Positions 1 through 64,000 of a stretch of DNA of 64,000 bases are shown here, one piece after another. Source of the DNA: Muscardinus avellanarius (Eukaryota > Chordata > Mammalia > Rodentia > Gliridae); assembly GCA_963383645.1 (NCBI GenBank), contig OY726560.1, positions 32,431,003 through 32,495,002 on the forward strand. The letters are read 5' to 3'. The position numbers were made by a program, and so were the translations under genes. The notes beneath the pieces were generated by a model. That model was not told where the DNA came from. It saw only the letters and a program-made list of their open reading frames with translations, and searched no databases. The first letter of the stretch is position 1. The number at the start of each line of letters is the position of its first letter.

Positions 1-226
1 TAGTACTGATGAAAGTCCTCCATGTCAATACATGTATTAAGTTGTAATACATATACTATATGTAATATAATGCATGTAACATAATACATGTATTAAGTTG
101 CATTAAGTTAACTTGATTATTATTGCTAACTAATGTTTTAGTGTATAAACACATTAAGATACATTTGCTGAGCTTTTTTAAATAGATGTTTGGATTATTC
201 CCAATTTCTTACTGCTAGGAGTAATG
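1..226. other. AT-rich unassigned sequence
   Basis: No gene or recognisable repeat family. The first 120 bases contain two imperfect copies of a short AT-rich word (catgtattaagttg), suggesting a small local duplication. Confidence 0.4.
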
Positions 227-229
227 CAT

Positions 230-264
<35 letters not shown>

Positions 265-470
265 TTTTTGTGGTACTGGGTGTAGGACCCAGGAGCATTC
301 TATCTCCAAGCTACATCTCCAGCCCTATTTTATTCTTTTGTTTTGAAACAGGGCCTTACTACATTGCAGAGGGCCTCACTAAGTTGCTGAGGCTGGCAAT
401 GAACCTGCAATCCTCTTGTCTCAGCCTCCCAAGTGCTGGGATTACAAGCGTGCACCACCATGTTGGGGTA
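227..470 (-). mobile_element. B1-ID dimer SINE with (TTTA)n tail
   Basis: A (TTTA)n run at 227-266 is the element's A-rich tail seen in reverse. It is followed by the reverse complement of the ID-like half (ggtactgggtgtaggaccca, near 271) and then of the B1-like half (tgggattacaagcgtgcacc, near 440). Confidence 0.9.
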
Positions 471-2390
471 TGAGCAATGTGTTTATAAAAAATGTTGTCT
501 GTGTCATTATGTCACTTTCTATCCATGAGTGAATGTGTTTAGATATGAGTGGAATTTCTTTCAGAGTGTATATTTCAGTTTCATTAGTTACTGACAGATT
601 GTTCTCCAAAGTGATTATACCAATTAAACTCTAACCAGCAAATTAAAAAATTAAATTTTAAATTAAATTTAAATCATAAGTAAATCAAATAAAAGCTTTG
701 GGTGTTCCACAAACTTACTAACACTCAATATAGTCAGATTTTTATATTGTTGTCAGATTGGGCCAGACATTTTAAGCCACTGCAATTTCTTTAGCTTTTG
801 CTCTAAGTTGGGTTAGAATCCCCTAAAAGATTTTGAGTAGAAGGGTGAAATTGTTTGACTTGGTAGGATCATTCTGGCCACTAGGTCGAGAATGGCCTAA
901 GAATATAAAGGAGTAAAAGCAGTGAGATCAGTTAAGTGGCTGCTTTATAATCTAAGTGATAACAGAAAATTAAACCACAATGATAGCAGGCTAACAGGAG
1001 AAAATTCTTCAGTCTTTATTTTAATCGTTTTCTTAAGAATATTGATCATGTTGTTCATTCTGTTCCCTTCTCTTTTTTGCTAGGAGTCTTAGAGATAAAC
1101 ATGTGCCTCTTGTTTTGGGGGAGCTCTCCTGAGCAGTTAGTAACTGCTCCTTCCATGGTTAAAAGTAACTTCATAAATACCTAGCTACATAAGAAGAGGA
1201 CCATGCATTACTCAGCGATCCAGTTCTGTGCGACTGATAGCTAAAAGAACAAGTAGACAAATGAATAAAACAGCCCCACCTCTGCTGTAGCAAACAGTGT
1301 ACAGAACTACTAAAATGCTGGCCTCCCTCCTGGCTTCATCTTATTTATTCCATCAACCTATTCAGTTAAAACCAATTTGATTCCTCGTTTGCTTTTAATT
1401 TAATTTTACCATATTATGTTGAGTGTGTTTTTAATAAGGAAATAATCAAATTAGTTATTTCATTTTCAAATAGTTTAGGAAAGTTCCTGGAGATTTGCAA
1501 ATACTGGACAATGCTAATATGGGGGGTGTCAGGAAAGAAAGCTGTACTCTGGGGGTTCCTTGTTTTTGTGTTGTTTTGCAAAAAGAATAGTTTCCTCAGG
1601 CTTTAGGCAATGCCCTTAAGTGACATTCTTATTGGAAGACCACTTTAAAGGATAGAAGGGATTGTTTTCAAACTATTCTTACTACTTAAAGTCAACTTCA
1701 GATGAAAAGACATTGTCTCAACATTAACATTTCCCTTCATACCTGGTCATCAACCTATACTGTTAGCCTGCTAAATCAGAAATTTCTTAGTGGCTAGGAA
1801 GGGCTATTAGTACTTCTAGGTTTCTCCCTTTTTCTTGCTCTTTTGTACTTGGGATAAAAGGATCTAAGCTTAGGTAGAGAAGAGCCAAGTGATCAGACGG
1901 AGGAGACAACACCCCTTCATCTACACCATATCCATCCTTCATGATGATGGCTTTAGTCTGTTAACTCTAGCAGCATTCAGGTTTACATCAGAGAATGTCT
2001 GATCTCTAAAACCTTTTATAAGCCTTTCAAAGGGTTTAGTATGGTGGAGGCAACAAAATTGACCACACTTCAAATAGCATATAAAAATAATTTTAAAAGC
2101 CTATCCTCCCTAAATTACCAGGAAGTAAAATGTTACCATGACACTTTAAGCCACAGTTGACACATGCTGGTCAGTGCCCAGGAGCTAGAAATTTATATAA
2201 GTTACTTCCACTCCTCTCTTCATGAAAATTGGTGATTTGGGAAGAACAATAAAAGTAATTTGTTTAGAGGAATGTTTGCTTCTATTGTCATGCTATAATG
2301 ACCCACTAGAGAAACCCTGATTTGATCCAATAACAATCACTCTAATTCCATAGAAGGACTGGGTGGCAATTAATCTAGGGAGGTTTATGG
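471..2390. other. unassigned non-coding sequence
   Basis: I see no exon, RNA gene or young repeat here. The stretch around 830-960 (a GATCATTCTGGCCACTAGGT-like core) resembles an ancient mammalian interspersed repeat, but I cannot name the family. Confidence 0.4.
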
Positions 2391-2448
2391 AAATAGCTGA
2401 GTGGATTTCCAACCTCGGGAAATAGCTGAGTGGATTTCCAACCTCGGG
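2391..2448 (+). repeat. perfect 29-bp tandem duplication
   Basis: A unit beginning aaatagctgagtgg and ending caacctcggg occurs twice with no spacer (2391-2419 and 2420-2448). The copies are identical, so the event is probably recent. Confidence 0.95.
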
Positions 2449-3438
2449 AAGCAGCAGAATACCCAGGAAATACAAGATAGTGGTAAAGGTTATCAGCATT
2501 AGTAGACTTCAATTGGCATGAGAAGCCCAGTTTCTAAATAGTCTCAAGTTGAGAATGGTTCTCTGGAAAGACCAAGTAATCAGATGGCTAGCACTTTCAA
2601 CCCCATCAACTGACCTCTGAAAGTTGTAGAAGGGCTAGAGATTAAGCTTTATAAAAGCTTTTAAGTAAGATTTGATGAACTTCCAGGTGTCAAATACCTG
2701 GGAGTGTGGTGTGCTACTGGGTGGTAGCACAGAAGCTCTGTGCTCCATCTCATATTCACTATGTGTAGCTTTACCGTTGACTGCCCCAAGTTGTATCCTT
2801 TGCAATGAACTGGTAAAGATTAAATGTAGTGCTTCCCTGAGTTCTGTGAGCCATTCCATTCCAGCAAATTATCAAGCTGATAGGGTCTGGGAGTCATGAG
2901 GACACCTGACTACTACCAGCCTGTCACTCAGTCAGAGGCCCAGACTTGTGATCGGTACCTGAAGTAAGGGCAATCTTGTTGGACTGAGCTCTTAACTTCT
3001 GGGACCTGACACTAATCCCAATTAGATAGTGTCAGACTAAACTAAACCCATTTGCATCCTGGGAGAACTGCTTCATGTATGGGGAAAATATCCGTGCATC
3101 TGGTCACAGAAGTGAGATTACAGTAGGAGAAAAGCATGTGTTTTCCTCACTTGACTGTTAAAGTATTACTACCAAGCATCATTTTTTCAGTCTTTTGTTG
3201 ATGTGGTTATTTTCATCAGAACTAGGATCCCCAGTAGTTCTAACTTCTTGAACTTCTTGACTTTTGCTCCAAATGGAGGTTGTTTTTTTTTTTTAGCTTT
3301 GTATCATCTATCAATTTGATAAACTTACTTTCTCTAACTTATAAAGACATATACCAAATAAGAAAGCCCCAAGGCAGAATCTTACAGCTCTTTGACAATA
3401 GCAACAAAAAGCTATATCCCATTAGAATATTAATAAGT
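2449..3438. other. unassigned non-coding sequence
   Basis: No supported gene. Short reading frames at 2635-2899 overlap on both strands and have no recognisable family. Base composition is ordinary for intergenic mammalian DNA. Confidence 0.4.
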
Positions 3439-3453
3439 TAAACAATTATTTTT

Positions 3454-3838
3454 TCTGATTATTCATTTTATTTATTTTATATATATTTTTATTTATTTAT
3501 TATTTTTTGTAATCATACAGCACTTTGGAATACAAGACTTGAGAGGATATATAAGCACACATCATCCAATAAGCACTCATCCAATCCCCATCCCATTCCC
3601 TCCCCCTCTGTCGATCCCATGCTTAATTGGTAATTATCTTTGATATATTTGTTTACACACCTCATGAGTTTTAAAGAGATTCCATCCTCCCCTATCCCCT
3701 CCCCTCTGATTGGTCACCTTAATTGCTTCTCTAAAGGGCCTTTTCTACTACTCGACCTCCTCCTGTTACCCCTTTCCTCCTAGTTCTTGCTAATTAGGGG
3801 AAGCATCTGGATTTTATTTTCTGCACTATTTCTATGTG
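3454..3838 (-). repeat. L1-like ORF2 end and 3' UTR forming the 3' part of the composite element
   Basis: On the minus strand the words cagatgcttcccctaatt, taggaggaaagggg, aggtgacc and gggatggggattggatgag occur in the same order as in the L1 3' ends at 18803-19185 and 62640-62946. This is probably the part that lets L1 proteins recognise the RNA. The tail is A/T-rich rather than pure poly(A). Confidence 0.8.
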
Positions 3839-3857
3839 CATGTCGCATTGCAAGTTC

Positions 3858-4775
3858 TGATCCCACTCTTGATGGCCCCAGTAGTGGCCTGGCCACCCAG
3901 GGGACTCTTATCCCGATCTCACTGGCTCCAGCACCGGCTTTGCTTCATGGGAGGCCCCGATCCTGGCCTCGCTGGCCCCCACACAGAACTAACCCCTCGG
4001 ATGGCTCCGTTCCCAGCCTCAGAGGCCCCAGCACTGGCCTAGCCTCATGACAGGCTCCAATCCTGGCCTTGCTGACCCTGGCACAGGCCTAACCACTCGG
4101 CAGGCTCCTATACTGGTCTCACATGTCCCAGCTCCATCCTTGCCTCATGGCAGTTTCCAATCCCAACCTCTCTGGCCCTGGCACCAGCCTTATCCCTCAG
4201 CAGAGTCTGATCCCAGCCTCGGAGGTCCCAGCACCAGTCTTGCCTCACGGCAGGCTCCAATCCTGACCTTGCTGGCCCCGGCACCAGCCTAACCCCTCGG
4301 CTGGCGCTGATCCTTGCCTCAGAGGCCTCAGTAGCACCCTTGCCTCATGGCAGGCTCCGAACCCGGCCTCGTCGGCCCCGGCACTGACCTCACCCCTTGG
4401 CAGGCTCCAATCCCGGCCTTAGAGGCCCCAGCACTGGCCATACCTCAAGGCAGGCTCCAATCCCGGCCTTGCTGGCCTCAGCACTGGTCTAACACCTCGG
4501 CAGGCTCCTATCCAGGCCTCAGAGGCCTTGGCACCAGCCTTGCCTCACAGCAGGCTCCGATCCCGGCCTTGATGGCCCTGGCACTGGCCTAACCCCTCGG
4601 CAGGCTCTGATCCCGGCCTCGAAGGCCTCATCACCAGCCTTGCCTCACAGCAGGCTCTGATCCCGGCCTCGCTGGCCCCGGCACCGACCTAACCCCTTGG
4701 CAGGCTCTGATCCCGGCCTCAGAGGCCCTATAAGCTGCCTTGCCTCACAGCAGGCTCCGATTCGAGCCCCCTCTT
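3858..4775 (-). repeat. GC-rich array of ~50-bp units (VNTR-like), about 18 copies
   Basis: Plus-strand units run through words such as gatcccggcctc, agaggccccagcacc and ggcaggctcc. Two half-unit types tend to alternate (one with gccttgcctcatgg, the other with cctaacccctcgg), giving a ~100-bp higher-order period. Overlapping proline-rich frames on the plus strand are by-products of the repeat. Confidence 0.9.
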
Positions 4776-5300
4776 TACCCAGCAGGTTGTCCCACATTCC
4801 CTAGGTACATGGTAGTAGTATTCCACCTGTGAGGTAATTTCTTCAAAAGTCCAAGGTGTATTACATCAGATCTCTGCCTCCCCTGAGTACTTGCCGCTGC
4901 CAATGCGACTGTCTCCACCATTTCAAATCTTTCCCAAGCTCTTTTCCTATACTGCACAATGTCTAGTGTTCCAAAGCATGCGCGATGGTAGCATTTAACC
5001 TTTGGGGTAATTTCTTTAGAGGATCAGGGTGGGTTGGATCAGATGTCTGCCTCTCCCAAAGACAAGTCTCCATCGCCATCTCAGCCACTGCTGCTGCCAC
5101 CGCCTTCCTCCTAGGTCTCCACTAGACTCTCTCCTTACAGGTGATATCCAGAATTCTTAAAGATGTAAAGAAGCCTCAGTCCTACTTCGCGGGGAATTTT
5201 TCCAAAAGCTCCAGTTCAGATGTATATGTTTTGTCTGCATCTCCAATATTCTAGCTGCCGCCTCGGCCATCTTAACCCCTCTCAAATATTTTTCTTTTTC
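4776..5300 (-). promoter_or_regulatory. leader-like region of the composite element with diverged internal repeats
   Basis: On the minus strand AAGATGGCCGAGGCGGCAG near 5270 resembles the start of the L1s in this window (GGAAGATGGCGAC). Two diverged repeats follow, each with 'gaggcaga.atctgat' and 'aagaaattacc', around 4805-4885 and 5005-5065. It could derive from an older L1 5' UTR. Promoter activity is inferred, not seen. Confidence 0.5.
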
Positions 5301-5407
5301 TTTTCCCTTTTTTTTTTTTTTTTTTTAAGAGAAGAGAGTATGTGTGGTTTGGGGAGGATGTGGGATCAGGCACTCGGTAATGATGAAATTTTTTTTCATT
5401 CCAGGTG

Positions 5408-5620
5408 TGTGGGGTGGGGGTCACCTAAGGGTGCCCTGCCCATGCCCACTCACGCGCCCAGGGTCAGGGCCTGGCGGCCAGGACCTCAGGGTTCTTCTGC
5501 GTGGGGAGGAGGTCGCCTAAGGGTGCCCCGCTAGCGCCTGCCACCTGCCCAAGGTCGGGGCCTGGCGGCCGGACCTCAGGGTCCTTCCAGGTGGGGAGGG
5601 GGTTGCCTAAGGGTGCCCCC
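5408..5620 (-). promoter_or_regulatory. GC-rich ~92-bp tandem repeats at the 5' end of the composite element
   Basis: The word gcctaagggtgcccc recurs (as cacctaagggtgccctg in the first copy) at about 5422, 5512 and 5605, with GGGGCCTGGCGGCC between. The element starts inside this array. Tandem GC-rich monomers at a 5' end are a known promoter form in rodent L1s; that role here is inference. Confidence 0.7.
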
Positions 5621-5635
5621 TAAACAATTATTTTT

Positions 5636-6008
5636 AATTGCCTAATTGTTTTTAAAAGGGTACTATCTTAAATGTCAGGTAAGAGATTAATAATTTTTTG
5701 CAAAAGATATTATTAGAAACAAATATAACATTAAAGACAAATGAGAACCTAGTAATTTGAAAGAAAAAATTTAATTCAAAATTAAACCTTAATTATTTAG
5801 CACATCTGAAATTGCATTAAATCATCTTTGCAAATTATTGCATCCTTTATATTATGTACATAACAAAGAGCAGACACTCAATAAACATTAGTCAACTAAG
5901 TAAAAATTATAAAATTAAATCTACCCTCCTTGGAATCAGTTTATATATATAATGTGCTTAGATAGTTTATTTATTGCATAGTATCCTTTCTTTAAAAGTG
6001 TTTTTATA
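5636..6008. other. AT-rich unassigned sequence with possible MIR/L2 tail
   Basis: Mostly AT-rich DNA without coding potential. The words gagcagacactcaataaac near 5870 resemble the 3' end of MIR/L2-type repeats. Confidence 0.35.
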
Positions 6009-6195
6009 GCTGGTCATGGTGGTACACATCTGTAATCCCAGTCAGAACATGGGAGGCTGAGACAGGAGGATTGCAAGTTCAAGACCAGTCTCAGCAACTT
6101 TGCAAGACTCTCAGTAACTTAGACCTGTTTCAAAACAAAAAATAAAGGCTGAGATTATAAGTCAGAGGTAAAATGCCCTGGTGTTACCAGTAGGC
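6009..6195 (+). mobile_element. diverged B1-ID SINE
   Basis: Starts 'agctggtcatggtggtacac', continues with the B1 core (gggaggctgagacaggagga) and ends in a degraded ID half (gtcagaggtaaaatgcc). Confidence 0.85.
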
Positions 6196-6361
6196 AAAAT
6201 TGCTCAATGTATCTTTCTGCTTCTTAGGCCAGCCAATTAGTTTTTCTGTACTCTAGGACCTTCCACAAACTGAATTCAACTAGTCTATCCAGTGTCCATG
6301 ACCACTCGCTTGGTCATGAGTAAATAAGATGGTCTCCTCACTATCCTCAGAACACACCCAT

Positions 6362-6612
6362 TTTCTTTTTTTTCTTTTTTCTTTTTTCTTTTTTTTTTTT
6401 TTTTTTTTTTGTGGGCCTGGGGATGGAACCCAGGGGCATTCGACCTCCAAGCTACATCCCCTGGCCTATTTTTTATTCTTTATTTTGAAACTGGGTCTCA
6501 CTGAGTTGCAGAGGGCCTCACTAAGTAGCTGAGGCTGTCTGCAAACTGCGATCCTCCAGTCTCAGCCTCCCGAATGCAGGGATTACAAGCGTGCGCCACC
6601 ACGCCCGGGTCC
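6362..6612 (-). mobile_element. B1-ID SINE
   Basis: Long poly(T) at 6362-6410, then the reverse complement of the ID half (ggggatggaacccaggggca) and of the B1 half, ending caccacgcccgg. Confidence 0.92.
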
Positions 6613-6759
6613 ATTTTCGTTTTTAATTCAAGTTCCCCGTACATGAATGCTCTCAGCTTTCCTCTAAGTTCATCCAAATATTGCCCATTCTTCTAGGCTC
6701 TTCCTCTCCCTAACAAGTTTTCAGTATAGCTCCAGTGTTCCTTCTTTTTTTCTCTAAAA

Positions 6760-6840
6760 TCATTCAATTATTCATTCAATGAGTATTTTGAATGCCAAAT
6801 GCCCAATGTTGTGCTAGTATTGGGTATAAAACATACTTTT
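6760..6840 (-). repeat. L2/MIR-like ancient repeat fragment
   Basis: The words attcattcaatgagtattt and aatgttgtgctagtattggg follow the antisense order of the common ancient mammalian repeat 3' end ('cattcaacaaatatt... tgtgctaggc'). Confidence 0.45.
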
Positions 6841-6889
6841 TCTGCTTTATACTTAGACTGTCTAATTTGAATTCTTTCTATATGATGTA

Positions 6890-7075
6890 CTAGCTCTTTA
6901 ACCTCAGGCATTTTCTTAACCACCTTATTCCTCTGTTTCCTCATTTATAAAATGGGATGAAAACCACTACCTCAATAGGTGGTCATTATTATTAGAGGAG
7001 AGAATTACTGAAAGCTTTATGAGCAGTGTTTTAAATTCAGCAAAATGCTTGATGGATGTTTGTTGTCATTTTGGC
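6890..7075 (+). repeat. MIR
   Basis: Contains the MIR core order: 'ttaaccaccttattcctctg', 'tttcctcatttataaaatggg', then a decayed 3' part. Confidence 0.7.
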
Positions 7076-7374
7076 TCCTAATTTTATTATTCAATTCTAA
7101 AAAGTGACTGGGAAGCCTGGCTTCTTAAGACCAGAGTCATTTGGAGCTGATTTTTGTCAGAGGGGGCTGGGATCAGGGACTGGGAGAGTGTCAGGGAAAC
7201 CCCACTCTGTTTGTGGACCTAAGTGGGGAAGCCCTGCACTGCACAGAGGCTAGAGTGTGGTGGGAAAGGGTGAGGCAGAAGCAGTGACTTGGAAACATGG
7301 CACCTACTTTAGTCTTCAGCGGAACTCTCTCAGCTAATGTTTATCCACCAGTGGCCTTCTCTACATCTGGGGTT
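7076..7374. other. unassigned non-coding sequence
   Basis: No coding region, RNA gene or repeat family recognised. Confidence 0.35.
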
Positions 7375-7520
7375 TTGGTTGTTGTTGTTATTGTTATTTT
7401 TGTTTTGTTTTGGTGCATTGTAATTCTACATCATAACAAGGTTCAGAGTAACACATACCTACATATATCATTCCTTGTGTCTTTTCCTCCACTTCCTACC
7501 CTACTCTCCCCTACTCATAA
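7375..7520 (-). repeat. L1 3'-end fragment
   Basis: On the minus strand 'ttatgatgtagaattacaatgcacc' followed by an A-rich stretch parallels the L1 3' ends elsewhere here (atgatg..gaata.a.tgcaccaataaa). A G/A-rich stretch precedes it, as in L1 3' UTRs. Confidence 0.55.
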
Positions 7521-8339
7521 ATAATATTTAGCTCAATATAAATAACTTCATACATGAACAAAGGATTATTTGAACAATTTCCATCATTAGTGCCTGTATT
7601 TTCCAACTGCCAAACCAGACTTGTAGAGGTCAGGCTCAAAGGGACCAGTGGTTTCAGTCCTGCCAGAGCAGAACTGAAAATGTAAACTGGAAACAGATTC
7701 ACCTTCCTCCTAGAGAACATCCAATGGTTACAGCAGTTGGTGTTGGGCACACTTCACCACACCATCTGAGCCTTCTTCTCATCTTCAAATGTTTTTAAAG
7801 TGAATATCAAGATATCCAAACATCTTCCCGCCTCACTGAAAAGCATATGTGAAGTTTTCATTTTCTGACCATATTGTTTAGACGGGGCTCCTTTGCAAAT
7901 AGTGGTCCCCTGTCCTGCATCCTTGGCCTTGTCCTCTCCTTAAGTAACAGGACCATCTGCAGCATGCAATTCATGTGCCTCAAATTCAACCTTTTGATGT
8001 CCTTCTTCTGCTGATCTGTGGGACTCCAGCTAATGGTCCCACCACCATAGATGACCTGCTGCCTCTACTCGTGTGACGGCATACCTTCTCCTGGTGTCCA
8101 GTCAGCTTCCATCACTTGTATGCTCTAGTATCCAGGTCTGAGCAGACAGAAGGTAGCTTCAGAACAAAGGTTAGTTTCTCTAGTAAAATCTGCTTTCCAC
8201 CTCTTTGCTTGGTCCCCTGAGCTACATCAACCACAGACCTGTGAGCCACATTGTTGATGAAACCATACATGTGGACTAAGGTCAATTTTCACTAAATCAC
8301 CTTTTTTGGGCATTGATTCATTGTGCAGCTATAAACATA
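7521..8339. other. unassigned sequence, possibly transcript-derived on the minus strand
   Basis: Roughly 7740-8310 read on the minus strand has even base composition and stretches of plausible codons interrupted by stops, which would suit an old processed pseudogene. I do not recognise a parent gene and see no poly(A) or TSD that would prove retroposition. Confidence 0.25.
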
Positions 8340-8506
8340 GATACACAAGCATTAGTGAGGCCCTTTGCAACTTAGTGAGACCCTATTTCAAAATAAAGAA
8401 TTAAAAAATGGGGCTGGAGGTTTAGCTCAAAGGTATAATGTCCCTGGGTTCCATTCCCAGTATTGCAAATAAAATTAAAATAAAATAAAATAAAATAAAA
8501 TATTTT
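8340..8506 (+). mobile_element. 5'-truncated B1-ID SINE with (AAAAT)n tail
   Basis: Begins in the B1 3' part (agtgaggccctttgcaactt), continues into the ID half (ggctggaggtttagctca, gggttccattcccag) and ends in an (AAAAT)n tail. Confidence 0.85.
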
Positions 8507-8525
8507 TTAAAAACTTTAAAAAATA

Positions 8526-8645
8526 AGGCTGGAGGCATAGCTCAGAGGTACAATGCCTGGGTTCCATCCTCAGTACCACACATACACACACAAAAAAAAA
8601 AAAAAAAAAAGAAAGAAAGAAAGAAAGAAAGAAAAACAATGAAAA
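8526..8645 (+). mobile_element. ID-type SINE monomer with A/GAAA tail
   Basis: Stand-alone ID unit: 'ggctggaggcatagctcaga' and 'tgggttccatcctcagtacc', followed by poly(A) and a (GAAA)n run at 8611-8634. Confidence 0.85.
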
Positions 8646-8984
8646 GAAAAAACACAAAATTTTCAAGTTTTATTTTTACTTGTAACACCACACAAAATAG
8701 TTTTTGGGTATTTATAAAACAGTGACTAAAAGGAAAAACTCTTCTTTAAATACATATCTCAGTTTAAAATACATAATTTCAAATTTCACTGGTAAGTCTC
8801 GGACCATCACCAATAGGGCTCATTCTGGAAACAGCAAATACATGATAAAATGTATTGTTGCTTGGAAGTTTCTATCTTTTAACTGATCTCTTGATTCACT
8901 GTATTTTCTCCAAAACTACCTACAGGAAAGTTCTTCTCTGCGTTTCCAAAGGAAGCGGAATTGAGCGTGTATACACAAATAAAA
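8646..8984. other. unassigned non-coding sequence
   Basis: No gene or repeat recognised. Confidence 0.35.
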
Positions 8985-9080
8985 ACTTAGCTTAGCAGTA
9001 CAGCATTTGCCTAGCATGCATAAGAACCTGATTTGATCCCCAGCATTGTAAGAAAAAAGAAAAGAAGGAAAGAGAAAAAG
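8985..9080 (+). mobile_element. ID-type SINE monomer
   Basis: 'agcttagcagtacagcattt', 'gcctagcatgcataa' and 'gatttgatccccagcattgt' follow the tRNA-derived ID order, with a purine-rich tail. This copy keeps the 'gcctagcatgc' anticodon-region sequence that the dimeric SINEs have lost. Confidence 0.85.
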
Positions 9081-9613
9081 AGGCAACCTTAAGCACTTTG
9101 AATAGGTGACCTCAGATCTCACAAGTCCACGTTATAAAGTATGGTTGCTATAAATTATTCTATTAAAACGCAAATGCTTTAATAACCCTACATTTGGAAT
9201 CAATTGAAAGGCACAGATGCCTTTAGGTTGACTTCTGAACTTCTCTGATTTGTGGCACAGATAAGATTAAATGATGGACTAATTAATTTGGGCACAGTTT
9301 TTAAAGTCTCTAAATCTTGACAAGTTAACGAATATGGCAAAGAGTTGGCTATTTCAGGCTACCTTAAGTACATTAAGCACTTTAAACTTTTTGGTCCAAT
9401 CATAGGGCCTGACACTTGAGGAATGTTTTCAGCTTCTTAACCTTCCCTGTGACTGGTGTCGCGAGTCTTTGATTGCCCACCTTGCTATAAATATTAGCCC
9501 TTATTTATGTCCCCTGACTTTTGACTGTTTGCAAGGCTGTGGCCTTGTCTTTCATTCTACTCAAAATATTGATTCACAATTTCTAGAGCGAAGTGTATAT
9601 ACATATGTAATTT

Positions 9614-9614
<1 letters not shown>
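9081..9614. other. unassigned non-coding sequence
   Basis: No supported gene or repeat. Confidence 0.35.

Positions 9615-9649
<35 letters not shown>
9615..9649 (+). repeat. (GT)n microsatellite
   Basis: About 16 uninterrupted GT dinucleotides. Confidence 0.95.
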
Positions 9650-9650
<1 letters not shown>

Positions 9651-9902
9651 ACCACAAACGATATAGAAAAGAACAGAACTAAGATGTGCCATTCGCTTCT
9701 TGTATGTACCTTTTATTTAGGTCATTTCTTACTTGTTTTCTTTAAACTTCACTGTTTGTTAACAGAGAGTTTACTTGCCCAGTGAAAGCATATGTAAAGA
9801 AATACACATAAAGAAACAAAACAGAGAGTTCCTGTCATGTATTCAAAGTTACCCATGTGAAAAAGATGGAACCTGAATTTATACACAGAACTCTTTCCAA
9901 AG

Positions 9903-9965
9903 AGTGTTTCTCAAAGTCCCCTACTTGCAGGTGAAATCTCCTCAGGCACTTGTTTAAAATGCACA
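9903..9965 (+). repeat. MER5A-like DNA transposon fragment
   Basis: 'tttctcaaagtcccc', then 'ctcctcaggcacttgttta' and 'aaatgcacag' follow the order of MER5A-type hAT-derived short elements. Only part is present. Confidence 0.5.
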
Positions 9966-10191
9966 GTGAGCCAGGCAGGGTGACTTATGATCGTGATCCT
10001 AATACTTGGGAAGCCGAGACAGGAGGATCGCAGGTTTGAGAACAGCCTCAACAAACACCGATAACCCTATCAACCTAGAGAAACCCTGTTTCAAAATAAA
10101 AATAAAAATAGGGCTGGGAGTGTTGCTCAGAGGTAAAGTGTTCCTGGATTCAATCCCCAGTATCACCAAAAAAAAAAAAAAAAAAAAAAAG
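9966..10191 (+). mobile_element. B1-ID SINE
   Basis: Diverged start (gtgagccaggcagggtgact), B1 core (gccgagacaggaggatcgca), ID half (ggctgggagtgttgctcaga, ggattcaatccccag) and poly(A) of about 20. Confidence 0.92.
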
Positions 10192-10629
10192 AAAGCACAA
10201 TGATACAATGATGGTTTCTACCCTTGTCTCACAGAAATCTAGGGATGGATTCCAGAAACACTGCCTTCGTTTGTCCAGAAGCTCAAAGAATGATAAAATT
10301 TTAAACTTTATAAATAGTCAAAACCTATTGGAATTGGAGTTCTGAAACACAAGTCACTTTTCCACTTAAAGCATAATTTTATGGAAGGTGTCAGGTACCT
10401 GAAAATAAGAGTTTATGGTGACAAATGTCTTTTCAGGGATGACTATAGCTTTTTGCTAAGTTGTTGCTGATAAATTTTTTCTACAAAGCTCAAGTCTCAG
10501 TCCAGGCTGGTAGTAAATCATATTTCCTGGCACCACAATTTTAAAAGAAAAGTAAGTGAGGACAATATTATAAATGTTGCTTTTCTGGCACTAGCTATCA
10601 CAAGATTAATTGTGTTGGCATAACTTTTT
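10192..10629. other. unassigned non-coding sequence
   Basis: No supported gene or repeat. Confidence 0.35.
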
Positions 10630-10640
10630 TCTCATGAACT

Positions 10641-10857
10641 TTATTAATTAATTAATTAATTTATTTATTTATTTATATTGCAGGTCTGGGGATGGAACCC
10701 AGGGACATTTGACCTCCGAGCTACACCCCCTGCCCTGATTTTTATTCTTTATTTTGAAATAGCGCCTCACTAAGTACCTAGGCTGTCTGCAAACCACGAT
10801 CCTCCCGTCTCAACCTTACGAATGCTGGGATTACAAGCGTGCGCCACCACGCCCGGC
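10641..10857 (-). mobile_element. B1-ID SINE with TSD
   Basis: Flanked by an 11-bp near-perfect TSD (tctcatgaact at 10630-10640; tctcatgacct at 10858-10868). The tail is (TTAA)n then (TTTA)n. Both halves are complete. Confidence 0.93.
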
Positions 10858-10868
10858 TCTCATGACCT

Positions 10869-11217
10869 ACTTTTAAATTAAGAATAGAAATATGTAGTCA
10901 TTCTAATAGTTAAGATTGGAATTGGGGAAATAAACCAGAGGCTGAAACATCCAAATAGAAATCAGCAGTCTATGCATTAAATGAGCAGGCATTTCCTTTT
11001 CGTTTTTAATGAATAAAGTGAAGGTATGCAATATTAACATTCACCAAGACCTCAAAAGAAAAGCTTAATCTGAAAAGAGGACTTTATTAGTCTGCTGATT
11101 AGTACTAATTTAGAATAAGAATTTTTATAATAATTTCAAACAGGAATGATCTGATTCTTCCTTTTCCTCATGATTTTAACTTAAATATGGCTTTAAAAGG
11201 GATTGGAAACTTTAAAA
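10869..11217. other. unassigned non-coding sequence
   Basis: Nothing recognised. Confidence 0.35.
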
Positions 11218-11336
11218 AGCTGGGTGCAGTGGCATACAGCTGTGATTCCAGTAGTCAGGAAGCTGAGGCAGGAGGATCATAGATTTAAGACCAGTCTGGG
11301 AAACTTAGTAAGATCCAATCAAAAAAAAAAAAAAAA
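11218..11336 (+). mobile_element. B1-like SINE monomer
   Basis: Only the 7SL-derived half is present ('gctgggtgcagtggcataca', 'ggaagctgaggcaggaggat'), ending directly in poly(A). There is no ID half. Confidence 0.85.
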
Positions 11337-11355
11337 GGCATTTAAAAAGACTTTC

Positions 11356-11541
11356 TGTGCAGGGCTTGGTGTAGTACACATAATCCCAGTACTTGGGAGG
11401 CTGAGACAGGATGATTGCAGGTTGGAGAATAGCCTCAGCAAGTAGTGAGACTCTCATCTATCTAGTGAGACATTGTTTCAAAATAAAAATAAAATTGGGC
11501 TAGGGGTATAGCTTGGAGGTAGAATACAAAAAAAAAAAAAT
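11356..11541 (+). mobile_element. B1-ID SINE, ID half truncated
   Basis: 'cagggcttggtgtagtacac' start, B1 core, then 'gggctaggggtatagcttgg', running early into poly(A). Confidence 0.85.
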
Positions 11542-12157
11542 AGGTATACTGTTCCCCAAATCTCAATATATGTTAAGTTTCTGAAATAAATTTATCATGA
11601 AAGAAAAAGTTCTTCTGCCAGGGCACTCAGTTAAAAAAAAAAAGTAGTCAAGTTTGAAAACAATTGGTAGCAAAGAAAGATAAGTAGATGCCAAATAATA
11701 GTTGATATCAACCAGAAATGAAAGGAGGAAGGAAGACCATACAAAGGAAAGAATACGGTTGACTTAAGATGTTACTAATTTGAGGTAAAAGAGTCCTATT
11801 TCCAAACTAATATCACCCATCTGAAAAAAATAGTATGAAATGTGTATAATTTTATAAAAACTTACATGAACCAGACATAAAAGATAAAGAGCATGTCTTG
11901 ATTAATGTTAACTGGAGCCTGAGAATGAAAAATCTAGGGACTTAATTTTTTTAAACTGATGAATAGACATAACTTAAAATATAGCCCCCTTTTTTTCTTT
12001 ACTTTTCATAAATAATCTTTTAAAATTTGCTCAACAGGATCATTTTACCCCATCCTGACAAGTTGGGAATATAGAGGAGAGAGAGGAGCAGGCACCCTTT
12101 CTTGGCTTGCCTGGGAGTCGTGGGGGTGGGTGATATCTGTTTCAAAATAAATATAAG
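11542..12157. other. unassigned non-coding sequence
   Basis: No supported gene or repeat family. A-rich. Confidence 0.35.
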
Positions 12158-12421
12158 GCTGGAGCCAGGCCTGGTGGCACAAGCCTGTAATCCCAACACT
12201 TGGGAGGCTGAGACAGGAGGACCTCAGGTTCTAGGCCTCTGCAATTTATAGTGAAGCCTTCTGCAACTTAGTGAGACTCTGTTTCAAAATAAAAATAAAA
12301 TAGAACTGAGGGTGAATACCCAGTACTAAACACACACACACATGCACACACATACTGGAGATGTAGCTCACAAGTAGAATGCTCGTGGCTTCAATCCGCC
12401 ATACCAAAAAAAAAAAAAAAA
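12158..12421 (+). mobile_element. B1-ID SINE with a second ID unit
   Basis: B1 half ('ccaggcctggtggcacaagc'), a degraded first ID half, a CA-rich linker (12330-12352), then another ID-like unit ('actggagatgtagctcacaa', 'ggcttcaatccgcc') and poly(A). Either a B1-ID-ID trimer or two adjacent insertions. Confidence 0.8.
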
Positions 12422-13354
12422 ATTAATGCATGAAAAGGATGAAAAAGTCAGGTAACAAGCTAAAGAGGTTATTATAAGAAATAAAACACTCAGAGAAGTA
12501 GCCTGCTCATAACAGTTCTGCTATCACAAGGCTCATAAGAGATCTCTTATCAGCCAAAGACAGAAACACAAGTCCATGCTGTCAGACTTCACAACACCAC
12601 TCGCTTCACAACACTGGGGGTGCCTGGAATATTGACCGTGTCCTAGAGCCTCTGTTGGCAATCTTTGAAATAACTTTTCAAGTTTCTTTTGATTGGCCAA
12701 TGCCTGTTACAGACACTAGGGAAATATATTTTTTAACAGCCACTCCCATAACTTAAACAAAATATATGAAGATTTTCCATAACAAAGCTTCTGTTTAGAG
12801 AATCAGTTTATAATTTCCACTGTCACCAGGACAGGGCAAGGAGACTTTCCTTCCCAAATAAGCACCAATATGCCCATTTTACTTTCCATGCTTCAACAGA
12901 ACACTAGTGATGTTCCTTTTAACATAATTTTATCTGAAGAAAATGCTAGAATAACAGGATATTACGGAAACTTACATAGGGCCTGGTGGTATAGGGGTGA
13001 TGGTCTCTGACCTGACGGTAGTCGTCAAAACTCAAAATAGGAGTGCGGCACCAAGGGGCCAGCTGCTAACAGTCTATATTGGCTTTTTTGAGCCACAGGT
13101 TTCCTCTTCTGGTCTGGTTTTGTGCAGAAAAGCCCTAGGATACTTGGACTTTTCTGTAAAAATATTCAGTGATTGCATTGTTTTCAAGGCCAGTTGGTTA
13201 ATTAATTAACCTTTTTCCCTTCATTCAAGAAATTTTTTTTCATCCCTAAAACTAAGGTGCCCACTATAGTATTTTAAATTTTAAACCAACTACCTGTGGT
13301 TCACACTCATTTTTCAAAATGGCCCATACTTTCAGCCTCAAAAAAAAAAAAATT
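12422..13354. other. unassigned non-coding sequence
   Basis: No supported gene. A 70-codon frame at 12997-13209 has no recognisable family or codon signature. Confidence 0.35.
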
Positions 13355-13572
13355 ACTTGAGCTGAGCCTGGTAGCACATCTGTAACCCTAGTACTTGGGA
13401 GGCTGAGACAGGAGGATCATAAGTTCAAAGCCAGCCTCAGCAACTTAATGAGGCTTTGTTCACACTCCATAACTTAGTGGAGCCCTGTTTTTGAATAAAA
13501 AAATAAAATAGGAGTATAGCCCAAAGGTAGAAAGGCCTGGGATCCATTGCCAGTACTGAAGAAGACGAAGGG
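13355..13572 (+). mobile_element. B1-ID SINE
   Basis: 'gagctgagcctggtagcaca' start, B1 core, degenerate ID half ('gagtatagcccaaaggtaga', 'gggatccattgccagtactg'). Confidence 0.88.
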
Positions 13573-14007
13573 GAGGGGATGGGGAAAAGCAGAAGGAGAA
13601 TTATTCTAGTGTATATAAGTTATATGTTTTTATGATTATCCATTCTGATGGCAATTCAGTATGACTGCCCTGAGGCCAAATAGATTCTTAAATTGGAACT
13701 ATTATGTTAACAATATTGTTTTCTGACTGACATTTGACTATTTTCTTCTCTTTAGTTTGAAACTGAACAAAAATATTCTTGTGAAGGTATAAGACAAAAA
13801 TTAGAAATGCTTATTAATATATGTGTGAAAATCAACATAATTTTTCATAAAAATAAATGAACACATGAAATACATGTTAATGGCTTTAAGCATGGACTTT
13901 AGAGTTAAAAGATATCACTCACTACTATGTACTAACTAATGTTCCTAGGCCTTTTAAAGCCTTTATTTATTTACTTACTTTTTTATTTTTTATTTTTTGG
14001 CCTGGAA
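13573..14007. other. unassigned non-coding sequence
   Basis: AT-rich, with no recognised feature. Confidence 0.35.
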
Positions 14008-14112
14008 AACAGCTGAGATAATAGTACCATCTCATAGCGTTTAGTGGAGATTAAATAATATTTGTAACGCAGTGAGGATGCTGCTTACTACTTAGTGATA
14101 ACAACAATTAGG
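14008..14112 (+). repeat. MIR 3' part
   Basis: 'gagataatagtaccatctca', 'agtggagattaaataatatt' and a decayed end follow the MIR order. Confidence 0.5.
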
Positions 14113-14574
14113 AGTTTTTACATATTATTATGACATATTTTTGTTTTTCAGAGTAGAAACTAAATATATTTTTGTACTATTAGAATTTATGAAAAATCAA
14201 AGTATGGATCATATGCAAAATCTCTCCCTTAGGTTAGCCTTGAAGAATATTATCCTCTGGAAACCAGGAGTTTTGTTAATAATTAATAAAAACTAATAAA
14301 AATATTAGTTAATATTATATATTAATACTATGTTATTATATTTAATTAAATTAATTATATTATTGATTTATAACTAAATCAAAAATTGAGGGGTTGGAAG
14401 CAATTCTGCTTTTGATTGTAAAGCAAACTTCAAAAATTTCCATGCCCTAATTTGAACACTATTTTTCATACTCCTACCCTAAACCTGCTCTGCCCCTGGT
14501 TTTTCTCATTTTAGTCAGTCGGAAATTTATCTTTCCAGGTGCTCAAACAATTATTTATTTGTCTGTTTGATACT
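14113..14574. other. AT-rich unassigned sequence
   Basis: Contains a strongly AT-rich block at 14275-14395 made of overlapping TTAAT/ATTAA words that can form short hairpins. No gene seen. Confidence 0.4.
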
Positions 14575-14963
14575 GTGAATTGAGCCCAGGGGCATTCTAC
14601 CTCTGAGCTAAACCCCCAACCCTATTTTTTGTGTATATGGTACCGGGGGTGGAACCCAGGGGCTTTTCTACCTCCGGGCTATCCTCCCAGACCTATTTTA
14701 TATTTTATTAGGAAACAGGGTCTCACTAAGTTGCTGAGAGCCTCTGGCTGGCTTCGAACCTGTGCGATTCTCCTGTCTCAGCCTCCCAAGCGCTGGGATT
14801 ACAAGCATGCGCCACCACACCCAGCCTAACCCTATTTTTTTTTTAAATTTCTATTTTGAAACAGGTTCTTGCTAAACTGCTGGGGCTTATTTGAACCTGT
14901 AATTCTTCTGTCTCAGCCTACCAAGTACTAAGATTAGAGGAGTGCGCCTGCATGCCCAGCTTC
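14575..14963 (-). mobile_element. old B1-ID SINE split by a younger SINE
   Basis: The ID half (gaattgagcccaggggcatt) lies at 14575-14630. The B1 half resumes at 14841 (attttgaaacaggttcttgc) and ends ctgcatgcccagctt. The break is filled by the SINE at 14631-14827. Confidence 0.9.
14631..14827 (-). mobile_element. younger B1-ID SINE nested in an older one
   Basis: Flanked by a perfect 13-bp TSD, aaccctatttttt (14618-14630 and 14828-14840). It carries the subfamily form 'gaacccaggggcttttctacctccgggct'-type ID end. Confidence 0.93.
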
Positions 14964-15379
14964 AGTGATCTAGGATAAATTTATTTAGGATAACTAAATA
15001 CATCAGTCGTCCTTCTTTCATTCATTCACACTCCTTATTCCACTCCTCTACAATTCGCAACGACTCTATCTTTAAACTATTTGACTCACTACTCTCATAT
15101 CTTCTTTTATTCCACCTTGATTTACACATAGTCAAAAACAACAATAACAATAGAAACAAATTACATCTCATTTCGATTTGCCTTTCTGTAAATATAAACA
15201 TTAAAATTTGCATGACTACTTTTTCTCATTTAAATTTTATAATTTAAGCATACTCTTCAAACATTTATCTATAGGCATTTTAAAATGAAAAATCCTCAAA
15301 ATAAAGAGTGCTAATCATCTTACTGTTCTTCATATAGCAAGGCAGTTCAGACATAACACAAAAACATTTACACAAATAA
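14964..15379. other. unassigned non-coding sequence
   Basis: Nothing recognised. Confidence 0.35.
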
Positions 15380-15990
15380 TTGGGGTATAAAGATGTAGTG
15401 ACTGCAAACCCCTAAACTGTCATTTAACGACTACTATTTGATGATCAGTGTGAGCTGTGTTGCATTAAGTTGCATTTCTTCTGTTGTTGACCCTGGGGTG
15501 ACTGTATTTCTTTAGCACCATTTCTCTGGTTTTTGTTGTTGTTTGCTTGCTTGCTTTCCTTCCATTGAGGAATTATGAGGACCATGAAAATGAAGCGCCG
15601 AAGAGAGGGAAGACGACATGTGTTACTTGCCCTTTCACACGGAGCCTTGCTAACCCATGTTCTCATGAGCACCAGATTCACCAAGTTTTCAAAGGGAGAC
15701 AGCAAGTGTTTGATGACGAAGGAAGTTTGGATTTAATTTTCACTTTGAGACACATGGATACTATTCTCTCAAAAAAAAAAAAAAATGGCATTCTGAAGAT
15801 GTCCAAGTGCTCTTTCTCCAGAAGCTACCAACAGCTCCAACTGCACATGAGGCTAGGGTGACTCTGAGGGCTGTCAAAGCAAAGATGTTAGAAACCAGCT
15901 GCCTCTTTCATTCATCCTTTGAAATCAGACCAAGGTGTTTGTGGACTTTCCTACCACCCAGTCCTTAGAGCAGCAACTTATACACAGAAG
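15380..15990. other. unassigned single-copy-looking block
   Basis: Base composition is more even than the surroundings. Its longest frame (15547-15861, plus, 104 codons) includes an A14 run. I do not recognise a protein family. It might be part of a transcript or an old pseudogene, but nothing in the sequence proves it. Confidence 0.25.
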
Positions 15991-16425
15991 TTGCCTTTAC
16001 AGAAAAATGTTTCAAATACTATGGGGCAAAATAGCAGTAGCAACAAGAAAGATAACTGATCACGCAGGTTAGTAAGCACTTCCCATGTACTCAGGACTAT
16101 TTCAATCATATTTACTGTAATATTTCATTTCATTTCTAGAATATAAATAAGCAGACAATTGTGGGTCTTTCCCCAGAGAAATGGCTTTGTGTAGAGTTGT
16201 AAATAACACCTAAGTCTTCAGGGCAGCTGAAAATCACCTTTCAGACAAATATAGAAGGTTTAAGTGGAGCTTTAGAACCATAGTGAGTTATATATTGGAG
16301 ATGCTTCACTGATAAGTCACAACAATCCATTGAAGAAACACGGAGTCCAAGACACTCATAGGTATGATCCAGAATAGTAAGTCTCATCCTCAGGATTGCA
16401 AAAATTCTATCTTACCTATCCTTAA
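15991..16425. other. unassigned non-coding sequence
   Basis: Nothing recognised. Confidence 0.35.
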
Positions 16426-16490
16426 GTATTCATCATGCACCAGAAAGATAAGATGTGCTGTATTCATCATGCACCAGAAAGATAAGATGT
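16426..16490 (+). repeat. 31-bp direct duplication with 3-bp spacer
   Basis: Two identical copies (16426-16456 and 16460-16490), beginning gtattcatcatgcacc and ending gataagatgt, separated by gct. This is a recent tandem duplication of a 34-bp unit. Confidence 0.95.
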
Positions 16491-17688
16491 ATTTTACGAT
16501 GTGCTTGTATCATTTCCTTTTCCATTTCATATGTGAAATGTTTTTTTATCAGAAAAAAATTAGGGGATAATTCTCCCACCACTACCATGACCAACATTTT
16601 ACTATTTTTCCCTCCAGAACTGAAACAATGGCTGATGTACCCCCAAATATTTCTAATTTGTATCTTATAGTCTCTCTTGAGAAGGAAAAGTTGTTTAAAC
16701 TCAAGTAGCTGCTCTTTATTACCAGTTCAGTTAATGGAAGGAAAACGTTACCCCTAAATGTCTCTTCTTCATCTTTACTCTTGGATCTGCAAATTTCTTC
16801 AGTTCAGTCTTTGAAGAGATGTCTGTTAGTAAAGAGTTCATAGGATGACTATTCCGTGGCCGTCCTTCCTAGGATCAAAGTAAACTAAACTATAAATTTG
16901 AAATAAGAAATTAGAAATGTAAGCATGGTATTCTGATTGGATATCTGCTGATTCTGGCAGTCTTTTATCACCTCATCCTCTTCGGCTTTAGCACTTGACT
17001 TACCTTTTAGGTAATCATTCCTCACCCTCTAAGCAGCTTCATGTGTGTCTCTACCTCATTTCTTTGAGTTGCATGTGTGGCTTGGGTCTAAACTAGTGAG
17101 TATTATCTTGGCTCAAAACTAGTTCAGAAATAGCAATATGACATAATTTACTGCAATGACAATAAAGTCTAAGGCTTTAAATCAAAGATAATGGGGTGGG
17201 ACAGATATAGTGTGTTCATGAAAAAAATATATGGCCTTGAGAGCTGCTGGCAGCAATTTTGGAACAACCAGGGAAAATCTTCTAAGAATGGAGCTGATAT
17301 TTGGAGGGTTGTTTATTATATGGCATAATCACAGTGCAAACCTAGTTAACACACCAGATGAGGTAACATCAGGTTTCAGACATTTGAGATATAGCCTCCT
17401 GACTTACTCTCACATTCAAATATTATGAGCAAAAAGTAAGATATACCAAAGCAGAGCAAGGGTATCCCTAATGCTAGAAAAAAACAAAGTTTTCTTTCCG
17501 CTCAGGTTGCTAAGCTTGGAAAATTACAACTTAGTTCCTGTGGCCATCTTCCCTGCCACAATAAAAAAGCCTGTCTACAGAATGAAGTTGATCAGAGACA
17601 GTGATGAGAGATAGAGTTAAAGAGAGAGCAAAAAGAAAAAAGGGGGAAAGTATGAGTGTCAGAGAAAGCAGGAGTGATTCCATTCCGG
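16491..17688. other. unassigned non-coding sequence
   Basis: No supported gene. Short frames near 17231-17428 have no family signature. Confidence 0.35.
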
Positions 17689-17868
17689 TATATATGAAGA
17701 ACCAATTTTCCCAACACCATTTGTTGAAAAGGCTGTCTTTTCTCCAGTGTGGGTTTTGACTCCTTTGTCAAAAACCAACCGGCTCTAAGTGTGAAGATTT
17801 CTCTCTGTGTCTTCTATTCTGTTCCTTTGGTCTCTGTGTCTGTTTTTGTGCCAATACCATGCTGTTTT

Positions 17869-17946
17869 TGTCAAAATGGTCATTCTACCAAAAGCATTCT
17901 ATAGATTCAATGTAACCCTATCAAAATATCAATGTCATTTTTCACT
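17869..17946 (+). repeat. inverted copy of 18082-18157 inserted in the old L1
   Basis: This ~77-bp stretch reads as the reverse complement of 18082-18157, with a handful of mismatches and a small indel. It interrupts an otherwise collinear antisense ORF2 sequence. Together the two arms can form a hairpin with a ~135-nt loop. Confidence 0.85.
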
Positions 17947-18720
17947 AAGAAGCTCTGTAGTATAATTCAAGAGCAGGTACTGTGGTGTCTCCAGCACAGT
18001 TCTTAGTGCTCACAATTGCTTTGGCTACATGGGTCTATTATTCTTCCATCTGAATTTTAGGACTGTTTTTTTCTCTAGATTAGTGAAGAATGACTGATAT
18101 TTTGATAGGGTTACATTAAATCTGTAGATTGCTTTTGGTAGAATGACCATTTTGACAATATTAATTATGCCTGTTCAAGAATGTTGGGAGGCCTTTTCAT
18201 CTTCTAAGATCTTCTTCAATTTATTTCTCTCATTGTCTCTAAGTTTCTATAGAAACTATATTTCTCATAGTCTACAAGAAAGAGATTTTTTACTACCTTT
18301 GTTAGATTTATTCCAAGGTTGTATTGTTTTGTTTTAGTTTAGTTTTATTTTTTTCAGGCTATTATGAATGGAATTTTTTTCTAGATTCATGGCTGGTGTA
18401 TAGGAAAGCTAATGATTTTTCTAAGTTAATTTTGTACCCAACTAATTTGCTGAACTTGTTTATCAACTCTAGAAGGCTTCTGAGGTTTTTTTTAAATATA
18501 TTTATCATCATGTCATCTACAGAGATAATTTCAGTTCTCTTTCCCTGTTTGTATCCCTTTACTTTCCTTCTCTTGTTTTATTGCTCTGACTAGAACTTAA
18601 AGTACTATTTTGAAAAGGAATAGTGATAGAGAATATCATTTACTTGTTCCTGATTTTAAAAGGAATATTTTCAATTTTTCCCCATTCAGTGTGACTTTAG
18701 TTTGGAATTTATCATATATA

Positions 18721-19312
18721 TAATATGGGATTGAACTAAGGGGTATTCTACCTCCGAGCTACACCCTCAGCCTTATTTTATTTTTATTTTGAAACAAGGT
18801 CTGGAGGACATTATCCTACGTGAGACTAGGTAGTCACAAAAAATAAGAAATCGGATGCTTTCCCTAATATGTGAAAGCTAAGAAGAAATGGGTCATAGGA
18901 GGAACTCTAGATGAGAAAGGAAATCCTATAGAGCAAATAAGACAGCCTAACTGAGGAGATGGGAGGGCAGAAGAAGGAACCTCTCTAAAGCACACGATGT
19001 ACTTAAACGTATCAAAGTCAACCACTAGGCCAAGCATGAGAAAGAGGGATGGGGAGGGGATGGGATGGGGATTGAGTAGGGGTTAACTGGGTGATGTGTT
19101 CATGTACACACTTTTTTTTACCCCATTATGATGCATGAATACAATGCACCAATAAAAAATGAAAAATGAAAGATTAAAAAAAAAAAAACAAGGTCTTGCT
19201 AGGTTGATGAGAGTCTCACTACTTGCTGAGGCTGGCTTCAAACCTGCAATCCTTCTGTCTCAGCCTCCCAAATACTAGGATTACAGACATGTACCACCAC
19301 ACCTTGCTCATA
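18721..19312 (-). mobile_element. B1-ID SINE split by a short L1
   Basis: The ID half (gggattgaactaaggggtat) is at 18721-18802. The B1 half resumes at 19197 (cttgctaggttgatgagagt) and ends near 19312. The interruption is the L1 at 18803-19185. Confidence 0.9.
18803..19185 (+). mobile_element. 5'-truncated L1 with TSD
   Basis: Contains the last ORF2 codons (ggaggacattatcctacgtg), the 3' UTR and poly(A). An 11-bp TSD, aaacaaggtct, lies at 18792-18802 and 19186-19196. This 3' UTR lacks the antisense segment found in the half-L1s and the full-length L1. Confidence 0.95.
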
Positions 19313-19639
19313 TATTCTCTTTATGAGAATAAGTTAAATTTCTTCTATCCCTAGTTTTCTTCAATGTTTTTAACATGAATGGTTGATTTTTTTTCAGGTG
19401 TTTTTTCTTCATCTGTTGAGATGATCTTGTGATTTTAGTCTTTGGGTCTTCAAATGATAAGTTACATTTTTTTTAATTTTATTTTTTATTGGTGCACTGT
19501 ATTCCATACATCATAGTGGTATACAAACTTTTGTAGACATACATGCACACATCGCCCATTCAGCCCCAACCCGATCCCCACCCATTCTCTCCCCATCCCT
19601 CCCTCCCATGCTTGGCTTAGTGGTTGACATCTAGTATTA

Positions 19640-20519
19640 TAGCAATTTATCCAAAATTAAAAATGATAATCTCACATAACAGTTTCATTTGTCTGATACC
19701 AAGCTTTTGATGACTTAAAGATAACATTTCAATATTTCTTTTTACTTTCTTACCAGAGAATATTTTTTTCTATTTTTTTAGGTGAAACTATCATATATTT
19801 ATATATTTATTTTTCAGAAAAAAATCTATCCTAATATGGAATATGGACTCTAGATACCCAAAATGATCTTGAAAAAGAACAAAGCTAGAAGATATATATT
19901 TTCTGATTTCAAACCATATAAAGCTATAATAATTGAAACAGTGTAGTACTATTCTAAAGGCAGATATATAAACCATTGGAGTTAAATGAAAGCCTAGAGC
20001 TAAATTCTTCCCTATATTATCAAGTTATTTTTGACAAGGTTTCCATGAACATTTGGTGGTGGAAATAATAATCTTTTAACTAAATATTGTTGAAACATAA
20101 TAATTACATGGAAAAGAATAAAGTTGGACCCTTACCGAATCCCATATACAAATATTAACTCAAAATAGATAAAAGATCTAAATATAAATCTTAAGACTAT
20201 AAACTTTTAGGAGAAAATCTGGGTCATAAAACCTCACAACACTGAAATTGGCAGTGATTTCTTGGATATGATTTCAATGGCACAGGCAACAGAAGAGTAT
20301 ACAAACTCCCTAAAAAAAAAAAAAAATTATATCCAAAGACAATGTAAACAGAGTTAACAGTTACTAATAGAATGGGATAAAATATTTCCAAATGCTATAT
20401 CTGAAGGTATATTAATATTCCAACTAGAAATCCTAAAAATTAACAATAAAGGCAAACAATACCATTTAGAGATAGGTAAAAGACTAACATAAGTAATGAA
20501 TCTCCACAGATAACCAATC
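19640..20519 (+). repeat. antisense L1 ORF2 segment inside the half-L1 3' UTR (copy 1)
   Basis: Read on the plus strand, opposite to the element, 19845-20519 follows L1 ORF2 order with many stops: 'aagctataataattgaaaca', 'ttatttttgacaaggtttcc', 'agatctaaatataaatctta', 'cacaggcaac', 'gggataaaatatttccaaat'. The boundary toward 19640 is unclear. The same segment is in copy 2 and, shorter, in the full-length L1. Confidence 0.85.
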
Positions 20520-21437
20520 TTAGTTGACTATTGGATGGAAACTCTTGTTTCTCTGGTTCTGGTGTGTGTTACCTATTTCTTCTTTGTAGTTAATCGCTTT
20601 GAGTATTTTCTCTAGTGCTGGTTTTGAAGACATAAATTCCTTCAGTTTCTGTTTGTCATGGAAGCTTCTTATTTCTCCATCTAATTTGATAGAAAGTTTT
20701 GCTGGGTAGGAAATTTTTGGCTGGAAGTTGTTTTCTTTCAGAGTTTGGAATATGTTACTCCAAGCCCTTCTGGCTCTCATGACTTGTTTTGGGAAGTCTG
20801 GAGTGATTCTAATTGGTTTGCCTCTGAATGTCACTTGGCCCTTTGTTTTTGTTGCCTTTAAGATTCTCTGCTTGGCTTCCACAGTGGTCATTTTGACAAT
20901 TATGTGGCGTGGGGATCCTCTTCTCTGATCCTGTCTAAAGGGAGTTCTATAAGTTTCCTGGACCTGTGTATCAAATTCTTGCTCTATGTTTGGAAAATTT
21001 TCTGCTATTACTTCCTTGAAGATATTGTTGATCCCTTTGGTTTCACCTTCTTTTCCCTCCTCTATTCCAATTATTCTTAGGTTAGCTCTCTTAAAATAGG
21101 CCCATATTTCTTCAATGTCAGATTCCTGCTGTTGGATATTTTTTTCTAGATTAGAAACTATGCGTTCATTTTTGGAATGATCATCTTCTAAGAGCGAGAT
21201 TCTATTCTCCATGTGGTCTAATCGGTTGTTCATGCTTTGAATTGAGGCCTTTACTTCATTAATTGCATCCTTTATCTCTTTTTGGCTCTCTCTGAATTCT
21301 TTTCGAAGCACCTCTATTATTTCTACAGTTATTTTCCTGATTTGATCTTCTAGAAATCTCTGATTTTCTGTTTTATCGGGTTCTGATGTTGTGGGGTTGT
21401 GGGCATTCATTGCTCCAGTGTTATTCCTCTTTCCCAT
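20520..21437 (-). CDS. LINE-1 ORF1p of half-L1 copy 1 (RNA-binding chaperone)
   Basis: Intact 305-residue frame from the ATG at 21437. ORF1p is the trimeric RNA-binding protein that coats L1 RNA and supports target-primed reverse transcription. Visible layout: a polar N-terminus, a heptad-rich coiled coil around residues 25-115 (I/L spacing, many E/K/R), an RRM-like core near 'ANLRIIGIEEGKEGETKG', and a basic C-terminal domain with 'RRAWSNIFQTLKENNFQPK' and 'YPAKLSIKLDGEIRSFHDK'. An open frame continues 15 codons upstream to a GTG; I chose the ATG because the L1 ORF1 at 42971 starts at the equivalent residue. No ORF2 follows: the antisense segment starts right after the stop codon. It differs from copy 2 at about nine residues. 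Expression is unknown. Confidence 0.93.
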   Translation of the reverse strand: MGKRNNTGAMNAHNPTTSEPDKTENQRFLEDQIRKITVEIIEVLRKEFRESQKEIKDAINEVKASIQSMNNRLDHMENRISLLEDDHSKNERIVSNLEKNIQQQESDIEEIWAYFKRANLRIIGIEEGKEGETKGINNIFKEVIAENFPNIEQEFDTQVQETYRTPFRQDQRRGSPRHIIVKMTTVEAKQRILKATKTKGQVTFRGKPIRITPDFPKQVMRARRAWSNIFQTLKENNFQPKISYPAKLSIKLDGEIRSFHDKQKLKEFMSSKPALEKILKAINYKEEIGNTHQNQRNKSFHPIVN

Positions 21438-22230
21438 GATTTCGGAAGTTTGTGCCTTCTCTGGGTTCTTCCCTTGGGTCACTATGACTTCACTTAAGGT
21501 GTTCTGGATCTCGAGTCAGTAGTGTCTCAGACCCCACTACTCCTTTACTGGGTTGTATCACAGAGTCTCCGACCCAGAGAGTCGATAGAGGCTGCTTTAG
21601 ACCATGGGGGGTGCCAGGTTGCACGTTCTCCTATGGTGTGATATCTCTGCCACTGCCCCTCCCCCACTGGGTCAAGTCCCAGGGAGTACAGTACTGGGAT
21701 TTCTCCTCTGTGGCCCGCAATTTGACTCACTGTTCTTGAGTACGCAGATGTAGCTGTACTGGATTCGGTGAATTCTCTGCTGCTGCCGCCGGTGGCAATA
21801 TGGCGCCTCTGCTATGCCCTCGGCCGTGAGGCTGGCGTATTTCTTCTTGGTTTTGATTTCCATCTGAATCCGTGCAGCTTGTGCTGAGCTCAGCCACTGG
21901 GAGCTTTAGATGTTATCTGCGGCGAGAAATCCCACCTGGCTGTTCCGCAGCGGCTCACCTCGGCTTGCTGTAGCCATCCGGGGAAGTTGCCGCTGCCGCC
22001 GGCAGTATGGCACTGCTGCGGCGTCCTCGGGCGTGTGGCCGTTGTATCTCCTCTGTGGCTCTGAGCTCTGTTCTCAGTTCGCTTTCTCTCTGGAGCCTGG
22101 AGATTTTTTTGTTTTTCTGGTGATGGTGTTTTCTGGCTATGAAAGGCGCTGATTTTGTGGTAATGGGGATTGGTTGTTAGCGGGGCTCTTAAGCCCCGCT
22201 TTTCTCGGTCGCCATCTTCCCGGAAGTCCC
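21438..22230 (-). promoter_or_regulatory. 5' UTR / promoter region of half-L1 copy 1
   Basis: GC-rich leader with several CpGs. The first bases (gggacttccgggaagatggc) match the start of the full-length L1. Compared with that L1, it lacks the ~490-bp GC-rich VNTR. Internal promoter function is inferred from L1 biology. Confidence 0.7.
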
Positions 22231-22465
22231 GATAAGTTACATTTATTGACGTGCATGTGTTGAACCAACTTGCATCTTTGGAATGAAACCAACTTGGTCA
22301 TGGTGTACAATTCTGACATGGTTTTGAATGTAAGTTGCTCATATTTTATTAAGTATTTTTGCATCTGTATTTATCAAGGACATTAGTCAGTAATTTTCTT
22401 CCCTTGAGGTATCTTTACTTAGTTTTGATATTAAGGTGATACTGACTTCATAGACTGAGTTCAGA

Positions 22466-22820
22466 AGTGAGCAAGGGAAAGAGAGAAAGAAATGAATTAG
22501 AAAAATAATTTTATATAGATTAAAATTTAACTATTGCAGGCACACATTTTAGATTACATTGAGCTTTTGGCAATCATTTTTAAAATATGAAATGCAGAAG
22601 TTAGCTAATTAGTGCCAGGCATTGCTAGATGCTCTCAAAAAAATCTAGAAATCAACATAAATATTGGGAAATTGTTAAAGTAAAAAAAATTAACATGTAA
22701 AAACACAATATAATATGTATTAGCTAATTTATATAGTGTTATATGTATTATAAGTACTTTGGGAACACAAAAGAAAAAGAAATTAACTCTACAAGTGAAT
22801 AAGGATAAGAAATATATGGA
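22466..22820. other. AT-rich unassigned sequence
   Basis: Nothing recognised. Confidence 0.35.
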
Positions 22821-22850
22821 AAAGAGTTCCTTTTTTTTTTTAAGAGTTCC
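22821..22850 (-). mobile_element. tail-only retro-insertion candidate
   Basis: A run of T10 (22831-22840) is flanked by a perfect 10-bp direct repeat, aagagttcct (22821-22830 and 22841-22850). This is what an extremely truncated L1-type insertion consisting only of poly(A) on the minus strand would leave. A simple tandem duplication with T expansion is the alternative. Confidence 0.55.
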
Positions 22851-23027
22851 TTTATATAGCTAGAAAGCAAAAGATAAGTAGAAGTTGTTTGGTAAATAAA
22901 TTATCAATGAAGACCAGTGGAAATCTTACGCTGGCACAAAAGATTTTACATTAATATTCATTGGATTAATGTACTACCTTGTATTACCAATACCTTGCAT
23001 GCCAAAACAAGAAAATAAAAGCCTATT
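22851..23027. other. unassigned non-coding sequence
   Basis: Nothing recognised. Confidence 0.35.
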
Positions 23028-23134
23028 TTCAAGGGCTACAGGTGTAGCTGAGTAGTAGAATACTTGTCTGACATATGCAAGGCCCTGGGATCCATTCCCA
23101 GTGCCAAAAAAAACAAAACAAAACAAACAACAAC
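23028..23134 (+). mobile_element. ID-type SINE monomer
   Basis: 'agggctacaggtgtagctga', 'tatgcaaggccctgggatcc' and 'attcccagtgcc' follow the ID order, with an A/C-rich tail. Confidence 0.8.
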
Positions 23135-23145
23135 AAAACCCACAT

Positions 23146-23148
<3 letters not shown>

Positions 23149-23188
<40 letters not shown>

Positions 23189-23385
23189 GTGGTGCTGGAG
23201 GTGGAACCCAGAGGCTTTCTACCTTCGGGCTACACTCCCAGACCTATTTTATATTTTATTTGGAAACAGGGTCTAAGTTCCTGAGAGCCTCACTAAGTAG
23301 CTGAGGCTGGCATCGAACCTGTGCGATCCTCCTGTCTCAGCCTCCCAAGCGCAGGGATTACAAGCGTGCACCACCACGCCCGGCC
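23149..23385 (-). mobile_element. B1-ID SINE with (TTTA)n tail and perfect TSD
   Basis: The 14-bp TSD aaaacccacattta is at 23135-23148 and 23386-23399. It inserted in the tail of the preceding ID element. Both halves are nearly intact, so this is a young copy. Confidence 0.95.
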
Positions 23386-23489
23386 AAAACCCACATTTAG
23401 ATGTCTGTTAGTAATACAATTCACTGATTTTCTTTAATCTTTACTTATAGTTAAAAGTTTAAATTATATTAAACTTAATATTGTGTTGT

Positions 23490-23690
23490 AGTATAGTCAG
23501 AGTATGGATTTTCTTAAAGTCAGAAATATCTGACTTAAATCTTGCTTCTACTACTTTACTAACTTGCTGAGCTTGAGCAAGTTGACTTTTGAGATGTTTT
23601 AGTTTCCTTGTCCATAAGATGAGAGAAACATGCTCACCTTCATTGTATACATTAACTAGCACATTGTTCAGAACCGAGTTAAACAACCAG
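23490..23690 (+). repeat. MIR
   Basis: 'acttaaatcttgcttctact', 'cttgagcaagttgacttttg' and 'tagtttccttgtccataaga' follow the MIR core order. Confidence 0.7.
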
Positions 23691-23934
23691 TGAATAGTAG
23701 TACTAATAGGAAGGTGAAGAAATAATTTGGTACCAAGAGCAATGGGATTCCAGGAAGTTGAAAGGCATCAACTTGGCCTTTTCCATACGTTTGCTTAGGA
23801 CAAGATCAGAGATGCAGATTTCAACAAGAAGGTAACATGCAGTGGTAGCGTGGAGGTGCACCTGTGATGTACAAGAATGTTGCACATCACATGTGCAATA
23901 TTCTTGGTGATAAAAAATCACATGTAAACTGGTT
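23691..23934. other. unassigned non-coding sequence
   Basis: Nothing recognised. Confidence 0.35.
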
Positions 23935-24140
23935 ATGGTGGCGCACGCTTGTAATCCCAGAATTCAGGGGGCTGAGACAAGAGGATCTCAGTTTGCGGAT
24001 AGCCTCAGCTACTTAGTGAGGCCCTTTGCAACTCAGTGAGACCCTGTGTCAAAATAAAAAATAAAAAAATAGGGTTCGGGTGTAGCTCAGAGGGAGAATG
24101 CCCCTGAGTTTCATCCCCAGTACTGCAAAAAAAAAAAAAA
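23935..24140 (+). mobile_element. B1-ID SINE
   Basis: 'ctggttatggtggcgcacgc' start, B1 core, ID half ('gttcgggtgtagctcagagg'), poly(A). The flanks atcacatgta / atcacatata look like a decayed TSD. Confidence 0.92.
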
Positions 24141-25104
24141 GATCACATATAGTATATTAATACTGCAACAACATTTAATCTCTTCTGATTATTCTTTCTA
24201 GGATTTTAATTACAACTTCTATTATTATGAACAGCCCTTACAGAATTAGAAAATGGGCAATATACTACTACTTAAAGAAAATAAGAAGTGTATCTTAGAG
24301 ATGGATGTTTTAGAATTCTGTATCCTGGCCTCCTTTGCAAAGCTCTATTGTAGCAGGTCCTGTTTTGAAAGCAATTTATGACTGACATTGAAAAGACTCT
24401 TCCTTTTAAAGTATACACACAACCGTACAAACTGAACCAGAAGTGTTATTTTTTATGCTTGTCATCAGCATATTAATATTCCCCAGCTGTCTATTTCCAA
24501 AGGACAGTGAGGCCTACACATGTTGCAAATGTTCTTGATCCTTCCACAGGGCAGTAGGCCATGCTAAGAGACCAAATAGAGATGTTCTTAAGGTTCCTTT
24601 ACTCTGCTCAGACCGAACTCAAAGCCATCCTCTTGAAAAGCAATGAAGTAAAATTGCATTTCAATTTCTTGTTTTTCAGTATCTGTTTAATATAGTTGAT
24701 AAGAACTATTTTCAGATTTGACATATAAATGAAAAACCCTCAAGGCAATTTTTCTCTTGCTAAGTGGTTGCCCTTGACAAAAAAATGACATTAATGGCAT
24801 TCAACTCTATTTTCACGCTGGAGGAAAATGCCAGTCTAATGAAGGCAGGAACTGAAGTAGGTTGTTGAATGAAACTACTTCTGTTTTTTCCTCTGCCTGT
24901 ATATAAGTATAAATGTCCTTGCTCTGGGGCATTCTAACTCTAAAGGGAACAATTGCTATTTTGTTTTGTTTTGCACTTTTCAGTATATTTCAGCCATTTA
25001 CTACGACAAGGGTGTTTATGGGACTTATGACTTCACAGTTTTAAATACAACACTTATCTCCTGAAGAGGAAATATTAAAACACTGTTTTGTGCATAGGAC
25101 TGAA
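24141..25104. other. unassigned non-coding sequence
   Basis: No supported gene or repeat. Confidence 0.35.
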
Positions 25105-25345
25105 CTTGGCACTGTGACCACACTGAGCTAATTTTTTGTTTCCCCATGCTTCCTCTGGCCATCAGGCTCTGTCATGCTGAGCTGCTGGGAACTCTACTTT
25201 GCCCTACTCTTCCTGTCCTGCTTCTGTTCACCATCCACGTCCCAATTCAGCTACTACTCCCTCCAGGAAACTATGCTTAGGAGGCATTAAGGTTCCCACA
25301 TATGCCTCACATTGCCTTGGATTACCTCTGCTTAGCTGAATTCTC
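25105..25345 (+). repeat. L2-like fragment
   Basis: Pyrimidine-rich text with 'ctgtcctgcttctgttcacc', 'cagctactactccctccagg' and 'cctcacattgcc' resembles the L2 3' region. Family assignment is tentative. Confidence 0.4.
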
Positions 25346-26090
25346 TACTTGTTCAGGGTTTTTTAGTGAGTCTTTAGCAGTCAGAAGGACTAGAGTTGTT
25401 TTTCAATAGGTATTTTTGTCACGTATTTGATTTTCTATGTTCATAGTTTTTTCTTTGTATTCTAGGTTCAACACATTCCCCTCAACATTAACTTTGTTTA
25501 ACCAGTGGGACGTGAGCAGATGTGACTTGCAGAATGCCTGGGAAGAAGTTTTAAGTGCACCTTCCTGATTTGACACTTCTCCTCTGACATTACTATACAA
25601 GCTACACTATGCAATGGTGAAAATTCTGTTTAACCAGTCACCTGTGATAACTTGAAAGGCTGAAAACATATCAAATGACTTGTGACTTTGGCAAAAAAAT
25701 TATAATACATATTATTGTTAGTTTAACATGTCTTTGAAAGCATTACAATAAAAAGATGAGTGCAGGAAAGAATAGGTCTGTTTGCAAGTAAAAATGAAAG
25801 GGAAAAATGAATCCAGAAAGCCCAGAGACAGGGTTGAAGGATGCAACCATTTCTCATCTAAAGCCAAATAACTACTGTCAGATTAAGATAAGTCTTCAGC
25901 ACAATGATTAAGACAAGAGCATGGCCAGTTATTTTTTAGTTGTATGTACAATTTTCTTGCATGGGATAATTTTTATTTTTTTTACTAAATTCAAAACACA
26001 TCAGAAATTCAGCACCTTGAGCAAATTCTATCACCAAAATACCATAGTAGTATGTGGAAAATTTTAAGAATAATTTAAAAGATATTTGGA
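25346..26090. other. unassigned non-coding sequence
   Basis: No supported gene or repeat. Confidence 0.35.
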
Positions 26091-26308
26091 TTTATTTATT
26101 TATTTATTTTTGAGGTGCTGGGAGTGGAACCCAGAGACTTTCTACCTCCGGGCTATACTCCCACACCTATTTTCTTATTTATTTGGAAACAGGCTCTAAG
26201 TTGCTGAGAGCCTCACTAAGTAGCTGAGGCTGGCTTTGAACCTGTACAATCCTCCTGTCTCAGCCTCCCAAGCACTGGGATTACAAGCGTGCGCCACCAC
26301 GCCTGGCT
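26091..26308 (-). mobile_element. B1-ID SINE with TSD
   Basis: Both halves present in reverse ('gagtggaacccagagacttt' to 'gcgccaccacgcctggc'). The flanks aaaagatattt recur on both sides (about 26078 and 26309). Confidence 0.93.
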
Positions 26309-26514
26309 AAAAGATATTTTTAAAAGGACAAATGGAAGAAGTGGAAACAACTTTTATTGGTTATTATGTTTTAGAAACCTTCTATAGAAATAAGAAAACA
26401 AGAGCAATTGTGTAAAATTCATATTATAAAGTACCTTTAAAAATGTTTTAGCATCCTTAAAGGCATTTCTCCTTTGGAAAACATAGAATCTTTCATTTTA
26501 AAAAGCAAACCTAT
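26309..26514. other. unassigned non-coding sequence
   Basis: Nothing recognised beyond the TSD copy at its start. Confidence 0.35.
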
Positions 26515-26665
26515 CCTGTAATCCCAGTACTTGAAAGGCTGAGGAGAAGGATCACAGGTTCAAGGCTAGCCTTAGAAATTTAGTGAGACTCTGTAAAATT
26601 TTAAAAAATAAAATAAAATGAAAGGTCTGGGGGTATACCTGAGAGGTAGAATGTCCCTGAGGTTT
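26515..26665 (+). mobile_element. B1-ID SINE, 5'-truncated
   Basis: 'cctgtaatcccagtacttga' to 'gggggtatacctgagaggta', cut off where the next SINE begins. Confidence 0.8.
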
Positions 26666-26667
26666 CA

Positions 26668-26868
26668 TTTTTTATTTTTTGTGTTTTTTTATTTGTGGTA
26701 CTGGGGTTCCTGGAAGCCCTTCTACCTCCAGGGTACACTCCCAGACCTATTTTATATTTTTGAAACAGGGTCTCTTAAGCCAGCGCAGCTGACTTCGAAC
26801 CTGCATGATCCTCCTGTCTCCGCCTCCCAAGCACGGGGATTACAAGCATGTGCCACCACGCCCGGCCT
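26668..26868 (-). mobile_element. deletion-subfamily B1-ID SINE
   Basis: Carries the diagnostic 'actggggttcctggaagccc' and 'ctcttaagccagcg' forms shared with the copies at 33528, 48953 and 52418. Confidence 0.88.
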
Positions 26869-27892
26869 TGTCGCTGAGTTCTAGTCTCCGTTTCCAAAAT
26901 AAAATAAAAATTAAATTAAAAAAAAAATCAACCTTGCTGAGTACTTTATTGCCTACTGGATCACATCTGGTGGTTTTGGAGCTACTGATAGGAAAATACT
27001 TTTCAGAATGTCAAAGTATTAACTTCTTGATTTGCACCAATATGCTACACTGAATACAAACCACTGTTGTTTCTGTGGATAAAGTCTGGAGACTTTTTAG
27101 CCTCAAAATGCCAGGTGGGACGAAAGAAGAATAGTTGCTTACTAGTCAGGCAGAAAGTTCTCACAATCCTAGAATTACTGTCAAATAACACTGAGTTCTT
27201 TGCAAATACTGTGGGAGTAAAGAAATCCTAAAAATATTCTTATGGCAGTGTCTTTACAATTTGTACTGACATAAGCTCTTTTGGGATTCTTGTCAAAGAT
27301 TAAGTCTACACCCTTAATTATGTCATCATGTACGCAAAAGTATCATTTTTTGTTCCATTCTTGTAATTTGTTTACACGCCTGGAAGAGCAATCACCAGTG
27401 GTGATGTCCGGAGCCATCTGCCACTTAGATACTAAAACCTGTTGTCGTGCTCCCACTAGAGCTGTGGTGTTGGTTCATCTAGGTCTTAAATTAGGTGTGT
27501 AGTGAGTAAGTTACATGCCCATAGGAATGCATTTTATGGCAAGCAGACTATTGTTCCAAAAAGTAGTCATCAGGTTATCTTGGCTGATATTCATGCAGTA
27601 CATCTGGGAATTTTTTTTCTCAGGAAAATATTGAATAGAACCTCTGACTAGTGATTTGGACTTTGGCTACTGCAAAGACTGGGGGAAAAATAAAGTACAT
27701 ATCAAGCTACAGTGTATAATATGCTAAGGTTAACTCTAGAATATATGATGGTGAAAACTTGATTAATGATCCTCACTTATTTTGTAAAATTATATTAATG
27801 AATTATGGTCAACTCCTTCACAAATGGCATCAAAATGTTCCAAACTACTTTAATTAACTTTAGGCACATCTGTAGGTCAGATATTTACAATA
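26869..27892. other. unassigned non-coding sequence
   Basis: No supported gene. The first ~60 bases may be the displaced tail of the SINE at 26515. Confidence 0.35.
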
Positions 27893-28069
27893 CCAATTAA
27901 ATTTTTTTCTTTTTTTTTTTATTGGTGCACTGTATTCATACATCATAGTGGGATACAAACTTTTGTAGACATACATGCACACATCGCCCAGTCAACCCCA
28001 ACCCGATCCCCACCCCATTCTCTCCCCATCCCTCCTTCCCATGCTTGGCTTAGTGGTTGACATCTAGTA

Positions 28070-28964
28070 TTATAGCAATTTATCCAAAATTAAAAACGAT
28101 AATTTCACATAACAGTTTCATTTGTCTGATACCAAGCTTTTGATGACTTAAAGATAACATTTCAATATTTCTTTTTGCTTTCTTTCTTACCAGAGAATAT
28201 TTTTTTCTATTTTTTTAGGTGAAACTATCATATATTTATATATTTATTTTTCAGAAAAAAAATCTATCCTAATATGGAATATGGATTCTAGATACCCAAA
28301 ACGATCTTGAAAAAGAACAAAGCTAGAAGATATATATTTTCTGATTTCAAACCATATAAAGCTACAATAACTGAAACAGTGTAGTACTGTTCTAAAGGCA
28401 GATATATAAACCATTGGAGTTAAATACAAGCCTAGAGCTAAATTCTTCCCTATATTATCAAGTTATTTTTGACAAGGTTTCCACGAACATTTGGTGGTGA
28501 AAATAATAATCTTTTAACTAAATATTGTTGAAAAATAATAATTACATGGAAAAGAATAAAATTGGACCCTTACCTAATCCCATATACAAGTATTAACTCA
28601 AAATAGATAAAAGACCTAAATATAAATCTTAAGACTATAAACTTTTAGGAGAAAATCTGGGTCATAAAACCTCACAACATTGAAATTGGCAGTGATTTCT
28701 TGGATATGATTTCAATGGCACAGGCAACAGAAGAGTATACAAACTCCCTAAAAAAAAAAAAAAGTATAACCAATGACAATGTAAACAGAGTTAAAAGTTA
28801 CTAGTAGAATGGGATAAAATATTTCCAAATGCTATATCTGAAGGTATATTAATATTCTAACTAGACATCCTAAAAATTAACAACAATAAAGGCAAACAAT
28901 ACAATTTAGAGATAGGTAAAAGACTAACGTAAATAATGAATCTCCACAGATAACCAAACCAATC
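28070..28964 (+). repeat. antisense L1 ORF2 segment inside the half-L1 3' UTR (copy 2)
   Basis: Same antisense ORF2-derived sequence as 19640-20519, in the same position between the ORF1 stop and the L1 3' end, with scattered substitutions. The exact limit on the 28070 side is uncertain. Confidence 0.85.
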
Positions 28965-29882
28965 TTAGTTGACTGTTGGATGGAAAATCTTGTTTCTCTG
29001 GTTCTGGTGTGTGTTACCTATTTCTTCTTTGTAGTTAATCTCTTTGAGTATTTTCTCTAGCGCTGGTTTTGAAGACATAAATTCCTTCAGTTTCTGTTTG
29101 TCATGGAAGCTTCTTATTTCTCCATCTAATTTGATAGAAAGTTTTGCTGGGTAGGAAATTTTTGGCTGGAAGTTGTTTTCTTTCAGAGTTTGGAATATGT
29201 TACTCCAAGCCCTTCTGGCACTCATGACTTGGTTTGGGAAGTCTGGAGTGATTCTAATTGGTTTGCCTCTGAATGTCACTTGGCCCTTTGTTTTTGTTGC
29301 CTTTAAGATTCTCTGCTTGGCTTCCACAGTGGTCATTTTGACAATTATGTGGCATGGGGATCCTCTTCTCCGATCCTGTCTAAAGGGAGTTCTATAAGTT
29401 TCCTGGACCTGTGTATCAAACTCTTGCTCTATGTTTGGAAAATTTTCTGCTATTACTTCCTTGAAGATATTGTTGATCCCTTTGGTTTCACTTTCTTTTC
29501 CCTCCTCTATTCCAATTATTCTTAGGTTAGCTCTCTTAAAATGGGCCCATATTTCTTCAATGTCAGATTCCTGCTGTTGGATATTTTTTTCTAGATTAGA
29601 AACTATGCGTTCATTTTTGGAATGATCATCTTCTAAGAGCGAGATTCTATTCTCCATGTGGTCTAATCGGTTGTTCATGCTTTGAATTGAGGCCTTTACT
29701 TCATTAATTGCATCCTTTATCTCTTTTTGGCTCTCTCTGAATTCTTTTCGAAGCACCTCTATTATTTCTACAGTTATTTTCCTGATTTGATCTTCTAGAA
29801 ATCTCTGATTTTCTGTTTTATCGGGTTCTGATGTTGTGGGGTTGTGGGCATTCATTGCTCCAGTGTTATTCCTCTTTCCCAT
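28965..29882 (-). CDS. LINE-1 ORF1p of half-L1 copy 2
   Basis: Intact 305-residue frame from the ATG at 29882; the open frame again extends 15 codons upstream to a GTG. The domain layout matches copy 1: coiled coil, RRM-like core ('HFKRANLRIIGIEEGKESE') and basic C-terminal domain ('RRAWSNIFQTLKENNFQPK'). It differs from copy 1 at roughly nine positions, for example Y/H in the RRM approach, G/S after 'GKE', R/C near 'GSPxH' and K/N after 'DFP'. Two independent copies of an ORF without stops or frameshifts suggest that either the insertions are young or ORF1 has been kept by selection in cis. Its product would bind its own RNA; reverse transcription would need ORF2p from an L1. Confidence 0.93.
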   Translation of the reverse strand: MGKRNNTGAMNAHNPTTSEPDKTENQRFLEDQIRKITVEIIEVLRKEFRESQKEIKDAINEVKASIQSMNNRLDHMENRISLLEDDHSKNERIVSNLEKNIQQQESDIEEIWAHFKRANLRIIGIEEGKESETKGINNIFKEVIAENFPNIEQEFDTQVQETYRTPFRQDRRRGSPCHIIVKMTTVEAKQRILKATKTKGQVTFRGKPIRITPDFPNQVMSARRAWSNIFQTLKENNFQPKISYPAKLSIKLDGEIRSFHDKQKLKEFMSSKPALEKILKEINYKEEIGNTHQNQRNKIFHPTVN

Positions 29883-30650
29883 GATTTCGGAAGTTTGTGC
29901 CTTCTCTGGGTTCTTCCCTTGGGTCACTATGACTTCACTTAAGGTGCTCTGGATCTCGAGTCTGTAGTATCTCTGACCCCACTACTCCTTTACTGGGTTG
30001 TATCACAGAGTCTCCGACCCAGAGAGTCGATAGAGGCTGCTTTAGACTGTGGGGGGGGGGTGCCAGGTTGCACGTTCTCCTATGGTGTGATATCTCTGCC
30101 ACTGCCCCTCCCCCACTGGGTCAAGTCCTAGGAAGTACAGTATTGGGATTTCTCCTCTGTGGCCCGCAATTTGACTCACTGTTCTTGAGTACGCAGATGT
30201 AGCTGTACTGGATTCGGTGAATTCTCTGCTGCTGCCGCCGGTGGCAATATGGCGCCTCTGCTATGCCCTCGGCCGTGAGGCTGGCGTATTTCTTCTTTGT
30301 TTTGATTTCCACTCTGAATCCCTGCAGCATGCGCTGAGCTCAGCCACTGGGAGCTTTAGATTTTACCTGCGGCGAGAAATCCCACCTGGCTGTTCTGCAG
30401 CGGCTCACCACAGCTTGCTGTAGCCGTCTGGTGAATTTGCCGCTGCTGCCACATCCTCGAGCGTGAGGCTGGTGTATCTCCTCTGTGGCTCTGAGCTCTG
30501 TTCTCAGTCCGGTTTCTCTCTGGAGCCTGGTGATATTTTTGTTTCTCTGGTGATGGTGTTTTCTGGCTATGAAAGGCACTGATTTTGTGGTAATGGAGAT
30601 TGGTTGTTAGCGGGCTCTTAAGCCCCACTTTTCTCGGTCGCCATCTTCCC
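29883..30650 (-). promoter_or_regulatory. 5' UTR / promoter region of half-L1 copy 2
   Basis: GC-rich leader collinear with 21438-22230, ending with the GGGAAGATGGCGACCGAGAA start of the element. Small deletions relative to copy 1 occur around 30430-30470. Confidence 0.7.
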
Positions 30651-30734
30651 AATTAAATTGTAAATGTGCAATTTAAAAAAAATTGAATTTAGGATTCTTT
30701 AAGAAACTTGCTTGAATAAATACAGCAAAGTAAT

Positions 30735-30900
30735 TAGAAGCAGAATGTTGAAATCCAACCAGCCTAAGTTTGAATCCTTTGAGCTGAATTGGCCAGATGA
30801 CTCTACTCAACAAAGTCAAGGCTAACCTCGGTTTTCTCATCTGTAAAGTGGAAATAAAGCACAGTTCGCAAGTGTTGTATAATTAAATAAGGTAATTTAT
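30735..30900 (+). repeat. MIR
   Basis: 'cctaagtttgaatcctttga', 'ggccagatgactctactc', 'tcggttttctcatctgtaaa' and 'gtggaaataa' match the MIR core in order. Confidence 0.8.
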
Positions 30901-30904
30901 ATGT

Positions 30905-31060
30905 CACCTAGTATACTGGCTCCCAAGTTGTCTACACATCAAATTCTCCTGAGGAGCTTAAAATATGGTCCATCTGTCCCATCCCAAAAGACTGAGATCT
31001 AATTTATCAAGGGTATATTCTTGAAGGTCCTGAACTTATGTTAATAAGTAGATAGGTTTG
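30905..31060 (+). repeat. MER5/MER20-like DNA transposon fragment
   Basis: 'atactggctcccaagttgtc', 'tcaaattctcctgaggagct' and 'taaaatatggtcc' follow the order of short hAT-derived mammalian elements. Confidence 0.55.
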
Positions 31061-31104
31061 GGAATCAGTGAAGGTGTAAAACAATATCTGTATGTTTGTG
31101 CTTA

Positions 31105-31320
31105 TGGTCTAAAAGTTTATAAGCATTATTTAACTTAATATATGTAACAATTCTATGGGGTAGGGACCATATTGTCTCCAATTTCCAAATGATAAACTGG
31201 AGCTTAGAGAAAATTAATAACATAATCAAGCCCAGATAGCCGAGGGAGTCAACATTTAAACCCAATGTGTCTGAATCCAAAGCTCAACCTTTTAGCTGTA
31301 ATGCTCTCTAGCCTCAAGTG
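31105..31320 (-). repeat. MIR (antisense)
   Basis: 'acaattctatggggtaggga', 'caatttccaaatgataaact' and 'cttagagaaaattaataac' are the antisense MIR order. Confidence 0.75.
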
Positions 31321-31710
31321 AGTTTCCTATCCATAAATTTTGCAAAGTCAATTGGCAATCTCAGTTTTGGGAAAATGAGAAAGAAAAAGACCTAGGTTTA
31401 TGATGACACTTGAAAAGTCATAGAAGCAACCCCCACTGATCCAATTTCACAATGGTCTCAAACAAATGATCAGGCTGACAAGATGGTAAAGACTACTGAG
31501 AATAATTACAGAAAGCTGAATAGGACTAGATATGTTTCTCATGTATAACATGTGAAACATGTTAGAAAATAGTTCTTAGTACTGCTGAATTTTTAGTGGA
31601 GTTTTGCATAAAATCTCACTCAAACTTCTTTTTATATGTATCAAGGACTCAAAAGACAAAGATCTATTCTGGAAGTTGTACTTAGCAACTATTTTTTACC
31701 AATCTGTAGT
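31321..31710. other. unassigned non-coding sequence
   Basis: Nothing recognised. Confidence 0.35.
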
Positions 31711-31886
31711 ATGATGATGCAGGCTTATTTTCCAGTACAGGAGAATCACAGATTCAAGGCAAGTCGGCAACTTACCCTCAGCAACTTAGTGGGATCCTGT
31801 TTCAAATAAAAAAATAAGAAGGGCTGGAGATTGTATCTTGGAGGCAGAGTCCTTTGGTTCAATCTCTGGTATCCCCCTCAAAAATT
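31711..31886 (+). mobile_element. degraded B1-ID SINE
   Basis: Eroded B1 half ('tgatgatgcaggcttatttt', 'tcagcaacttagtgggatcc') then ID half ('gggctggagattgtatcttg', 'ggttcaatctctgg'). Confidence 0.7.
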
Positions 31887-31997
31887 AATCCCTGAAACTA
31901 TAGATCTTCTAGAAAAGAACCAAAAAGTGAATCTTGGAGAGCTTGGGCTTTGGGTTAGACAATCGCTTCTAAATAAATCAAAGGCAGTCTCAAAAAA

Positions 31998-32960
31998 AAA
32001 AAAAAAAAAACCAGATAAAATGGAATATCTGCTCTTAAACACTAAGATAATAAAAAGACAATCTGAGGTAAGACATTTTCAAATAATATATCTGACATAG
32101 AACTTGTATCTAGAATGTATAACAAACTCTTAAAACTCAATAATAAGAATACAACCCAATTTTTTTAAAAAAGGAATGGAAAGTGTGAACAGATAACTCA
32201 CCAAAGAAATATATGGATAGTGAATGAGCATATAAAAAGATGCTTAACATCACTAGTAATTAAGTAAATGCTGATTAGAACCACATGAGATGCCACTATA
32301 CACCTAACAGAAAGGCTACAGATCAAATAACTCGCTAGGTCAAGTGTTGTGAGGATGTGGAGCAACTGTAATTCTCACTGATCACTAGTGGAAGTTTACA
32401 TGGCTCAGCCATTCTGGGAAAAAGTTAGACAACTTAAAAACCTAAAAACACAAAAGAACTTAAAAACCTAAAACACAAAAGAACTTAAAAACCTAAAAGA
32501 AATGAAAATATATGTACACAAAAATTTGTACATAATTATTCATAGAAGTTTTATTTGCAATAGCTCCAAATAGGAAACAACCCAAATGTCCTATCAACAC
32601 ATACATGGGTTAATTAACTGGTATATCTATGGACTGATAAACTGATATATCCAAACTTCAGGAATCAAAATTAATGAACTATTAATGCATGCAGCAACAA
32701 TGATGAAACTCAGAAAAAAAATTGCTGAGTAAAAGAACACAAACAATAAAAGTAAATATTGTATGATTACACTTATATAGAATTTTAGAAAATGCAAATT
32801 AATGTATAAGTGTTAGCAGACAGTGGTTGCCTTGCTGAGGGAGGGGAAGAAGGAAGATTAAAAAGGGGCATGAGGAAACTTCGGAAGATAATTTTATCAT
32901 CTAGTGTGTTGTGATGGTTTCACATGCTATAGATATATTTCAAGACATGTACTTCTAAAG
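31998..32960 (+). repeat. ancient L1 ORF2 end and 3' UTR
   Basis: Plus-strand L1 text with many stops: 'agaacttgtatctagaatgt', 'atgcttaacatcactagtaa', 'gaaccacatgagatgccact', 'gaggatgtggagcaactgta', then an old-type 3' UTR ('aacccaaatgtcctatcaac', 'agacagtggttgccttgctg'). It belongs to a much older L1 lineage than the one at 41494. Confidence 0.8.
32430..32497 (+). repeat. short tandem repeat, ~25-bp unit
   Basis: The word 'aacttaaaaacctaaaa' followed by 'cacaaaag' recurs nearly three times within the old L1 3' region. Confidence 0.8.
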
Positions 32961-33308
32961 TTTTTGTTATGGCAAAAACACAACATATAATTCACCATCT
33001 TAAATTTTAAATGTATAATACACTATTGTTGACTTCTATAACTTTACGTATGTGGTTTGTTTTAAGTCTATATCTTAATAAAGTGTTAAAGGAAAAATTG
33101 CAAAAAAAATCTTTTATTGCTTAAAGACTCAGCTAAGTAGAAGAAGCTTTGCATATGGCAGTGACAATTTTTGTTTTATATTTTTTTCTTTTGAGTATAT
33201 GCTATAGTGATCTCTGACAGGGTTAGATATCACATTTTTCAGCAATAAACGATTGTTTTTAATGAGTTTTAATGAGTTAAAGATTCATTATTTAAAGATA
33301 CTTCCTTG
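32961..33308. other. AT-rich unassigned sequence
   Basis: Probably continues the old L1 3' UTR for part of its length, but I cannot place the end. Confidence 0.3.
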
Positions 33309-33315
33309 TTTTTTG

Positions 33316-33346
<31 letters not shown>

Positions 33347-33518
33347 TTGCAGCACTGGGAATGGAACCTAGGGGCATTCTACCTCCTATCCCCAACCCTA
33401 TTTGTTTTTTATTATTTATTTTGAAACAGGGTCTCACTGGGTTGCAAAGGGCCTCATTAAGTAGCTGAGGCTGTCTTTGTACTGTGATCCTCCTGTCTCA
33501 ACCAAACCCAGCTAAGAA
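33309..33518 (-). mobile_element. B1-ID SINE with (TTTTG)n tail
   Basis: Tail (ttttg)n at 33309-33345, ID half ('actgggaatggaacctaggg') and a shortened B1 half ending 'aaacccagct'. Confidence 0.85.
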
Positions 33519-33527
33519 ACTTTAAGA

Positions 33528-33735
33528 TTTTTTTTTTTTTTTTGGTGGTACTGAGGTTCCTAGAAGCCCTTCTACCTCTGGGCTATACTCCCAGATACAT
33601 TTTTATATATATATTTTATTTGGAAACAGGGCCTCTTAAGCCAGTGAGGCTGGCTTCAAACCTTGAACCTGTGTGATCCTCCTGTCTCCGCCTCCCAAGC
33701 ATGGAGATTACAAGTGCGCGCCACCACACCCAGCT
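33528..33735 (-). mobile_element. deletion-subfamily B1-ID SINE
   Basis: 'actgaggttcctagaagccc' and 'ctcttaagccagtgaggctg' are diagnostic of the subfamily. Ends 'gcgccaccacacccagct'. Confidence 0.9.
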
Positions 33736-34544
33736 CATGAAAAATTTTTTTATCAGTTGTTTGGGGTAAAATAAAAACTTCCACCTCACAAGAAAATTCA
33801 CAGTATCATGTAGTAATGAAGGTTGCATAAAATTTTACAATGTCAATTGTTTTCAAAAAATCAATAATTGGCAAATACATTCAATAGTTTGCAAATTTAT
33901 TACATGTAACCTGAAACCATTTATATCATATTTCCAAATCCATCCTGTTTGTTAAAGTAAGCAATCATGAAAGGGCATCCTGGTGAAAATATGCATACTC
34001 ATGAATAAAGATCTATCCAGTACACTAAGTACCTTTAATATTAGAGCATCAATCTCTGAAACATTGCTTGACTTTTTTGGCCTTTCTCCTCCAATGGTAA
34101 TGACATTGCAGATTCTTTAAAGACAGAGTTGCATTACAATAGTCTACTCATGGGATTTGTTCATTTTCTGTGCTTGCAATTACTATTTGCTATATAAAGA
34201 TTATTGATAGGTAAATATGGCTAAAGGTCAATAAAATAGAACATTTTACAAAACACTTCCATTGGTTTAACATATTAAAACTGCAAGCATTTAAAATCAT
34301 TTTAAAGGACAAATATTTTAGAATTGCTAGACCTAGATACTCATAACGTATCTGGGAATACATGCTTTTCAGATACCTACAGGCTGGATTCCATAATTCT
34401 CTTTTATATTCTAGAGCAATTCTACCTTAAACCAAGGGCTAATTATTCAAAATTTTACAGAATGAGATATTAATAATTAGCTTAATATTCTGACTTCTAG
34501 AATCCAGTTGTATAACTGGATTTCTAACTTATCAAGTGAACAAA
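33736..34544. other. unassigned non-coding sequence
   Basis: No supported gene or repeat. AT-rich. Confidence 0.35.
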
Positions 34545-34637
34545 ATATTATTAATAAAATGAGGCTCTAGAATACCTAAAATAATCTTGAAACAATAAAA
34601 CAAAATAAATCACTCTTTTTCAAGATTTATTGTGCAG
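34545..34637 (+). repeat. L1 ORF2-like fragment, left flank of the ERV
   Basis: 'aggctctagaatacctaaaa' and 'ataatcttgaaacaataaaa' resemble ORF2-derived sequence. It continues at 39409 beyond the retrovirus insertion, as 'atagatcaatggaatagaat'. Confidence 0.6.
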
Positions 34638-35130
34638 TGCCAGAGCCAGCCGGCAAGAGTAGGGGTTCTGAAGTGAGGCGTGAGGATGAAGAGTTTTTAA
34701 CCCTAATGTGGGGGAGCCTCCAGCCTACTATCTCTACTGGTCAACCCCTGTTCGTGGGTCAATATTTCCTACGGGTCGACGACTATGCCTGGGTCAGTAT
34801 TCTCTATCGCGCGGACACTCCTGGCCAACGCAACTTCTGGGTCAATCTCGTCTTTATTGCACCACCCCCGACTTTGTTTTTCCAGAGGTATTTATACACA
34901 GCTACAGGTCAATCAACATTCTCGTGCTACCACCACCAGAATACAATACAGACCAATACAAAACACATCATTACAGATAGGCCTATCAGTACCCTCGTGT
35001 CATCACCACCTGATCCTCTCTCAGACCTCTTTGAACTTTCCATAACCCCAAACCTTGTTGACTCTGGGTGAAAGACAGTCAGCTGAGTCAGAGACACCAA
35101 TCTAGGGGAAGGCCTTAATGGCTCCCAACA
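34638..35130 (-). repeat. 3' LTR of the class II ERV
   Basis: 493 bp, from TGTTGGGAGCC at 35130 to ...CTGGCA at 34638 on the minus strand. A TATAAATA box is at 34889-34896 and an AATAAA at 34853-34858 about 30 bases downstream, so R is short. The other LTR copy is clearly diverged, including an extra 'attgtctt'-type duplication near 39117. Confidence 0.9.
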
Positions 35131-35146
35131 ATCCCCCCTTTTTTAT
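35131..35146 (-). promoter_or_regulatory. polypurine tract of the ERV
   Basis: On the minus strand AAAAAAGGGGGGAT directly precedes the LTR start TGTTGGG. This is the expected plus-strand primer site for reverse transcription. Confidence 0.85.
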
Positions 35147-35576
35147 TATATTCTAAGAAGACTGTGTCTGTCTTAGGTTGTTTCCTCAGGTATCAAGGAT
35201 TTACCCGTCTTTGGATAATACAGAGCTAAGCTGTATATCCTGTCTTAGGTTTTCTTGTCCCAAGGAAATCTTACCTGTCATTGACTACCAGCCTCTTAAA
35301 TGGGGGTACCCTTCAAAGGTAAATTGTGCACTTCTGCTGAAAAAATGCTCTCACTTTGTCCTGAGACCACATTTTGTCCTGAGTCTCTAATAAACAAGGT
35401 TTTGGGAGTATCGTGTAACATAGGTATTTCAGCAAGACATTTTCTCCAATTAACACAATGATTTTTACCTGTTGAATCAGTTTTACAGCGTAAACAAGTT
35501 ATTAGTGGGCTAACATTTTTATCTCCTTTCCCTGGGTAACCAGGGCCCCACAAGACCAAACCTTCAATAGCACAAT
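35147..35576 (-). pseudogene. uncharacterised ERV remnant between dUTPase and 3' LTR
   Basis: An 87-codon minus-strand frame (35296-35559) with several cysteines is all that remains open. It could be a scrap of envelope or of the 3' accessory region, but I see no motif that decides. Its position next to the polypurine tract is where env would end in a complete provirus. A deletion of pol and most of env is inferred from the missing sequence. Confidence 0.35.
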
Positions 35577-35910
35577 TACTTATCAGTCTTTGTCCAAAAT
35601 AATCAAAAGTACCAATTCCAAAATAATACTATCAGTCTTTGTACTAGCAGTTCTCTGTCCAAAATATCAGTCTCTGTACTTGTTCTATCAGTCTTCATAC
35701 TATCAGTTCTCTGTCCAAAATATCAGTCTCTCTACTTGTCTGAAATATCACAGGTGTCAACTGTAGATATCCCGTCTTCCCGACATTTTTACCAGTTCTT
35801 TGTTGAGCATAACCAAAAGTTCCCGCAATGGGCGCAAAATTCCCGACATTTTTAACAGTTCTTTGTTCAGCATAACCAAAAGTTTCCACAATGAGTGCAA
35901 AATTCAAAGC
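35577..35910 (-). repeat. local repeat expansion downstream of the ERV dUTPase
   Basis: 'tatcagtctctgtacttg'-type words recur four to five times at 35577-35745, and 'cagttctttgttgagcataa' / 'cagttctttgttcagcataa' mark a ~66-bp duplication at 35789-35905. The duplications extend the dUTPase frame with near-repeats at the protein level. Confidence 0.8.
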
Positions 35911-36234
35911 AAGAAGTCCCAGCAATCGCGAGTTGTTACTGAAGACAGCGATCTCCCGCTGCCCCTTAATAGCTGAATGAAGTATGGGATGATCTGGAAC
36001 GTACACTATAATTCCCTTCATGGTGACACTACTCCATCCTAACAACAATCCTACTGTCCCTTTAGGTAACGGACCATAAATGCCAGTAGGAAGGGCTTGG
36101 ATTCCCATTTCGGGAGTCAATACTGTATAGGTGGAGGCACAGAGGTCCAATCCTGCGCTGCCAGGGATTGCTCTGAATAAATCCCAAATGGTTTGCCTTG
36201 CTGTGGCACAGCTGTCTGAAGTGCCCCACAACAT
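35695..36234 (-). pseudogene. ERV dUTPase domain remnant (pro frame)
   Basis: 179-codon open stretch on the minus strand. The dUTPase signature GSAGLDL appears near residue 26, followed by a beta-rich body ('PTGIYGPLPKGTVGLLLG' and a later 'KGIIVYVPDHP'). dUTPase hydrolyses dUTP to limit uracil in viral DNA; in betaretroviruses it sits at the start of pro. The frame overlaps the end of gag (36117-36234) in another phase, the usual gag-pro frameshift arrangement. The C-terminal glycine-rich motif and the aspartic protease are not visible; the frame runs instead into duplicated non-homologous sequence. No functional protein is expected. Confidence 0.8.
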
Positions 36235-37532
36235 TGCTGCTGCGGAGCCTGAGGCGGGCCCCTCCTTCCGTTTCCTGACAGGAACTGATTCCCTTGCTCA
36301 TCAGTCCTTGATTTACATTCCTCAGCCCAATGCTTCCCTCTTCTACATCGAGGGCACAAGCCTGGCTCTCGTCTATTACCAGCACTCTGCCTCTGTGGAC
36401 AGTTAACTAAATGACCATTTTGTCTATACCCATAGCTTTTAACCATATTATTCTTAGTTGCCAATTTTTTATGTTGTTGGAAAAGGATTTCCCATACAGT
36501 TCTCCCTTGCAGTGCTGCAGCCATAGCTAGTCCCTGTGTATATGTAGGTCCTATATCAGAACATAGCCGAATATAATTAGATAGGTCTCCTCTCTTTCCA
36601 AAAGGGCATAAGGCAGCCCAACAAACAGCATTAGCATTCTCAAAGGCTAATTGCTTTATGAGCAACAGCCCTGCTTCACTGTCGCCTATCAATTGACTAG
36701 CAGTTTGTAATAACCTGGCTACAAACTCCTGATGTGGCTCATCTGGTCCTTGTCTTATTTTTGAAAGACCTTCTGTTTGATTTCCTGAAGAAGGCAACTT
36801 GTTCCATGCTCGACGCGCAGCAGCATTGGTCTGAGCATAAGAAGCTAGACTAAATTCCAATTGCTGAGCCATCTCCCTAAACTGTCCTTCTCCTGCTAAC
36901 ATATCAAAATTTATGGGTATTCCCTGAGCTATGTTCAAATCTGCTGTGGATTGGCATTGTTCTACAAATTCAGACTTCCATAATAAAAATCACCCCCTGA
37001 TAAACAAGCTCAGGCTATCTGTCTCCAATCAGAAGGACACGAAGCCTCCATAGGGAGAGATTCTAACATGGCTTGAGTAAAAGGTGCTGTTGGTCGATAT
37101 TGAGCACAAACTATTTTTAATTCTTTTAATTGTTTGAAAGGAAAAGGCCTATGTCCTCTAATAACACCTCCTTGACCGTCGGGGTCTTCAGTTACTGGGA
37201 AAGCTCTGAATCCTTTAGTTTCTTCTCCGTTTTCTGCAGCGCGATTTATAGCTGCTTGAAGTGGTGATAGTAAAGATAAAGATCTGTGTTTTTCACTGTT
37301 TAGCAAATGCTACAGTGGGAGAATTTTGAAGGCTTGCATTGCTGATAATAGAATATTGTTGAGATCCTCCCTTTTCACTATTTGAAGGAGCTATCTGATC
37401 TAGTCGTTTAATTAAAGTCTCTAAGGCTATTTGTAATTGCTTTATACAAAAATCGGGCTCCGGTGACTGTTTTTGGAATGTCTGGATAAGCCCCCAACTC
37501 ATTCCTATGGTACTGAGCAGCAGTCTCCTCAA
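36117..37532 (-). pseudogene. broken ERV gag (capsid and nucleocapsid)
   Basis: Three minus-strand pieces in order: 37293-37532 (pre-capsid spacer), 37010-37306 (capsid N-terminal domain, with 'FPVTEDPDGQGG' and 'RPFPFKQLKELK') and 36117-36938 (capsid C-terminal domain with 'GPDEPHQEFVARL', then nucleocapsid). The pieces are separated by stop or frame changes near 37300 and 36940-37010. Of the two zinc-knuckle sites, the second is intact (CPRCRRGKHWAEEC), while the first has lost its leading cysteines ('YGYRQNGHLVNC'). The matrix domain is missing or unrecognisable. Gag forms the virion core; this copy could not make a complete one. Confidence 0.88.
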
Positions 37533-38008
37533 GATGCCCCTCTTTCAGTATCTAAAGTATCTTCTTCAGGAAGCGAAGGCAAAGCGCCCTCATGTTCCCT
37601 CCCGGTTTCTCTAACAAAAAGCCTATGTAACAAAAACAAAAGCTAATCTTCTGACCCATTGTATATTATATTTTTTGACCCATTCGATTTTTACAACTCT
37701 TATGTGAGGAACTAATCTTCTGACCTATCCTTTATTACTATTTACACGTTAGGCGCCTTCATTTTCTGTCCTAGTTTCTTTCTTCACTTTCTAAGTTTCT
37801 TACTTCATTTTCTATCTTAGTTTCTTTCTTCATTTGCTGACTTAGTTTCTTTCTTCATTTGCTGACTTAGTTTCTTTTGCTCAAAGCTTTACTTTAGTGA
37901 CCAATTATATATTACAAAATTCCCATGTTTCACAGCTACCAAAAATCTTTCGAGCATGCTCTTTTTTATTCAGCGGTGTTCTTCACGGAATCCTCAGTTT
38001 CAGAATTT
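37533..38008 (-). other. ERV leader with short tandem repeats
   Basis: Lies between the primer-binding site and gag. The word 'agaaactaagtcagcaaatg' (minus strand) recurs in four degraded copies of ~22-23 bp at about 37780-37880, and 'gggtcagaagattag' occurs twice. No matrix-like protein frame is visible. Confidence 0.7.
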
Positions 38009-38030
38009 GGTCCCCTTACGGGCCACCACC
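38009..38030 (-). promoter_or_regulatory. primer-binding-site candidate of the ERV
   Basis: Directly after the 5' LTR end on the minus strand comes GG then TGGTGGCCCGTAAGGGGAC. It starts with the expected TGG and most resembles a lysine-type site with changes. The tRNA identity is uncertain. Confidence 0.55.
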
Positions 38031-39402
38031 TGCCGGAGCCAGCCAGCAAGAGTAGGGGTTCTGAAGCGAGGCATGAGGATGAAGAGTTTTTAACCCTAAC
38101 GCAGGGAGCCGCCAGCCTACTATCTCTACCGGTCGACCCCTGTTTGTGGGTCAATATTGAAACGGGGGTTTGAGAGAAAACCCGGCGAGTTCTTGTCTAC
38201 AGTGAGCAAAGAATGACACCCACAGACCTCAAGAAGGAGAGTAAAAGGTTTATTGGAAGCAGCAGGGAATGGGGGGAGAGTGGCTGAACACCCCAAAGGG
38301 GCTGGAACTCTGGGTCCAGCAGCTGCCTTCAGGACAATACTTGAGAGTAGCCCAAGCCAAATTGCTTTCAGGTGCAGGCTGCTTTCTTCCAGTGTCCGCA
38401 TGATCTGCCAGAAGGGAATAGACAAAAGTGGCCGAACACCCCAAAGGGGCGGTCGGAAATGAGTGTTGCCCAAGCCAAGTGCCCATCAGTTGCAAACTAC
38501 TTTCTCCCAGAGTCCACGTGATCTGCCAGAAAAGAGATACAGGTCACCCCTAGGGGCCTGGTCAGCCATGATGTCCAGCAGAGGCCTTCAGGTCACTACT
38601 CGAGAGTCGCCTGAGCCACGTGCCCTCAGATACACTCTGCCTTCTCTCAGGGCCAATACGACCTGCGAGAAAGAGAACAGCTCCCCAAAAGGGAGAGGGA
38701 AAGTCCCCCTTTGCCATCGAGTAAGGCAAAGCCCTGACCACTTGCAAGCTCGTTTTTGGTTAGGGTGACTTTGGGATTCCAAGGAGAATTTGCATAGGGT
38801 ATTTGCAAGTCTTTTGAAGGGTCTCCTTTCAGGAATGCCAGACTTGCTCTGTGCTGGCTCCTGGGTTTGTTGATTAGTAAACAGATGGCTTTGTGAAGCT
38901 CTGGCCTTCTTATCTCTGAGCCTTTAGAGTTTCAGGCATTTGTCGCCCCTCAGGAACCTCAAGAAACTAGCTTTTTTTCTACCGAGGCCTTTTCCCTACC
39001 TGCCTATTTCCTTTCTATCTCCTCAATATTTCCTATGGTCGACGACTATGCCTAGGTCAGTATTCTCTATCACGCGGACACTCCTGGCCAACGCAACTTC
39101 TGGGTCAGTCTGGTCTTTATTGTCTTTATTGTGCCGAGGCTGACTTTGTTTTTCCAGAGGTATTTATACACAGCTACAAGGCAATCAACATTCTCGTGCT
39201 ACCACCACCGGAATACAATACAGACCAATACAAAACACATCATTACAGATAGGCCTATCAGTACCCTCGTGTCATTACCACCTGATCCTCTCTCAGACCT
39301 CTTTGAACTTTCCATAACCCCAAACCTTGTTGACTCTGGGTGAAAGACAGTCAGCTGAGTCAGAGACACCAATCTAGGGGAAGGCCTTAATGGCTCCCAA
39401 CA
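38031..39402 (-). repeat. 5' LTR of the class II ERV, split by a second LTR
   Basis: LTR parts at 39030-39402 and 38031-38157 together make ~500 bp and match the 3' LTR in order. The intervening 868 bp is the unrelated LTR described separately. Confidence 0.9.
38158..39025 (-). mobile_element. gammaretrovirus-like (class I) solo LTR nested in the 5' LTR
   Basis: Canonical TG...CA ends and a 4-bp TSD, ATAT (38154-38157 and 39026-39029), the size typical of gammaretroviral integrases. On the minus strand the end has AATAAA (38249-38254), then U5 with 'gggtgtcattctttgctcac' and 'ctcaaacccccgtttca'. U3 contains three diverged ~120-150-bp repeats, with 'cccctttggggtgttc' twice and 'ggcagatca' twice. 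No internal genes, so it arose by recombination between two LTRs. Confidence 0.92.
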
Positions 39403-39408
39403 GTGCAG

Positions 39409-39580
39409 TTATATTAATTAACACAGTGTGTACTGAAGAAGAAAAATGTGGATAGATCAATGGAATAGAATAGAGAATCCAGAGATAGATACCCATGATA
39501 TCAGTGGTCATGTCCTGTCTACTACTTTATAGTTCTAAAAGATGCTTACTATTTGAAAAAAAAAATGGTAAAGGGTAAAG
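39409..39580 (+). repeat. L1 ORF2-like fragment, right flank of the ERV
   Basis: 'gatagatcaatggaatagaa', 'tagagaatccagagatagat' and 'acccatgatatcagtgg' follow L1 ORF2 order and continue the fragment at 34545. Confidence 0.65.
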
Positions 39581-40516
39581 GAGTTACCTGGACTATATTT
39601 CTCTGGACTATTTCATACAAATGAATATGAATGTACAATTATCTTTAAATGAATTTAATTTTAAAATATAACTAAAATAATAGAAAATTAAATATGCTTA
39701 TTGCTTGTTTTAAAATAAAACACATAATTTTACAGTTTGCTTTATGGTTTTCACTGTGAAAATGAATTAATCATACCTAAGGATTATTTCAAAATTTATT
39801 ATTAGAAACTTCTCATTAACTGAGTTTTCAATGAATGAACATTGAGGGTATACAAGATTGCACTGGTAAGACCTCTGATAATTCTGATAATTATCCAGTA
39901 ACCTTTTCAAGGGGCCATTGGATACTTCCTTGTGTAACCTATATGTAGGTCATCTGAGTGCCTATCATTATAATGGGTAAGAACAGGATGATTTTCAGCA
40001 GCAGATCAGAATACTCATATTTTGCCTGTGTGGCTGTCATGGCACTGAAATATAAAAACAAGATTGTTAATGTATGAATTTGGTTTGACAAAACTGCAGC
40101 CATCTTAGTCATAACTCAGAGTAACTGAAGAATTCTTCCTGCAGTTTTCCAGCATCCTCAAGCAGATAAAACCATTAGAGTGGCATATGGAGTTTTACAA
40201 CTGGACTTTGGCCCTGGGAATGTGCTTGGCTTTTGGAAATTAGCTTAAGATAAACCAGCTACATTCTGGCTTAGATGAAGTCACTTGTGTCCTAATCAAA
40301 TATGTGTCCCCTGCTTCTGACTCAAATTGCAGGGTCTACTTGGTCTTTCTGTCACCTAGGACTGTGCTTCTGTTATGAGCCCCCCAAGAAATTGCACTCT
40401 GTGCACTTGAATCTGTGTGCTTGTTTTCTCATGGTACATTGGGGTAGGTTGTCATATGCTGGGACCAAGTTATTCCAGAACAATAGGAGTACACAAAATT
40501 GAAACACAACATCAAA
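39581..40516. other. unassigned non-coding sequence
   Basis: No supported gene or repeat. Confidence 0.35.
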
Positions 40517-40530
40517 ATATTTTCATGAAA

Positions 40531-40753
40531 GCTGGGCATGGTGGTGCACACTTGCTATCCCAGTGCTTGGGAGGCTGAGACAGGAGGATCACACAGGTTC
40601 AAAGCCAGCCTTAGCTACTTAGTGAGGCTCTCAGCAACTTAGTGAGACCCTGTTTCCAAATAAAATATAAAATAGGTCTGGGAGTATAGCCTGGAGGTAG
40701 AAAGCCTCTGGGTTCCATCCCCAGTCCCCAGTACCACCAAAAAATATGTATAT
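40531..40753 (+). mobile_element. young B1-ID SINE with perfect 14-bp TSD
   Basis: TSD atattttcatgaaa at 40517-40530 and 40754-40767. Complete B1 half and ID half of the 'gggagtatagcctggaggta' subfamily. Confidence 0.96.
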
Positions 40754-40914
40754 ATATTTTCATGAAATTATTTTTCACACTATATAAACAAGTAAGCCAA
40801 CATAAAATGTTGCAAAGGACATTGGAAGGTTTGTTTTTTTTAATCCTATGATTTTTTTCTATGTTTTAAGAAAGATTAATATTATCTGGTGCATATATGT
40901 TTAATTCCTACTGA

Positions 40915-40988
40915 GGAGGCAGCAGCAAAATAATTGTTTGAGGCCAGCTTGGGCAACATAGTGCAATATCATCTAAAAAAAAAAAAAA
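40915..40988 (+). mobile_element. old B1-type SINE fragment
   Basis: 'ttgaggccagcttgggcaac' and 'atagtgcaatatcatct', then poly(A). Confidence 0.7.
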
Positions 40989-40992
40989 TGGA

Positions 40993-41170
40993 TCCAGACC
41001 TGGTGACACAAGCCTGTAATCCCAGCTACTCTGGAGACTGAGCCAAGAGGATGACAAGTTCAAGGCCAACCTGGCCAATTTAGCAATATCCTATCTCAAA
41101 ATTTTAAAAAGAGAGCTGGGGATAAAGCTCAGTGGTAGAGCACTCCTGGGTTCAATCTTAAGTAACACAC
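40993..41170 (+). mobile_element. B1-ID SINE of an older subfamily
   Basis: 'agacctggtgacacaagcct', 'ggccaacctggccaatttag', then an ID half that keeps the tRNA-like 'gctcagtggtagagcactcc'. Confidence 0.88.
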
Positions 41171-41368
41171 ACATTCCATCATAGTAGAGATCTAATAGTG
41201 TGCTGGTAAAAATGCAATATATGTTGATTTAGACAAAAAGTTTTGGACATATAAAAATTGAGAGCTTTAGCACTTTAGCAGTATATAGATTATTGGAAAT
41301 CTATCAGTGCTTTCTCAAAGTGAAGTGGTAAAGCAAAATATCTATAATTATATAAAATATATAATAAG

Positions 41369-41493
41369 CTGGGCGTGGTGGTGCATGCTTGTAATCCCTG
41401 CACTTGGGAGGTGGAGACAGGAGGATCGCACAGGTTCGAAGCCAATCTCGCTGGTTTAGGAGACCCTGTTTCCAAATAAAAATATAAAATAGG
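41369..41493 (+). mobile_element. deletion-subfamily SINE, left part (continues at 48738)
   Basis: 'gctgggcgtggtggtgcatg' start, shortened B1 half ('ccaatctcgctggtttagga'). The element is cut by the full-length L1; its ID half is at 48738-48800. Confidence 0.92.
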
Positions 41494-42970
41494 GAGACTT
41501 CCGGGAAGATGGCGACGGAGGAAAGCGGCACTTACAAGTCCCGCTAACAATCCAACTCTACTACCTCAAAACCAGCGCTTTTCAGAGCCAGAAAACACCA
41601 CAGCAAAGAAATAAAAACGGTAAATACAAGGGACAGAGAAAAAGGGCTGGAAAAACAAGACACCGGAAAAAAACCAGCCCGAAGTGCCGCGCCCTCGCGG
41701 CGCGGAGCGGTCGGAGCAGCCGGAGCGGCCAGAGCCGCAGCGCGGATTGGGGGGAGCCGCGGAGCGGAGCGGCCTGAGCAGCCGGAGCAGCCACAGCCGC
41801 GGCGCGGAACGGCCGGAGCGGCCAGAGTGGCCAGACCCGCGGTACAGAGCAGCTGGAGTCGCGGTTCCGAGCAGCTGAGCAGAGCGGCCAGAGCAGCCGA
41901 GCGGAGCGGCCAGAACAGCCGGAGCAGTCAGAGCTGCAGCGCGGATTGGCTGGAGCGGCGGCGCGGAGTGGCCGGAGCCGCGGTGTGGAGCAGCCGGAGC
42001 AGCCGGAACAGAGTGGCCAGAACAGCTGAGCGGAGCGGCCAGAGCAGCCGGAGCGGAGCGGCCAGAACAGCTGGAGCAGCCAGAGCCGCGTCGCGGAACG
42101 GCCGGAGTGGCCGGAGTGGCCAGACCCACGGCGCAGAGCAGCCAGAGCCGCGGCGCAGAGCGGCCGGAGCGGCGCGGCCTACATCTCCCCTAGCAACAAC
42201 AGGCTCCAGAGAGGAGGGAGACTCAAAACAGAGCTCAAATCCAGAGAGGAGGTACTCTGGCCTCGCGGCCTAGGATGCAGAAGCAGCGTCTTACTGCTGG
42301 CGGCAGCGGCGAGTTCACCGGACGGCCCTAGACCAACCCACTCAACCAGCCACCAGGCGCCTGAAAGGAGGGGTGGACAGCGAGCCGAGGTGAGTAGGTG
42401 CTGAACAGCCGGGCGGCAGTCAGCAGTTTTGTTGGTGCAGGGAACATCTAAAGCTCCCAAGGGCTGGGTGCAGCACAACTGGCAAGGACTCAGAGCAGAG
42501 TTCAAAACCAGAGAAGAAATACGCCACATCATGGCCGAGGGAGTGGCAGTGGTGCCATATTGCCAGTGGCGGCAGCAGTGAATACACCGAGTTCACTACA
42601 GCTCCATCAGCGCACTCAACAACCGTGAGTCAAATTGCGGCCCCTAGGGGAGAAATCCCAGTACTGCACTCCCAGGGACTTGCGCAGATAGTCTCCCTGG
42701 GTCGGAGATTTTAGCAGTGCAGCCCAGTGGGGGAGTGGCAGTGGCAGAGATATCATACCATAGTCACAACTCCCCACTGGAGAACACCCAACTTGGCACC
42801 CTCCACGGTCTAAGCAGCCTTGATTGACTCCCTTGGTCTGAGACTTTGTGATACAACACAGTAAAGGAGTAGTGGTGACTGAGATACCATAGACTAGAGA
42901 TCCAGAGCATCTTAAGTGAACTCGTAGTGACTCAGGGAAGAACCCAGAGAAGGCACAAACTTCCAAAATC
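41494..42970 (+). promoter_or_regulatory. 5' UTR / promoter of the full-length L1
   Basis: Starts GAGACTTCCGGGAAGATGGC, as in the half-L1s. It is CpG-rich, with a VNTR at 41690-42180, then a segment shared with the half-L1 leaders ('gtgagtcaaattgcggcccc' region, ending 'aagtgaactcgtagtgactc'). Internal promoter function is inferred from L1 biology. Confidence 0.8.
41690..42180 (+). repeat. CpG-rich VNTR in the L1 5' UTR
   Basis: Irregular repeats of GAGCGGCCAGAGCAGCCG-type words, roughly 9-27 bp per unit. The half-L1 5' UTRs lack this block. Long frames across it on both strands (alanine/arginine/serine-rich) come from the repeat. Confidence 0.9.
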
Positions 42971-43888
42971 ATGGGAAAGAGAAATAACAATGGAGCATTG
43001 AATGCCAACAACACCACAACATCAGAATCTGATAACAAAGAAACCCAAAGATCTCTAGAAGATCAAATTAGGAAAATAACTTTAGAAATAATAGAGGACT
43101 TTCGAAAAGAATTTAGAGAGAGTCAAAAAGAGATAAAGGATGCAATTAATGAAGTAAAGGCCTCAATTCAAAGTATAAAGATCAGATTAGACCACATGGA
43201 GAATAGAATCTCGCTTCTTGAAGATGATCATTCTAAAAATGAACGCATAGTTTCTAATTTAGAAAAAAAAACCCGACAGCAGGAATCTGACATTGAAGAA
43301 ATATGGGCCCATTTCAAGAGAGCTAACCTAAGAATAATTGGAATAGAGGAGGGAAAAGAAGGTGAAACCAAAGGGATCAACAATCTCTTCAAGGAAGTAA
43401 TAGCAGAAAATTTTCCAAACATAGAGCAAGAGGTCGATACACAGGTCCAGGAAACTTATAGAACTCCCTTTAGACAGGATCAGAGAAGAGGATCCCCACG
43501 CCACATAATTGTCAAAATGACCACTGTGGAAGCCAAGGAGAGAATCTTAAAGGCAACAAAAACAAAAGGCCATGTGACATACAGAGGCAAACCAATTAGA
43601 ATCACTCCAGACTTCCCAAACCAAGTTATGAAAGCCAGAAGGGCTTGGAGTAACATATTCCAAACTCTGAAAGAAAACAACTTCCAGCCAAAAATTTCCT
43701 ACCCAGCAAAACTATCCATCAAATTAGATGGGGAAATAAGAAGCTTCCATGACAAACAGCAACTGAAGGAATTTATGTCTTCAAAACCAGCGCTAGAGAA
43801 AATACTCAAGGAGATTAACTGCAAAGAGGAAATGGGTAATTCACGCCAGAACCAAAGAAACAAGAATTCCCATCCAGCAGACAACTAA
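42971..43888 (+). CDS. LINE-1 ORF1p
   Basis: Intact 305-residue ORF1, the RNA-binding partner of ORF2p in the L1 ribonucleoprotein. N-terminal low-complexity stretch, coiled coil around residues 25-115 (heptads such as 'IRLDHMENRISLLEDD'), RRM-like core at about 120-210 ('ANLRIIGIEEGKEGETKG'), and C-terminal domain to residue 290 ('RRAWSNIFQTLKENNFQPK', 'SIKLDGEIRSFHDK'). The start ATG is preceded by a purine-rich context. Here the GTG found upstream in the half-L1s is out of frame. It is very similar to the half-L1 ORF1s, with differences spread over the coiled coil and C-terminus, so the families are closely related. Confidence 0.95.
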   Translation: MGKRNNNGALNANNTTTSESDNKETQRSLEDQIRKITLEIIEDFRKEFRESQKEIKDAINEVKASIQSIKIRLDHMENRISLLEDDHSKNERIVSNLEKKTRQQESDIEEIWAHFKRANLRIIGIEEGKEGETKGINNLFKEVIAENFPNIEQEVDTQVQETYRTPFRQDQRRGSPRHIIVKMTTVEAKERILKATKTKGHVTYRGKPIRITPDFPNQVMKARRAWSNIFQTLKENNFQPKISYPAKLSIKLDGEIRSFHDKQQLKEFMSSKPALEKILKEINCKEEMGNSRQNQRNKNSHPADN

Positions 43889-43933
43889 GCAAAGAAGAAT
43901 AAACAGTATCTCAAACAGAAATAAGATCTTAAC

Positions 43934-46900
43934 ATGTTGGGAATTAAAAATTATCTCTCTATAATCACACTGAATGTAAACGGCCTCAACTCCCCAATAA
44001 AAAGACATAAAGTGGCAAAATGGATTAAAAGCCAGAATCCATCCATCTGCTGCTTACAAGAAACACACCTCACAAGTAAAGATAGGAACAAACTCAAGGT
44101 AAAGGGCTGGAGCAAGGTAATCCATGCTAATGGTACTCGAAGACAAGCAGGAGTAGCAACTATGATATCAGACAAGTTAGACTTCAAACCCAAACTTATT
44201 AGAAGAGACAAAGAAGGTCACATTTTACTGGTAAAAGGAATAGTCCAGCAAGAGGAAATAACAATAATCAACATGTATGCCCCAAACATAGGGGCAGCTA
44301 CTTTCATAAATCAAACTCTTTGTGACATGAAGCCACACATAAATCCCAACACAATAATACTGGGAGACTTTAACACACCTCTCACAATACTAGACCGATC
44401 TTCCAGACAAAGGGTCAGTAAAGATGTCTCAGAACTAAAGAACACCATTAACCAAATGGACCTTTTGGACACATATAGAATATTTCACCCAACTACAGCA
44501 GAGTTTACATTTTTCTCAGCTGCTCATGGAACCTTCTCCAAAATAGATCACATCCTGGGACACAAAATGAGCACTAGCAAATTTAAAAAATGTTACATAC
44601 TTCCCTGTGTCATTTCAGACCATAATGGAATGAAACTAGAAATCAACTATAAGAAGACCCAGAGAAACAACATAAACATGTGGAGACTGAACACCACACT
44701 TCTGAATGAAGAATGGGTCATAGAAGATGTAAGAGGTGAAATCAAGAAATTTCTAGAAACAAATGAAAATAAAGAAACAACATATCAAAACCTCTGGGAC
44801 ACTTTGAAGGCAGTATTAAGAGGAAAATTTATAGCACTGAGTGCTCACATAAGAAAAACAGAAAATCTTCAAATAAATAGCCTTATGACACACCTCAAAG
44901 CCCTTGAAAAGCAGGAACAATTGAACCCCAAAGCCAGCAGAAGACAGGAAATTATTAAAATTAGAGCAGAAATTAACGAAATAGAGAATAAAAAAACAAT
45001 ACAGAAAATCAACAAAACCAAAAGCTTGTTTCTTGAAAAAATTAACAAGATGGATAAACCACTAGCCAACCTAACTAAAAAAAAGAGAGAATCAACCCAA
45101 ATTATGAAGATAAGGGATGAAAAAGGAGACATTACTACTGACAGCGTAGAAATCCAGAGGATTATCAGAAACTACTTTGAAAAACTATACTCCAACAAAA
45201 TGGAAAATCTGGAGGAAATCGACAACTTCCTAGATAAATACAACCTTCCTAAACTGAGTCAAGAAGATATAGAACACTTAAACCAACCAATAACAATCAA
45301 AGAGATTGAAATAGCAATAAAGAGCTTACCATCAAAGAAAAGCCCAGGACCATATGGTTTCCCAAGTGAATTCTATAAAACCTTTATAGGAGAACTAATC
45401 CCAATACTACTCAAACTATTTCGGGAAATAGAAAAAACCGGGACTCTCCCAAATACATTCTATGAAGCCAACATCACACTAATACCCAAACCGAATAAAG
45501 ACAGTTCAAGGAAGGAAAACTACAGGCCTATATCTCTGATGAACTTGGATGCAAAACTATTAAACAAAATACTAGCAACACGCATTCAAAACCACATCAA
45601 GAAAATCATTCACCATGACCAGGTAGGGTTCATCCCAGGGATGCAAGGCTGGTTCAATATACAAAAAACAATCCATGTAATTCATCATATAAACAGAATC
45701 AAAGACAAAAACCACATGATCATCTCAATAGATGCTGAAAAAGCATTTGATAAAATTCAACATCCATTTATGATAAAAACACTGCAGAGAATTGGAATAG
45801 AAGGAACATATCTCAACATTATTAAGGCAATCTACAATAAGCCCACTGCCAACATCATATTAAATGGGGAAAAACTTCAAGAATTTCCCCTAAAAACTGG
45901 AACGAGACAAGGATGTCCACTATCACCACTTCTCTTCAATATAGTACTAGAGACTCTAGCCAGAGCAATAAGGCAAGAAAAGGAAATCAAAGGAGTACAA
46001 ATAGGAAAAGAAGAACTTAAGCTTTCACTATTTGCAGATGACATGATACTATATTTAGAAAACCCAACAAACTCAACCAAAAGGCTTATAGAACTGATCA
46101 ACAAATTCAGCAAGGTATCTGGATACAAAATCAATCTTAAAAAATCAGAAGCTTTCCTGTACACCAACCATAAATCCACTGAAAAAGAAATTCAGAAAAC
46201 ACTTCCACTCAGGATCTCCCACAAAAAAATAAAATACCTAGGAATAAACTTGACCAAGGAAGTAAAAGATGTCTACAAAGAAAATTATAAAACACTGAAA
46301 AAAGAAATCGAAGAAGATCTTAGAAGATGGAAAGACCTTCCATGTTCATGGATTGGCAGAATTAATATCATTAAAATGGCCATCCTCCCAAAAGTGATCT
46401 ACAGATTTAATGCAATGCCCATTAAACTACCAAGATCATTCCTCACAGACATAGAAAAATCAGTCCTTAAATTTATCTGGAATAACAAAAAGCCCAGAAT
46501 AGCCAAGGTAGTTCTCAGCAACAAAAACCACGCAGGAGGAATCACAATACCTGACTTTAAACTATACTACAAAGCCATTGTAATAAAAACAGCATGGTAC
46601 TGGCAAAAGAACAGATATATAGACCAATGGAGCAGAATAGAAGACCCAGAAACAAGTCCACACACTTTCAGCCAATTGATTTTTGACAAAGGGGCCAAAA
46701 ACATACACTGGAAAAAAGATAGCCTCTTCAACAAATGGTGTTGGCAAAACTGGTTAACCATATGCAGAAAATTGGATGTTAATCCCACTTTTTCACCCTG
46801 TACAAAAGTCAACTCACGATGGATCAAAGACTTGGAAATTAAACCAGAGACCTTGAAGCTCCTTGAAGAGGGCATAGGTCCAACACTACAACACATAGGC

Positions 46901-47761
46901 ACAGACAAACATTTCCTCAACAAGACCCCAAAGGCACAACAAATTAAAAGGAGAATCAATACATGGGATTGCATGAAACTGAAGAGCTTCTGTTCAGCAA
47001 AGGAAACTATCAAGAACCTCAATCGAGAGCCAACAGAATGGGAGAAGATTTTTGCCACCTACACCACTGATAGAGGACTAATATCTAGAATATACAGAGA
47101 ACTCAAGAAACTCAACACTAAGAAAACAAAGCATCCAATAACAAAATGGGCAAATGAACTAAATAGACACTTCACAAAAGAAGAAATTCAAATGGCCAAT
47201 AAATGCATGAAAAAATGCTCAACATCACTGGCAATCAGAGAGATGCAAATCAAAACTACCCTGAGATTTCACCTAACTCCAACTAGAATGGCCATCATTC
47301 AAAACACAAACAACAACAGATGCTGGTGAGGATGTGGAGAAGTGGGAACTCTAAGACATTGTTGGTGGGATTGCAAATTAGTGCAACCACTTTGGAAAAC
47401 AGTATGGAGAATCCTCAGAAGAATGGGAACAAATCTTCCATTTGATCCAGCAATACCACTGTTGGGTATCTACCCAAAAGAAAAGAAACCAATCTACCAA
47501 ACTAATGCATGTGTATCTATGTTCATAGCTGCACAATTCACCATAGCCAAACTATGGAACCAGCCAAGATGTCCATCAACAGATGAATGGATTACAAAAC
47601 TGTGGGATATGTACACAATGGAATTTTACTCAGCCATCAAAAAAAACTCAATTACATCATTTTCAGGGAAATGGATGGAACTGGAGGACATTATGCTAAG
47701 TGAGATTAGTCAGGCACAAAAAATAAGAAATCAGATGCTTTCCCTAATATGTGAGAGTTAG
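43934..47761 (+). pseudogene. LINE-1 ORF2 (endonuclease-reverse transcriptase) with one premature stop
   Basis: ORF2p nicks target DNA and reverse-transcribes L1 RNA. From the ATG at 43934 the frame runs 1,131 codons to an in-frame TGA (47327-47329), then continues in the same frame to 47761, for 1,275 codons in all. Visible: the apurinic-type endonuclease (residues ~1-240) with 'LNVNGLNS', 'LQETH', 'NMYAPN', 'ILGDFNT' and 'SDHNGMK'; the reverse transcriptase with '[15 protein letters not shown]', '[12 protein letters not shown]', '[12 protein letters not shown]' and the catalytic FADD at 700-703. The TGA falls inside the C-terminal cysteine-rich motif (CW*GCGE). Where other L1s have Arg or Lys, a CGA-to-TGA CpG transition is a likely cause. 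The truncated protein keeps EN and RT but loses 144 C-terminal residues. Confidence 0.96.
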
Positions 47762-48725
47762 GGAGAAATGGGTCATAGGAGGAACTCTTGGAAGAGGATC
47801 AGTAACTTTTAACTCTGTTTACATTGTCTTTGGATATACAATATTTTTTTTTTTAGGGAGTTTGTTTACTCTTTTGTTGCCTGTGCCATTGAAATCATAT
47901 CCAAGAAATCACTTCCAATTTCAATGTTGTGAGGTTTTATGACCCAGATTTTCTTCTAAAAGCTTATAGTATTAAGATTTATATTTAGGTCTTTTATCTA
48001 TTTTGAGTTAATATTTGTATATGTGTTAGGTAAGGGTCCAATTTTATTCTTTTTCATTTATTATTATCTTTCAACAATATTTAGTTAAAAGACTAGTATT
48101 TCCTCCACCAAAAGTTCATGGAAACCTTGTCAAAAATAACTTGACAATGTATGGAAGAATTTATCTCTAGGTTTTTATTTAGCTCCAACGGTTTATATAT
48201 CTGCCTTTAGAACAGTACTACACTGTTTCAATTATTGTAGCTTTATATGGTTTGAAATCAGAAAATATACATCTTCTAGCTTTGCTCTTCTTTGAGACTG
48301 TTTTGGGGTATCTAGAGTCCATATTCCATATCATGATAGATTTTTTCTGAAAAATAAATAAATAAATAAATGTATGATAGTTTCACCTAAAAAAAAAAAA
48401 AGAAAAAATATTCTCTGGTAAGAAAGAAAGCAAAAAGAAATATTGAAATGTTATCTTTAAGTCATCAAAAGTTTGGTACCAGACAAATGAAACTGTTATG
48501 TGAGATTATCAATGTTAATATTGTATAAATTGCTATAATACTAGATGTCAACCAGTAAGCCAAGCGTGGGAAGGAGGGATGGGGAGGGAATGGGGTGGGG
48601 ATCGTGGTAGGGGCTAACTGGGCGAGATGTGCATGTATGTCTACAAAAGTATTTTCTTTATACCACTATGATGTATGAATATATTGCACCAATAAAAAAT
48701 AAATTAAAAAAAAATATATATATAT
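47762..48725 (+). other. 3' UTR of the full-length L1
   Basis: The first ~36 bases match the ordinary L1 3' UTR (gaaatgggtcataggaggaa). An abrupt switch to antisense ORF2 sequence follows at about 47798, and the ordinary L1 end resumes near 48545 ('atgtcaaccagtaagccaag', 'ggatggggagggaatgggg', 'gcaccaataaaaaata'). Confidence 0.88.
47798..48545 (-). repeat. antisense L1 ORF2 segment in the L1 3' UTR
   Basis: Read on the minus strand, opposite to the L1, this follows degraded ORF2 order ('ttatttttgacaaggtttcc', 'gacccttacctaacacatat'-type words, 'ggcacaggcaacaaaagagt'). It matches the half-L1 segments but stops about 170 bp earlier at its ORF-proximal end. Confidence 0.85.
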
Positions 48726-48737
48726 ATATAAAATAGG

Positions 48738-48792
48738 TCTGGGAGTGTGGCCCAGATGTAGAAGGGTTTCCAGGAGCCCCAGTACCACCAAA

Positions 48793-48800
<8 letters not shown>
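48738..48800 (+). mobile_element. right part of the SINE split by the full-length L1
   Basis: 'tctgggagtgtggcccagat', 'gtttccaggagccccagtac' then poly(A). Continues the element at 41369-41493. Confidence 0.9.

Positions 48801-48846
<46 letters not shown>
48801..48846 (+). repeat. (AT)n microsatellite
   Basis: More than 20 AT dinucleotides following the SINE poly(A). Confidence 0.95.
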
Positions 48847-48850
<4 letters not shown>

Positions 48851-48949
48851 AAATATATAATAAAAATATATAATAATTCTTCTGCCATTTCATTTCCACT
48901 GTAACTCTCTTCATTCCTGTCCTTGCCTCATGTGATTTTCCTGAACAAT

Positions 48950-48952
<3 letters not shown>

Positions 48953-48988
<36 letters not shown>

Positions 48989-49168
48989 TGTTGGTGGCAC
49001 TAGTGTTCCCGGAAGCCCTTCTCCCTCCGGACTACACCCCCAGACCTTTTTTTATTTATTTGGAAACAGGCTCTCTTAAGCCAGCGGGGCTGGCTACGAA
49101 CCAGCGCGATCCTCCTGTCTCCGCCTCCCAAGCGCTGGGATTACAAGCGTGCGCCACCACGCCCGGCT
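48953..49168 (-). mobile_element. deletion-subfamily SINE with perfect 15-bp TSD
   Basis: TSD ttcctgaacaattta at 48938-48952 and 49169-49183. (TTTA)n tail, 'actagtgttcccggaagccc' and 'ctcttaagccagcggggctg' diagnostic forms. Confidence 0.96.
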
Positions 49169-49183
49169 TTCCTGAACAATTTA

Positions 49184-49609
49184 AATAAGTGATTTCTTTA
49201 CCTATGACTTATTCTCACCTCCCACACCTTTCGAGTCCATCCTGCAAACTTCCCAAAGTGAGCTTTCTAAGAAGCAATCTTCCCAGTCTCTCAGGTTTGA
49301 AAAATAATCATTGCTTCTGATTGCCTCAAATACGAAGTCTAAACTTTTGTGTGCATTCAAGGCCCTCTAAAACCTAGACCCAACCTACCTTACAAGTCTT
49401 AAATCTACCACCCCTGCATACACATCCCACACTGCACACAGGCCATGCTTCTCAGAACACACCAGGCTTTTTCTCACAAAGGTCCTTCCATCGAGAGTGC
49501 CCATCTAGGTCTCTGCCTGGTAAATTATCTCACTTCCTCGCTGAAGCTGTCCTCAACATCCTAAAACAGTTCATCACTCCTGCTTTTGCTCTCACAGGAT
49601 TTTCTTTGG
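49184..49609 (+). repeat. L2-like 3' region
   Basis: From about 49290: 'tgcattcaaggccctctaaa', 'agacccaacctaccttacaa', 'tctctgcctggtaaat' and 'ctgaagctgtcctcaacatc' are in L2 3'-end order. The first ~100 bases are unassigned. Confidence 0.6.
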
Positions 49610-49870
49610 AATCATAACTGCTATTTATTGAGCGCTTACTAGGTACCAGGCACTGTGCCTAACTAAGCATTTTACAGACGTGATCTCATTTAATCTTCCC
49701 AGAAGCCCTATGAGGTAATGTGGCACTTCTCATGTGTCTTCATTCATTGTTTCGTGCCTATCTTATTAGAAGAGACCAGTCTTACTCATGTTATCTGAGT
49801 CACCCCCTACTATAAAGTCTGACCAAATCAGAAACTCAAAAATGTATTGGGTGAATGAATGATAGAATGA
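49610..49870 (-). repeat. MIR (antisense) and L2/MIR-like tail
   Basis: 49610-49725 has 'tatttattgagcgcttacta', 'ggcactgtgcctaactaagc' and 'agaagccctatgaggtaatg', a clear antisense MIR. 49780-49870 has 'ttgggtgaatgaatgataga', resembling an L2 end in the opposite sense. Confidence 0.7.
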
Positions 49871-50402
49871 AATGAAATAATTAAACACAATAGGGTACTT
49901 TTAAAAAAGCTAATTTGTTAGAGATGATTGGCTTTATAATACTTGTATGCAGCCAAGACTCTGGGGATATGCTATTATCCTAATCCAAATTTTTCTCTCC
50001 TTGGCTCTGTCATGTGGCCCTGAATCCCCATGGTTCTCAAGAATATCTTCTCTTTATTTTTTATTCTTACTTCCCCAACGTAGATTAGACCCTTTTCTGC
50101 CTCTTCATTTCAGATATTCTCTTCTTTGGTACCACACATCTCCAAAGAGATCCATCTTTCTAAATACTATTCTGATCATGTATTTTCCCTGCTCAAAAAC
50201 TATACATTTTCTAGAAGGAATCCCTTCTCTTCAGCCTCGGTTTCTATAAATCTCCACAATCAGGTCCCAAATTAATCTCTCACTACATCCTAGTCCTGCA
50301 GCTGGTCAGTCTGAAGCAGTGGCCATTCTCATCTCCCCCTCTCTGTTTCTTACAACGGCTCTGCCTGACTGAGTCACCTCTACATTGGTGGGACACAGCT
50401 CG
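49871..50402. other. unassigned, possibly old L2-like in part
   Basis: 'aaatctccacaatcaggtcc' and 'tctcactacatcctagtcct' around 50240-50300 hint at L2. No coding region is supported. Confidence 0.3.
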
Positions 50403-50470
50403 GTGGAGCCAGGCAGGCACCATGGTGCACTCCTGTAACCCCAGCTACTCTGGAGGCTCAACCCATTCGT
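50403..50470 (+). mobile_element. B1-type SINE fragment
   Basis: 'gagccaggcaggcaccatgg' and 'ccccagctactctggaggct' mark the first ~65 bp of a B1 element. Confidence 0.7.
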
Positions 50471-51287
50471 CTGGAATTCAGCCTTCTCCCTGAATGTGTT
50501 TCCACTGGCAGTAGGCTTTAAGAGAGATAGTTTGAATTTTAAACTTATATTCTTTTTTCAACCATTAGTTACCTCTTCCAGACATCAAGTGGACATTTTC
50601 ATAACTGTCCACCTTATAAAAGATTCATCTTTTGTTTGTGTCCTTTTCCCCATACAGAGTGAGTCCCCTGCGGCTGTGTTAGTATTACATGATCCTGCTT
50701 CTGGGGCCACTGAGTGGATCTGGAGTGAGCAAGTGATCTTGTCCCTTACAGAGTATCTAAGCACAATGGACTTGTAAGAGAAGAAACTTTGGAACCTGGA
50801 TCTGGCTCTAGATAGGAGATCTGGGCTCTAAAGACCTACTGTCACAACCGGTAACCATGTGCCTATAAGGCTGTGTCCCTGCAGGCGAGTTCTTTGCTCG
50901 CATTAGGAAAAAGCAGCCCTCTGAGTGGGTGTAGTTTCAGTTTCAGGGCACAAAAGTACGAGTAATTGTGGGCAGCCATAGTATTTTTCTTCATAGCTGC
51001 AGAGGTGGAGAAAACAGAGCTGCAGAAAAAGTCAAATGAGCCAAAGGAGAGGGAGAACAAAGAATAAACCAAAAATCTACAGAAGGAGAAGAAGAAAGAG
51101 AAGAAGAAACAGAGAGAAGGGAGAGAAGAAAAAGGGAGGGAGGGACGGAGGGACGGAGGAAGGAAATAAAAGGACTGGTTTCTGTCAGCTTTCCTAATAC
51201 TGGGTTTAGTCTCTAAAAAGTCATCATTGTCTATAATTTTCTGGAAATATTCCAGTATTCTTTTAATAAAATGTTTTAGCTCAAGGA
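50471..51287. other. unassigned sequence with a purine-rich tract
   Basis: 50683-50758 is the source-like arm of an inverted copy at 51361-51436. 51045-51170 is a purine-rich (A/G) tract that yields a long but meaningless minus-strand frame. No gene recognised. Confidence 0.4.
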
Positions 51288-51580
51288 TAAAATAATTTGT
51301 GTTTATTGGCAGAACTGAGGTTAGAACCCAGGGCCATTCTACCTCTGAGCTATATCCTGGCAGATACTCTGTAAGGGACAAGATCACTTGCTCACTCCAG
51401 ATCCACTCAGTGCCCCCAGAAGCAGGATCCTGTAATCCCAGTACTTATTCTTTATTTTGAAACAGGGTCTCACTGAGTTGCAAAGAGTCTAAGTAGCTGA
51501 GGCTGTCCGCAAACCCAGATCCTCCTATCTCAGCCTCCCAAGTACTGGGATTACAAGCATGCGCCACCACGCCTGGCTAA
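51288..51580 (-). mobile_element. B1-ID SINE carrying a ~75-bp inverted insertion
   Basis: The ID half (aactgaggttagaacccagg) and B1 half (ctcactgagttgcaaagagt ... cgcctggct) are separated by foreign sequence at 51361-51436. The flanks aaaataa(t/c)ttgtgttta form the TSD of the SINE. Confidence 0.88.
51361..51436 (-). repeat. inverted copy of 50683-50758 inside a SINE
   Basis: Reverse complement of 50683-50758 over ~75 bp with about two mismatches. It replaces a dozen bases of the SINE centre. Confidence 0.93.
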
Positions 51581-51707
51581 AATAACTTGTGTTTAAATCA
51601 TCTAATCCCTCAAGAGCAAGACTAGTTCAAGACTAGTTGTCAGAGTAACTTGTACTATCAGACACCCTATAGACATATGTAGAATAAAGATTTAAACCAC
51701 TGTTTCT
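51581..51707. other. unassigned non-coding sequence
   Basis: Short stretch, nothing recognised. Confidence 0.3.
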
Positions 51708-51772
51708 TTATCTTTTTTTCCCCTCAAGATAGGGTCTCATTATGTTGCCCAGGCTGGCCTTAAACTCCATTC
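51708..51772 (-). mobile_element. old B1/7SL-type SINE fragment
   Basis: 'atagggtctcattatgttgc' and 'ccaggctggccttaaactcc' are the antisense 7SL-type core. Confidence 0.8.
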
Positions 51773-51987
51773 TAGCTGGTCGCGGTGGCGCATGCTTGTA
51801 ATCCTGGGGTTTGGGAGGCTGAGACAGGAGGATTGCAAGGTTCGAAGCCAGCCTCAGCTACTTAGTGAGGCTCTCAGCAACTTAGTGAGACCCTATTTCC
51901 AAATAAAGTATAAAATAGGTCTGGGAGGATAGCCCAGATGTAGAAAAGCCCCTGGGTTCCATCCCCAGTAACACCAAAAAAAAAAAA
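51773..51987 (+). mobile_element. B1-ID SINE
   Basis: 'agctggtcgcggtggcgcat' start, complete dimer, ID half of the 'gggaggatagcccagatgta' subfamily, poly(A). Confidence 0.93.
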
Positions 51988-52417
51988 TATTCTAATTAAA
52001 GGATACTTTGTAAGAATATTTGCTATAATTTAGAATGAAAGTCTGGCTAGGACTTAGCATCCCAGTGAGATCAGCATAATTAAGTAAGTGGTAACAACCC
52101 AATTACTAGTTCCGTATTAATAGATTAAGTAGCAATAATATCATTTTTAGGAGGCAACATTAACTTGTAAGAATTATAAAATATATATTTTAAGGATCTC
52201 TTTATGATTTCCCTACACCTTTTCCTGAGGTAAAATATATCTACCTCTTGCTTAAAATGTTGGTACCATACTCTTCTTAATGCACTTAAAACTTTCTCTA
52301 TTGTAGTTATTTCAGTGCTTATAATTTGTATTCTCTTGATTATAAGCTCCTTATGTGATTTGGACATGTTGTACATCTTTATATCCATCATAAAGACCTT
52401 TTTTCAACTTAAAGCAT
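51988..52417. other. unassigned non-coding sequence
   Basis: Nothing recognised. Confidence 0.35.
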
Positions 52418-52607
52418 TTTTATTTTTGGTGGTACTGGGGTTCCTGGAAGCCCTTCTACCTCTAGGCTACACTCCCAGACCTATTTTATACATTTTTTTT
52501 TTATTTTTGGAAACAGGTCTCTTACGCCAGCTTCGAACCTGCACGATCCTCCTGTCTCCACCTCCCAAGCGCGGAGATTACAAGCATGTGCCACCACACC
52601 TGGCTAA
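52418..52607 (-). mobile_element. deletion-subfamily SINE
   Basis: 'actggggttcctggaagccc' and 'ctcttacgccagcttcgaac'. The flanks aacttaaagcattt / aacttagagcaatt look like a decayed TSD. Confidence 0.92.
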
Positions 52608-52782
52608 CTTAGAGCAATTTGATTTTACTTCTGGTGGTAGACAGTTATCAGTCATCAATTCAGCTGCAAATAATGGTAAATCCTACCATGTTGGCTTAAG
52701 TTAAGGTCTTGTTTTTTGTGGTTTTTTTTTTTTCTCATATAACAAAAAATCCCAATATAGGCAGGTCAAGAAGGGACACACA

Positions 52783-53010
52783 AGCTGGGCATGGTGGTGC
52801 ATGCTTATAATCCCAGCATCGGGAGGCTGAGACCGGAGGATTGTTTTGGGGGACAGCCTCAGCTACTTAGTGAGGCCCTCCGCAACTTAGTAAGACCCTG
52901 TTTCAAAATAAAAAGAATAAAAAAAATAGGGTAGGGGGTGTAGCTCAGATGTCAAATACCTCTGGGTTCCATGCTTAGACCCGCAAAAAAAAAAAAAAAA
53001 AAAAAAAAAG
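52783..53010 (+). mobile_element. B1-ID SINE with 13-bp TSD
   Basis: TSD aagaagggacaca on both sides (about 52769-52781 and 53009-53021). Complete dimer with ID half 'gtagggggtgtagctcagat' and a long poly(A). Confidence 0.94.
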
Positions 53011-53021
53011 AAGGGACACAT

Positions 53022-54497
53022 ATCCTTTTCATCTTTCTGCCTCTGTCATCCTTTTTCTTTAGCTTGTTGCTTCATTTTGCTTCACAAAATGTCCACTGCA
53101 CCTTTAAGAATTGCATTTGTTGTAAATGGGAAAGAGTTGGGTCCAAAAAACCAAAAGGAACATTCTTGCCCAGTATAACTCTTTCAATTGCTCTCCTTGA
53201 ATCCCAGGCAGTAGCAGATTGTTGATTAGAACTGGACATGGGTTTATTCCTAATACAATAGTAGGAAATGTCTAGGGACAGAAGAATTAGGCTTAGGCAT
53301 TAAGTCATCCGGAGATATTGTACCAATTGGCTTGGTTTTAATTAGAGGAATGTGAAAGATTGACACCCCCTACTGAGATCTAACAGATGATAAAACCATA
53401 GCTCAGAAAAGTCCAAGACACACCACCAGGTATTGGCAGAACAGAATCCAAACTAAGATCCAGCTATTATAATTCTAGGCCATTGTCTATGTCATATATC
53501 TGTACAAGGGCCATTAGACAACCTATTTAGAAGCTACAAGTCACTGCCAGGCACAGAATTTAGAACATTAAACTTCATTTCAGCTGTCTCCACAATAACT
53601 TTGGGAACAACAAATAGGAAAGTGGACACTCCAGTACTTCTATGCCTTAAAGCATGACAAAGTAAACTTCTTAAAATTTCCACGGGATACATCTCTGATC
53701 AGTTGTACTCTCTTGCTCTCTGTAACATGGAAGACTTCTTTTTTAATCCTAATATATAACAAATTCTATACACAATGAAAATCCTGAAGCCTTCAAGTAC
53801 AGTCTCAGATTGTTCTTATACTTTAGTACCTATTATCATTGATTATTTTTCCTAGGAGGTTTTTAAAAAATTATCTTTACTATTAGATGGGTTTAATCTT
53901 GACCCTTGACATAAATACATACGTACAAAGGTGTTGCTAAATGCATAGCATCTGCAGAATTATCATTCTATAGATTTCAGTTTCCCCAAAAGACCAATTT
54001 CAGTTACCAAAGCATAATAGTCATATTTCAGGGGTTAAAAAGCCTATTTTATTCCAGCCAACTAATGTTCTATAATAAAATTGATTATTTCTACTACATA
54101 GCTGTGATTTTTATCAGCATGAGTATTCATCATGCATCACTATTACATTACCATTTGTAAAGTATTGTAGAAATTTCAGTCCTTATCCCCTAAGCACTTA
54201 AAATATAACTTCTTACGAAGAGAAATATGAAAACTAAATGTGCAAACTAAGTTGGGTATAGTAGAAACTATAATTATGCCTTTAGAGGCTCTACAAATTT
54301 CTCTGTTATATGCTGACAGAATTATAACGAGCTTTTATCATACTAGTATAAATGAGAGTAGGAGAGTATGGGGGTTCATGCAGCTAAAAAGCTCCTCATA
54401 CCAGGGCTCACATCCCACACTATTGCCAGGGTGTCATCATTCAGAGTTTCAGCTCTCATCTATATTGGGAGTAAAAATTAAAAGTTCCACTTAACTG
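53022..54497. other. unassigned non-coding sequence
   Basis: No repeats of the families seen elsewhere and no supported gene. One of the longest repeat-free parts of the window. Confidence 0.4.
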
Positions 54498-54580
54498 GAT
54501 TACAGCAAGGATTAAATGAGTTAAATTTAACATAGTTCCCCATAATAGTAAGTGCTGAATAAATGGTAGTTATTCATTTT
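54498..54580 (+). repeat. MIR 3' part
   Basis: 'gcaaggattaaatgagttaa' and 'gtaagtgctgaataaatggt' are characteristic MIR 3' words. Confidence 0.75.
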
Positions 54581-55781
54581 GGGTGGATGCAATAATCAAA
54601 CAACAAGACAACAGATACACAGCTTTTAAATAGCAAATGATGTTATAAAAGAAATCAGTAGTATTGTGACCATGACCAAATAGGTTTGGGCCTGTATTTG
54701 TTGTACTTATAGTCTCATAAATATGTCATCACTCTTTTGTTTAGCATATACATTTTATACCATTCATCTATTTGCTGTAATGCACAGCTATTTCATGCCA
54801 GTTTAAGGATTTATCCAGTAATAATCTTGCAGCCACCAACAAACTGTCAGAGAAAACAGATTCTGAAAACTCTATTTTATAGGTTAGCATTTTAAATAGG
54901 GGGAGGTGTAGTAAAGAATTGTACCATAAATTTTGTAATGATCCTACATAGTTTTCTAAGTCAACTGAAATTTGTTTGGGGTGTGTAGTTTATCGGTTAT
55001 ATTTAGGTTTCTGTGGCAACAGATGCAATCATTGCATACACATCCTGCAGCTGGGTAGACAGACAGTCTCCTCTGAGACTTCAGCTTGCAAATAAAGCAG
55101 CATGAGAGTAAGAGGCAAGCATTCTTCTGCTCCAGGAGGCTGAGTACACTGCCCTTCTAGGATACCAATCTCAGGTGATAGCCAAAGGGGCTTCCAAACA
55201 CAACTCTCTCTCTCCTGGTCTCTCATGGAACAATTGAGACATCTTTGCCCCAGGCACAAAGATACTTTCACTTCTGCTTTTAGAATTTGGAACGTATGTT
55301 AAATAAAACACAATGGAACACCATACACTAAGTACCTGGTTCTCATCCATCTCAGAATATTTCCTGTGTTTCCAAAATGGAAATTATAAAAAACACAGTT
55401 CATCTGCTCTGAAAATAAAACTCAGATGAGACTGATGTTAACAGTTATTCTGTATTATTTTAACGTCATATAAATAGATTACTTCCATGAAAAATTTTAA
55501 ATGAGTTATTTTTCCCACAAGATAAAAAATAATTTAAATCAATTTTTAGTGTCCTGAGTTGTTTCTCCTTCTAGAAAAGGCATAAACTTATAGTTAGTCC
55601 CTATTGTTATATAATAATATAAGGAATAACCACTGAAGAAGTTACAATGTTGAACCTTTGATCCAGTCTTCTATTCTTCAGTTCGCCCAAAATTGTATCA
55701 TGAAGCTATCATTCCACACATGCCTGTAATTGCTTGCAAATGGTATGCTTATGAAATCTATTTCATTAAAAGAAAATACAG
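54581..55781. other. unassigned non-coding sequence
   Basis: No supported gene. The block at 55030-55270 is less AT-rich than its surroundings, without a recognised family. Confidence 0.35.
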
Positions 55782-55977
55782 CCAGGCATGGTGGTGCACA
55801 CGTGTAATCCCAGCATTCAGAAGGCTGAGACTGGAGGATCATGGTTCGAGGATAGCCTCAGCTACCTAGTGAGGCCCTCTGTAACTTAGTGAGACCCTAT
55901 TTCAAAATAAAGAATAAAAAATAGGGCAGGGGGTGTAGCTCAGAGCTCGAATGCCCCTGGATTCTATCCCCAGACCT

Positions 55978-55978
<1 letters not shown>
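55782..55978 (+). mobile_element. B1-ID SINE
   Basis: 'gccaggcatggtggtgcaca' start, full B1 half, ID half ('gcagggggtgtagctcagag'). The tail has become a microsatellite. Confidence 0.93.
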
Positions 55979-56040
<62 letters not shown>

Positions 56041-56042
56041 AA
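55979..56042 (+). repeat. (GAAA)n microsatellite
   Basis: About 16 GAAA units derived from the SINE tail, ending at the left TSD of the old L1. Confidence 0.95.
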
Positions 56043-56050
56043 ATGCAGAG

Positions 56051-57705
56051 GTAGACTTCTGGGAAGATGGTGACTGAGGGAAGCAGCACATACCAGTCCT
56101 GCTGACACTCAATATTCATTACCTTAAAAACAGTGTTCTAACAAAAGCCAGAAAACACCACAACTTTAAAAAGAACAGAGGTGACGGGGGGGAAAAAAAG
56201 CTAGAAGACCAATCAGAGAACAAAAAAGAAACCTGCCCCCCTTGCAGCCATGGGCACCACAGAGGTGCCATCTTGCCTCACTGTGCCCAACTCCAGAGTT
56301 GAACAGGAAGACAACCAAGGACCTGAAGTAAGTAGTTGCAGATCATATGACTGTAAGTTATCAGTTCCTCCTGCACAAACACCAGCTACAACTTCCAGCA
56401 GTGGCTGCAGAGCTTGCCGGGCCCTCCAGAGATCCAGAGCAGCACTCAATAACACCAGAAGAGAAATCCACCCACTTCATACCCATGGGCATAATGGCAG
56501 AGCCATCTTGCCTCAATGCACCTGACTCCAGAGACAAACAGAAAAACAACCGAGGACTTGTAGTAAGCAGCTGCAGATTATTGGAATTGTAAGTCATCAT
56601 TCCTCCTGTGAAAACACTGACTACAACTTGCAGCAGTAACTACTAAGCTCACCACACCCTCCAGAGATCCAGACCAGCTCTCAGCTACACTGATCAATCC
56701 CATCAGTAAGTGAACCTGCCATCCCTGTGGGAGAATGCCCAGTGTGGTGCCTCCAAGGATGCAACCACGATAAGCCCCCTGGATCTGAGACTTTGAGGTT
56801 CAACCCGGAGAAGGTGGGGGTGGTGTCTGCTGTTGGACATAGCAGAGGATTGGACAGATTCAGGCTCTGCATCAGTAGAAAGTGTGGGAGGCAACCTACA
56901 CTTAACACTAGATCCAAATGGTAGGATCTCTGGATCACCACAGACCACCTAATTGGGGTGAATGGGGAGAAGTTAGACCAGCCCAGACCTAGTTGTGCAG
57001 AAAAGACTCTAGAGTTTGGTCTCAGAGGCATCTGCCACCTACAGAAACAGTGAGAGACCAAAACTCCATATCTGTGGAAAGCATGGAGGGAGATCTACAC
57101 TTAACAATAGATCCAGCCCCATGGATACCGGCCATCTGCATAGACTGAGAAAGACTCAGAGAACCAGACTTGCAGCAGGAAAGGTACCAATGGCAATTGG
57201 TATCTGCACACAGAGAGAAACTGCAGTGGCCCAGTCAGCTGAATAATCGTATATTTGTAGGGCTGTATTTTTTTTGTTTTGTTTTGTTTGTGTGTATGCT
57301 CATTTTATTGCTCTATCCCCAACCCCTCTCCCAAGCTTCTTCCCTGTACATACCTACTCTCTTCTCTCCATCCCTTTTCTTTTTTTCTTTCTTTTTTCTC
57401 TCTCTTCTTTGTCTTGTATTAAATCCACTTCATACCACTAAACTAAAAACTCTACATTGGTTACTAGAATACTACTAAATATTCACTATCTCTAATATCT
57501 ACTATATACTACTTTACCAAATTCATACTCTCATTCTATTTGATCCTATCTGTGGCTTTGCCCTATTCCTGCATATATGAATTCACTTTGCTCCTCACTT
57601 AACCTTCACTGTTGAATACAACACAACTTGCTCTTGGATATACCAGCTGATATCGAGAGACTGAAAGAAATCTACCAAAAGCAACATATACAAGCTTCTG
57701 AAATC
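56051..57705 (+). promoter_or_regulatory. 5' UTR of the older L1 with two ~235-bp monomers
   Basis: The block starting 'gccatcttgcctcactgtgc' (56267) is repeated, diverged, from 'gccatcttgcctcaatgcac' (56502). Shared words include 'acaaccaaggacctg/acaaccgaggacttg' and 'ccctccagagatccaga'. It differs from the VNTR-type leader of the younger L1. 57245-57620 is T/C-rich and unexplained. Confidence 0.75.
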
Positions 57706-58820
57706 ATGAGAAGGAATAACAAGGAAGCAATGAGCTCCCACAATCCCATAATAACAGAACCTGACAACACAGAATTGCAGAGGTCTCCAGAAGGTAAAAT
57801 CAGGAATATAACCGTGAAATAACATAGGATGCCAGGTGTGGTGGTGCACACTTGTAATCCCAGCACTTGGGAGACTGAGACAGGAGGATCACACATGTTT
57901 GAAGCCAGACTCAGCTACTTAGTGAGGCTCTCAACAACTTAGTGAGATCCTGTTTCCAAATAAAGTATAAAATAGGTCTGAGAGTATAGCCTGGAGGTAG
58001 AAAGCCCCTGGGTTCCACCCCCCTGTACCACCAAAAAAATTTTTGAAAAAACAAAAAAAGAAATAACACAGGACTTTTGAAAATAATTTAGAAAGAAATG
58101 AAGGATGTAATCATTGAGGTGAAGGCATCAACTCAAATTATAAACAATTGATTAGATCACATGGAGAAGAGAATCTCACTCCTAAAAGATAACTCAAAAA
58201 AGAATTTCATAAATTCAACAGCATGAATTGGATATTGAAGAAAAATGGGCACATTTAAATAGAGCTAACCTAAGAATAATTGGCATAAAACAGAGAATCA
58301 AATGGGAAGCCAAAGTTATCAACAATCTTTTCAAAGAAGTAATATCAGAAATTTTTCCAAACATAGAACAAGAGGTTGATACACAGGTACAAGAAACTTA
58401 TAGAACCCCCTTTAGACAAGATCAGAGAAAAGGTTCCCCATATGACATAATAGTCAAACTGAACAATGTAGAAGCCAAGGAAAGAATCTTAAAGGAAATA
58501 AAAACAAAAGACCAAGTGACATTCAGAGACAAACCAGTTAGAATCACTCCAGGGTTCCCAATTCAAGTCATGAAAGCCAGAGGGTGTGGAGCAGATAATT
58601 CCAAACTCTGAAAGAAAACAACTTGCAGTCAAAAATTTCCTACCCAGCAAAACTATCTCTCAAATTAGATGAGGAAATAAACATGACAAACAGAAGCTGA
58701 ATAAATTTGTCTTCTAAACTAGCACTAGAGAAAATACTCAAAGAGATTAACTACAAAGAAGAAGTAAGTAATACATGCCAGAACCAGAGAAACAAAAATT
58801 TCCACTCAGCAAACAACTAA
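57706..58820 (+). pseudogene. L1 ORF1 pseudogene, split by a SINE
   Basis: Starts at ATG 57706 ('MRRNNKEAMSSHNP'). Homologous to the intact ORF1 at 42971 through the coiled coil, the RRM ('RANLRIIGIKQRIKWEA') and part of the C-terminal domain ('KAKERIL'-type region at about 58470). A B1-ID SINE (57831-58061) interrupts the N-terminal half. Further frameshifts and stops follow, including loss of frame after 'MKARGCGADNSKL'. No functional product is expected. It is the older relative of the ORF1s at 20520, 28965 and 42971. Confidence 0.9.
57831..58061 (+). mobile_element. B1-ID SINE inserted in old L1 ORF1
   Basis: 'gccaggtgtggtggtgcaca' start, complete dimer. The flanks gaaataacatagga / gaaataacacagga are its TSD. 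Confidence 0.93.
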
Positions 58821-58866
58821 GCAAAGAAGGACAAACACTACCCCAAACAGAAGTTAAATCTCAATA

Positions 58867-61800
58867 TGTTAGAAATTAAAAACCATCTCTCAATAATCAC
58901 ACTGAACATAAATGGCCTCAACTCCCCAATAAAAAGAAGGTGGTAAATTGGATTAAAAGCCAGAATCCATCTTTCTGCTGTCGGCAAGAAACACACCTTA
59001 CAAGTTAAGATAGTCACAAAATAAAGTCAAAGGGCTGGAGCAAAGTAATCCATGCCAACAAAACTCAAAGACAAGTAGGAGTAGCATCTATGATATCAGA
59101 TGAGTTAGACTTGAAGCCTAAGCTTATTAGAAGAGACAAAGAACATCATCTTTTACTGGTAAAAATAACAATACAGCAAGAGGAAATAACTATAGTCAAC
59201 ATTTATGCCCCAAACACATGTGTAGCTACTTTCATAAAACAAACTTTTTGCTACATTAAGTCACACATAAGTCTCAATAAAATAATACTGGGAGACTTCA
59301 ACACCCCGCTCACACTCTCACACTGTTAGATAGATATTCCAAACAAACAGTCAATAAAGATGCCTCATAACTAAAGAACACCATTGACCAAATGAACCTA
59401 TTAGACACATATAGAATATTCCACCCACCGACAGCAGAGTTCACATTTTTCTCAGATTATTCACAGTACCTTCTCCAAATTAGATCACATCCTAGGCCAC
59501 AAGGTGAGCACTAACAAATTAAAAAAATGTGACATACTTCCCTGTATCATTTCAGACCATAATGGAATGAAACTAGAAATCAATTATAAGAAGAGCAAGA
59601 GAAACCACATAAACATGTGGAGACTGAACACCACACTGCTGAATGAAGAATGGGTCATAAAATAAATAAAGGGTGAAATCAAGAAATTTCTATAAACAAA
59701 CAAAAATAGAGATACAACCTATCAAAACCCCTAGCACACTTTGAAGGCAGTATTAAGAGGAAAATCCATACCACTGAGTACCCACATAAGAAGAACGAAA
59801 TAAATAACCTAATGAAACACCTCAAAGTCCTTGAAAAACAGGAACCATCTAACCCCAAAGCCAATAGAAGGAGGAAATTTTTAAAATCAGAGCAGAAATG
59901 AACAAAGTAGAGAATTTTAAAAAAATCAAGAAAACCAAAAGCTGGTTTCTCAAAAAAAAAATAACAACTTAAATAAAACATTCACCAACTTAAACAAAAA
60001 AAGAGAGAATCAACCCAAGTTATGAAGAGATAAAAAAGATATTACCACTTACAGTGTAGAAATCCAGAGGATTATCAGAAATTACTTTGAAAAACTATAT
60101 TCCAACAAAATGGAAAATCTGGAAGAAATTGACAACTTTCTACATAAATACAATCTACCTAAACTGAGTCAAGAAGATATAGAAAATTTAAACCAACCAA
60201 TAACAATCAAAGGGTTTGAAACAGCAATAAAGAGCTTACCATCAAAGAAAAGCCCAGAATCAGATAGTTTCCCAAGTGAATTTTATAAAACCTTTATAGT
60301 AGAGCTAATCCCGATACTCCTCAATCTGTTTTATGAAATAGAAACAGTGCTCTCCCAAATACATTCTATGAAGCCAACATCACATTAATACCAAAATCAA
60401 ATAAAGGCAGCTCAAGGAAGAAAAAGTACAGGCCTATATCATTGATGAACTTGGATGCAAAACTGCTAACCAAAATACCAGCAAAATGCATTCAAAACCA
60501 CATCAAGAAAACCATACATCATTACGTGATAGAGTTCATCTCAAGGATGCAAGGCTGGTTCAACATATGAAAATCAATCCATGTAAATCATCACATAAAC
60601 AGAACCAAAGACAAAAATCACATAATCATTTTAATAGATGTTGAAAAAGCATTTGACAAAATCAAACATCCATTTATGCTAAAAGCATTGCACAGAATCA
60701 GAATAGAAGTAACATACCTCAACATCACAAATGCAGTCTACAATAGGCCCACAGTCAATATCATATTAAATGGAGAAAAACTATAAAAATTCCTCCTAAA
60801 AACAGGAACAAGGCAAGAATTTCCATTATCACCACTTCTCTTCAATATAGTACTAGAGACTCTAGCCAGAGCAATAAGGCAAGAAGAGGAAATCAAAGGA
60901 GTACAAATAGGAAAAGAAGAACTCAAACTTTCACTATTTGCAGATGACAGGATACTAAGAAGATCTAACAAAACTCAACCAAACGGCTTATGGAACTGAT
61001 CAACAAGTTAAGCGTGGTGTCTGGATACAAAATCTATCTTAAAAAATTGGAAGCTTTCCTGTATACCAACCATAAATCTACTGAGAAAGAAATCCAGAAA
61101 ATACTTCCACTCAGGATATCCCACAAAAAAGTAAAATACTTAGGAATAAACTTAACCAAGGAGGTAAAAGACCTCTAAAAAAAACTATAAAACATTGTAA
61201 AAAATTGAAGCAGACCTTAGAAGATGGAAAGAACTTCCATGTTCATGGATAGGCAGAATTAATATCATCAAAATGGCCATATTTCCAAAAGTGATCTACA
61301 GATTCAACACAGTACTCATTAAATTACCAAGGTCATTCCTTACAGACATAGAAAAATCAGTCCTTAAATTAATTTGGTACAACAAAAAACCCAGAATAGC
61401 CAAAGTAATTGTAGAAACAGAAACCATGCAGGAGGAATCACAATACCTGACTTTAAACTATACTACGAAGCCATAGTAATAAAAACAGCATGGTACTGGC
61501 ACAAAAACAGATGCAGAGACCAATGGAGCAGAATAGAAGACTTAGAAAAAATTCCGCACACTTACAGCCAATTGATTTTTGACAAAGAAGCAAAAAACAT
61601 ACAATGGAATAAAGATAGCCTGTTCAACAAATGGTGTTGGCAAAAATGGTTAACCATATGCAGAAAAATGAAAATTAATTGTACTTTCTTATCCTGCACA
61701 AAAGTCAATACAAGATGGATCAAAGACTTAGAAGTTAGACCAGAGATCTTGAGGCTCCTTGAAGAGGGCATAGGTCCAACACTCCAACACATAGGCACAG

Positions 61801-62645
61801 GTAAAAACTTTCTCAATAAGACACTAAAGGCACAGGAAACTAAATGGTGAATCAATACACAGGATTGCATGAAACTGAAGAACTTCTGTACAGCAAAGAA
61901 AACTATCAAGAACCTCAACAGAAAGTCAACAGAATGGGAGAAGATTTTTTGCCTTCTACTCCTCTGATAGTGGATTAATATCTAGAATATACAGAGAACA
62001 CAAGAAACTCAGCACTAAGAAAACAAATAATGCAATCAAAAAAGGGCAAGGGAACTAAATAATCACTTCACTAAAGAAGAAATTCAAATGGACCATAAAT
62101 GCATGAAAAAATGTTCAATATCATTAGCAATCAAAGTGCTGAAAATCAAAACTACCCTGAGATTTCACTTAACTCCAACTAGAATGGCAATCATTCAAAA
62201 CACAAACAACAAATGCTGGAAAGGATGTGGAGAAGTAAGAACTCTACTACATTGTTGTTGGGACTTCAAATTTGTGTAACCACTTTGGAAAACTGTATGG
62301 AGGGTCTTCAGAAGAATGGGAACAAATTTACCATATGATCCAGCAAAACCATTTCTGTGTATCTATCTAAAAGAATGGAGACCAAACTACCAAACTAATG
62401 CTTGTGTATCATAGCTATGTTCATAGCTGCACAATTCACCATTGCCAAATTATGGAACCAGCCAAGATGTCCATCAACAGATGAATAGATTATAAAACTA
62501 TGGGATATATACACAATGGAATTCTACTCAGCCATAAAAAAAAAATCACTTCATTTACAGGGAAATAGATGGGACTGGAGAACATTATGCAAAGTGAGAT
62601 TAGTCAGTCACAAAAAATAAGAAACCAGATGCTCTCCCTAATATG
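58867..62645 (+). pseudogene. L1 ORF2 pseudogene
   Basis: Collinear with the ORF2 at 43934 from 'MLEIKNHLSIITLNINGLN'-like sequence through the endonuclease ('ILGDFNTPL' near 59310), the reverse transcriptase and the C-terminus ('MKKCSISLAIKVLKIK' near 62115). Many stops, frameshifts and small deletions break it into pieces of at most ~158 codons. The catalytic FADD region survives as 'SLFADDRI' near 60940. The cysteine-rich end keeps 'CWKGCGE', where the younger L1 has its stop. Confidence 0.93.
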
Positions 62646-62946
62646 TGAAAGCTAGGGAGAAAACGGGTCATAGGAGGTACTCTAGATGAAGAAGAGGATA
62701 CTCTAGATGAGCAAATAGGGTGACCTGAGGGGATGGGAGGAGGGAAGGGAAATTCTCTAATGTTCATGATGTACATTAACAAACATAACAAAGTCAATCA
62801 CTAAGCCAAACATGAAAAGGATGGATGGGGAGGGAATTGAGTAAGGGCTAATTGAGTGATTTGTGCATGTGTGCCTCCACCATCTTGTACTCCTTTAAGA
62901 TGGATGACTACAGTGCACCAATAAAAAGTTAAAAAAATAAAAAATC
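62646..62946 (+). other. 3' UTR of the older L1, without antisense segment
   Basis: 'aaacgggtcataggaggtac', 'ggtgacctgaggggatggga', 'caatcactaagccaaacatg' and 'ccaataaaaagttaaa' in uninterrupted order. This shows that the ~750-bp antisense segment in the younger L1 is an addition. Confidence 0.85.
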
Positions 62947-62961
62947 AAAGACAATACAGAG

Positions 62962-63145
62962 CTGCACGTGGTGGCACACATTTGTAATCTTAGCATTTGG
63001 GAGGCTGTGACAGGAAGATCACAGTTCATGGGCAGCCTCAACTATTTAGTGCGGCCCTGTTTCAAAATAAAGAATAAAAAATAAGGCTGGGGTATGGCTC
63101 CGAGGTCGAATGCCCCCCTGGCTTCAATCCCCATTACTGCAAAAA
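62962..63145 (+). mobile_element. B1-ID SINE
   Basis: 'gctgcacgtggtggcacaca' start, shortened B1 half, ID half ('ggctggggtatggctccgag', 'ggcttcaatccccattac'). Confidence 0.9.
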
Positions 63146-63204
63146 ACAAAAAAACAAAAAAAAGAAAACAACAACAAAAAAAACCCCAACAAACAGATAT
63201 GACA

Positions 63205-63327
63205 ACTTTTACCTGTAATCCCACTATTTAGGATGCTGAGACAAGATGATTGCAGGTTTGAGGCTAATCTTAATAGTTTAGTGTGGCCCTCAGTAATTTA
63301 GTGAGAATCTGCTTCAAAAAAAAAAAA
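63205..63327 (+). mobile_element. B1-type SINE, 5'-truncated monomer
   Basis: 'acctgtaatcccactattta' to 'gtgagaatctgcttc', then poly(A). Confidence 0.85.
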
Positions 63328-63545
63328 TAGAACTGAGCATGGTGGTGCATGCTTGCAATCCCAGTACTTGGGAGGCTGAGACAGGAAGATCGCAGGTTCA
63401 AGAATATTCTTAGCAAGTAGTGAGACTCTCATCACGCTAATGAGACTCTGTTTTAAAATTTTAAAAAATAGTGCTGGGGTGTAGCTCAGAGGTAAAACAC
63501 CCTCAAGTTCTATCACCAGTACAACAACAACAAAAAAATAAAAAT
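63328..63545 (+). mobile_element. B1-ID SINE
   Basis: 'actgagcatggtggtgcatg' start, complete dimer, ID half ('gtgctggggtgtagctcaga'), A/C-rich tail. Confidence 0.92.
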
Positions 63546-63565
63546 AAAAATAAATAAAAACCAAA

Positions 63566-63642
63566 AATAGGATTTGGGGTATAGCTCAGATGTAGAAGTC
63601 CTTTGAGTTCAGTTCCTAGTACCATAAACAAAACAAAGACAA
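63566..63642 (+). mobile_element. ID-type SINE unit
   Basis: 'aggatttggggtatagctca' and 'tgagttcagttcctagtacc', then an A-rich tail. It may be a duplicated ID half of the preceding dimer. Confidence 0.8.
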
Positions 63643-63907
63643 TGTTAAAGCTATTTCTCTATGCAAACCTTTCTCTGAGCATGACTTGTGTTCCTCTGTG
63701 GAATACCAATCTCTTTTTGCCTTTCTATTTACTCATTTTTATGAGGGTCTTTCTGATGACATAAATATCTTCATCTGCCTCATTTTACTTTTTCTCTATT
63801 TTTACTTTTTGTTTCCTCTATAATCTCTGATTTTCTATCCTACTTGTTAAATTTATTGAATATAAGCTAATATTTTCTATTCTTAATTTTAAAATTAGAT
63901 GAGAGAG
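63643..63907. other. unassigned non-coding sequence
   Basis: T-rich, with nothing recognised. Confidence 0.35.
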
Positions 63908-64000
63908 CCACGCACAGCAGTGCACACCTATAATCCCAGTACTTGGGAGACTGAGAAAGTAGGATAACAGTTTCCTGGCCAATCTCAGCAACTTAGAGAG
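63908..64000 (+). mobile_element. B1-ID SINE, cut by the window end
   Basis: 'gccacgcacagcagtgcaca', 'cctataatcccagtacttgg' and 'caatctcagcaacttagag' begin a B1 half that runs off the window. Confidence 0.88.

Follow-up and report, generated by a model that had tools for sequence, protein, structure and literature searches.

The minus strand of the window (the whole stretch of 64,000 nucleotides of Muscardinus avellanarius DNA that was analysed) carries between positions 3439 and 5635 an insert of 2,167 bp bracketed by 15-bp duplications without mismatch (AAAAATAATTGTTTA), and the question raised by this locus is whether the insert stands alone or belongs to a retrotransposon family and, if so, how such a family would be mobilized and from which pieces it was put together. 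The insert was divided into modules, each of which is given here as read on the minus strand. The target site duplication (TSD) at the 5' end of the element (5621..5635; AAAAATAATTGTTTA in this reading direction, with TT in front of it) is followed by about 2.3 copies of a tandem monomer of ~92 bp (5396..5620; 71% GC, period ~90-92 bp), the length and 5' phase of which vary among copies, and by a link (5285..5395) consisting of a short unique piece that runs into an internal A-rich tract at its end. The leader (4770..5284; 515 bp) opens in the window copy with ...GGGGTTAAGATGGCCGAGG and contains close to its start AAGATGGCC (5265..5273), which we take to be readable as a YY1-type motif and which has a similar counterpart at the L1 5' ends read here; AAGATGGCCGAGGCGG, the leader motif singled out in an earlier note made from the letters of this DNA, was likewise found near the leader start, and in 34 of 38 copies the first 46 leader bases include AAGATG. 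Two related stretches of ~70 bp (75% alike) and a weaker third, with an ATGG motif near each, were seen in the leader of the window copy, which suggests from its sequence that the leader is itself an old tandem array. The VNTR (3850..4769; 64% GC in the window copy) is made of 18 units of exactly 50 bp each with a 20-bp end, the unit types A and B alternating. The 3' tail (3454..3849; 396 bp) is an L1 3' end in a form particular to this family, AT-rich at its terminus and containing AATAAA there; sequence alignment shows homology of its portion 3465..3823 to L1, covering the final ~50 bp of ORF2 and the 3' UTR, and the tail includes a G-run tract of G-quadruplex type (GGGGGAGGGAATGGGATGGGG, 3586..3606). 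The TSD at the 3' end of the element occupies 3439..3453. The longest sense ATG-ORF measures 50 aa in the window copy and at most 107 aa across 40 copies, and an Rfam search of the element gave no match. The plan that had been read from the letters, namely an ORF-less insert with GC-rich ~92-bp repeats, about 18 two-type units of ~50 bp and an L1-like 3' part, was therefore recovered in each of these respects.

For identification of further copies, the genome of the same species (2.497 Gb) was searched with the whole element, with the tail and with the leader; 40 loci were scored in each search out of 14,032, 3,304 and 4,345 first-look candidates, respectively, and these candidate numbers are not copy counts. 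With the whole element (window copy included among the 40), 19 other near-full-length matches were 82-89% identical to the window copy and the remaining scored loci matched piecewise. The same module order was found in the 40 copies examined (the window copy and 39 others), with leader and tail in 40/40 and monomers in 39/40; L043 is 5'-truncated, L046 keeps the leader end only and L028 matches just the first part of the tail. The 39 non-window loci scored with the tail alone were 91-95% identical, and VNTR units lay directly upstream of the tail at 30/30 of the tail-search loci that were fetched, six of which (the window copy being one of them) overlap the 40 whole-element loci. With the leader alone the 39 other best genome matches were 92-93% identical. 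One 24-mer of the leader occurs exactly 496 times in the genome (reversed control, 0) and is carried by 29/40 copies, so that about 680 leader-bearing copies would be expected if this share holds throughout, and this number is likely a floor since less similar copies probably carry the 24-mer less often. The window element is one member of a protein-less family with hundreds of copies in this genome, and its non-repeat junctions are found again at other loci with other TSDs, as the earlier note had anticipated for a family.

Duplications were scored against a control of 232 comparisons in which 5' and 3' flanks from different loci were paired. The score of the window copy (24.8) exceeded the maximum of these controls (20.8), which upholds the perfect 15-bp TSD claimed around the 2,167 bp. 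The TSDs vary by locus; 29/40 scored above the 95th percentile of the control and 11/40 did not, and among the 29 a few matches (such as those of L019, L024 and L047) are short or well off the element ends, so that some of the 29 may be chance matches. The endonuclease site was read from 22 copies hand-picked for well-supported TSDs of 11-20 bp; L038 passed the cut for this set and was left out, its match being an A-run. At the insertion site two T positions (17 and 18 of 22 copies) are followed by four A positions (19, 19, 19 and 17 of 22), i.e. TT/AAAA, the L1 endonuclease consensus; the A's at the site are possibly inflated because A-rich tails favour TSD calls that start with A, a bias that the upstream T's do not share. 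The 5' ends of the copies fall at differing monomer phases, the part before the leader measuring 249-641 bp in 21 of the 22 site-set copies (L046, with its partial leader, was omitted), and AATAAA lies close to the 3' end in 31/40 copies. By these sequence hallmarks, the insertions of the family are supported as L1-type.

Every 50-bp unit of the VNTR was typed by the nearer of two templates (A and B). The two types alternated in 732 of 774 steps over the 40 copies, and 34 of the 42 non-alternating steps were the final step, at a degenerate unit before the tail. The number of units per copy ranged from 16 to 36, the commonest being 22 (11 copies), 18 (10 copies) and 20 (7 copies). The VNTR lengths vary mostly by 50- and 100-bp steps, which fits gain or loss of one unit or of one A-B pair.

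Tails were compared with L1 sequences in the window and in the genome. Of the L1 sequences in the window, one piece is 68% identical to the tail of the window copy over 271 bp, and the large window L1 is 76% identical to it over 67 bp and 70% over 174 bp; in the tail, the ORF2-end part has a broken reading frame. When a joined query (L1 ORF2 end and tail) was used, 2 of the 40 scored candidates were L1 copies that matched straight through (83% overall), and in the other 38 the match was confined to the first 406 of 678 bases; 37 other loci had one identical score over the ORF2 end of the window-type L1. The tail alone is 73% and 67% identical to those two L1s, which were the closest among the 40 scored but are too distant for either to be singled out as the helper. 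The G-run tract was found in the tails of 29/40 copies, in 3/800 shuffled tails and in 4/4 L1 3' ends. By alignment, the tail is L1-derived and has long been separate from L1, and no direct parent L1 was met among the scored candidates. Upstream of the pair of L1s whose tails come nearest, the sequence obtained did not extend to a 5' UTR: in one, the stretch was broken by other repeats and matched ORF2 instead, and in the second it contained no L1 except for one 26-base match.

The large window L1 (about 41492-48740, plus strand) is full-length and has an ORF1 (PF02994, PF17490); its ORF2 includes endonuclease and reverse transcriptase domains and is broken by a single stop, and its 5' UTR consists of a leader with AAGATGGC followed by a GC-rich tandem array of ~480 bp in units of ~22 bp. 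By eye, a TATAAAATAG-like duplication flanks this L1 on both sides. In a search for the ORF1 family, more than 100 of 150 scored matches had one identical score, mostly with an open frame of 329 aa, and these identical scores suggest very recent activity of a second lineage of L1, whose ORF1 is 329 aa long. The UTRs of this second lineage (L078 and L080, those fetched) are unlike those of the window L1. L1s with an open ORF1 were shown to be present in the genome.

Three copies deserve separate mention. At L024 a young composite of the subfamily of the window copy sits in the tail of an older composite, and the older tail is 78% identical to that of the window copy (190 bp) and 77% identical to an L1 over 169 bp; this nesting points to a long family history. 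L052 (1-490) has a different 5' array, made of 70-bp units in 140-bp pairs and joined to the common link, and the remainder consists of a leader 81% like that of the window copy, a short VNTR and a tail at 93%. The array had no match among the other loci of the set L001-L082. From this single copy, the examined sequence of which stops short of the 5' end of the element, the 5' end of the family seems to be exchangeable. In L058 (about 500-660 and 1880-2000) a monomer is joined straight to the VNTR, for which splicing from monomer to VNTR is one reading, and by eye its flanks show a near-identical duplication of unusual length (~120 bp). Divergence was measured as non-CpG mean distance to the column majority; leaders (38 copies) averaged 3.1%, with single copies between 1.7 and 5.3%, and tails (39 copies) averaged 4.6%, with single copies between 1.7 and 9.8%. 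At a substitution rate of 2.2e-9 per site and year, which was not measured in this host, these means would correspond roughly to 14-21 million years, with minima of about 8; because the copies had been selected for resembling the window copy, the dating covers its subfamily only and both age and homogeneity are biased.

Together, the module, TSD, site, tail and ORF results lead to a non-autonomous, apparently L1-dependent family of VNTR composites, and a family of non-autonomous retrotransposons working like SVA/LAVA is a reading that we hold to be very probable. An RNA without protein product would be transcribed from the tandem-repeat 5' region (monomer or leader) and would carry at its 3' end the L1-derived tail with its G-run tract and A-rich terminus. 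This RNA would be taken up in trans by the proteins of L1, the target DNA being cut at TT/AAAA and the RNA copied into the gap, which would leave duplications of 11-20 bp. The central VNTR gains and loses length by 50 or 100 bp at a time, and the 5' array of monomers differs in length between copies and can apparently be swapped for another array; the VNTR may or may not contribute to mobilization. In the earlier interpretation, the part concerning a family without ORFs, with a VNTR and with insertions of L1 type stands, and the choice between a convergent composite and an L1 deletion derivative is left at even weight. Its rodent/sciurid label gained no support from a rodent ID-SINE pattern, for which 0 matches were obtained.

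A deletion derivative would have arisen from an L1 with monomers, leader and VNTR as its 5' UTR, which lost the whole of ORF1 and all but the end of ORF2 and was then multiplied in trans. Its expected L1-derived 3' end is present, since the tail sets in no more than ~50 bp before the end of ORF2 and continues through the 3' UTR, and the 5' UTR of the window L1 follows a parallel plan (AAGATGGC leader and GC-rich tandem repeats over ~480 bp), the leader of the composite likewise opening with AAGATGGC. This origin has, in our estimate, a little less than an even chance of being the right one. Against it, no L1 with this leader was seen among the sequences examined, no similarity was found between the 5' UTR of the window L1 and the monomers, link, leader or VNTR (8 comparisons, z -0.34 to 1.94, 60 shuffles each), and L1s of the youngest ORF1 group (one 5' UTR, two 3' UTRs) matched the element in simple A/T-rich sequence only, the single 5' UTR thus sharing nothing but simple repeats with it. 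The A-rich internal link, moreover, suggests that separately retrotransposed pieces were joined.

The same A-tract between link and leader speaks for an assembly in the style of SVA, in which unrelated pieces, namely a leader, a VNTR and a GC-rich repeat ending in an A-rich tail of its own, would have been joined to an L1 3' end by adjacent retrotransposition, transduction or splicing. Such an assembly, plausible though a shade short of probable, would also accommodate the different 5' array before the common link in L052, the direct joint of monomer and VNTR in L058 and the dissimilarity of the 5' modules to both L1 5' UTRs compared; the L052 argument comes from one copy, however, and among the copies here no separate source locus of leader or VNTR was seen. 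That two independent elements, one forming the left part and the other the right, landed next to each other by chance, or that the locus is a lone one, as the earlier note had proposed for its own refutation, is excluded in practice, the chance of adjacent landing being minute, by identical junctions in 40 copies with differing TSDs and by a VNTR directly upstream in 30/30 fetched tail matches.

In the available parts of the literature, VNTR composites are termed specific to hominoid primates (Lupan et al. 2015, PMC4432496), and one composite family, SVA, is counted in human (PMC5753468). According to the same portions of text, the SVA/LAVA/PVA/FVA elements are non-autonomous and composite, with a GC-rich central VNTR of 30-50-bp units and a 5' tandem array (PMC4432496, PMC5753468), and the present family resembles them in all of these features; its VNTR is GC-rich, of 50-bp units and variable (16-36 units per copy in 40 copies). 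The ancestral SVA2 is described there with two dominant VNTR unit types of 40 and 39 bp (PMC4432496; PMC5753468). Mobilization by L1, shown for the SVA/LAVA group in the passages available (PMC4432496, PMC5753468), is probable for the present family, in which L1-type integration is indicated by TSDs (29/40), by the site in 22 selected copies and by AATAAA (31/40). LAVA (LINE-1-Alu-VNTR-Alu) shares with it an L1-derived part, as far as its name tells. The differences are that the present family lacks a CT-hexamer array (Tandem Repeats Finder) and has a 5' array of ~92-bp GC-rich units instead, that its 3' end, judged by the described parts, is neither SINE-R nor of the LAVA, PVA or FVA type but an L1 ORF2 end with 3' UTR, that its VNTR units of 50 bp alternate almost strictly between A and B, and that the hosts of the known families are hominoids. 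By the hexamer array and by the 3' end, the latter as far as the described parts go, the present family is not a member of the SVA/LAVA group. HAL1 (half-L1) is likewise a non-autonomous L1 derivative, but in the available text it encodes ORF1p (PMC5753468), whereas the present element encodes nothing long; identity with HAL1 was ruled out, as HAL1 keeps ORF1 and the longest sense ATG-ORF in the 40 present copies is 107 aa.

Compared with the window L1, the family has a homologous 3' UTR end with the G-run tract and a AAGATGGC leader in common, and both have GC-rich 5' arrays; the window L1 differs in having ORF1 and ORF2 and in its 5' sequences. In the mouse, L1 elements of the A, F and T types have a monomeric 5' UTR with variable monomer number, differing 5' phases and a replaceable monomer type, and the swapped array of L052 resembles the monomer replacement known from these L1s; the present family differs in that ORF1 and ORF2 are missing and a VNTR stands where the coding region would be. 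No counterpart outside apes was found in titles and abstract starts of open-licence PMC texts, and an unnamed entry in Dfam or Repbase may exist. We propose only tentatively, as a reading not quite evenly balanced against its negation, an independent origin of the SVA design outside apes, in a family with several subfamilies, a two-type 50-bp VNTR, an exchangeable 5' array and a tail that diverged ~30% from L1 while the family was kept up alongside an L1 lineage. If this is true, placing a GC-rich VNTR after a tandem 5' array and ahead of a 3' tail would be a recurrent, selectively favoured route of L1 parasitism. The family would raise the questions of what the VNTR does, why two unit types alternate and why the 5' array is tandem, and it would offer an L1-parasite pair in which the tail of the parasite and L1 3' UTRs are open to direct comparison. 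Having two unrelated families built alike would help to separate accident from need in the design of SVA.
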